Shown piece after piece: positions 1 through 41,073 of a stretch of 41,073 nt of DNA; position 1 is the first letter of the stretch, and every line of letters begins with the position of its first letter. The stretch is from positions 1 through 41,073 of the forward strand of contig MHCB01000009.1 in assembly GCA_001816455.1 (NCBI GenBank), written 5' to 3'. Below the pieces are notes generated by a model that saw only the letters and a program-made list of their open reading frames with translations, did no database searches and was not told the DNA's origin. The translations under genes and the position numbers were made by a program. Origin of the DNA: Candidatus Blackburnbacteria bacterium RIFCSPHIGHO2_12_FULL_44_25 (GTDB lineage Bacteria; Patescibacteriota; Microgenomatia; UBA8517; UBA10165).

Positions 1-270
1 AAAGCTCCATATGGAAGCTCGCATTCCGAGCACCAAAGTTTCTCTTTAAGTTTTGCAAACTCTTTCTCAAGAGCATGAAACTGCGCCATTGAAAACTGAA
101 CACCAGTGGTTTTGACCATTTAAAACTCTAAGGGGCAGCAAAAGCCTTTTTACAAGATAGCAAAGTTACCTGTCAATGGGTAAATCTTTGACTTGCCCGC
201 CGGTCTAACGGTAAAATACGCCTGGCACGTTTCCAAATCACATACCGCACAACCAAGAAAGGGTAACCAC

Positions 271-1050
271 ATGCAAAGAGTAGCGATCAGTCGGAGCTCG
301 CTCGTTGGGAGGATCTACGAATACTGGGAATCAATGGGTGGTAACCCCCCCGAGCAACTGGACATCTGCTTCATCCGCAGCGTGGTGATGTTCAGAGCGC
401 CGTTCGCCTTCTTTTTCCGGCACCAGATCGCCGGTTGGCTGCGCCCATGGATGGTTCTACTCTTCACCACCGCAGTCGTAGGAATCACACTACTCACGGT
501 CAAACTACCCAAAGTGTTGATCCTGATCCTGGAGGTAGTAGGCCTGGTTCTCCTCGTAATCGTAGCAGCCTGTGCAGCTATCGCTGCCATAGCGTTCCTT
601 ACAATTCTATGGCAAGACCACATAGAGCCAGCGGCCTCTGTCTGGTGGGGAAATTGGTGGCCCAACAGCCAGCTCAACAAAGCCTGGACATGGTTCTGGA
701 CCAAGAACCTGAGGTTCTACGTCTATCCTTGGATGGCCGTTGGACTAGCCTCTTTCGGTACTCTCTGCTACTTTTACCCAACCATGCTCACCTTCGGTGT
801 GCTCGCGGTGTACCTTTTCTTCGCCGTCCTCGTCTTCACAATCGCGGCCGAAGACAGCCTACATTTCTGGGAACATACCAAAGATTGGGTGATACCCGGA
901 ATAATGGTCACCGGAAACGCAGTGGAACATGCCGGATCGGCCATTGAAAGAAAGGCACTCGGCGGCCTAGAGACACTTGCTCTCATGTACGAATCGCTCA
1001 AGAACCGGTTCTGCGTACCAGTAGTGTTAGTAAACGGAGAGAAAAAGTAG
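271..1050 (+). CDS. multi-pass membrane protein, orphan
   Basis: Track ORF begins at TTG 193; ATG 271 (MQRVAISRSS) preferred, with AAAGGG upstream and promoter TTGACT(188-193)-18-TAAAAT(212-217). Several hydrophobic segments. Confidence 0.6.
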   Translation: MQRVAISRSSLVGRIYEYWESMGGNPPEQLDICFIRSVVMFRAPFAFFFRHQIAGWLRPWMVLLFTTAVVGITLLTVKLPKVLILILEVVGLVLLVIVAACAAIAAIAFLTILWQDHIEPAASVWWGNWWPNSQLNKAWTWFWTKNLRFYVYPWMAVGLASFGTLCYFYPTMLTFGVLAVYLFFAVLVFTIAAEDSLHFWEHTKDWVIPGIMVTGNAVEHAGSAIERKALGGLETLALMYESLKNRFCVPVVLVNGEKK

Positions 1051-1186
1051 CCCGCATCACGCGCAAATCGGTAGGCACCTCAAGTGCGCGCCGGAGGAAA
1101 CCGAGTCACGTTCACATCCGAACGCGATGTATTACCTCCGGCACTCCCAAAACCCACCCAGCCTCGCAAGGATACACCTTGCAAGG

Positions 1187-2071
1187 CTAGAGCCCATATG
1201 AAGACAAGGGCGAATTCCCAATCCGCGTTCTGCGCATGCTATACGGAAGCTTGGCACACTGATAATTTCCTGGAATCGTAGTAAACGCAGTTTTTATTCC
1301 TAAATCCACTAAAACCCCCTCAGCAATTTTACTTGGCGTACCATACGGGTACGCAAACGAAGTAACCGGCCCAAGCCCATGCTCCTCCAACTGAGTCTTT
1401 GCAGTCCCTATCTCATATTTTGCGGTCTCCTCCGACGCGTTCCCCATAGTCTTGTGAGACCATGTATGGTCAGCAAACGTAATAAGTCCCGAACCGGCAA
1501 TTTCCGAGATCTGACTCCATGTTAAATAATCTGCCCCACCTACCAGTCCTGTTGCCATAAAAACCGTACCACGAAACCCATACTTAACCAACTCCGGATA
1601 GGCATATGTGTAAAAATCCGCATATCCATCGTCAAAAGTCAAAACCACTCGCTTGACAGGGTGAGACCCTGTCACAAGCAAACTCAGCAGTTCGTCGGGT
1701 GTGATTGTGGTATACCCGCGTTGGGCCAAGTACGCCATTTGCTGGGCAAAAACCTCATTATTCATAGATACATTCTTCTGATTTTTTTCCGCTGCCGCCG
1801 AAGCAGGTTGAACATGGTGATACATCAAAACCGGCACCTCCCGACAAGGGCCGTAAACTTTAGGATCAGGAAGGGGAATAGGGGTCGGAGTAGGTATTAA
1901 CGTGGGGGTCGCTTCAGCCAACGGCTGATTGGCTGATGGTTCAGGAGAAGAAGTAGAAATTTTCCCAGGCGAAATAATTTCTGTTTTAAGGCGTAATCCA
2001 TAAAACAGCCCTAAAATCCCTACCATCCCCAAAAACCCCAACAAAATAAACTCAACTTTGAACCGTTTCAC
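1187..2071 (-). CDS. polysaccharide deacetylase (NodB-like) with N-terminal membrane anchor
   Basis: VLMYHHV, VVLTFDDGYADFY, TFADHTWSHKTM, FAYPYG motifs typical of carbohydrate esterase family 4. Confidence 0.9.
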   Translation of the reverse strand: MKRFKVEFILLGFLGMVGILGLFYGLRLKTEIISPGKISTSSPEPSANQPLAEATPTLIPTPTPIPLPDPKVYGPCREVPVLMYHHVQPASAAAEKNQKNVSMNNEVFAQQMAYLAQRGYTTITPDELLSLLVTGSHPVKRVVLTFDDGYADFYTYAYPELVKYGFRGTVFMATGLVGGADYLTWSQISEIAGSGLITFADHTWSHKTMGNASEETAKYEIGTAKTQLEEHGLGPVTSFAYPYGTPSKIAEGVLVDLGIKTAFTTIPGNYQCAKLPYSMRRTRIGNSPLSSYGL

Positions 2072-2091
2072 CCAACAAGTCTACCAAAAAA

Positions 2092-3069
2092 TCAACAACG
2101 CCAATGCAAAACCCCCAGACTGGGTAACTCTTCATTCAAATCCTTACCTGGTGTCAACTTTTCAGCAACCGCCGCACCCCGAAGTTCTTCCAACAGTTTC
2201 CTGGAAATTCCCATCGTCTCAACACCACCGTCAGCATCCCCCCTAAAAGGGACTCTCATTCTGGTTAAGTATGCTGGCAGCACACTCTCCTGCTCACCAG
2301 ACAGTCCGCGAACCAAATAATTACCACCAGGCCTCTCGTAAACTTTACCCCCACTCGCCATAGAAGACAAACCACTCCGCAAGCGACCGCGATCCTCCGG
2401 GCTAAGCCCTTCAAGACTAGCAAGCCAAACCCCCGAATCCTTTAAAACCAGAGTATTCTCAGACCGAAGATCCTCGCCAAGAATTTCAAGAAACTCAAGA
2501 ACCCTCGCTCGTCTGCCGTCAACAAAAGGTCTGATACGCTCCCAGTCTGTTGTGTCTACCCAACCAGGAAAAACAACTTTCAATGGAGGAAGTGCAAGGT
2601 AAGCAACCATATCCTTCGCCTCACGCGCACGCTTTGAACCTTCCGCCATCAACAAAAGGTCTTCCCGCGAAACCTTATCGGCAGAACCATTAGCAAGCGC
2701 CGCCGCCAACTGCCCTCTTTGTCCTCCGGAAAGAAGATCGAACAAATCTTGAGGAATACCACCTGTCTCAGAAGAATAGAACCAAACTATTGGCTCCTTC
2801 CACCGATGATATTGAGAATCTCCTCCCCCGTCCCAATCCCAATGCGGACCGCTACGACCACCTTCTCTGTTTCGATAACCAACAACCCACGCCTCGCAAA
2901 TAGAAGGAGCTGTCAAACCCACTCTCGTCATGGTAGTCCCCAACCGTCTGCTTGCCTCCGCATCATGCTCCAAAACCGCACCAGGAGACATCCCAGGAAG
3001 TCTATCCTGAGCTCCAACAGAAACATCCCCAATTAAATTCCTATTCTCAGTCACAAGCCACTTTAGCAA
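2092..3069 (-). CDS. hypothetical protein
   Basis: Long intact 325-aa ORF; no family recognised. Confidence 0.6.
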   Translation of the reverse strand: MLKWLVTENRNLIGDVSVGAQDRLPGMSPGAVLEHDAEASRRLGTTMTRVGLTAPSICEAWVVGYRNREGGRSGPHWDWDGGGDSQYHRWKEPIVWFYSSETGGIPQDLFDLLSGGQRGQLAAALANGSADKVSREDLLLMAEGSKRAREAKDMVAYLALPPLKVVFPGWVDTTDWERIRPFVDGRRARVLEFLEILGEDLRSENTLVLKDSGVWLASLEGLSPEDRGRLRSGLSSMASGGKVYERPGGNYLVRGLSGEQESVLPAYLTRMRVPFRGDADGGVETMGISRKLLEELRGAAVAEKLTPGKDLNEELPSLGVLHWRC

Positions 3070-3218
3070 AAAGGCTAACGTTCAGTCAATTTGCCAAAAC
3101 CATCCTCCCCAAACTGCCTTCAAAGGTCAAGCTCTAAAAACAAAGCCGCCCCGCACAAAGTAAGTGAAATAAATCACAAACCCGTACGGGGCGAGCACTT
3201 CAGAGAGGCAGATGGGGC

Positions 3219-3692
3219 CTAGCGAAACTCGTCCTCGAGCACCTGGGCACTCTCGTCCATATCGCGAAACATGCTCCAAGGGTCGGGGTCCCGAGCTACC
3301 CACGCGACAAAGTAAAACAACCCCCTGAGGACTTGCGCACTCAGCGCCACCGCTGAGCAAACGACGACGGACACCACCATCGTAAGGCCGGCAAACGCGC
3401 CAGCAATCTGCAACCAGGCATACGTGACACCCGCAGTCAGAATCATCCCAACGGCAGTACGCCAAAAGGATGAATCCCCATACCGCGCATTCCAAGCCAC
3501 CACTGCCGCAGGATACAGAAACAGCCAGAATAAGATAGGCTCGGGGAGTTGGCCATCAACGAACAACCGTCCCTCCATGATCGGACCGATCGCGCAGGAC
3601 CCCGGGATCAGCAACAACACAATGGTGGCCGTAAGAACACACCTCCACAAGCCAAATAGCCACCAAGCGCGGGTTCCTTCTCTCCGCTTCAT
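3219..3692 (-). CDS. small multi-pass membrane protein, orphan
   Basis: 157-aa ORF with several hydrophobic segments; hairpin at its 3' end. Confidence 0.6.
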   Translation of the reverse strand: MKRREGTRAWWLFGLWRCVLTATIVLLLIPGSCAIGPIMEGRLFVDGQLPEPILFWLFLYPAAVVAWNARYGDSSFWRTAVGMILTAGVTYAWLQIAGAFAGLTMVVSVVVCSAVALSAQVLRGLFYFVAWVARDPDPWSMFRDMDESAQVLEDEFR

Positions 3693-3781
3693 CTTTAACT
3701 TTTCCCTCTTGTGCTACTAACCTGACCAACTTGGTCAATGAAGTATTATCTCACAGATGCACCCAAAAGTCGAGCTATGGG

Positions 3782-5794
3782 CTACTCTGTCGAAGCCGCA
3801 GAGTTACTTTCCTCGCCTTCATCCTTCGGTTTCTTCCAACTGGCAAATTTACAATCCGGGTACCGTGAACACCCATAAAAACTTTTCCCTCTCTTTGTTT
3901 TCTTTATAATAACGTCCCCCTCCTTACAGTCCGGACAGGGAATATCAATCTTCTCAACATACTTATCTTTCCAGTCACAATCCGGGAAACGAGAACAAGA
4001 TAAAAACTTTCCAAACCGCCCAAGGCGAATGACCTGCTTGCCCCGCAAAGCGCGAGCGACGTTGGGATCTTCCCCGCACTTCGGACACTTCTCCCCAGTT
4101 TCCTCAACAGCAACCTTAACCCGCTCCGCAGTCTCCTCAACCCCTTCCAGTTTTTTTGAAAACGGATCCCAAAATTCGCGCATTACCGGTACCCACTCTT
4201 TATCTCCCCTTGCAATTCCATCCAAACTTTCCTCCATTCCCGCAGTAAACTGATAATCAACAATATCGGGAAAGTTGTGAACTATAAAATCATTAACTGC
4301 AATTCCCAAAGAAGTAGGTCGAAACTTACCTTCGTCTTTTTCTACATACTGCCTGACCTGGATAGTTGAGATAGTAGGAGCATAAGTAGAAGGCCTTCCA
4401 ATTCCCAATTTTTCTAAAGTCTTGATAATCGAAGCCTCGTTAAATCTCGGAGGCGGTTGGGTAAACTTCTGCTCCGACAACACTTTAATCTTTTCTAGCA
4501 CATCCCCTCTTTCAACTTCTGGTAAAAGTTGCGCGTCTTCCGCATTCTGTCCCCCGCCATACACCTTCCTCCAACCTTCAAATTTCATCACTTCACCGCT
4601 TGCTCGTAAAGTATATTTATCCGCCCTAACTTCAATAGAAGTTGCGTCAAAACGGGCCTCAGCCATCTGACACGCAACAAACCTCTTCCAAATAAGCTCA
4701 TAAAGCTTTTCTCCATCCTGATTTGCGATTTGCGAGTCACGAGTCGCGATTTCCCCAACATCCGTCGGCCTGATCGCCTCATGCGCCTCTTGCGCAACCC
4801 TACTCTTCGTTTTGTAAAACCTAGGTTTTTCCGGAACATAATCTTTCCCATATGACTTTTCTACATATCCTCGCGCTGCAAATACTGCTTCTTGAGCCAA
4901 ATTCAAAGAATCAGTTCTGTGATAAGTTATCAACCCCTCCTCATAAAGCTTTTGTGCAACAGACATTGTCCGGCGCGCTGACCATCCAAAAAGTCTTGCT
5001 GCTCCTTGGGCCATCGTAGAAGTAGTAAACGGAGGGTACGGGTGCTTCCTGACCTCCCTCTTCTTAACTTCAGAAATTTTATATTCTGCTTTCTCCAAAT
5101 CCTGAACAACTGATTCTGCCTGCTCTTTATTTTTTACCTCCGCCTTTGTGTCTTCAATCCGCACCAAACCAACCACAAAACTCTCCGTTTTGCGTTCTAC
5201 GTTTTGCGTTTTGACTTCCACCCCTATCTCCCAAAACTCCTGCGCAACAAATGCCTCAATCTCTCGTTCACGCTCTACAATCAACCGAACAGCAACGGAC
5301 TGAACACGCCCGGCAGACAATCCGCGCCTAACTTTCTTCCAAAGAAGAGGGGAAAGTTTATAACCAACCAGCCGATCCAAAACTCGTCTTGCTTGTTGGG
5401 CGTCATACAGTTTTAAATCTATATCCCTCGGAGTATCCAACGCATGCCGAACGGCGCTCTCAGTAATCTCATGAAAAACCACCCGTACTGGCTTTACTTT
5501 CGTGTCGATTATATCGGCAACATGTTTTGCGATAGCCTCTCCTTCACGGTCAGGGTCCGTAGCAAGATAAATCTTATCAGCCCTTTTTGCCTCTTTTTTG
5601 ATTATTTTCGCAACGTCGTTTTTCTTTGCCACAGCAACATAATCAGGCGTGAAGTCATGCTCGACATCAACCCCAAGCTTGCTTTTGGGAAGATCCACAA
5701 CATGCCCCATGGTAGCCAAGACCTCATAATCTTTTCCCAAAAACCTCCCCAGAGTCTTGGCCTTCGTTGGTGATTCTACAATTATTAAATTCAT
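3782..5794 (-). CDS. topA: DNA topoisomerase I
   Basis: MNLIIVESPTKAKTLGRFLG, TDPDREGEAIAKH, GRVQSVAVRLI, TYHRTDS and C-terminal zinc-finger modules. Confidence 0.97.
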   Translation of the reverse strand: MNLIIVESPTKAKTLGRFLGKDYEVLATMGHVVDLPKSKLGVDVEHDFTPDYVAVAKKNDVAKIIKKEAKRADKIYLATDPDREGEAIAKHVADIIDTKVKPVRVVFHEITESAVRHALDTPRDIDLKLYDAQQARRVLDRLVGYKLSPLLWKKVRRGLSAGRVQSVAVRLIVEREREIEAFVAQEFWEIGVEVKTQNVERKTESFVVGLVRIEDTKAEVKNKEQAESVVQDLEKAEYKISEVKKREVRKHPYPPFTTSTMAQGAARLFGWSARRTMSVAQKLYEEGLITYHRTDSLNLAQEAVFAARGYVEKSYGKDYVPEKPRFYKTKSRVAQEAHEAIRPTDVGEIATRDSQIANQDGEKLYELIWKRFVACQMAEARFDATSIEVRADKYTLRASGEVMKFEGWRKVYGGGQNAEDAQLLPEVERGDVLEKIKVLSEQKFTQPPPRFNEASIIKTLEKLGIGRPSTYAPTISTIQVRQYVEKDEGKFRPTSLGIAVNDFIVHNFPDIVDYQFTAGMEESLDGIARGDKEWVPVMREFWDPFSKKLEGVEETAERVKVAVEETGEKCPKCGEDPNVARALRGKQVIRLGRFGKFLSCSRFPDCDWKDKYVEKIDIPCPDCKEGDVIIKKTKRGKSFYGCSRYPDCKFASWKKPKDEGEESNSAASTE

Positions 5795-6921
5795 TTCTTC
5801 ACGTACACTCCCCCCACATTTTTAACCAATCCTTTCATTTCCATATTGGTCAGTGTCGCCAAAACCACCCCCGCTTGCAAATCACTAATTCTAACAATAC
5901 TGTCAAGTTCCAACCCCTCTGTCTCCAATAACTCTAAGAGTTTCCCCTCTTCTTCCGTGTTCGGCAAAATCCCTATTGCCTCTTGCCTAATGCCCATTGC
6001 CTTTATGTCCAATTCTTCCAAAATATCTTCAACATTCTCAACTAACTTCGCCCCGTTCTTAATCAATAAATGTGGTGCCTGAGACATCGGCGAAGTAATT
6101 TGTCCCGGAACAGCAAAAACATCTCTTCCCTGCTTTGCCGCCAAAGAGGCGGTCAATAAAGTTCCCGACTTTCTGGTCCCCTCAATGACGACAACAGCCA
6201 AGCTCATTCCTGACACAATCCTGTTTCTTACCGGAAAATTTTCGGGCCTCGCCGGGTACCCCAAAGGATACTCCGAAACCAAGATCCCCTGCCCCGAAGA
6301 AAGCATTTTTTCCGCCAAAGCCCTGTTTGAAGCAGGATAAACAGTATCCAACCCATTTCCCAAAACTGCAATAGTATTGCCTCCTGCATCCAACGCCGCT
6401 TTATGGGAAACAGCGTCCGTCCCCAGTGCTAACCCCGAAACAATAGTTACCCCCGCGTCAACCAGCCCGGTAGTTATTCTTTCGCAAACATCTCTCCCGT
6501 AACTCGTAATCCTCCTCGTCCCCACAACTGCAACTGCCAAGTTAGAGGTGTCACAAAGTGACATCCTTGGCAGTTGCCCCGCGGAGCTTTCGGCAGAGCG
6601 AAGTGGGGCCATCTTTACATAAAGCAAAAAGGGTGCATCATCTATTGCTTTTAACCTTTCCGGATACTCTGCGTCATTAAATGTCACAACTCCTATCCCC
6701 AGTTTCTCCAACCTCCCTAAATACCCTCCCAAATCAAATCCTTTCCGATGTTTTTCAAAAGAAACTGCAAGTTTCTCACTCATCCCTATTTCCCTAATTT
6801 CCCCAAGCGGAGCCTCCCAAGCGCCCTTAGAACTCCCAAAGTACTCAACCAACAATTTAAACCTTTTCGGCCCAATAAAAGGAAAGGTCGAAAACGCAAC
6901 CCAAAAATCTCGTTCCGCCAT
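5791..6921 (-). CDS. dprA: DNA-processing protein DprA
   Basis: VVGTRRITSYG, VSGLALGTDAVSHKAALDAGGNTIAVLGNGLD, YPARPENFPVRNRIVSG. Start set at MAERDFW; stop overlaps topA ATG as ATGA. Confidence 0.95.
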   Translation of the reverse strand: MAERDFWVAFSTFPFIGPKRFKLLVEYFGSSKGAWEAPLGEIREIGMSEKLAVSFEKHRKGFDLGGYLGRLEKLGIGVVTFNDAEYPERLKAIDDAPFLLYVKMAPLRSAESSAGQLPRMSLCDTSNLAVAVVGTRRITSYGRDVCERITTGLVDAGVTIVSGLALGTDAVSHKAALDAGGNTIAVLGNGLDTVYPASNRALAEKMLSSGQGILVSEYPLGYPARPENFPVRNRIVSGMSLAVVVIEGTRKSGTLLTASLAAKQGRDVFAVPGQITSPMSQAPHLLIKNGAKLVENVEDILEELDIKAMGIRQEAIGILPNTEEEGKLLELLETEGLELDSIVRISDLQAGVVLATLTNMEMKGLVKNVGGVYVKK

Positions 6922-6993
6922 ACAAGCTAAAGCGTAACACACCCAAAATAAGATATAATACCCTGCCCAAAAGAACATTGAGAGGTGAATAGG

Positions 6994-7458
6994 ATGATTG
7001 CACGCGCCGCGCTACTCGTTCTTCTTACTGTCGCCTGTGGCCCAACCCAGTCGTCAACAAAAATGTCCCCGGCAGAGCAGAGGACATACGGTGCCTGGCA
7101 AGCTGCTCAAACTGCCACTGTCGAACTGGCATTCACCCAACCTCCGCCGGGCCCCGCATCACCAAACACCGTCTGGGTAGGACCAATACCACCGGCACAA
7201 GGGGAAGCAAAAGCCGTAACCTGGATCGCCATTTGCCGAGGTTACGGCAGGAAGGAACAAGTCCGTCCGTCAAGCTGCAAAAATATCGCCGGTCCGGCCT
7301 TCCGACCTAATGGGGACCTTGCACCCATGCCCCCAAGACCCCATCAAGTCCAGCTTGATCAAAGCTGGAGCGGACAACTATTCGCCATAGCTCTACGAAG
7401 TGACGGAAGAGCCGTTCGGAGCGAAGCCATAAGCTTCGCATCAGTACGCGCCACCTAA
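6994..7458 (+). CDS. putative lipoprotein, orphan
   Basis: MIARAALLVLLTVACGP: signal peptide with lipobox-like LTVAC; SD-like GAGAGGTG upstream. Confidence 0.55.
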   Translation: MIARAALLVLLTVACGPTQSSTKMSPAEQRTYGAWQAAQTATVELAFTQPPPGPASPNTVWVGPIPPAQGEAKAVTWIAICRGYGRKEQVRPSSCKNIAGPAFRPNGDLAPMPPRPHQVQLDQSWSGQLFAIALRSDGRAVRSEAISFASVRAT

Positions 7459-7527
7459 CACCATCGGGGAGAGTGAAACCGACACCATTTGGCAACATTC
7501 TCCCCTTCCAATTTTGACCCCTAATGC

Positions 7528-7556
7528 TTGCATTATGGGTCTTTTTGTGCTATAAT
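7528..7556 (+). promoter_or_regulatory. sigma70-type promoter with extended -10
   Basis: TTGCAT-17-TATAAT preceded by TGC; the -35 lies inside the preceding terminator hairpin. Confidence 0.6.
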
Positions 7557-7630
7557 ATAGGCTGTATTCAGCAATCGAATACGTGTGCTGGTTCCCAGCA
7601 TACATTTTGCTCTTCGAAAGGGAGAAAACA

Positions 7631-8389
7631 GTGAGAAAAGGCACAGGACTCGGGTTTCCACTTGAAACCATCGTGGGGGTGATTATCACGCTAGTGGTCG
7701 TCATCACGTCTTGCACAACACCAGCGCACGCCGACAGCACTCAGCGGTACGGCTACGGATGGGGGGCCTCAAACACTACGTTCCAGGCCTTCCAGTGCGA
7801 GACAGTTCGTTGCGTCGACCAGGAGTACGTTTCGGTTCGGCTGAACGAGCGCATCTATGTCCAATCCATGGACAACGGGCGGCCTTCGCACTTCCCCGGC
7901 GATCCAACGCCATCGGAGTTCCCGAGCGCCACATGGGCATACCCAGACCTCCGTACGGGAGCGGTCTTGTTGAGCCTGTCTCGGCCTGCGACTGGAACAC
8001 TTGTTCCCGCACAGATCGAGCGGCAGCCGCTCATTCGCCACTATGGCGTCGTTGCCTATGGCAACGTACAGAACGATCTGAGGAAATCGTCCTGGTTCAA
8101 TGTGACCCCGGAAGGAGACACGCTCCGCGTCCAACTGGACGCAAACCAAATGGGACGACAAGTCGATGTCGTGATCCCCAAGGGGAGAACCGTCCAGTTG
8201 GACGTCTCCCAATTTGAGCCAGGAATCGGCGTGCGGCCCATGCAGATCACCATTTGGCACGAGCCAGGTGGTTGGGTCTGGACCAACGGCACGCCTCGGT
8301 TTGAGGAATACCCCACGTTATGGGGAACCTTCAACCGGAACCTGGTCAAGGTTGCGTTCCAAGACGCGGCCGCGCACATCAGCCAGTAA
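7631..8389 (+). CDS. secreted or membrane-anchored protein, orphan
   Basis: GTG start after GGGAG; N-terminal hydrophobic segment ETIVGVIITLVVVITSCTTPAHA. Confidence 0.6.
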   Translation: MRKGTGLGFPLETIVGVIITLVVVITSCTTPAHADSTQRYGYGWGASNTTFQAFQCETVRCVDQEYVSVRLNERIYVQSMDNGRPSHFPGDPTPSEFPSATWAYPDLRTGAVLLSLSRPATGTLVPAQIERQPLIRHYGVVAYGNVQNDLRKSSWFNVTPEGDTLRVQLDANQMGRQVDVVIPKGRTVQLDVSQFEPGIGVRPMQITIWHEPGGWVWTNGTPRFEEYPTLWGTFNRNLVKVAFQDAAAHISQ

Positions 8390-8408
8390 CCTCCCTTTCA
8401 ACCTTCAC

Positions 8409-8458
8409 CCGCCTGGGTCGTCATTTCGACGATAAGCTCATTTCGAGCACCCAGGCGG
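8409..8458 (+). other. three-way-junction RNA hairpin element 3' of orphan gene
   Basis: P1 CCGCCTGGG/CCCAGGCGG; P2 TCGTC-ATTTC-GACGA; TAA; P3 GCTC-ATTTC-GAGC. No clear U-tract. Confidence 0.6.
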
Positions 8459-8517
8459 ACGCACAACCCTCCCCACAAAATCTTCCAACACCCCAATATA
8501 CAAATAACTATTATAGG

Positions 8518-8546
8518 TTGACATTTGCCACTAGGAGTGCTATACT
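8518..8546 (+). promoter_or_regulatory. consensus-like promoter
   Basis: TTGACA-17-TATACT with TGC extended -10; about 107 nt leader before ATG 8660. Confidence 0.7.
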
Positions 8547-8659
8547 TCCCTACCTTTAGCAGGCTGGAAGTGAGGTTGCCCGAAAAGGCAAATTTATCCC
8601 TCGCTCGCTTATTCAAAGCAAAGTTAGCACCTATAAAATTCGCACAGAGGAACGCAGCT

Positions 8660-9268
8660 ATGCTAAAACTATTCGCCGCAGGTTCCGTGGGTTTTGCTCT
8701 CGCTCTAGCCCTAGCAGTCGCTTTTCTCACACCACCGGCGGTCTCACAGCAGGCCACTCACCCGGCGTCCACGGAGAACTCTAGACCACTCTTGGAAATC
8801 ACGCGCGAGGTCAAGCGCGGCTCCTTGATCGTACCGATAACGAGCACAGACGCCGAGATCTATCGCCCTGGCGACAAGATCATCGACCACATCGTCGTAA
8901 CCAACCCCACCGAGCTCCACCTCTACCAGCTATGGGTTTCCGGGCTGATCTCTTCGCCCGAGCTCGAGTTTGTGGAGTTCAAGCCCGTCTGGAGCCAGGC
9001 AGAAGACTGGCAGCTCGAGTTCACTAGTGACCAGCGCTACATCCTGCGCTACGGCGCCGGGAAGCACGGCTTCGGGAGCCGCCAAACGGTAGCAATCGAC
9101 CTGGTCTTCGCCCTCAAAAACGTTGACAGAGGAAGTACTCCGTTGGGTGCAATGCACTCCGTGATGGCCAACCTCGGCACCAACCGAGACTCGAGCGTCC
9201 TGGTCGGCTCAGACATTCGCTCAGCCGCCATCAACAAAAGGCTCGGCATCGACCTCGCTGGCAGATAA
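8660..9268 (+). CDS. secreted protein, paralogue of 10145..10726
   Basis: Signal peptide MLKLFAAGSVGFALALALAVAFLTPPAVSQ; shares GD.I.DHI.V.N...W..G....YILRYG pattern with downstream ORF; SD AGAGGAA. Confidence 0.65.
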   Translation: MLKLFAAGSVGFALALALAVAFLTPPAVSQQATHPASTENSRPLLEITREVKRGSLIVPITSTDAEIYRPGDKIIDHIVVTNPTELHLYQLWVSGLISSPELEFVEFKPVWSQAEDWQLEFTSDQRYILRYGAGKHGFGSRQTVAIDLVFALKNVDRGSTPLGAMHSVMANLGTNRDSSVLVGSDIRSAAINKRLGIDLAGR

Positions 9269-9308
9269 AGCCACCAACCCCGTCCAACGCCGCAAAGGAC
9301 GGCACACG

Positions 9309-9377
9309 CCCCGCCTGGATAAGTCCAGAAGAGACGCACATGTCGTGCAGTTTTTTCTGGCACCAGGCGGGGTTTTT
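9309..9377 (+). terminator. intrinsic terminator, branched
   Basis: CCCCGCCTGG/CCAGGCGGGG stem then TTTTT; inner CCAGAA/TTCTGG and GCAC/GTGC. Confidence 0.8.
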
Positions 9378-9439
9378 CATTTCCACCCCTACGCCTTTAA
9401 CTCATTGACAAACAAGACAGACTTCTGTACATTTGAAAT

Positions 9440-9733
9440 ATGAGTTCTACCATCCCTCTTACAGAAGCAAGAAATACTCTTCCCAAAATCATAAAGGACG
9501 TAAAAAAAACTATGGATCGAGTAACTATCACCAAAAAGGGTAAGCCCTGTGCTGTTCTAATTTCCTTTGATGAGTACGAAAGCATTATCGACACAATAGA
9601 GATACTTTCAAACCCCAAAACTATGGCTTCCTTACGCCGTGCAAAAAAACAAATGACGGTAGGAAAGGGGAAAACCCTGGAACAGATAGAAAAAGAGTTT
9701 GCTTCTCAGAATAAAAATGTCCTCACCGTATAA
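9440..9733 (+). CDS. Phd/YefM-type antitoxin
   Basis: IPLTEARNTLPKIIKDVKKTMDRVTITKKGKPCAVLISFDEYESI is characteristic of the family. Confidence 0.88.
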   Translation: MSSTIPLTEARNTLPKIIKDVKKTMDRVTITKKGKPCAVLISFDEYESIIDTIEILSNPKTMASLRRAKKQMTVGKGKTLEQIEKEFASQNKNVLTV

Positions 9734-9977
9734 AGTCATAATTACCCCTGAAGCTGAAGAAGATTTAAAAAAGATTGATAAAACTTTCCGAGATGCTCTT
9801 TTATCGGGAATTAGAAGAATTAAAGATAACCCAAAACTTGGCAAAATGCTAAAAAGAGAACTTAAAGGACAGCGGCGTTTAAGGATAAGCCGGTATCGAA
9901 TAATCTATGAAATCGACGAAAAAGCAAAGACTGTATGGATACTAATAATCGACCACAGAAAAGACGCCTACCGCTAA
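9717..9977 (+). CDS. RelE/ParE-type toxin
   Basis: YKVIITPEAEEDLKKIDK...LKGQRRLRISRYRIIYEID...ILIIDHRKDAYR; overlaps antitoxin 3' end. Confidence 0.88.
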   Translation: MSSPYKVIITPEAEEDLKKIDKTFRDALLSGIRRIKDNPKLGKMLKRELKGQRRLRISRYRIIYEIDEKAKTVWILIIDHRKDAYR

Positions 9978-10008
9978 TCTTCCCTAACCCAAAACAAACC
10001 CACACCCC

Positions 10009-10037
10009 TTGTACTACAGGGTATTTTATGCTACAAT
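10009..10037 (+). promoter_or_regulatory. promoter
   Basis: TTGTAC-17-TACAAT with TGC extended -10. Confidence 0.6.
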
Positions 10038-10144
10038 ACTACTCATCGCGAGAGGAACCAAAAACCCTCTTTTGACATCCTAATTTGGAGGTAAAAAGGC
10101 CCAACAGAATCCAGTCGCAACCCTGAAAAAGAAGGAGACACAGG

Positions 10145-10726
10145 ATGTTCCTGACCCGCATACCCCGTGTATCGCACTGGTTCACACTGGCTTTGCTCGC
10201 CGCAGCGGTAGCAATCGCCATCTGCATCTCGGACAACGCCTCAGCCCAAAGCGCCGCCGCTCCCAGAATCATCGTCGATGTCACGCGAAGGATCGCGGTG
10301 CTTACCCGGGCGGGCGGCCATGGCTACCACACCCAGTCAGGCATCGTTCAACGCGGCGACATTGTTGAGGACCACATCTACGTCCGCAACATGGAGCCGG
10401 AACGCGTCGCCGAGATCTGGCTGCGAGGCAGCTTGCCATTCTCCAATTTGGAGAAGATAAGCTGGCAAGGCGTAGGGGCCAATTCCCAAAGCTGGGAAGT
10501 ACAACTCTACATGCTGGAGAACCACTACCTGTTGCGCTACGCCCCCGACGGCGGGATCGAGCCAGGCGGCGTCGGCGAGTATATCTTCCAGTATGAGGTC
10601 GGCACGGCCCCGCCCTCCATCGGTACCAACGCCGTTCTGTCACACAACGTGATCCAAATTACCTCCGGGTCAGACCAGAGGCCAGTTGGGGACGACTATA
10701 CCAGCGCCATCTGGTTACCTGGATAG
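10145..10726 (+). CDS. secreted protein, paralogue of 8660..9268
   Basis: Signal peptide (LALLAAAVAIAICISDNASAQS), AAGGAG SD; shared motif pattern with the upstream paralogue. Confidence 0.65.
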   Translation: MFLTRIPRVSHWFTLALLAAAVAIAICISDNASAQSAAAPRIIVDVTRRIAVLTRAGGHGYHTQSGIVQRGDIVEDHIYVRNMEPERVAEIWLRGSLPFSNLEKISWQGVGANSQSWEVQLYMLENHYLLRYAPDGGIEPGGVGEYIFQYEVGTAPPSIGTNAVLSHNVIQITSGSDQRPVGDDYTSAIWLPG

Positions 10727-10750
10727 GCACCGCACCCGCCCATCCAACAA

Positions 10751-10806
10751 AGCCGTCTGGTCGTCCTTTGGACGATAAGCACACTCGTGTGCGCCAGACG
10801 GCTTTT
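10751..10806 (+). terminator. intrinsic terminator shaped as three-way junction
   Basis: P1 AGCCGTCTGG/CCAGACGGCT; P2 TCGTCC-TTT-GGACGA; TAA; P3 GCACAC-TC-GTGTGC; then TTTT. Confidence 0.75.
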
Positions 10807-10871
10807 CCCTGCATGTTTTCCCATATCCCAAACACTCGATTCATCGATTTATCGATAAATCAGTAGACACT

Positions 10872-12656
10872 CTACTTTCTACCCTTAAACCACTCCTCAA
10901 GAACCCTTCTGGCAACAGGTGCAGCAACCCTCGAACCCTCCCCTGCTTCTTCAACCAACACAGTGAGCACAATCTGTTTCCCACTCTGCAAGGCCTGGCC
11001 TTGCAGGCTCGAAACCGGCCCAAAAACAGTAAACCAGGCATGGGTGTTTTCCCCTACAGTCTGCGCGGTCCCGGTTTTACAAGCAACTCTAGGCTCAAAA
11101 TTAAAAAACGGAAAGGCCGTGCCATCAGCCGAACACGCTCCTTTCATCCCCTCTTGTACTACCTCCAAGGCCTCCTTGCTTATCCCCAGATCCCCACAAT
11201 CACCCTTATCTCCCTTAACTACCCTTGGTTTACACAAAACACCTCCACTAGCTACCACCTGCGTCATCTGATTTACCTGCAAAGGTGAAGCAGCAACATC
11301 CCCCTGTCCAATTGCCATGTGATATGTATTCCCTAAAAACCATCTTTCTCCCTTAGTCGCGAGCTTCCATTCGGGATTTGGTATAAGCCCCGCTACCTCC
11401 CCAGGCAAATCAATTCCAGTCTTTCTTCCATACCCAAATTTCTCCGCCCAATATGCTAGCCGTGGAGCCCCCACAAGCTCTCCAACCTTATAAAAAAACG
11501 TATCTGTCGATCGCGCAATAGCTTTGACAACATCAATTACTCCCTCCGTTCTTCCGTACTGGGTAAAATACCAATTGGAATACGAGAAAGTACCAGCCGT
11601 TACCCGTCCAGTATCCTCATACTGAAAAAGGCGGTCTATTTTCCCATCCTCAAACCCGGCAACAGTGGAAACAACCTTAAAAGTAGAACCCGGATGGTAT
11701 GCTCCTCCAATTACTCTATTAAAAAGCGGAAGATTTTTGTCGGCCGATAATCTCGAGTATTCCTCTCCCAAAGTTGAAGGATTAAAAGAAGGATAAGAAA
11801 CAAAAGCCAGGATTCCCCCCGTTTCTACCTCTTGGGCAACAATTGCCCCACGCACGCCTCCTCCTTCCCAATTTGTCCCCCCAATAGATTTAGTTAAATT
11901 TGGGGCATCTTGCAAAGCGTCGTACGCCACTTTCTGTAAAGTTGCATCAGCATACAAACTTAAACTTTCTCCAGGAATAGCCTCACGCCGTCCCAACCGC
12001 CTTATCAATCGTCCTTGCGTATCAACTTCAACCAACTCTTCCCCGTCAACTCCGCGCAGTAGACAATCATATTGTTGTTCAATTCCCCCACGTCCTACTA
12101 AATCCCCCAAACCAAGAGGCGGGCATTTGTCGTTTGGCATTGAAGCAATCTCCTCCGGACTCGCCTCGCCAACATACCCCACCAAGTGCGCAGCAGCCTC
12201 GTTCAACGGATATTCTCGGGCAATGTCTATTATCAATCTGCTTTGCCGCACGAAATCCGAAGACTGTATCTTAATAGCCTCCTCGCGAGACACCACTTCG
12301 GTACGGGTGACAACTCCCCCAGAAGAAAACTCAGCCAATTTATAAACCGGAACATTCCTCGCCAAAGCCTGCCCATTTCGGTCCAAAATCTCCCCCCGCG
12401 GGGCCCGAATCGGAATTCGTCTTACCCTGTTCCCATCCGACAAAGACCGGAAGTATGAACCGCGAACAATCTGAAGATCAAAAAGTCGTGCTAAACCAAA
12501 AAGAGAAAACACAAAAAGACAAACAAGCAGTAACAACCACCTTGGCCTTTGAACTTTCGGTATTTGTCGGGACCTTGTAGAAAACCCCGTAATCCCCTCA
12601 CCAAAGACATTTTTACCCTTTAAATAATTCCTACCAAAAGAATCTTTTTTAACCAT
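10872..12656 (-). CDS. mrdA: penicillin-binding protein 2 / FtsI-like transpeptidase
   Basis: GGAYHPGSTFKVV (SxxK), ARSTDTFFYKVG (SxN), CKTGTAQT (KTG); adjacent to mreD and mreC. Confidence 0.93.
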   Translation of the reverse strand: MVKKDSFGRNYLKGKNVFGEGITGFSTRSRQIPKVQRPRWLLLLVCLFVFSLFGLARLFDLQIVRGSYFRSLSDGNRVRRIPIRAPRGEILDRNGQALARNVPVYKLAEFSSGGVVTRTEVVSREEAIKIQSSDFVRQSRLIIDIAREYPLNEAAAHLVGYVGEASPEEIASMPNDKCPPLGLGDLVGRGGIEQQYDCLLRGVDGEELVEVDTQGRLIRRLGRREAIPGESLSLYADATLQKVAYDALQDAPNLTKSIGGTNWEGGGVRGAIVAQEVETGGILAFVSYPSFNPSTLGEEYSRLSADKNLPLFNRVIGGAYHPGSTFKVVSTVAGFEDGKIDRLFQYEDTGRVTAGTFSYSNWYFTQYGRTEGVIDVVKAIARSTDTFFYKVGELVGAPRLAYWAEKFGYGRKTGIDLPGEVAGLIPNPEWKLATKGERWFLGNTYHMAIGQGDVAASPLQVNQMTQVVASGGVLCKPRVVKGDKGDCGDLGISKEALEVVQEGMKGACSADGTAFPFFNFEPRVACKTGTAQTVGENTHAWFTVFGPVSSLQGQALQSGKQIVLTVLVEEAGEGSRVAAPVARRVLEEWFKGRK

Positions 12657-13110
12657 AGTACCTAAAGACCCTATGCTCCCCGGGCCGCGAGACAAACCTT
12701 AAAATCAAGTACACAATTAAAAAGCAGACAACAGCCGGCACAAAAAAATACTGTCCAAAAACAATTTTCCCCCGAACTATATCTACAAAAAAGGCCAAGG
12801 AAGAAAGAGGCAGCGTCCTCTTGAAACTTGCAGCCCGAGACAGCAAAAGTGACAACAGCGCAAAAGCTCCAAAAAGCACAGCTGTTATACCCAAAGTTCT
12901 CCCTTGAACAAGATCAAAAATAATCCCTGCCAGGAATAGAGTAACAAGCGAACTTGCCCTGAGCGAAGGCTCGCCGCGGGCGGCCGTAGCCGAAGGGTTC
13001 GCATTAATTAGCATTATCACAAGCAATCCTTCAATAAAAACCGACGGCAACAAAGGTCCCTGCAAAAAGGCAAAAACTAAAGCCAATAGTATAAAAATCC
13101 TATTCCTCAT
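12649..13110 (-). CDS. mreD: rod shape-determining protein MreD
   Basis: Small hydrophobic protein between mreC and mrdA; synteny plus hydropathy. Confidence 0.75.
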   Translation of the reverse strand: MRNRIFILLALVFAFLQGPLLPSVFIEGLLVIMLINANPSATAARGEPSLRASSLVTLFLAGIIFDLVQGRTLGITAVLFGAFALLSLLLSRAASFKRTLPLSSLAFFVDIVRGKIVFGQYFFVPAVVCFLIVYLILRFVSRPGEHRVFRYYG

Positions 13111-13116
13111 CTGTAT

Positions 13117-13914
13117 TTAGTACTTAGTCACCAAAAACACATTCGTCAATTTATAATAATCAACCGGCAACACAATCTCCGCCTGCCTAAATGCCCCTTC
13201 TTTGACAGGTAGTATTTTCCCCACAAATCCTACTAAAAGCTCTGGTGGAAACCCCTGGTCTCCGGAAGTCAAAATCAGATCCCCTTCCTTTAAAGTCTCT
13301 CCAGTGAAAACTTGATCAACAATTGCTCGTCCTCCTTTTCCTAAAACCAAACCAGAAGCCCGCCTATCTCCCGTGTCTTTATCCCTTACTATCGCAGGGA
13401 TCTTTGAGTCAACACTAACAGGCAGGGCAACTTCTCCCCGTCCTCCATAAACTCCGCGAACCCGACCCAAAAAGACTCCTTTGTCTTGAGAGGTAATAAC
13501 ATTCAACCCCTCCTGCACTTTTTCTGAAGTTAAAAACAAACTTCCCCCCGAAACAGAAACAACCCGTGCTGGAGAAAACAACATACTGGGAGGGAGTCCT
13601 GCCGCCAGAAGCCTCCGCATGTGTTCGTTTTCTTCCTTCAAAGCACCAATTTGAGCAATTATTCCCTCAAGCTGAACATTTCTTTCGCGAAGAGAAACAT
13701 TTTCTTTTTCCAAATCTCCCACAGAAAAAACTGAAGTCAAAGGAGAAACTAAAACTCTCCTGAAATTAAAAAGGCTGGAGGTCACAGGAGTAGTAAAACC
13801 GCCAACCAAATTATGAACAGGTTTTAAGAATTTCCTCGAATCCAAAAATATAAGAAGCAAAGAAACCAAAAAATACAACCCAACAAAATAGCCAGTCTTA
13901 GAAGAACTCCGCAT
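13117..13914 (-). CDS. mreC: rod shape-determining protein MreC
   Basis: N-terminal TM, coiled coil (ENVSLRERNVQLEGIIAQIGALKEENEHMRRLL), LTSGDQGFPPELLVGFVGKI. Confidence 0.9.
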   Translation of the reverse strand: MRSSSKTGYFVGLYFLVSLLLIFLDSRKFLKPVHNLVGGFTTPVTSSLFNFRRVLVSPLTSVFSVGDLEKENVSLRERNVQLEGIIAQIGALKEENEHMRRLLAAGLPPSMLFSPARVVSVSGGSLFLTSEKVQEGLNVITSQDKGVFLGRVRGVYGGRGEVALPVSVDSKIPAIVRDKDTGDRRASGLVLGKGGRAIVDQVFTGETLKEGDLILTSGDQGFPPELLVGFVGKILPVKEGAFRQAEIVLPVDYYKLTNVFLVTKY

Positions 13915-13963
13915 ACCTAAGGGGTATTTTACAACAGTAGGTGCCCAATTCCACACACCCCCC

Positions 13964-15076
13964 TTGCCATCACCAATTATTCTTGTTACAGTTCCCGAGA
14001 TGGTTGAACGAGTTTTTGGAGTCACACACGGGGCACACATAGACTACCTTTGGGGTCTAGCCTCCAGAGAACTCCCAGTTTACCCAAGCCAAGAACTAAT
14101 CGAAATCCTTTCCCAACTCCCGCGAGGCACAGTCGTTGGTATAGAAACAACACCTTCCGGCGCATTAGCCGCTACCCCAGACGGAGCCGAATTTGGGATA
14201 CCCCCCGAACAAACAGCCTACTGGGACAGAGTAGTGGAGGTGTGTAAAAACCTGGGCCACAAAATAGCATTTTTGGACGATCCGGATACCTACATGCGCT
14301 ATGCAGAAAAACTGGCAGAACAAAGACGAATCGGACTTCAGCTTCAATCAATTCCTCACATAGAAAACAATAGACCCCAAGCTCAACCACTAGTCGAAGC
14401 ACACTATAGAGCAGGTGTCGAAGCCGAATATATCCACACAGTCATCAGAGAACAAAGAATCCACGACAACATACTAGAGCTGACCCCGCAAGTGGTTATC
14501 ATTGGCATAGGCCATACTGACTATATAATGATCAACAATCCACTACTAAACAGTAACGGTAAGCCGGCAGTTTACAGAAGGGAAACAGCAGAAGTACTGG
14601 CTGCCATGGAAGAATACGCTGCTGCCATAAGCCATTTGGTAGACGACCAGCCAAACCCTAAAACCCTACTGGAAAGAGAACTTCTGGAAAGACGTTATCG
14701 AGCCGTAACAGAAGGTCGAGTAACCACCGAAACCCCACAGTTTATCGGTACATGGAACACATGGTGCAGACCAGAAGGCTTATTTGAGGTTCACATGGCA
14801 AGCCAGAACCATGGAGAAACACTCGCAACAATAGAAGATTGTCTAGGAACCGCAACAGCCGTCATAAGACAAAATGGCGACGTTTTAACAATTATCAAAA
14901 CCTACGACCCCAAAAGGTCAGGTGTCAACCACAATTATCCCATCTCCTACCAAGGCCACAAGGTGGGAGATAAATATACAGGCAGCTACATAATTGACGG
15001 CGGCCGCGGGGAAGGCGAGTTTGAAATGCAGCCTTTTCTACCTCAACCCTCCCGTAACCCGAACTTTTTTCAATAA
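13964..15076 (+). CDS. hypothetical protein (possibly TraB/ChaN-like fold)
   Basis: 370-aa intact ORF opposite in strand to mre genes; VVIIGIGHTDYI and VVGIETTP weakly resemble TraB/GumN motifs. Start uncertain (TTG 13964 or ATG 13997). Confidence 0.55.
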   Translation: MPSPIILVTVPEMVERVFGVTHGAHIDYLWGLASRELPVYPSQELIEILSQLPRGTVVGIETTPSGALAATPDGAEFGIPPEQTAYWDRVVEVCKNLGHKIAFLDDPDTYMRYAEKLAEQRRIGLQLQSIPHIENNRPQAQPLVEAHYRAGVEAEYIHTVIREQRIHDNILELTPQVVIIGIGHTDYIMINNPLLNSNGKPAVYRRETAEVLAAMEEYAAAISHLVDDQPNPKTLLERELLERRYRAVTEGRVTTETPQFIGTWNTWCRPEGLFEVHMASQNHGETLATIEDCLGTATAVIRQNGDVLTIIKTYDPKRSGVNHNYPISYQGHKVGDKYTGSYIIDGGRGEGEFEMQPFLPQPSRNPNFFQ

Positions 15077-16099
15077 GCTCGGGTCATCAAGCACTCTCCC
15101 CGTCCCCCGAGTTACCGCAGTCAACGGATCATCCGCAATCCAAACCGGAATCTTTACTGCCTCCGAAATTAGCTGGTCAAACCCCGGCAGCAACGCCCCT
15201 CCTCCCGCCAAAACTATTCCCCGCTCAATAACATCCGACACGAGTTCCGGAGGAGCAGATTCCAAGGTATCCGCAATTCGGGAAACAATTTGCTGAACTA
15301 CAGGCGTTATTGCTTCTCGCACTTCAAAAGACGTAATTTTCATTGACTTTGGCAAACCCGTTTCCAAGTCCCGCCCGCGAATAACATGCGACTTCTCGGT
15401 CGGAAGCGGAACAACACTCCCAATAGCCAGTTTCAGTTCTTCCGCCGAGGCGCGACCCAAAAGCATCGAATACCGCATGCGAAGGTAAGAAACAATCGCC
15501 TCGTCAAGCTCGTCCCCCGCAATCCTCAAACCTCGATTCAAAACTATTCCCCCCAAGGAAATTAAGGCTATCTCCGTTGTCCCTCCCCCCATATCAACAA
15601 CAAAAATCCCCCCAGCCTCGCAGACCGACAAGCCTGCCCCAATTGCAGCAGCCATAGGCTCTTCTATTAAATATGCCTTACGTGCCCCCGCAGATAGCGC
15701 AGCCTCCTGGACCGCCCTCCTCTCAACCTCCGTAACTCCCGACGGAATCCCTATAACGACTCTGGGCCTTGGAATCTTTGGCAACCCAATTCGCCTTACC
15801 CCTTCTGGAGTCTCATGAACCTTCCCGATAAAATAAGAAAGCATCGCCAAGGTTCCGTCAAAATCAGCAATGACTCCATCTTTCAAAGGACGTATCGCCT
15901 CAATTGTCGCCGGGGTACGCCCCTCCATTTTCTTTGCCTGAACCCCAATTGCTAAAATCTCCTTAGTTTTTTTGTGTCTTGCAATAACAGAAGGCTCGCG
16001 AATTACAATTCCCTTACCTCGAACGTAAACAAGCGTATTTGCCGTTCCTAAATCAATTCCAATATCATGGGTAATGAGGCCAAACAAGGAGTCAAACAC
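15038..16099 (-). CDS. mreB: rod shape-determining protein MreB
   Basis: GIDLGTANTLVYVRGKGIVIREPSVIA; IGIPSGVTEVERRAVQEAALSAGA; VVDMGGGTTEIALISLGGIV. GTG start. Confidence 0.98.
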   Translation of the reverse strand: MFDSLFGLITHDIGIDLGTANTLVYVRGKGIVIREPSVIARHKKTKEILAIGVQAKKMEGRTPATIEAIRPLKDGVIADFDGTLAMLSYFIGKVHETPEGVRRIGLPKIPRPRVVIGIPSGVTEVERRAVQEAALSAGARKAYLIEEPMAAAIGAGLSVCEAGGIFVVDMGGGTTEIALISLGGIVLNRGLRIAGDELDEAIVSYLRMRYSMLLGRASAEELKLAIGSVVPLPTEKSHVIRGRDLETGLPKSMKITSFEVREAITPVVQQIVSRIADTLESAPPELVSDVIERGIVLAGGGALLPGFDQLISEAVKIPVWIADDPLTAVTRGTGRVLDDPSLLKKVRVTGGLR

Positions 16100-16143
16100 T
16101 TATACGCCGGAGTATAGTGTATAGAGGATATAGAATCTAGTAG

Positions 16144-17544
16144 TCAAGAAGCTAGAGCTCTTTCAAAATCATCCTTAAGGCGAGTCTCAATCCGCCTCTT
16201 GATAAATTGCGGTAACTTGCGAAAAGCTTCGGGATCATCTGCAGGCACAGTGTAAGGACGAACGAAGGTGTGGCCCCCTGGCACCATCGACAAAATATCC
16301 AAACCTCGCGCCTCTTGCCATAGCCTCAAAATGCCTCTGTGTTCTTCAGTCATAGCCCTTTGCCTTAAGTGACCAACCACCCTATGAGGAGTAATCGGTC
16401 GAGGTGGTCCTTCATAAGGTAGCCTAGAACGTGGAGCCTCACCTTTTCTGATAACCCTCGGAATATAAATAACTGATGGTCCTCCCTCCGAAACCACCAA
16501 CTCACTAGCCTTGGAAAAAGAAGCCATACCGCCTCTTTTTCGTTTTGATCCAGGCGATTCGACTGCTGTTACTAGGTCGTGGTACACCTCTGCGAAAATA
16601 TTCACCCAACGCGATTTCCCTTCCTGCATTACCCTAATATCGAAAATCGCATCAACGCTACTAAATCCCTTCGCTGTGTCCAAATCAATCCACACAAAAC
16701 TTTCAACTCCCCCCGCAACCAATTTACCTATTACCTTACCACGACTACAAAAAACGACGGCCCTCTCAAGATCTCCCGCTCGCTGGAATCTAACTTCCGC
16801 CCCCTCAGGGGGAACAATATAGCGTGGACGATAGAATGCCTCCTCCAACAAATCCCCTACCTTTCTGGATGGTTCAGGCAAAACCACTCCACTCAACTCT
16901 TCAGGAAGAACAACCCTTGACGGAACTATCTCCAACTCCTGCCGACCAACCAATTGAGTATTCCCCAAAAAAGCAGATCCAACATTAAAGATATAACCAT
17001 CCGGCCAAGCAGCTGGATCCGGTAAGTCAACCCTCTTAAACAAAGGTCGACCTTCCCGAATACCCACAAAAAACCTTTCCTGGCACACAGCAAGATACAG
17101 ACTAACCAAATCATTCAATAACACCTTATAAGATAACTCCCCCAACCTTTGTCTTTCGCGAACTAAAATATCCGCCATACTAGAAAAAACCCCAAACCGT
17201 CCACTTCTTTTTATTTCCTCCGCATGTGTCCTTAAAAGAGCGCGAGACTTAACATAATATCTCTCATCCAAACCAATAACATCACGTCCATTTACCGAGA
17301 CATTAGCCGACAGAAGATCCCTATCAAAGTTATGGAAATCACGCAGTATCCTATGTTCATCTGAAGCACCAGACACAAGGGGCCATTCCAGAAGGGAACG
17401 ATCAGCTTGGGGTAAACGGTGAGCCACAGTTAGATTGCTGCTAACTGAATCCAACACCACCCGGTCCATAAACGTAGCCCTTCGAGGCACAACACGCTCA
17501 GCATCAGGACCCAAGAAACCCACCCTACCTTGTTCTACTCCCAT
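16144..17544 (-). CDS. hypothetical protein
   Basis: 466-aa intact ORF, no family recognised. Confidence 0.6.
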   Translation of the reverse strand: MGVEQGRVGFLGPDAERVVPRRATFMDRVVLDSVSSNLTVAHRLPQADRSLLEWPLVSGASDEHRILRDFHNFDRDLLSANVSVNGRDVIGLDERYYVKSRALLRTHAEEIKRSGRFGVFSSMADILVRERQRLGELSYKVLLNDLVSLYLAVCQERFFVGIREGRPLFKRVDLPDPAAWPDGYIFNVGSAFLGNTQLVGRQELEIVPSRVVLPEELSGVVLPEPSRKVGDLLEEAFYRPRYIVPPEGAEVRFQRAGDLERAVVFCSRGKVIGKLVAGGVESFVWIDLDTAKGFSSVDAIFDIRVMQEGKSRWVNIFAEVYHDLVTAVESPGSKRKRGGMASFSKASELVVSEGGPSVIYIPRVIRKGEAPRSRLPYEGPPRPITPHRVVGHLRQRAMTEEHRGILRLWQEARGLDILSMVPGGHTFVRPYTVPADDPEAFRKLPQFIKRRIETRLKDDFERALAS

Positions 17545-17660
17545 AGCACAATCTTACCACAACAAGATACAGTTTGATACATTTTTCTCACCTTGTCCCA
17601 GCTAAATCTACCAACAAAAACGAAACTTCCAAACAGGAATAAATAACATATACTCGTCAT

Positions 17661-19742
17661 ATGGCTACAAAAAACTTCCACAAACTTTCAGAAAAAGCCA
17701 TCGAGTTGACCTTCTACTTCCTCCTCGGAGTCCTTCCGTTTATATTCACCCCCCAAATGTCCGAGCTTTTTGAATTTCCCAAAATGCTCTTGGTTTATGC
17801 AGGAACTGTAATAATTATTCTTGCCTGGACCTTAAAATCTATCCTTGCCGGAAAAATCATCTTCCGTCGCACAATACTCGATCTACCTTTACTACTTTTC
17901 CTACTTGCGCAAAGCACATCTACTTTTTTCTCAATTGACACCCACACATCAATATGGGGCTACTATTCCCGTTTCAACGGCGGCCTTATCTCCATAGCGT
18001 GCTATGCCCTACTTTACTGGGCATATGTTTCAAATCTAACTATTCGCCACTCGCTATTTGCGATTCGCCTCCTAGTGGCCTCCGCCACGATAATCTCCGT
18101 TTACGCAATCTTCGAACACTTTGGCCACAGCATAAGCTGCCTCGTCTTAAAAGGAAACTTCGATACCTCCTGCTGGATTCCCAAAGTCCAGGAAAGAGTG
18201 TTTGCAACCCTCGGCCAACCTAACTGGCTTGCTGCCTGGCTTGCTATGATCGCCCCTTTGTCTTGGGTTTATATCCTTCACCACCCCGAAAACAGTAAAA
18301 AACCTCAAACCCTCCTTAAAACTACTACCCACTATCTGCTACCCATCCTCTTGTTCGCAGCAATACTATTTACAAAATCCCGTTCCGGCCTGCTGGGTTT
18401 TATAGCAGCAGACGCTGTGTTTCTAATAAGCCTTATTAAGCCCTTTAACAAAAATGCCCTCAAAAGTTTTTGCGTTTTGCATTTTTCGTTTTTCGTTCTT
18501 ATTCTGGCAAGCGGCACTCCCTGGACACCCTCGCTAAGCGAGGGTTTAGGCACGCTTAGCGTGCCCCCCACTAAGCCCAACCTCGAATCGCCAACCTACC
18601 CTTCTCCCTCCGCCTCCCCCGGTACCGAATCCTTCGACATAAGAAAAATCGTCTGGAAAGGGGCAATAGGCGTATGGCGTGCCTACCCAATTCTCGGTTC
18701 CGGAGTCGAAACTTTTGCTTACTCTTATTACAACTTCCGCCCCAAAGAGGCAAACCTTACTTCCGAATGGGATCTTCTGTACAACAAGGCCCACAACGAA
18801 TATCTAAATTATCTTGCAAATACGGGGACCATAGGACTCCTAACCTATCTGTTCCTAATCGGAACCACCATATGGCTCCTCCTTAAAAAGTCTTATGCCT
18901 TCCTTCCCGCCTACTCCAGCCTTCTTGTTACCAACTTCTTCGGCTTTTCAGTCGTCCCAACATCCCTTCTTTTTTTCCTCATCCCAGCAATGGCAACAAC
19001 TCTAGGCACCAGACAAAAGGCATTAAGCACCAGTAGACCCTCTCTTACTTACAAAAAACTCCCCCTTCTCCTCCTGCTTTTCCCTATTGCCTATTGCCTA
19101 TTGCCTGTCATCTCCCTCTACCGCGCAGATGTTCTTTATGCCCAAAGTAAGAAAGACAACGAAAAAGGCCTGTACCAGGAAGCAGTAAAAAAACTAGAAA
19201 AAACTCTAAGCCTCAGAAAAGAGCCGAAATACTACGACGAACTGGCGGATTCAACCTCCCAACTTGCAGTAAACCTTTACGAACCGCCGCAAAAACGAGC
19301 CGAAGGCGAAGTACTGGGTAGGGAACTGGCCATTTTAACCCTAAAAACCTCCGACGAAGCCTTAAAAATCTCCCCCCGACACGTCACTCTTTGGGCATCT
19401 CGCGCAACATACCTAAAACGCCTGGCGGGAATAGACCAAAGTTACCTAGGCCTTGCAGTAAATTCTTTAGAAGAGGCCGTCCGCCTTGCCCCCACAGAAC
19501 CTTCCTTCTCTTACAACTTAGGAGTTTTGTATGACTACCAAGGTGAAACAGAAAAAGCTCGCAAAATTTTAGAAAAAACAGTGGAATTAAAACCAAACTA
19601 CAACGAAGCCCGAGTCGGTTTAGCAAAAATTTATATCAAACTCGAAGAAAAACAAAAAGCCTTTGAGGAAGTAAAATACGTACTAGAAAAAATCGATCCA
19701 CGAGACGAAGAAGCCCGCCAATTATTCGACAAATTAAAGTAG
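17661..19742 (+). CDS. O-antigen ligase/polymerase-like membrane protein with C-terminal TPR repeats
   Basis: Many TM segments, GSGVETFAYSYYNFRP...KAHNEYLNYLANTGTIGLLTYL (Wzy_C-like), TPR region PTEPSFSYNLGVLYDYQGETEKARKILEKTVELKPNYNEA. Confidence 0.88.
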   Translation: MATKNFHKLSEKAIELTFYFLLGVLPFIFTPQMSELFEFPKMLLVYAGTVIIILAWTLKSILAGKIIFRRTILDLPLLLFLLAQSTSTFFSIDTHTSIWGYYSRFNGGLISIACYALLYWAYVSNLTIRHSLFAIRLLVASATIISVYAIFEHFGHSISCLVLKGNFDTSCWIPKVQERVFATLGQPNWLAAWLAMIAPLSWVYILHHPENSKKPQTLLKTTTHYLLPILLFAAILFTKSRSGLLGFIAADAVFLISLIKPFNKNALKSFCVLHFSFFVLILASGTPWTPSLSEGLGTLSVPPTKPNLESPTYPSPSASPGTESFDIRKIVWKGAIGVWRAYPILGSGVETFAYSYYNFRPKEANLTSEWDLLYNKAHNEYLNYLANTGTIGLLTYLFLIGTTIWLLLKKSYAFLPAYSSLLVTNFFGFSVVPTSLLFFLIPAMATTLGTRQKALSTSRPSLTYKKLPLLLLLFPIAYCLLPVISLYRADVLYAQSKKDNEKGLYQEAVKKLEKTLSLRKEPKYYDELADSTSQLAVNLYEPPQKRAEGEVLGRELAILTLKTSDEALKISPRHVTLWASRATYLKRLAGIDQSYLGLAVNSLEEAVRLAPTEPSFSYNLGVLYDYQGETEKARKILEKTVELKPNYNEARVGLAKIYIKLEEKQKAFEEVKYVLEKIDPRDEEARQLFDKLK

Positions 19743-19748
19743 TTCTTT

Positions 19749-19807
19749 GGTTGGGCCAGGAAGCGCGCGCTCGTTTTGCGAGTACACTTATCTTCCCTGA
19801 CCCAACC
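19749..19807 (-). terminator. long hairpin 3' of small membrane protein genes
   Basis: Minus strand GGTTGGGTCAGG(G)AAG ... CTTCCTGGCCCAACC with inner CTCG-CAAAA-CGAG; loop contains GATAAG. Confidence 0.6.
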
Positions 19808-19837
19808 GAGGCAGCACAACCTTTCCGCCTTGCAGCA

Positions 19838-20038
19838 CTAGGTCATTACACCCGTGTTGGCCAACAAGGCCAGTCCCAAAACGACAACGGTGGCGAGGAT
19901 CAAGGAACCCGCACTACACAACGCTATCCAGAAAACCACCTCATCCTGAGCCTCCTCCGGCGTCAGTCCCCTGGCAATCGCATCCCTGTAAACACTCTCC
20001 CACAGAGCAACCAACCACTGATCGTCAAGCGGCATCAT
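19838..20038 (-). CDS. small membrane protein
   Basis: AAGGAGG SD; start MMPLDDQWLVALWESV; ATGA overlap with upstream gene. Confidence 0.5.
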   Translation of the reverse strand: MMPLDDQWLVALWESVYRDAIARGLTPEEAQDEVVFWIALCSAGSLILATVVVLGLALLANTGVMT

Positions 20039-20280
20039 CACGAGACCCTCCTTACAAGCCGCGCAAAGCCCTTTGTGCAAGCGTCCACATTAGACCAAAA
20101 GAGTCCGTACAAACCCTCCGCCTTCTCCGGAAAAAGGACATATACGGTAGCGCCACAAATTCCCAAAAGCGCAACCACTTTCGCTGTTGCAACAAACCTC
20201 TCCAGAAATCCGAAGAAGTTGGTAACAAAGCAAATTGCGATTACAAGGAAATAGAACCCCACAAGTCCAACAATAGACAT
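20038..20280 (-). CDS. small membrane protein
   Basis: MSIVGLVGFYFLVIAICFVTNFFGFLERF; GGGAG upstream; coupled to 19838..20038. Confidence 0.5.
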   Translation of the reverse strand: MSIVGLVGFYFLVIAICFVTNFFGFLERFVATAKVVALLGICGATVYVLFPEKAEGLYGLFWSNVDACTKGFARLVRRVS

Positions 20281-20411
20281 CCCGCTCTCCCAAAATGTGC
20301 AACTTAGCGCCCAAAAGACTCGGGCACAAAACACGATTCTTGTGCTAGGCGTGATTTTTGCACAAACTCTCCCCAAAATCAACCTATAGAGCTTCGTAGA
20401 TTTGGGCATAG

Positions 20412-20464
20412 AAAAGGGCGGCCAGCTCGGGACACAAATGTGTGTTTATCCCAAGCCGCCGCCC
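20412..20464 (-). terminator. branched hairpin with CTTTTC tract on minus strand
   Basis: GGGCGGC...GCCGCCC outer stem, inner GGG(ATAA)ACACA...TGTGTCCC. Confidence 0.5.
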
Positions 20465-20593
20465 CATGCTCTCACCTATCCCGCCACAACCTGATCTCCG
20501 ACCGATATGCGGTCGCGGCTGCAACCAAAACTGTTGCCAACACCGCAGGCGGAATCGCCCAAAAGGGCACCGCCGGTTCGAAAAGCAGATTGC

Positions 20594-20995
20594 TCAGCAT
20601 TGGGCCTCCTGTCCAGACTTCCACCAAGGCTCAGGCGACCGACCACCAAGGCCTTTGAAGAGCACCTCCTGGAGGCCCCAGGCCACGAATGCCGACATAG
20701 GGACCGCACAAATGAGTGCGGTGCCAGCAAACCCTGCCAGGAAGGAATTGGCCAAGTGGCCCGCGACATACTGCAGGAGCACAAACCACGTCGCCAACAC
20801 GCGCGGTCCCGCCCACAACATGAACAGAAGGACCGCGAGCATGATCGCACCGCTCCCCCTGATCGTCGTCCGATCGAACTCATCCTCTGTGTATCGTCCC
20901 CGCCGGAAGCTCGCGACAATCGCGGCTATGAGCAAACCGACGAACATAATCCAGAGGATTACCCACATTCCAGCTACCAGCTGCCCTGCCGTCAT
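20594..20995 (-). CDS. small multi-pass membrane protein, orphan
   Basis: MTAGQLVAGMWVILWIMFVGLLIAAIVASF...; AGAGAGG upstream. Confidence 0.5.
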   Translation of the reverse strand: MTAGQLVAGMWVILWIMFVGLLIAAIVASFRRGRYTEDEFDRTTIRGSGAIMLAVLLFMLWAGPRVLATWFVLLQYVAGHLANSFLAGFAGTALICAVPMSAFVAWGLQEVLFKGLGGRSPEPWWKSGQEAQC

Positions 20996-21141
20996 TTCGG
21001 TCCCTCTCTTTAGTGCAACAGCCTCCACTCCGGAAGCATAAGAAGTATACCACTTTTAGCCCATAATGTCGATACGAATCGACATTTGAAGAGTTTTTGT
21101 CAAATTTAGACTTCGGTTCGAATTTAAACTAAAATACGCAT

Positions 21142-21690
21142 ATGGTTAAAAAAATACTACGCACAACCGACCCTAAACTTCGGGAAAAATCAAAGCCCGT
21201 CCAAAAGGCAGACAAAAAACTTTTAGACTTAATTCGAGATCTCGAAGAGACACTAAAAGCTCAAAACGATCCAGAGGGCCTAGGCCTTGCCGCCCCCCAA
21301 ATCGCAGTATTCCAACGCGTGTTTATTTTAAAAGCTACTCCCAAAGCCAAGCCACAAGTTTTCATAAACCCAAAAATTATCAAACTTTCCAAAAAAACAA
21401 ATGACAAGAAAGGCAAACCCACCCCATTGATGGAAGGCTGCCTCTCCTTGCCTCACTACTACGGCCCCGTCCGCCGCCACAACTCCATAACTCTGAAGTA
21501 TTTCCAAATAGATCCTACACCCTACAACCTACAACCTACAACCAAATCCTTCACAGGATTTCTTTCCCATATAATCCAACACGAAGTCGACCACCTCGAA
21601 GGAATTTTTTTCGTCGACCGCCTCCTCGAACAAGACCGCAAACTCTACCAGCTTAAAAACAAAGAATGGACTGAAATAACCCTTATATAA
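21142..21690 (+). CDS. def: peptide deformylase
   Basis: GLGLAAPQIAVFQRVF, EGCLSLP, HEVDHLEGIFFVDRL. Confidence 0.96.
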   Translation: MVKKILRTTDPKLREKSKPVQKADKKLLDLIRDLEETLKAQNDPEGLGLAAPQIAVFQRVFILKATPKAKPQVFINPKIIKLSKKTNDKKGKPTPLMEGCLSLPHYYGPVRRHNSITLKYFQIDPTPYNLQPTTKSFTGFLSHIIQHEVDHLEGIFFVDRLLEQDRKLYQLKNKEWTEITLI

Positions 21691-21692
21691 AA

Positions 21693-22667
21693 ATGACAAA
21701 GATTGTCTTTTTCTCCTCCTCCCATCGCGCCCTTCCTGCTTTAGAACTTCTACACAAAAACCTCGAGGTAGTAGGAGTTGTTTCTCAACCAGACAAACCA
21801 ACAGGTAGAAAACAAGAGCTATCCCCCACAGCAATATCTTTGTACGCCAAAAGCCAAAACATTCCGCTTCTTAAGCCGGAAAAACTCGATAAAACTGCAA
21901 CTGCTTGGATTGCCGACAAAAAACCAGACGTAATCATCCTGTCCTACTACGGCCTCTGGATCCCTCCCGAGTTATTCAACCTCACACCAGCAGGGATCCT
22001 AGTAACCCACCCTTCCTTGTTACCTTTATGGCGCTGGGGATCTCCCGTCCAGGCAACAATTATCTCTGGAAAAGAAACCGGTGTTTCGATAATGAAAATG
22101 GACGAAAAGTTCGACCACGGTCCAATCCTTGCCGCAGAAAAAGATGAAGTCAAAGAAGATGACGACCAAGAAACTCTCTACACCCGTCTATTTACAAAAG
22201 GCGCCGAACTTACTGTAAAAATCCTCCCCGACTACCTTGCCGGAAAGATTATTCCCCAAGATCAAGACCATAAAAAAGCAACATTCGCCCGCCACATCAC
22301 AAAAGAAGACGGCTTCATCCCCCCGGATTACTTAGGTAAAATGTTAAAAGGTGAAAAGTTAAACGAAAAGTTGGAAGTAAGATGGATGCTAAATTCATCA
22401 AAAGAACCTTTAACTTTTGACGTTTCACCTTTCATTGTTGAACGTTTTATCCGCGCCATGTTCCCCTGGCCCAACGCCTGGACAGAAGTACAGCTAGGCA
22501 ATAGGCAACAGACAATAGGCAATAGAAGATTAAAAATCCTAAAAGCCCACGTAGAAGAACGAGTGCCTAATGCCCAATGCCTAGTGCCTAACCTGGTTCA
22601 GCTACAAGGCAAAAACCCGGTTTCCTGGAAACAATTCAAAGAAGCCTACCCTGGGGTAACATTCTGA
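21693..22667 (+). CDS. fmt: methionyl-tRNA formyltransferase
   Basis: GVVSQPDKPTGRKQELSPT, HPSLLPLWRWGSPVQATIISG, VSIMKMDEKFDHGPIL; follows def. Confidence 0.95.
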   Translation: MTKIVFFSSSHRALPALELLHKNLEVVGVVSQPDKPTGRKQELSPTAISLYAKSQNIPLLKPEKLDKTATAWIADKKPDVIILSYYGLWIPPELFNLTPAGILVTHPSLLPLWRWGSPVQATIISGKETGVSIMKMDEKFDHGPILAAEKDEVKEDDDQETLYTRLFTKGAELTVKILPDYLAGKIIPQDQDHKKATFARHITKEDGFIPPDYLGKMLKGEKLNEKLEVRWMLNSSKEPLTFDVSPFIVERFIRAMFPWPNAWTEVQLGNRQQTIGNRRLKILKAHVEERVPNAQCLVPNLVQLQGKNPVSWKQFKEAYPGVTF

Positions 22668-22894
22668 TGTCGTATCTCTTTCCCTTTTACTGCGTCAGCA
22701 GCAAGGTTCTTTCCTAAGGTTCTTACGCGCCTCAAGCATTTAGTACAAAATTGTTTCTTAACATGCTCCGTCCCTTCCATAACCCAAAAGGTATGAAGGT
22801 TTACTTTAAATACACGCCGGTTTCTTTTCCCGGAAAAAGTCACACGTCTCCCAACAATGTTTCCCTTTCCACAAGATGCACAAATTGATGCCAT
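22646..22894 (-). CDS. rpmB: 50S ribosomal protein L28
   Basis: MASICASCGKGNIVGRRVTFSGKRNRRVFKVNLHTFWVMEG. Confidence 0.92.
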   Translation of the reverse strand: MASICASCGKGNIVGRRVTFSGKRNRRVFKVNLHTFWVMEGTEHVKKQFCTKCLRRVRTLGKNLAADAVKGKEIRHQNVTPG

Positions 22895-22939
22895 AGGTTT
22901 GAACCTGTATACTTTACCAGAAAGCACATCTTGTATCAA

Positions 22940-23581
22940 ATGGAAAGCCTTTTAACAAACCCGATTGAACTGTTGTTTATCGTTCCAACTCTGCTTATCG
23001 CAATAACCGTCCATGAGTTTGCCCATGCCTATGCAGCAGATCGTCTAGGCGATCCAACGCCCAGATCCCAGGGACGCTTAACCTTAAATCCTCTTGCACA
23101 TCTTGACCCTCTAGGAACAATAATGCTTCTTTTGTTTCGTTTCGGATGGGGAAAACCCGTCCAGTTTGATCCTTACAATCTCGAAAAACCCCGCCAGGAC
23201 GCTGCAATAATATCCTTTGCCGGCCCTGGCGCAAATTTTCTAATGGCCATTGCTGCCTCGGGCATAGCCCACTTGTCTCTATCCCAAAATTTAAATCCTC
23301 TCCTTACCTCTTTTGCAATTCTCTTCATCCAATACAATCTATTCCTCGCCGTATTTAATCTTATTCCCGTTCATCCAATGGACGGAGGAAAAATACTAAT
23401 AGGCCTCCTTCCGCGAGACACCGCCTACGAATTGGACAAAACTTTAAACCAATACGGTTTCATAATTCTTCTTGCCCTAATTCTCCCAATCTTTGGAAGA
23501 CCATTAGTCTGGACCATCCTCGGCCCAGTTTTAACAATCCTTATGCACTTCCTTATCCCAAACGGAACCATATTTACCTAA
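22940..23581 (+). CDS. site-2 protease family (peptidase M50)
   Basis: HEFAHAYAADRLGD and NLIPVHPMDGGKIL motifs. Confidence 0.92.
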   Translation: MESLLTNPIELLFIVPTLLIAITVHEFAHAYAADRLGDPTPRSQGRLTLNPLAHLDPLGTIMLLLFRFGWGKPVQFDPYNLEKPRQDAAIISFAGPGANFLMAIAASGIAHLSLSQNLNPLLTSFAILFIQYNLFLAVFNLIPVHPMDGGKILIGLLPRDTAYELDKTLNQYGFIILLALILPIFGRPLVWTILGPVLTILMHFLIPNGTIFT

Positions 23582-23591
23582 ACTATCGGTC

Positions 23592-23620
23592 TTGACAAGT
23601 CGATCTTCTTGTGCTATAAA
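23592..23620 (+). promoter_or_regulatory. near-consensus sigma70 promoter
   Basis: TTGACA (23592-23597), 17-bp spacer, TATAAA (23615-23620). Confidence 0.8.
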
Positions 23621-23627
23621 AATATCA

Positions 23628-23786
23628 GCCCTACCGATAAAGGGCAGACAGTTTAGAACAATTTCCCTACCAAACTTTTCTAAACAGGGAAAGCAAGTCT
23701 AAGATCAGAATTTGATCCGAGCAGCTTACCCACCTTATTTTTCTAGGGAAAATTTTCTCTAAACAAATGTCCCCGACCGGTAGGGC
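23628..23786 (+). ncRNA. 6S-like regulatory RNA candidate
   Basis: Starts about 8 nt after the -10 box; GCCCTACCG/CGGTAGGGC terminal stem, GTTTAGA/TCTAAAC and TTTCCCTA/TAGGGAAA stems, large central bubble, apical GGGAAAGC/GCTTACCC and GATCA/TGATC. Confidence 0.55.
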
Positions 23787-23821
23787 TAGTATATCCAAAA
23801 TCTCCTACTACAGGCCTTCTC

Positions 23822-24646
23822 TCACGCTCGCAGTATCGCCTCAACAACATCCCCAACTGAGTGCGCAGTTATAACTCTGTCCGAAAAATCCCTACCGTCC
23901 CCCGTCGAAGAATCCACACTAAAAGCCTGATCACCATTAATCCAAGCGCCTCGGGCTCCTAACGAAACAGCCGGGAAAATATCCCCCCAATAGTTATCCC
24001 CAATAACAAGAACCCTAGTAGGATCTCTCTCTAAAATAGGAAAATGAGATCGCCATTGATTAGCCTTAGGTTGCCTAACGTCAAAACAAACAACTCCCTT
24101 AAAACACCCCGCCAAACCTGTTCCCCCAAGCTTAATACGCGTCCATTCAGGCGAAGCATGTGTGGCCAACACTAAATTAATCCCACTATCCCGCAAAGCC
24201 GCAACTGTCTCGCGGGCTCCGGGAAAGACATCCGGTATATCTTCCCCATAAACACGCGCCATCCGATCAGACGCCCTGCCAACCTCCTCATCTTTATCAC
24301 CTAAACCAAGATGACGAGCAGTCAAAAGCACACTCAAAAGTGTAACTGGCCGATCTACTGAAAACTGACTTCTCAAACCATGTATATATTTCAAACACTC
24401 CCGCGCAACTTCTTCTGCACTCGCAAAAGAAATCTCCCGCCCCAGAGCCCGGGCCCGATTAAACAAGATCTGCCCCACATCCGAGGTAGCAACTCCAAAC
24501 ACACCCTTAGTACCGACAAGACTATCATCAAAATCACAAAAACAATCCGTAACTCCCCACGCAGAAAATTTCTCCTTCAACTCAAATCCCATCAACTCTC
24601 TCCCTCTCAGGTCTTCATACCATCTAAGAACCCGTTCTGCAGCCAT
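23822..24646 (-). CDS. HAD-superfamily hydrolase
   Basis: DFDDSLVGT, LVLATHASPEWTRIKL, VIGDNYWGDIFPAVSLGARGAWI. Confidence 0.8.
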   Translation of the reverse strand: MAAERVLRWYEDLRGRELMGFELKEKFSAWGVTDCFCDFDDSLVGTKGVFGVATSDVGQILFNRARALGREISFASAEEVARECLKYIHGLRSQFSVDRPVTLLSVLLTARHLGLGDKDEEVGRASDRMARVYGEDIPDVFPGARETVAALRDSGINLVLATHASPEWTRIKLGGTGLAGCFKGVVCFDVRQPKANQWRSHFPILERDPTRVLVIGDNYWGDIFPAVSLGARGAWINGDQAFSVDSSTGDGRDFSDRVITAHSVGDVVEAILRA

Positions 24647-24732
24647 ATGGAAAGTATTCTACCAGAAGCCACCAAAACCAAAAACTGAATTAACACCTCC
24701 GGTTTGGAAAGCTAAAAAATTTGACAAAAAGA

Positions 24733-24770
24733 ACGGCCCCACGTTTCTCAAAAGAGACCCATGGGGCCAA
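24733..24770 (-). terminator. intrinsic terminator
   Basis: GGCCCCA/TGGGGCC stem with inner TCTC/GAGA; U-tract on the minus strand. Confidence 0.7.
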
Positions 24771-24794
24771 TCGCGCACACCACAAAGTGACAAC

Positions 24795-25352
24795 TCAGTT
24801 CGCTCGTGGCACCTTCCTTCTCGCCGACAGCACCTTTCTCTGGGCGTGAATGATATTGGCTAGAAACAGCAAGGCACGAGCAGAAATGTCAGACTCCTGC
24901 GCACCCCTGGTGCTTTCCGTATAATACCGCCACATAAAGTAGTGAAACCAGAATGCACGGAGTCCTGAGTTGGTTTCTCTGTCATAGACCATAACCTCCT
25001 CAAATGCCTGCTCCATCTCACTGGTCATCTTCGCCCGCTCAACGCCAGCCATCCCAACCAGAAATTGTTCACTAGTTGCTTGACTGACCACAGGCACGGA
25101 CTGCCCTTGACCAGAGGTGAGCGACAGAATGGTGTAGTACATCAGCGCCCAACCAGCAGCGGCAGTCGGGTTAGGCATCCCCACAGAGTGGCTCACCACT
25201 ACAGGCACCAAAACCGGATTTTCCCTATTGAGAAGCTTGAATCCCCCCTGAACAAACCCTGATGGGTCTGCCACATATGCTTCCATAACAGCAACCCACA
25301 TACCACCAAGCTCGTCTTCGACAGGTTCGCTCGCAACCACGACTAACTCCAA
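24795..25352 (-). CDS. hypothetical protein, orphan
   Basis: 185-aa intact ORF followed by terminator. Confidence 0.5.
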   Translation of the reverse strand: MELVVVASEPVEDELGGMWVAVMEAYVADPSGFVQGGFKLLNRENPVLVPVVVSHSVGMPNPTAAAGWALMYYTILSLTSGQGQSVPVVSQATSEQFLVGMAGVERAKMTSEMEQAFEEVMVYDRETNSGLRAFWFHYFMWRYYTESTRGAQESDISARALLFLANIIHAQRKVLSARRKVPRAN

Positions 25353-25441
25353 TCAACGTGCTTTGCCATAAACCCCTCATAGCAAACGTCGGTTCGCTCC
25401 AACGATACAGTATTATAACAGTCTTAGGCACATAAATCAAA

Positions 25442-25723
25442 CTATGGGGCTTGCCGAAAAAACTCTTTAAAGCCTTCAAAATACGGATACTCATGGCCCT
25501 CTCGTGGTTTAGAAACAACTTTTATGTCAGGGTTCAAGGAATGTACAAATTTTTCCATACTCATACTCGCAACGTTAGTACTCCCAAACATGGTTGGAAC
25601 CAATCCAATTGAATTAAACGAACTCCTGTCAGGCACCATAATTTCAACCTTGACATTTTGGCTCAGTATATTAATCTTAAAAAGAGATGGGTGATCTTCA
25701 AACCTTTTATCTAATTGCTGCAA
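25442..25723 (-). CDS. hypothetical protein
   Basis: 93-aa ORF only. Confidence 0.3.
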   Translation of the reverse strand: MQQLDKRFEDHPSLFKINILSQNVKVEIMVPDRSSFNSIGLVPTMFGSTNVASMSMEKFVHSLNPDIKVVSKPREGHEYPYFEGFKEFFRQAP

Positions 25724-25812
25724 TCATGGTTTTGGCTATCGCCATAGTTGCAGCCCCCTCGGTATGGAAAAGATCAGGAAAAGGACGGAAGCGCAAGAAG
25801 AAAAACAAATAA
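25687..25812 (+). CDS. 41-aa single-pass membrane microprotein with basic tail
   Basis: MGDLQTFYLIAAIMVLAIAIVAAPSVWKRSGKGRKRKKKNK; AAAAAGAG before ATG. Below the ORF-track cutoff. Confidence 0.4.
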   Translation: MGDLQTFYLIAAIMVLAIAIVAAPSVWKRSGKGRKRKKKNK

Positions 25813-25901
25813 CTCCACGTAGAAACCTCGGGATAACTAGACCCATCGGAGGTAAAAAGCAAAAAGTAGATTTGTCTTTCATTTGCTGTAAAGTATTAAA
25901 G

Positions 25902-26546
25902 ATGGGGAAACAGATCAGTGTCAAACAGGTTATCCTCACTTCCTTCTTTGTAGACTTCCTGGATATTGCAGTAAACATCTTCGTTGCCCTTATTACCGGA
26001 AGTGTCGTAATGCTCGCAGAACTTCTCCAGGGAGTCTCCGACTTAATCGCCTCAGGTTTACTACTGATCGGCCTTAGAAGGCCAAAAAGGGAAGCAGCCC
26101 TTTGGACTTTGGGATCAGCAATAGTAATGCTAACTCTTGCCTCTTCGTTATCTTTTTACTTCGGTCTAAAGAGGTTCCAGAATCCGCAAGAAATCACCAA
26201 TCTCCCCTTTGCCTACACGGGCCTTCTTATTGGCCTCGTCTCCAATAGTTATGCCTTTCTCTTAAGCGCAAAACGAATTCTAAAAGGAAAGACATTTTCC
26301 GCCTTACCAAAAGCATTCAAAAACTCAAGGCTCATAATGACCAAAAACACATTTGTCTTGGACCTTATGGGAGCAAGCGCTGCCCTTGTGGGTTTGATTG
26401 CGCTAATCCTTTACCAGACTTTAGGAGAAATAAAATTCGACGGACTTGGCGCCATGGGCATAGGAACAATCCTGGCCCTACTATCTTTAAACCTGATTCT
26501 AAACATCAAAAACAAAAAGGGGAAAGTTGCAAACAAAGAAGTTTAA
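25902..26546 (+). CDS. cation diffusion facilitator-like membrane protein
   Basis: VILTSFFVDFLDIAVNIFVALITGSVVMLAELLQGVSDLIASGLLLIGLRR resembles CDF TM1-TM2. Confidence 0.65.
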   Translation: MGKQISVKQVILTSFFVDFLDIAVNIFVALITGSVVMLAELLQGVSDLIASGLLLIGLRRPKREAALWTLGSAIVMLTLASSLSFYFGLKRFQNPQEITNLPFAYTGLLIGLVSNSYAFLLSAKRILKGKTFSALPKAFKNSRLIMTKNTFVLDLMGASAALVGLIALILYQTLGEIKFDGLGAMGIGTILALLSLNLILNIKNKKGKVANKEV

Positions 26547-27115
26547 GCAGGTTTTCTTATCCGATACACAATATGTCCTCTTCTTTTTCTTACCTCGTTC
26601 ATTTGAAGATGATGCTCTTTGCCTACCCTGGGAACCAATCGATTCAACGCGCTTACTACAACCATCCAATACTCACCGCCGGGATTAAGCAAACTATATG
26701 GCTCTAAAATAAACTCTTCGGCAATAGCCTCATCTCCAATTTTCGCTGGAATGTTGGAAACAACCAAATCAAAGTTTTTCTCCTTTACTGCTTCCGTCCC
26801 AACACTCCCAATAGCCACCGCATTAGTTATATTGTTTTTTGCGATATTGAAATTGGTATACTGCACAGCCAAAAGATCCCGGTCAAGCATGGTAATTTCT
26901 GCTTGTGGATTGGTTTTAGCCAACATTATCCCCAAAGGTCCATAACCACAGCCAATATCGAGTATACTTTTCGGATTATTGGGAACTATGGATCGGATTA
27001 ATATATCCGTACCATGATCAATGTCAAAAGTTGAAAACAACGTATTTGCTATCGCAAACGTAAATTCTTGCTTTGCAAAAACATACGTTATTTCCTTCTT
27101 AAAATAGGCGTCCAT
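26543..27115 (-). CDS. class I SAM-dependent methyltransferase (RsmC-like)
   Basis: SILDIGCGYGPLGIMLAKTNPQAEITMLDRD; FDLVVSNIPAKIG. Confidence 0.88.
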   Translation of the reverse strand: MDAYFKKEITYVFAKQEFTFAIANTLFSTFDIDHGTDILIRSIVPNNPKSILDIGCGYGPLGIMLAKTNPQAEITMLDRDLLAVQYTNFNIAKNNITNAVAIGSVGTEAVKEKNFDLVVSNIPAKIGDEAIAEEFILEPYSLLNPGGEYWMVVVSALNRLVPRVGKEHHLQMNEVRKRRGHIVYRIRKPA

Positions 27116-27280
27116 GCGTAGATTGTAACAAATTTGATTTTCAAATAAGCTGAACCAATTTTAGAAGAACCCGCTCCTGGACCAGCAACCGAACGACCTA
27201 AACTAGTCTTCAGAAAACCAGCAGCCTCCGAACGCCCCCGCTTGGTATTGAAGAAAAAGCCTTAACTCAATCATTAACAA

Positions 27281-27697
27281 TTACTCTCCTGCTAACTGAA
27301 ATTTCTGTTTAGTAAAGAAATCGTCAAATGAAAAGATCACTCTTGTGTTAAATTTTATGGCTGTTTCAATTACTATGCAATCAAAAATAGTATTCTTTTT
27401 AGAAACAGTTTTTTCAAACCTGATACTGGCCTGTCGTTGAACTAACTCGTCTATAAATTCTACCGTAAAAGTTCCTGCTTGATATTGTCTGTTAATTAAA
27501 TGAGCTTTTTCCGGTAGGTTTTTTGCTCTTTTTAGAGCTGTTATAGCTTCCAAGATAGCAGTATTGGGATATATAATCTCGTATTTCTGGGCTGTTAAAA
27601 ATTCGACTGCTTTCTTAGCTCTAGTGTGATTAGAATCTTCTTCATATACTAAAGCAATTAAAGCATCGGCATCGCCAATAGCAATTTTAACGCTCAC
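27281..27697 (-). CDS. PIN-domain toxin
   Basis: IAIGDADALIALVYEEDSNHTRA...NTIFDCIVIETAIKFNTRVIFSFDDFF; GTG 27697 start overlaps antitoxin 3' end. Confidence 0.8.
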   Translation of the reverse strand: MSVKIAIGDADALIALVYEEDSNHTRAKKAVEFLTAQKYEIIYPNTAILEAITALKRAKNLPEKAHLINRQYQAGTFTVEFIDELVQRQASIRFEKTVSKKNTIFDCIVIETAIKFNTRVIFSFDDFFTKQKFQLAGE

Positions 27698-27956
27698 TTT
27701 TCTTTTTTCCTCCCCAAGCATAATAATCGTGGTTTTCAGAGACATCATTAGGAGTACCTGGTTTGGTAGGCATTTGCTCTGCTAATTTAGCCAAATTTAG
27801 CAAAGCTTGGGCAGAAGAAGTAGGAGGGTAGATCCTCTTTAAACCCTCGTCTATTGCCTCCCTAATTAAATCAGCCTCTACTTTTCGCTTAGCTTTAGCG
27901 GCTAAACCTATTCTTTGTTTGGTTTCATCGGTAATATGCACACTAATTCTTTGCAT
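27687..27956 (-). CDS. ribbon-helix-helix antitoxin
   Basis: MQRISVHITDETKQRIGLAAKAKRKVEADLIREAIDEGLKRI. Confidence 0.78.
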   Translation of the reverse strand: MQRISVHITDETKQRIGLAAKAKRKVEADLIREAIDEGLKRIYPPTSSAQALLNLAKLAEQMPTKPGTPNDVSENHDYYAWGGKKKSER

Positions 27957-28084
27957 GCTTATATAATATCATACGTATTACGTATGTCAATAGTGAGTTT
28001 GGCAGAGCTACCAAGACTCGCCCTCCGGTTCCTACTGGAGCTCTGAAGATAGGCCACCCTAGCCCAAGTTAGAACTTATTACAT

Positions 28085-28363
28085 TTATGCTTGAGGTCTG
28101 TAAGCATCGGGAAAGGCTTCCTGCAACCTTCTACCTAATTCTTCTATCATTGAATTATCTCCTGATTTTTCAGCCCTGCGGTTGAGTTCTGCGTCCATCT
28201 TTGAGGCGATATTCAAATTTCCTTTCCAGGCGTCTTGCGTCATTGCTTGTCTTGTGTCTCTTACGGCTCCGATAATGCCAGCCATAAGCTCTTCGTCTGT
28301 CAGGGATCTAGTAGAAGTATGAGTCTCGGTTTTGTAGAGTGTATCGAGTTCTGAATTCGCCAT
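28085..28363 (-). CDS. hypothetical protein
   Basis: 92-aa ORF with plausible composition. Confidence 0.4.
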   Translation of the reverse strand: MANSELDTLYKTETHTSTRSLTDEELMAGIIGAVRDTRQAMTQDAWKGNLNIASKMDAELNRRAEKSGDNSMIEELGRRLQEAFPDAYRPQA

Positions 28364-28553
28364 TTGTTGTGAAGTCTATACCTGCGCTAACAGAAAGTCC
28401 AGAGTGATGCAGGGGTGGAAAGAATAACGGTCAGTAAACCGATATATTGCGTTTCGTTTCACTACGCAAATATCTAACTCTCAGCAGGGCTGTCAGGATT
28501 CGCCAATTTGTGTCGCGAAGCAAAACAAATTCCGAAGGCACCTGAAAGATATG

Positions 28554-28624
28554 CAGGGGTGGAAAGAATCGAACTTTCGTTATCGGTTTTGGAGACCGAC
28601 GTCCTACCACTGAACGACACCCCT
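28554..28624 (-). tRNA. tRNA-Trp (CCA)
   Basis: AGGGGTG/CACCCCT acceptor stem, CTCCAAA anticodon loop, GTTCGATTC T-loop on minus strand. Confidence 0.95.
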
Positions 28625-28735
28625 AGAACAAACATATTATATCCGAAAAAAACACCTGCTTCCACAAATACTTGCTTTACCTTTCCAAAAACACTTTACC
28701 TTGACAAAAAGTAAAGCGAATGTTAGATTAAAAAT

Positions 28736-29002
28736 ATGCGCATAGTCACAATATCTTCCAAAAATCAGATTACTCTTCCTAAAAAAGATCTCGATGAGTT
28801 AGCAATCAAACCCTCGAGCAAGTTGATAGTCGAAAAACAAAAGGGCGGCTTTTTTCTAAGGCCTGTTAAGGGTTCAATTGTCCATGAGCTAGCAGGATCC
28901 CTAAAGCCATACGTTGATCCCAAAAAACTTGGTGTTCCTTTTGAAAAAGTGATGAAGGAAACGATAAAAATTGTCACAAAGGACCTCGCAGAAAACCATT
29001 AA
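28736..29002 (+). CDS. AbrB/MazE-type antitoxin
   Basis: MRIVTISSKNQITLPKKDLDELAIKPSSKLIVEKQKGGFFLRPV; promoter TTGACA-17-TAGATT and 6 nt to ATG. Confidence 0.82.
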   Translation: MRIVTISSKNQITLPKKDLDELAIKPSSKLIVEKQKGGFFLRPVKGSIVHELAGSLKPYVDPKKLGVPFEKVMKETIKIVTKDLAENH

Positions 29003-29381
29003 AAAAGCCTACTTAGACACCAACTTCATTCTACGACTTTCTCTGGAAGACATAGAAAGTCAATATCTTGAGGCAAAAGAGACGCTCAGCGATGTAGAAA
29101 AAGGTAATACCGAAGCCCATTTATCGCTTCTTGTAGTCAATGAGTTTTGTTGGATTAGCGAGAATTATTATAACGTTCCTAGGAAAAAATATATCCCTTG
29201 GCTTATGAAATTTTTACTACTTGATAAAGTAAAAATTGTTGAGGTTAAAAAGGATTTAACAATAAAGGTCTTGAAACTAATGTTAAAGAAGAACTTGGAT
29301 CTTACAGATCTTTACTTATACACCACTCGAGGCAACAAAACCTTGCTTACGTTCGACAAAAAACTTAAAAAGTTACTTTAG
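28971..29381 (+). CDS. PIN-domain toxin
   Basis: AYLDTNFILRLSLEDI...VNEFCWI...LDLTDLYLYTTRGNKTLLTFDKKL. Confidence 0.8.
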   Translation: MSQRTSQKTIKKAYLDTNFILRLSLEDIESQYLEAKETLSDVEKGNTEAHLSLLVVNEFCWISENYYNVPRKKYIPWLMKFLLLDKVKIVEVKKDLTIKVLKLMLKKNLDLTDLYLYTTRGNKTLLTFDKKLKKLL

Positions 29382-29546
29382 CTTCTGTGTTTCCTTGTGC
29401 TCAGTAGCGCGTCTACAGTACTTGCAGTATTTCTTCAATACAAGTTTTTCCTCTGTGTTAGTTTTGTTTTTCTCGGTTATATAATTTTGAGATTTACAAA
29501 CAGAGCAAACAAGCCCAAAAAGTTGTCGAGCGCCTTTCTTAGCCAT
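29373..29546 (-). CDS. rpmG: 50S ribosomal protein L33
   Basis: MAKKGARQLFGLVCSVCKSQNYITEKNKTNTEEKLVLKKYCKYCRRATEHKE. Confidence 0.93.
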   Translation of the reverse strand: MAKKGARQLFGLVCSVCKSQNYITEKNKTNTEEKLVLKKYCKYCRRATEHKETQKLK

Positions 29547-29652
29547 CAGGAGCAAAGTATACCTAAAAATGTCATTGCGAGCAAACGAAGTGAGCGCGGC
29601 AATCCACAAAGACTTACCTCAGAGCCACAGTTTTCTGCTACAATAAGGCGTT

Positions 29653-29726
29653 GCCGAGGTAGCTCAGTGGCCTAGAGCAGCGGTTTTGTAACCCGCAGGT
29701 CGGTGGTTCAAATCCACTCCTCGGCT
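29653..29726 (+). tRNA. tRNA-Thr (TGT)
   Basis: GCCGAGG/CCTCGGC acceptor, TTTGTAA anticodon loop, GGTTCAAATCC T-arm. Confidence 0.95.
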
Positions 29727-29731
29727 CACGT

Positions 29732-29817
29732 GGCGCGGTAGCGAAGTGGTCAAACGCAGTTGACTGTAAATCAACCGGCATACGCCTTCGGGGGTTCGAG
29801 TCCCTCCCGCGCCACCA
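29732..29817 (+). tRNA. tRNA-Tyr (GTA), CCA encoded
   Basis: GGCGCGG/CCGCGCC acceptor, CTGTAAA anticodon loop, long variable arm, GGTTCGAGTCC T-arm. Confidence 0.96.
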
Positions 29818-29820
29818 AAT

Positions 29821-29892
29821 GCCGACATGGCTCAATGGTAAAGCATCCCCTTGGTAAGGGGAAGATCGTGAGTTCGATTCTCACTGTCGGCT
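29821..29892 (+). tRNA. tRNA-Thr (GGT)
   Basis: GCCGACA/TGTCGGC acceptor, TTGGTAA anticodon loop, AGTTCGATTCT T-arm. Confidence 0.96.
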
Positions 29893-30096
29893 CTAGATTG
29901 TGGATTCAATGGCGCTCCTCGTCATATACGATAAAGTCCACTTTAATACGAGGTAAGCCATATCGGTCTGCTGACCGTTATTCCCACCTTGGGCTCAAGA
30001 ATTCAAAGTTCACAGAACTCAAGGTTCCTCCTGGATTCCTACGGCGCTCCTCGCTATACAAACAAAGTTCACAAAGTGCAGCGTATAATACGCACC

Positions 30097-30624
30097 ATGA
30101 GTCCAGAAATGGGTAAAGGAAGTGCAGAAAGATCATTGGAGAGACCCGAACACATTATTTGTGAAGATTGTGGTCGGAGGTTTAACCTACTTCACAGATC
30201 TCACTTAAGAGTTCACGGGTACACTTCCCAGGCAGAATATAGGCAAACGCATAAGATAGACGGAGATGTTCCCCTAAACTCTAAAAGCTATTCGGATTTA
30301 AGAAGGAATATACAAAAACAGCCAGAAAACGCTCAAAGAAGTAGTGAAATGGGAATAAATTGGGGGCTTAGACGAAGGGTAACTTTAGCATTACTAGAAA
30401 GACAGAATCTTTATACACCTAAACGTGCTTCTGAGATTACTCAAATCCCTTTGCAAACAATCCATTCCGCAATAGGAAGGAAAGCTCTGCCATCTATACA
30501 GCTTTGTTTACTTATATCCACAAATAATAGCCTAGCCAACGGAGGTGGAATCGTTAAAGCAGTTACTTTAGAAGATATGTCGGAGTTTGCCCAATCACAT
30601 AGGCCAAAGTATCCTAGAAACTAA
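30097..30624 (+). CDS. MucR/Ros-like zinc-finger transcriptional regulator
   Basis: IICEDCGRRFNLLHRSHLRVHGYTSQAEYRQTHKI; TATAAT ends 7 nt before ATG. Confidence 0.7.
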   Translation: MSPEMGKGSAERSLERPEHIICEDCGRRFNLLHRSHLRVHGYTSQAEYRQTHKIDGDVPLNSKSYSDLRRNIQKQPENAQRSSEMGINWGLRRRVTLALLERQNLYTPKRASEITQIPLQTIHSAIGRKALPSIQLCLLISTNNSLANGGGIVKAVTLEDMSEFAQSHRPKYPRN

Positions 30625-30742
30625 AGAGGTTAGGCTCGCTACTACCAACGGGTCTGTGTGCTATTATCCTCATCCCCGCGAGCCCTTCTTGCAAACCCCC
30701 TAAAACCAGAGTACATTTTAACTAATGGGTCCCGTCAGGTAC

Positions 30743-30771
30743 TTGACTTTAAGACCAGAATATAGTACTAT
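30743..30771 (+). promoter_or_regulatory. promoter TTGACT-17-TACTAT
   Basis: Hexamers 30743-30748 and 30766-30771. Confidence 0.55.
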
Positions 30772-30789
30772 AGGTTCAGTTTGTAGTAA

Positions 30790-30819
30790 AGTGCACAGAT
30801 TGTAGTGCACTCCTTTTTT
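30790..30819 (+). terminator. intrinsic terminator about 15 nt after the predicted TSS
   Basis: AGTGCAC-agattgt-AGTGCACT then CCTTTTTT. Confidence 0.7.
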
Positions 30820-30920
30820 GCATATTTTTCAATACTTGTGCAAAAAAGCTTTACTGTTGCGTAGTTTCCTAAACGAAGCATACAGCAAGGTTCCGAAACG
30901 AAAGTTTCGGGTTCTTATCC
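30813..30920 (+). ncRNA. conserved structured RNA element, copy A
   Basis: CTTTTTTGCA/TGCAAAAAAG; CTGT-TGCGTA-GTTTC..GAAGC-AT-ACAG; CAAGGTTC-hairpin-GGTTCTTATCC; matches copy B with compensatory changes. Confidence 0.65.
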
Positions 30921-30957
30921 GTAGCCCTTTAGCAAAAAATTAGGAAGGAGAAATCGG

Positions 30958-31290
30958 ATGGCAGCAACAGAGACAGGCAAACACACTACGATACGGTGCA
31001 CAGTGTGTGTGTGCGACGTCGACACGGCCACAGCCCCACACCGATCTCATCGCGAGACAGTACACTCCGGCGAAATAGATCTCTCGCTCACCGAATGCCC
31101 CAAATGCGGCCTAGTGCTCGTCGCAGAGGTGCTGCTACCAAAACAGGGTCCGCTTGTTCTTGTCGCCCACCCAAATACGGGCGTACACGCGGTACCAGTC
31201 GACTGGCTCGAGGGTTGGGAGGCCAACGGTTTCCGCCAAGCAACGCCCCTAGAAGCCCTCGGCTGGTATCAGGAGCGAAGTCCCGGCTAA
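30958..31290 (+). CDS. small cysteine-rich (zinc-ribbon-like) protein, orphan
   Basis: GGAAGGAG SD; CTVC and CPKC motifs; branched terminator at 31323-31382. Confidence 0.55.
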   Translation: MAATETGKHTTIRCTVCVCDVDTATAPHRSHRETVHSGEIDLSLTECPKCGLVLVAEVLLPKQGPLVLVAHPNTGVHAVPVDWLEGWEANGFRQATPLEALGWYQERSPG

Positions 31291-31322
31291 ACCAGTGGGT
31301 AGCTTCCTGCTCCAGCAACCTT

Positions 31323-31382
31323 AGCCCCCCGCCACACGACGCACCAAAAGTGCATTCAACAAATCGTGTCGCGGGGGGCTTT
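31323..31382 (+). terminator. long stem terminator
   Basis: AGCCCCCCGC.ACACGA / TCGTGT.GCGGGGGGCT with inner GCAC-CAAAA-GTGC, then TTT. Confidence 0.7.
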
Positions 31383-31446
31383 CCATTTGATCCGCCCCAC
31401 CCAATGTCTAATGTCCAACCTCTAATCTCCATGTTAAAATACAGAC

Positions 31447-32562
31447 ATACCCAAAAATATATTCGTCGCCCTAGTCTCCTTAATTTGTCTTATCCTTGCT
31501 GGAGTAATCGGCTGGCAACTAGCCAAAAGTCCCAACTCAAACCCTCTTATCCCCCAAAAAGTCAAAGAACGGGCAAGACCCCTTGATAGATACTCGTTTG
31601 ACGCACTTTCCCAAAGAAACTGGGAACCGGTAGAAATAAAAATCGAAAGCCCAATAGATCGTACTTTTCCTTCAATAAAAAAACCATACAACTTCACCTC
31701 GCATGTATTCTCAATAGTAGTCGACGGCAAACGCGTCACCGGCCAACTAAATCTTCCACTCCAACCTCCAACCTCACGGTCAGAGCGCGTACACCTCCAA
31801 CCTCCTTCTTATCCAATAATCCTCATGTTCCGCGGCTGGCTCCCTCAAGAAAACTATCAAACCGGCGACGGCACAAAAAATGCAGCAGCAGTCTTTGCCC
31901 AAAACGGATTCATAACTCTCGCTCCGGACTTCTTAGACTACGGAGGCTCAGACCCCCGTGATCCCGACGAAATCACAGGACGCCTTGAATCCTATCCAAT
32001 CGCCCTCACTCTCCTAAAATCCGCCGAAAATCTTAAACTCGTCTGCGCCTCTGAGGTATGCCCCCCAATGTCCAATGTCCCCGCTTCGACCGCAAAGCGA
32101 GGCGAGCAACCTCCAACCTCAGTATTTTTATATGGTCATTCAAACGGCGGCCATTTAGCACTCGCAGCCTTAGAAATTTCGAAAAAACCCATACCCACAG
32201 TCCTTTGGGCCCCAGTTTCCAAACCCTGGCCTTTCTCAACTTTGTTTTTCTCAGACGAAACAGACGACAAAGGAAAAACGCAAAGAAAAATGCTCGCAAA
32301 ATTTGAAGAAAACTACGATGTGTTCAAGTACTCTATTGACAATTACTTTGACCAAATTACTGCCCCTATACAACTCCACCAAGGAACCCAAGATCCAGCA
32401 GTTCCTTACGCGTGGTCTGATTCTTTCTATAAAACCCTAAAAGAAAAAGACAAAGATATAACTTACTTCAAATACCCCGGAAACAATCACGACCTTGCCC
32501 AATCTTGGAATTTAGCAATCACCCGTTCCCTCACTTTCTTCCAAAAACACCTAGCAGAATAA
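31447..32562 (+). CDS. alpha/beta hydrolase (prolyl oligopeptidase/dienelactone hydrolase-like)
   Basis: Track ORF starts internally at 31825. Frame is open upstream to TAA 31435 with a TM segment (IFVALVSLICLILAGVIGWQLA). LYGHSNGG nucleophile elbow, GNNHDL histidine. Confidence 0.75.
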   Translation: MPKNIFVALVSLICLILAGVIGWQLAKSPNSNPLIPQKVKERARPLDRYSFDALSQRNWEPVEIKIESPIDRTFPSIKKPYNFTSHVFSIVVDGKRVTGQLNLPLQPPTSRSERVHLQPPSYPIILMFRGWLPQENYQTGDGTKNAAAVFAQNGFITLAPDFLDYGGSDPRDPDEITGRLESYPIALTLLKSAENLKLVCASEVCPPMSNVPASTAKRGEQPPTSVFLYGHSNGGHLALAALEISKKPIPTVLWAPVSKPWPFSTLFFSDETDDKGKTQRKMLAKFEENYDVFKYSIDNYFDQITAPIQLHQGTQDPAVPYAWSDSFYKTLKEKDKDITYFKYPGNNHDLAQSWNLAITRSLTFFQKHLAE

Positions 32563-32662
32563 ACAGTAAAACCCATAGCACTTGAAAACTTCACTTTTTG
32601 TGTTAAACTATAAGTCGACAGAAAAATTGTTTTCTGGCACGTTGGCAGCAAAGGAGAAGGAC

Positions 32663-33097
32663 ATGGCCAAGCTGGTGGTTCACGGCGAGAGCGGAAGAAA
32701 CAGTGGAAACTTCGGACGGGTGATGTTCGAAGAGGCCCTTCGGGCCGGAGCAACACACTTCCAGCTATCGGGTTCACGTCTGCTCATCAAGGTTGAAGAC
32801 GAAAGGGTGCGCATAGCCTACCACCAGTACTGGAAAAACCCCGTGGCGGGAAACCCTTTCCCGATCGACGCCTGGGTGGAAAACCGAGTGGGTCTCGCAT
32901 ATTTTCGCCAGGCTCTTCACCAGCACAAGTTCGTCCGACGGGCCTGGGAACTGTCCAGGTTTGGGCAAGAGACAAACCAATACGGTTGGCAAGGCCGTAT
33001 GTTTCCACCGCCCGGAGCAATCACCGTCTACAGTTGGGAAAGGGGCCTCATTCCCAGGGAGATCCTAGCCTGGTGGGACCCACCCAACACCGAATAA
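32663..33097 (+). CDS. hypothetical protein, orphan
   Basis: MAKLVVHGESGRNSGNFGRVMFEEALRAG; AAGGAGAAGG SD. Confidence 0.55.
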   Translation: MAKLVVHGESGRNSGNFGRVMFEEALRAGATHFQLSGSRLLIKVEDERVRIAYHQYWKNPVAGNPFPIDAWVENRVGLAYFRQALHQHKFVRRAWELSRFGQETNQYGWQGRMFPPPGAITVYSWERGLIPREILAWWDPPNTE

Positions 33098-33117
33098 CCC
33101 AAGCCCCCTCTGCCCAC

Positions 33118-33165
33118 TGCACCGCAAGACCAACCCCTCAGGGTTCTCAAAAATCTTGCGGTGCA
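33118..33165. terminator. 12-bp stem hairpin between convergent genes
   Basis: TGCACCGCAAGA/TCTTGCGGTGCA with inner AACCC-CTCA-GGGTT. Confidence 0.6.
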
Positions 33166-33171
33166 CAACTT

Positions 33172-34209
33172 TCAAGTCCGAGTAGCCAATCCAGCCTCTA
33201 CCGTCAAATCGTTCAAGTTTTTAGCTGCCTCCTTAACAATACCCCTAGGATCCTTCCCCCCGTCTATTCTCCGATAAACAGAACCTGCAAACCGCGCCTC
33301 ATCTTCGGTTATGCTCGGAACGTCACCCATAACACTCTCCGACTGAAACGCACGAACAATAGCCTGAGCAATCGCTAGATTACTCCGAGCATCTGCCACT
33401 CTTTCTTGCAATGACCTTGTAACGGGAGTCTCTACAGGGGACACCCCCGCCTTCTCCCTTAGCCGATCCAGATCATCAACGTTACCCGCTGCCTGATTGT
33501 AGGAATTGTACCAGAAAGAGCTATCTCCAACTCTCTCCCGATAATTATCCACCATCCGAAGAACTCCTCTTGCCTCCTCGGAGGAAAGATTTTGGTTACC
33601 AGCAATGCGCACAACATTAAAAACCTTCCACTGAAGCTCTCTTAGGTCATCATGCGAAAGACCACTTTCAATCTGACCTTGAACATTAACCACTTCATCT
33701 AAAACTACGGTTTTAACAGCAGGACCTTCCGGAAAACCCAGAGCAAAAATATTTTCAAACAAAAGACCATCCAAACGAACAGCAGCATCCCCATACCTGC
33801 CTATACTCCTCCCAGACAATCCTCTGTTAGGCAAAACCTCCGCAGAACCAGTCTTAATTCTGTTTAAGGCCGGGTTCACTATCACACTTCCAGCAGCGTC
33901 ACCACCAATGATTGCCTTAGCAAGAAAAACGGGAAGAGTCGCCGAAACCTCCTCCTTCCAACCTTCCTCAGTCGTAGGCCATACCTCGGGCCTGATCCCT
34001 GCAGCCTCAAACAACAAATTCCTCATACCCAAATCTCCGCTAATTTCGTCAACCACCCGACCAAAAGCATTAGGGTCCCTTTCGAAGACTCCTACCTGCT
34101 CCGCCAGACCAGCCATTTGCGCCTTCTGCATTTTATCCCGAATACTCTGAAAACCCGCATCGCGAGCACGCACAAACGGATCGTTATTCCCACCACCAGA
34201 TTCATTCAT
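33172..34209 (-). CDS. hypothetical protein
   Basis: 345-aa intact ORF. Confidence 0.6.
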   Translation of the reverse strand: MNESGGGNNDPFVRARDAGFQSIRDKMQKAQMAGLAEQVGVFERDPNAFGRVVDEISGDLGMRNLLFEAAGIRPEVWPTTEEGWKEEVSATLPVFLAKAIIGGDAAGSVIVNPALNRIKTGSAEVLPNRGLSGRSIGRYGDAAVRLDGLLFENIFALGFPEGPAVKTVVLDEVVNVQGQIESGLSHDDLRELQWKVFNVVRIAGNQNLSSEEARGVLRMVDNYRERVGDSSFWYNSYNQAAGNVDDLDRLREKAGVSPVETPVTRSLQERVADARSNLAIAQAIVRAFQSESVMGDVPSITEDEARFAGSVYRRIDGGKDPRGIVKEAAKNLNDLTVEAGLATRT

Positions 34210-34452
34210 AACCCATATTAGTAAAGACCACCTCCATATGTCAACATTAAAAAGCTCTCAAGTTTTCTTGGGTTCTACTATGACATTCTCCCCGCCATTA
34301 GATGGCGGGGTTTCTCCTCTAAAGGAGAACGACATATCAGAATCCATTTCATCCCCGCTAAGCGGGGTTTTTTGGGTTCTGCTATAATAGAAACAGTTAC
34401 ATGTTACATCTAACTTGTTACGATTTTGAAAGGGGGTCGAATAATTACTTAT

Positions 34453-34653
34453 ATGGTAGTAGTCAAAGCAAAACCAGGCGAATCCATGGATCGCTTGATC
34501 CAACGATTCCGAAAAAGAATAATTCAATCTGGAGTTTTATTGGAATATCGTGAGCGCGAACGCCACAAAACCCAAGCTGAAAAACGAAAAGAAAACAAAT
34601 ACAGAGTAGCCCACCTTCGGGAGATTCAAAAAAAGTATCCTAAGGACCAATAA
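34453..34653 (+). CDS. rpsU: 30S ribosomal protein S21
   Basis: MVVVKAKPGESMDRLIQRFRKRIIQSGVLLEYRERERHKTQAEKRKEN. Confidence 0.88.
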   Translation: MVVVKAKPGESMDRLIQRFRKRIIQSGVLLEYRERERHKTQAEKRKENKYRVAHLREIQKKYPKDQ

Positions 34654-34667
34654 TTTCTTCGGGTATC

Positions 34668-35395
34668 TCAAGACTTTCCATCAACCAGTTTTCTGACAAA
34701 CCGTTTCCTATGTAACCGCGTTGGTCCCCAACGTCGAATGGCGGTTTGGTGCTCGCGCGTCCCATATCCCTTATTCCTTTCCCACCCATACTTCGATCCT
34801 GCAAAACCAGATACCGTCTGGTATCTGGCAAGGCTAGACATTAAGTTGTCACGATAAACTTTCGCAATAATTGACGCAGCAGCAATCGATATTGATTTTT
34901 GATCTCCCTTTATGATCGCCAACTGATTCTTACGCCTCAACCCTCGCGTATAAGGAACATAAAATGCATCCACAAGCAAAAAATCTACTATCCGATGTCT
35001 ACTATCTAATGTCAGCTTCCGATTGCACTCCGTTATCGCCCTTCTAAACGCCAACCTCGTCGCGGAAACAATCCCATGTTTATTGATAAAAGATACCGGC
35101 GCCTCGCCAATTCCCCAACCCAAACAGTTTTCCTTAATCCACGAATCAGCCTTCCTTCTCTGCGCAGGGCCTAACTTCTTCGAGTCATTAATAATGACAC
35201 CCAAATCAGCCCGATTTACAACGCCTTTTAAGGCGACCCCTTGTACGGATCGATTCTTCGAGCTTTTTGGGACAAAGATAACTGCCCCCGCAACAACTGG
35301 CCCCGCCAATGCCCCCCTTCCAACCTCATCCGCCCCGGCAACAAACCTAAAACCCTTTTTTCAAACGAAAAATCCGGCAATTTCTTCCCTTTCAT
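34668..35395 (-). CDS. rnhB: ribonuclease HII with apparent frameshift near the N terminus
   Basis: FVAGADEVGRGALAGPVVAGAV, DSKKLGPAQR, LLVDAFYVP, GDQKSISIAAASIIAKVYRD. The DEVGRG start region lies upstream of the track ORF and is one base out of frame with ATG 35395. Confidence 0.85.
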
Positions 35396-35415
35396 CTCTG
35401 CTACAATATCAATAT

Positions 35416-35646
35416 ATGAAAACTTACACCTACCGCATGATTATCGAACCCGATGAAAAAGGCTACCATGGCTTTGTTCCCCTCTTGCGTGGCGTTCACA
35501 CAATAGGAAAAACTATCGAGGAAACAAAAAAAAGCCTTGAAGAAGCAATCCGATGCCATATAGAAGGTCTCTTAAAAGACAAAGAAAGAATCCCCCAGGA
35601 AGAAAACGCCGTAGAAATAGTCCACACCCTCACAATAAGTGCCTAA
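35416..35646 (+). CDS. hicB: HicB-family antitoxin
   Basis: MKTYTYRMIIEPDEKGYHGFVPLLRGVHTIGKTIEETKKSLEEAIRCHIEGL. Confidence 0.88.
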   Translation: MKTYTYRMIIEPDEKGYHGFVPLLRGVHTIGKTIEETKKSLEEAIRCHIEGLLKDKERIPQEENAVEIVHTLTISA

Positions 35647-35869
35647 ACTTCCTATTGTAAAAGCAAACAAACTCGTCAGAACACTCCTCAAACTAGGCTT
35701 TTATAAACACCACCAAACAGGAAGCCACCTTCAACTTAAACATCCAGACGGAAGAAGAACTACAATTCCATACCATGCTGCAAAAGAAATTCGCCGCGGA
35801 ACACTAAAATCTATCTTAGATGACGTCAACCTCTCAGTAGAAGAATTTACCAAAGCGCTTAAGAAATAA
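35639..35869 (+). CDS. hicA: HicA-family toxin
   Basis: VKANKLVRTLLKLGFYKHHQTGSHLQLKHPDGRRTTIPYHAAKEIRRGTLKSILDD. Confidence 0.92.
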   Translation: MPKLPIVKANKLVRTLLKLGFYKHHQTGSHLQLKHPDGRRTTIPYHAAKEIRRGTLKSILDDVNLSVEEFTKALKK

Positions 35870-35902
35870 CCCCTAGCGTCCTAGCGCCCCCTGTCAGAAC
35901 GC

Positions 35903-36835
35903 CTACACCTTCAACTTCCGAAGATACTCCCTAAACTCTTCCCCAATCTCCAGATGCCTCAATCCAAGTTCAACAACAGTCTTCATATACCCCAATTTTG
36001 ATCCACAATCATGATATTCAGCATTCAAAATTTCCTGTGCATAAACCTCTTTCCCTTGCGACAACATAACATTCAACCCATCAACATAGACCAACTCTTG
36101 TCCGTCCTTCAAACCTCCAGCAGCCCGTTTTAAAGCAGGAAAAATATCAGGGGTAAAAATAAAACCCGCCAAAGTTGCCAAATTCGAAGGCGCATTTCCA
36201 ATCCCTGGCTTCTCAATAATCTTATCTACCTTCATTAAGCCTCCCCCCAATTCCTCCCCGGAAGCATACCCGTACTTTAATGTGTCTTCCTCTTTATCTG
36301 TCCTCAAACCCCCCAAAATCGTCGCCCCAGTTTTCTCGTATGCGGAAAGTAGCTGCTCTGTACATGATAAAGGTTTCGCCGCCATAAGAACCTCGCCTTC
36401 GGCGAGAACCTTGTGATTCCCTTCGGTCGTCATAAACTCATCTCCCCAAAAAACAACAAACGGCTCGTCTCCAACAACAGCCTGGGCAGTCAAAATCGCG
36501 TCTCCGTTTCCTCGCGCTTCCTTTTGCCGAACATATATAAACTCAGCTAAGCTCGAGATTCTTCTCATCTCAGAAAGCTGCTTTTCTTTCCCCGCAGCAG
36601 CAAGTTTTGCCTCCAATTCAAAATGTGTGTCAAAGTGGTCCTCAATTGCCCTTTTATGCCAACCGGTAATCAGAATTATCTGCTCGATTCCAGCATCAAC
36701 CGCATTCTCAACAACATACTGAACAATCGGCTTATCAACCAAAGGCAACATCTCCTTAGGCATCGCCTTCGTTTGAGGCAAAAACCTCGTCCCAAACCCC
36801 GCCACCGGTATAACGGCTTTTCTGATTTTCTTCAT
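35903..36835 (-). CDS. galU: UTP-glucose-1-phosphate uridylyltransferase
   Basis: KAVIPVAGFGTRFLPQTKAMPKEMLPLVDKPIVQYVVENAVDAGIEQIILITG. Confidence 0.95.
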   Translation of the reverse strand: MKKIRKAVIPVAGFGTRFLPQTKAMPKEMLPLVDKPIVQYVVENAVDAGIEQIILITGWHKRAIEDHFDTHFELEAKLAAAGKEKQLSEMRRISSLAEFIYVRQKEARGNGDAILTAQAVVGDEPFVVFWGDEFMTTEGNHKVLAEGEVLMAAKPLSCTEQLLSAYEKTGATILGGLRTDKEEDTLKYGYASGEELGGGLMKVDKIIEKPGIGNAPSNLATLAGFIFTPDIFPALKRAAGGLKDGQELVYVDGLNVMLSQGKEVYAQEILNAEYHDCGSKLGYMKTVVELGLRHLEIGEEFREYLRKLKV

Positions 36836-36985
36836 GTCTTTTGAGTCTACTCTCCCTCAAACTATTTCTGCAACAGTTCCAATATCCAATGTCTAAGGTC
36901 GGCATCAAATACCCCATAACCTCCTCTACCCGCCTCTCCACCTCTACTCTCTACAACCCATAGCCTACCTACTTCCTACAGGTTA

Positions 36986-37058
36986 TTGACAACTCTAAAA
37001 TATACCTGGTATACTTACCAAGTTGATTGAAAAACGCCTCGGAACCCCGAGGTTTTTT
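36986..37058 (+). promoter_or_regulatory. promoter plus immediate terminator mini-unit 1
   Basis: TTGACA (36986)-18-TATACT (37010); CCTCGG-aac-CCCGAGG then TTTTTTTATTTTT. Confidence 0.65.
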
Positions 37059-37094
37059 TATTTTTCCGCCCAGCACCCCAATCCCCCATAGTAT

Positions 37095-37166
37095 TTGACT
37101 ATACCACAACGAAGTGGTATACTCTACCTTGTAACTTAAAACTCTGCCTTAAAAACAGGGTTTTTT
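37095..37166 (+). promoter_or_regulatory. promoter plus immediate terminator mini-unit 2
   Basis: TTGACT (37095)-17-TATACT (37118), spacer palindrome; AACTCTG...CAGGGTT then TTTTTT. Confidence 0.6.
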
Positions 37167-37391
37167 GCAAATCCCGCCCCTTAGGGCGGATGCACTTTTA
37201 TTAGAAGGAGAAAATACTCCTCTTTTTAAGAAGCCCGTAGCTTCGGGTGGCATATTTTTATGCTCCCTTGAGCTGCGGGTTTTACAGCGAGGAAACCCAA
37301 ATTCACCGCTCGCGCAATGACGCACGGGATGTGAAAGCCACCAAGCCTTCGGCTTGGCGTTCTCGCCAACAGTTCTTAGAGGAGGTTCGCG

Positions 37392-37484
37392 ATGCGAACT
37401 ACACGGACGGCAACCCTTGGCAAGATTGTGGCCTTTGACCTGAACACCGCCGGCGCCGGCCTGAGCTTCAGCGCGACCTGCTGA
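37392..37484 (+). CDS. 30-aa small protein MRTTRTATLGKIVAFDLNTAGAGLSFSATC
   Basis: AGAGGAGG SD then ttcgcg ATG; stop TGA 37482-37484. Below the ORF-track cutoff. Confidence 0.45.
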   Translation: MRTTRTATLGKIVAFDLNTAGAGLSFSATC

Positions 37485-37496
37485 CCACGGCCAGCC

Positions 37497-37570
37497 GCGG
37501 GGACACCTCTGGGAGGTGATCGGAGCCTAGCCAGGCTCGTCACCTTGGCCTCTGGCCGAGGCGTCCCCGC
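37497..37570 (+). ncRNA. cloverleaf-like four-stem structure, not a tRNA
   Basis: GCGGGGA/TCCCCGC; CACCTC-TGG-GAGGTG; GAGCCT-AGCC-AGGCTC; CCTTGGCC-TCT-GGCCGAGG. Confidence 0.55.
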
Positions 37571-37717
37571 TTCCTGGAATATCCCCCTCCTCTGGAGGGA
37601 ATCGCAGAGCGAAATCTCTGCAGAAAGGCCACATCATGAAGTGGGACATAGAGCTGACAACCTGACCGGCTAGCCGATCAGGAAAGCACCCCATTTTTTT
37701 CTCCCCTAAACCCAATC

Positions 37718-37788
37718 GGGCCGGTACGGCGCAAAGACGCGTGTCTCACAACACAACTCCTCGCGCACGACCGGCCCTTTTCTTTTTT
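37718..37788 (+). terminator. branched intrinsic terminator
   Basis: GGGCCGGT/ACCGGCCC with inner GCGC/GCGC, then TTTTCTTTTTT. Confidence 0.8.
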
Positions 37789-37891
37789 GCATAAACCACA
37801 CAATACTTGTGCAAAAAAGTTTCACAATTGCGTAGCTTCCCAGCGAAGCATATTGCAAGGTTCTCCGATTCCCAATCGGAGGTTCTTATCC
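37782..37891 (+). ncRNA. conserved structured RNA element, copy B
   Basis: CTTTTTTGCA/TGCAAAAAAG; CAAT-TGCGTA-GCTTC..GAAGC-AT-ATTG; CAAGGTTC-hairpin-GGTTCTTATCC. Confidence 0.65.
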
Positions 37892-37999
37892 TTCCAATCT
37901 CCAACTCCCTCTTGACTCCCTATTTCCATCAGTACTAAACTCATCTCAATCGTTCTTCTCTTTGAAGAAGCACTTTTCAAAACACATCTGCACTACACC

Positions 38000-38670
38000 C
38001 AGTAGCGCGCGCCGCATGAAAACCTGTTCGTGTGCCGCACGCTACTGGGTACTGAGGACCAGTTAGTAGTTTATCGGGCTGCAATACAGGGTTGCCATAA
38101 TATGGCTATCCGTTAGCAACACCAAATGGGCCCATGTCAACTTAAGGCTTTGCCAAGAGTTGCTAAGCCCAGGGCAGCAAGAAATAAACTATTCCTATCT
38201 CAGCCAGTGAAAGGGGGCCAATGGTAATGATCCGGCGGACTAAACATCCGATGTTGTGGAAATCCACCGGCTAAGAAGACCAGGAGGCGCCAAACCGCGC
38301 AGAAAAAGGCGATGGACCCGTGAGTCCGAAATCGCACACACAACTTCTGCGCGGCAAGGCGAATCCACGAACCCCGTCTTGCGGGAACCTCTGTCCTTCC
38401 TCCGAGGGACAAATCTCCCGCATCGCCCCGACTCGGCAGGGTGAACAACCGCCTTCATGCGGCCACCCTGCCGGGCTCGGGCTCGACGCACAGTGAGTAA
38501 AAGCGAGGTACCAAATGGTGCCTTGCAGAAAGATAGTGTCCTTATGACTGTGCAGACCGCGGCGCCTTTCCGCTTCACCTGACGGCAGCGAGTCGGGGAT
38601 GCGGGCAAATAGCCGCACCAGGGCCGGGGGTCAAGCTTTCTCGATTCAACTCGAGTCTGTCTTGCCCCCG
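38000..38670. ncRNA. large ornate structured RNA candidate, boundaries and strand uncertain
   Basis: Dense nested complementarities (see findings); no convincing ORF on either strand. Confidence 0.4.
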
Positions 38671-38715
38671 CGCCCGCCCTCATCCTTTTACAACTTCCTC
38701 CCTCCCTATTCCTAC

Positions 38716-38782
38716 TTGTCTCCCCCATATTTTTCCTATATAATACTTGACAGAGCTCACATTATAGTGAGCTTGTTTTTGT
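38716..38782 (+). promoter_or_regulatory. promoter with terminator starting at about +2 upstream of secE
   Basis: TTGTCT (38716)-17-TATAAT (38739); AGCTCAC-attata-GTGAGCT then TGTTTTT. Confidence 0.6.
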
Positions 38783-38808
38783 TAAATGGGGTATAATCTT
38801 AAACTGCC

Positions 38809-38988
38809 ATGAACCCGTTATCTTTTTTACAAGAAGCGTACATCGAGCTTAAAAAAGTAACCTGGCCAACCCGAGCCCAAACAATACAGGCAACAGTTCT
38901 TGTCGTTGTCGTATCCTTAGCCGTCGGAGCCTACGTCGGCAGCCTAGACTTACTTTTTACGAGCATACTAAACACATTACTAAAATAG
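38809..38988 (+). CDS. secE: preprotein translocase subunit SecE
   Basis: MNPLSFLQEAYIELKKVTWPTRAQTIQATVLVVVVSLAVGAYVGSLDLLFTSILNTLLK; precedes nusG. 59 aa, so absent from the ORF track. Confidence 0.93.
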   Translation: MNPLSFLQEAYIELKKVTWPTRAQTIQATVLVVVVSLAVGAYVGSLDLLFTSILNTLLK

Positions 38989-39012
38989 TCAATCTTACAC
39001 TCTCTTTAAACC

Positions 39013-39801
39013 ATGAATGACGATCTGAAAAAACCAAAGGAAGAGGCCGAAGAAGAAATCGGAGAACCCACTCCTGCCGTAGAAGTGGAAACAGAAACAT
39101 CCGACATCCCAGCGCCCCAAGAAGCCACCGATCCAACATCTCCAGAAACAGAACAGGAAGAAGAAGGAAGCGAAATTTCTCCTCCCATGCCAGCCCCAAC
39201 CGAAGCAAAACTCGAGGAACGCGGTATTGGTAGCAAAAAACTCTCGGGCCATATAGTTATTTCAAAGTCGGAAGATCCCCGTGCCAAATGGTATGTTGTC
39301 CACACAACTTCCGGCCACGAAGTCCGCGTCGCCGAATCTTTGCGCCAAAGAATCGAAACAATGGGCTTGACCGAAAAGGTTTTTGAACTTTTAATCCCCA
39401 CACAGGATCGGGTTGTTATCCGCTCTGGTAGAAAAGTGACAATAAAAGAGAAAATCTTCCCAGGCTATCTTTTGGTTAAAATGGTTCTGGACGAAGATGC
39501 CTGGCTTGCTGTCCGTACAACCCAAGGAGTAACAGGCTTCGTTGGCGCAGGAAACAAACCCACCCCGCTATCTAACGCAGAGGTAGAAAACATAGAGAAA
39601 TTTACCTCAGCCCCCGCAGCCCGCTACAAAGTCCGCTTCTCCCTTGGCGAAGCAGTCAAAATTACAGACGGCCCTTTTGCGGAATTCTTGGGAACTATAA
39701 ACGAAATGGATGAGGACAAAGGAAAAGTAAAAGTTATGGTTTCCATTTTTGGTCGCGAAACACCAGTCGAACTAGACTTCTTGCAAATTGCAAAGGTTTA
39801 A
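39013..39801 (+). CDS. nusG: transcription antitermination factor NusG with acidic N-terminal extension
   Basis: KWYVVHTTSGHEVRVAESLRQRI, KIFPGYLLVKMVLDEDAWLAVRTTQGVTGFVGAG, KOW region. Confidence 0.96.
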   Translation: MNDDLKKPKEEAEEEIGEPTPAVEVETETSDIPAPQEATDPTSPETEQEEEGSEISPPMPAPTEAKLEERGIGSKKLSGHIVISKSEDPRAKWYVVHTTSGHEVRVAESLRQRIETMGLTEKVFELLIPTQDRVVIRSGRKVTIKEKIFPGYLLVKMVLDEDAWLAVRTTQGVTGFVGAGNKPTPLSNAEVENIEKFTSAPAARYKVRFSLGEAVKITDGPFAEFLGTINEMDEDKGKVKVMVSIFGRETPVELDFLQIAKV

Positions 39802-39866
39802 AAATTTACAATTTACAATTTTTAATTTGAATTCAAATTTTAAATTTCAAATTTCAAATTACCAAA

Positions 39867-40295
39867 ATGGCAGCAAAAAAAATCAAAACCATCGTTAAAC
39901 TCAATCTACCAGCAGGAGAAGCATCTCCCGCTCCTCCTGTAGGTACTGCTTTGGGCCAACACGGAATAGCAATCATGGAATTTGTAAAAAGCTATAACGA
40001 AAAAACCGCTGACCAAAAAGGAAATATCGTCCCTGTAGTTTTAACAATCTACGAAGATCGGTCTTTTGACTTTATAACCAAACTTGCCCCAGTCGCAGAG
40101 CTAATAAAAAAAGAGCTAAAAATCGAAAAAGGCTCTGGAATTCCCAACAAGCAACCAGTAGGAACCATGACCCAAGATCAGCTAAGAAAAATTGCAGAAA
40201 CAAAGCTCGGAGACCTAAATACCAAAAACATTGATCAAGCAATGAAAGTTGTTGCAGGAACAGCAAGAAGCATGGGGGTAAAGGTCTCTTCTTAG
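39867..40295 (+). CDS. rplK: 50S ribosomal protein L11
   Basis: [58 protein letters not shown]. Confidence 0.98.
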
Positions 40296-40300
40296 AAGTT

Positions 40301-41044
40301 ATGTCAAAAACTAAAACTATTCTAATAGACGACTCGAAACCACGCGAAGAGAAAAAAACAAAAAAGGCGCCCGTTGCCCAAACTGTTCCTGTGGAACCTT
40401 CCCTCAAATCCCCCAAAACAGAAAAAGTTCGCGCCAGCCTCGCCGAACGCGAGTCTAGGCGGGGTAAAAAATACCAGGCCGCAAAAGCCAAAATCAATTC
40501 TGAAAAAATTTACGCTCCGGCAGAAGCTATACAGCTTGCCAAAGAAACTTCTTTTTCTAAGTTCCCTGGCTCAGTTGAGCTCCATGTTGTTCTAACAAGA
40601 GGTTCTGTTAATAAACTTCTAGATCTCCCTTTTTCTTCAGGTAAAGCAAAAAGGGTTGAAATTGCTTCCGACGAAACCGTGGCAAAGCTAAAGGCTGGAA
40701 AAATCGATTTTGACGTTTTAATAGCTACCCCCGCTGCTATGCCCAAACTCGTTCCTTTTGCTCGCATTCTTGGTCCAAAGGGTTTGATGCCCAATCCCAA
40801 AAATGGAACAATTTCTGAAAAACCTGAAGAAGCGGCCAAAAAGTTCGGTGTAAACTCATTGTCTGTAAAATCTGAAACCAAAGCACCCCTAGTCCACACA
40901 GTAATTGGAAAAGTTAACCAGCCCGAAAAAGAACTCCTTGAGAACTTAGGAGTTATAGTTTCAGCAATTGGACCAAAGAACATCGAAAGAGCCTATCTTG
41001 CTCCAGCAATGGGCCCATCAGTAAAACTATTGATAACAGCTTAA
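40301..41044 (+). CDS. rplA: 50S ribosomal protein L1 with N-terminal extension
   Basis: ELHVVLTRGSVNKLLDLPFSSGKAKRVEIASDE, ILGPKGLMPNPKNGTISEKPEEAAKKF. Confidence 0.97.
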   Translation: MSKTKTILIDDSKPREEKKTKKAPVAQTVPVEPSLKSPKTEKVRASLAERESRRGKKYQAAKAKINSEKIYAPAEAIQLAKETSFSKFPGSVELHVVLTRGSVNKLLDLPFSSGKAKRVEIASDETVAKLKAGKIDFDVLIATPAAMPKLVPFARILGPKGLMPNPKNGTISEKPEEAAKKFGVNSLSVKSETKAPLVHTVIGKVNQPEKELLENLGVIVSAIGPKNIERAYLAPAMGPSVKLLITA

Positions 41045-41073
41045 CCTGTCCCGCGAAGCGCATGAGCGAAGTG

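Follow-up and report, generated by a model that had tools for sequence, protein, structure and literature searches.

What are the two related, foldable sequences, copy A and copy B, that lie on one contig of Candidatus Blackburnbacteria bacterium RIFCSPHIGHO2_12_FULL_44_25 (MHCB01000009.1)? The window analyzed is the whole stretch of 41,073 nucleotides from this contig. From its letters alone the two copies had been predicted to be a two-copy structured RNA of the riboswitch, attenuator or small RNA kind. The structural part of that interpretation is supported, the predicted function is not. Judged from sequence comparisons, copies A and B are probably members of a family of very short, non-autonomous insertion elements built from two adjacent hairpins.

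Fold and covariation of the copies in the window

Both predicted copies are present (Table 1), and a BLAST search with copy A recovers copy B at an E value of 3e-13 together with further copies in the same genome. The predicted folding of copies A and B is better than that of all 200 dinucleotide shuffles (z = -3.7 and -5.9, respectively). The reported covariation of the P2 stem is real. Over eight copies, including those of relatives, the outer stem is 100% paired, three of its four pairs are doubly changed, and the variants are CTGT/ACAG, CAAT/ATTG, CGAT/ATCG, CTTT/AAAG and GAAT/ATTC. The whole-structure covariation score for these eight copies is 0.201, compared with 0.076 ± 0.020 for shuffled alignments, and 0 of 500 shuffles scored as high. 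Conserved loops and feet combined with covarying stems indicate a fold that is selected or mechanistically required, and further homologs with covariation exist. No Rfam family reaches its gathering score within the element (the best sub-threshold E value is about 1), in agreement with the prediction that it belongs to no known class, and a scan of the window at gathering thresholds returned tRNAs only.

Two parts of the original prediction need revision. There are four cores in the window and 26 in the genome, so that "two-copy" was too low a count. The 10-bp inverted repeat TTTTTTGCA (P1) is indeed shared by copies A and B, and it recurs in a copy on contig C38 and in one copy of genome G002, but it belongs to only some copies in this genome family and is not a general part of the element.

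Table 1. Positions of the element copies and of a promoter-like sequence in the window.
Feature	Position	Strand	Remark
Copy A	30813-30920	+	present as described
Copy A, P1 hairpin CTTTTTTGCA...TGCAAAAAAG	30813..30848	+	lineage-specific 5' hairpin
Copy A, second (N) hairpin CTGT-TGCGTA-GTTTC...GAAGC-AT-ACAG	30854..30885	+	immediately 3' of TTTA
Copy A, core C-AAGGTTC-[CGAAACGAAAGTTTCG]-GGTTCTTA	30886..30917	+	
Copy B	37782-37891	+	present as described
Copy B, P1 hairpin	37782..37819	+	
Copy B, N hairpin CAAT-TGCGTA-GCTTC...GAAGC-AT-ATTG	37825..37855	+	
Copy B, core C-AAGGTTC-[TCCGATTCCCAATCGGA]-GGTTCTTA	37856..37888	+	
Third core	36385..36413	-	in frame within galU (35903-36835, minus strand)
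Fourth copy, N hairpin CTGCGTCAGCAG	22690..22701	+	3' of TTTTA
Fourth copy, core C-AAGGTTC-[TTTCCTAA]-GGTTCTTA	22702..22725	+	
Sigma-70-like promoter match TTGACT-17-TACTAT	30743..30771	+	5' of copy A; consensus match only

The interval between galU and nusG (36836-39012, approximately 2.2 kb) is without a convincing ORF and contains many inverted repeats, one of them a long hairpin (CACCCAGTAGCGCGCGCCGC...GCACGCTACTGGGT) near 37998-38058. The interval has no match to any Rfam family.

A dispersed family with constant feet and variable stems

BLAST searches with copy A or B return partial matches on many contigs of this 0.84-Mb genome and in four of five sampled genomes of other genera of the same family. 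What is constant across these matches is C-AAGGTTC-[hairpin]-GGTTCTTA, not P1 or P2. The exact core pattern AAGGTTC N4-30 GGTTCTTA was searched, with the reversed pattern as control. It occurs 26 times in this genome, 13 times per strand, and the control does not occur there. Relatives, including members of the same family, have 0 to 8 core matches each. Carriers are distributed patchily in the phylum, comprising 15 of 380 genomes with 1 to 25 copies (25, 19, 11, 6, 5, 4 and fewer); the control pattern was found in five of the same 380 genomes, with one match each. A stricter hairpin pattern, run against GTDB genomes, revealed at least 117 further stretches. The matches listed are from many lineages of Patescibacteria (Woese-, Neals-, Shapiro-, Davies- and Berkelbacteria and WWE3), from rumen and gut Clostridia, and from Desantisbacteria. 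Whole-genome copy counts reach 71, followed by 49; one Desantisbacteria genome has 40 copies and gut Clostridia have 1 to 14. The Desantisbacteria copies are spread over many contigs and so do not come from a stray contig.

Viral contigs contain 38 single matches to the general core pattern and none to the full P1 pattern, and several of the core matches resemble chance hits to codons of conserved phage proteins. These 38 matches were for this reason excluded from the final statistics, which pertain to 279 unique non-viral copies, and are still included in the 261 copies counted below for Y stems, target repeats and tRNA neighbors.

The unit reads YTA, N-hairpin, C, AAGGTTC, Y-hairpin, GGTTC, TTA, target, so that YTA stands at both ends. 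This order follows from counts in the 279 copies. C precedes AAGG in 272 of them, and T follows TTA in 213. With N' defined as the four bases 5' of the C that precedes AAGGTTC, a YTA followed by a perfect 4-bp partner of N' lies within 75 nt upstream in 139 copies, compared with a mean of 15.5 and a maximum of 27 when N' is taken from another copy. Cores are 21-44 bp and units about 40-110 bp long.

The feet AAGGTTC and GGTTCTTA are constant, and the Y stem and the outer N stem vary among copies and stay paired. There are 156 distinct Y inserts among 261 copies. Watson-Crick pairing in the Y stem is 90% and 81% at the first two positions, and GC, CG and TA are all common at the second. Opposed G-T and A-C occur 37 and 31 times in Y stems, respectively, an even balance that does not indicate which strand folds. 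The interior of the N hairpin is conserved within a lineage only. The N hairpin reads CTGT-TGCGTAG...GAAGCATA-ACAG in this genome. G002 has TTGCAAAGCAA and also TTACGAG...GAGTAA, the form seen in Clostridia; other Patescibacteria have AAGTTTGGATA... and ATTCAAGATTATAT..., and Desantisbacteria have GAC...CGACGTTTA. The conserved TGCGTA/AT interior of the present lineage may reflect a second role at the RNA level. Nearly identical N hairpins (TTACGAGC...GCGAGTAA) are found at locus L120 in the Patescibacteria genome G002 and at L195, L202 and L204 in Clostridia; this similarity across phyla suggests either transfer or a shared mover.

Units also form tandem arrays with a period of 35-70 nt: 36 nt in L107 (G000, contig C13), 39 in L106 (C11), 36 in L108 (C15), 35 in L112 (C35), 67 in L418 and 66 in L413. 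The Y hairpins inside one array are nearly identical, which indicates that arrays grow in place.

Probable insertion sites and genes with in-frame copies

Copies lie beside YTA, mostly before a T. The target is often repeated directly on either side of the copy, over a length of about 7 to more than 30 nt. In 22 of 261 copies the sequence that follows GGTTCTTA recurs upstream over 13 nt or more, compared with 4-5 at control offsets, and the upstream repeat starts mostly right after CTA or TTA. Many copies have no detectable target duplication. The last bases before the core are complementary to the target, as is evident statistically: N' and the first bases of the target form 673 pairs, compared with 469 ± 15 and a maximum of 516 in 1000 shuffles, and in the directly repeated subset 118 of 186 compared with a shuffled maximum of 79. 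In the full-length copies of this genome N' shows no match to the downstream target. The direct repeats and the complementarity of N' together imply, for many insertions, the layout YTA - T1 - filler - T1 (inverted, partial) - C - core - TTA - T1.

tRNA genes are preferred neighbors. One lies within 150 nt of 38 of the 261 copies, compared with 4.1% of positions drawn at random from those loci, and 23 of these 38 elements abut the 5' end of the tRNA gene, which is encoded on the opposite strand. Where a direct repeat is present, it duplicates the first bases of the tRNA up to the TA at about positions 8-9 (or in the D arm), and the tRNA remains intact. The two contigs of loci L148 and L277 carry the same tRNA-Ser insertion (T1 TGCGACCTCTCC). 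Their fillers have diverged and their Y hairpins differ, and the pair may serve to gauge the rate of stem turnover.

Two conserved protein genes carry in-frame insertions. The core in galU encodes the center of a 17-residue insertion, HKVLAEGEVLMAAKPLS, that is missing from the GalU of relatives. On contig 38, thrS contains a 32-residue in-frame insertion formed by two cores and bordered on both sides by a duplicated (Y)FDFD, and the thrS genes of G001 and G002 are uninterrupted, with GFYFDFDYSGKISE and GFYLDFDLNGKIQE. In-frame cores are also seen in other long ORFs of conserved proteins, namely in L271 (a tyrosine recombinase), L169 (an 855-residue tRNA-synthetase-like protein), L159 (an Fpg/MutM-like ORF), L300 and L198.

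These locations bear on the original reading of the element as a cis-regulatory or small RNA. The stable fold and its covariation fit that reading, as does the setting of copy A: a promoter match lies about 40 nt to its 5' side and a start codon about 40 nt to its 3' side. Given that predicted promoter (a consensus match only), copy A would be part of the leader of ORF 30958-31290. A riboswitch, attenuator or small RNA would be expected upstream of a single type of gene, in a constant orientation or at a single locus, and the copies show none of these. Their neighbors are unrelated genes with no common downstream gene, their orientations are evenly divided (13 and 13 in this genome), and they occur in tandem arrays, in frame within ORFs and against tRNA genes with duplicated targets. 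Copy B has no convincing ORF for more than 1 kb downstream on its own strand. The placement of the copies is the signature of insertion, and a structured regulatory RNA is extremely improbable.

A second possibility is that no dedicated enzyme is involved and that host polymerases create and amplify the units by replication slippage and template switching at hairpins. The tandem arrays of 35-70 nt and stems that diverge freely yet remain paired are what such a process would give, and so is the combination of a direct target repeat with an inverted target start, as in the copy between rpsD and rpoA (CTA-TTCCAGGTAAT-CCTGGAA). However, sequence recognition is needed to account for identical 15-base feet in different phyla and for 3' ends that fall precisely after TTA, and slippage does not fit so patchy a distribution, in which some genomes reach 71 copies and most have none. 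We consider this explanation quite improbable.

Candidate moving enzymes and known elements of similar form

The insertion element that we favor would need a mover. Neither an autonomous copy nor a consistently linked gene was found near the 117 loci listed, where only housekeeping genes occur. The copies may also be a MITE that shares its ends with an autonomous IS of the genome; no linked gene recurs near these 117 loci. This genome encodes six Y1 transposases of the REP-associated type (on contigs C5, C6, C10 and C21, and two on C38; ORFs of 152-244 amino acids), which is a high number for a genome of 0.84 Mb. The copies could accordingly be REP elements moved by resident Y1 (HUH) transposases, which would recognize a tetranucleotide beside a hairpin on single-stranded DNA, cut it and paste it. 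The single-strand hairpin logic fits, GTAG stands next to the stem in this lineage's N hairpin, and by our tally Y1 genes are present in most genomes with at least three copies and in 13 of 25 without copies (Fisher p = 0.026). On the other side, there is no Y1 gene in G076 (19 copies, 99% complete), G158 or G443, and none of 60 Y1 loci has a core within about 1.5 kb. GTAG is found within 60 nt upstream of 31 of 261 copies and CGTC of 14 of 261. To our knowledge direct target repeats are not a feature of REP elements. An origin as REP elements moved by Y1 is unlikely.

Two further candidates were set aside as movers along with Y1. Reverse transcriptase, which would act by target-primed insertion, is missing in most carriers, this genome and G076 among them, and IS110 (DEDD) recombinase is present in only one of 17 carrier genomes. 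Because Y1, reverse transcriptase and IS110 are each missing from some high-copy genomes, none of the three is named as the mover here.

For the favored insertion element, the features of the unit suggest the following sequence of events. A trans-acting, strand-nicking enzyme would recognize the folded single strand through its constant feet and would cut after TTA. Pairing of N' with the sequence after YTA would set or copy the target. Strand-displacement synthesis could then yield the direct repeat, and fold-back copying of the target could yield an inverted piece that ends exactly at the cut. Effects on RNA or proteins would be by-products. It is conceivable, and is offered tentatively, that this amounts to a new transposition strategy, in which a novel enzyme would insert a folded strand of 40-110 nt, recognized by its feet, beside YTA with a preference for the 5' ends of tRNA genes, the N foot serving as a short guide that pairs with the target or is rewritten from it, and direct and inverted target copies being left behind.

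Several known systems share features with this family. The mitochondrial double-hairpin and repetitive hairpin-forming elements (DHE/RHE) of fungi, algae and sponges, including Allomyces (PMC2800124), are likewise tens of bp long with two adjacent hairpins, have many divergent copies and optional presence, insert between genes, next to tRNAs and within genes, and have no linked enzyme. The present element differs from them in being bacterial, in its AAGGTTC/GGTTCTTA feet that are constant across phyla, in its YTA site and in its target-complementary stem. Flanking duplications were noted as lacking in the Allomyces elements (PMC2800124), whereas target repeats of 13 nt or longer occur here in the excess over controls given above. 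Rickettsia palindromic elements (RPE) are also palindromic and occur both in frame in unrelated protein genes and between genes, but they are about 150 bp long with a conserved peptide (PMC10969869); the present element is shorter, has variable stems, is read in several frames and is found in other phyla. GTAG/CGTC REP elements and their RAYT transposases (PMC3733652, PMC2817692) are similar in having short hairpins with constant tags at the foot that are dispersed and clustered. Here both feet are constant (AAGGTTC...GGTTCTTA), the copies do not flank Y1 genes and are found without them, and there are target repeats; with these feet and with the tags rare upstream, the copies are not members of the GTAG/CGTC REP class. 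TIGR stem-loop arrays of parasitic bacteria consist of tandem palindromic units, and some arrays of the present element have a similar period of about 36 nt. TIGR arrays lie beside a tas gene and have spacers between box C/D motifs (PMC12045711), whereas the present copies are mostly solitary and dispersed, many of them lie within genes or beside tRNAs, and pairing takes place between the variable parts of one copy. By this layout, and with no neighboring gene recurring near the 117 loci listed, a TIGR array was set aside.

The family is thus distinct. It resembles the mitochondrial DHE and, in coding genes, the RPE, and has the full definition of neither. Among open-licence papers on the motif, on palindromic elements in Patescibacteria/CPR and on tRNA-associated palindromes, none was found that describes this family. 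Short palindromic insertion elements are of a known sort, and we rate the target-pairing feature as unusual. Constant feet, variable paired stems and a target-complementary foot make the mode of insertion testable. Covariation-based searches for riboswitches in these genomes will pick up members of this family as false positives. That the feet are the same in three phyla implies either that distant bacteria have exchanged the element or that an unknown enzyme is widespread. Some very small Patescibacteria genomes have dozens of these copies of about 100 bases or less, also within essential genes, and through the copies within such genes the element adds new protein segments, as well as insertions beside tRNAs, to streamlined genomes.
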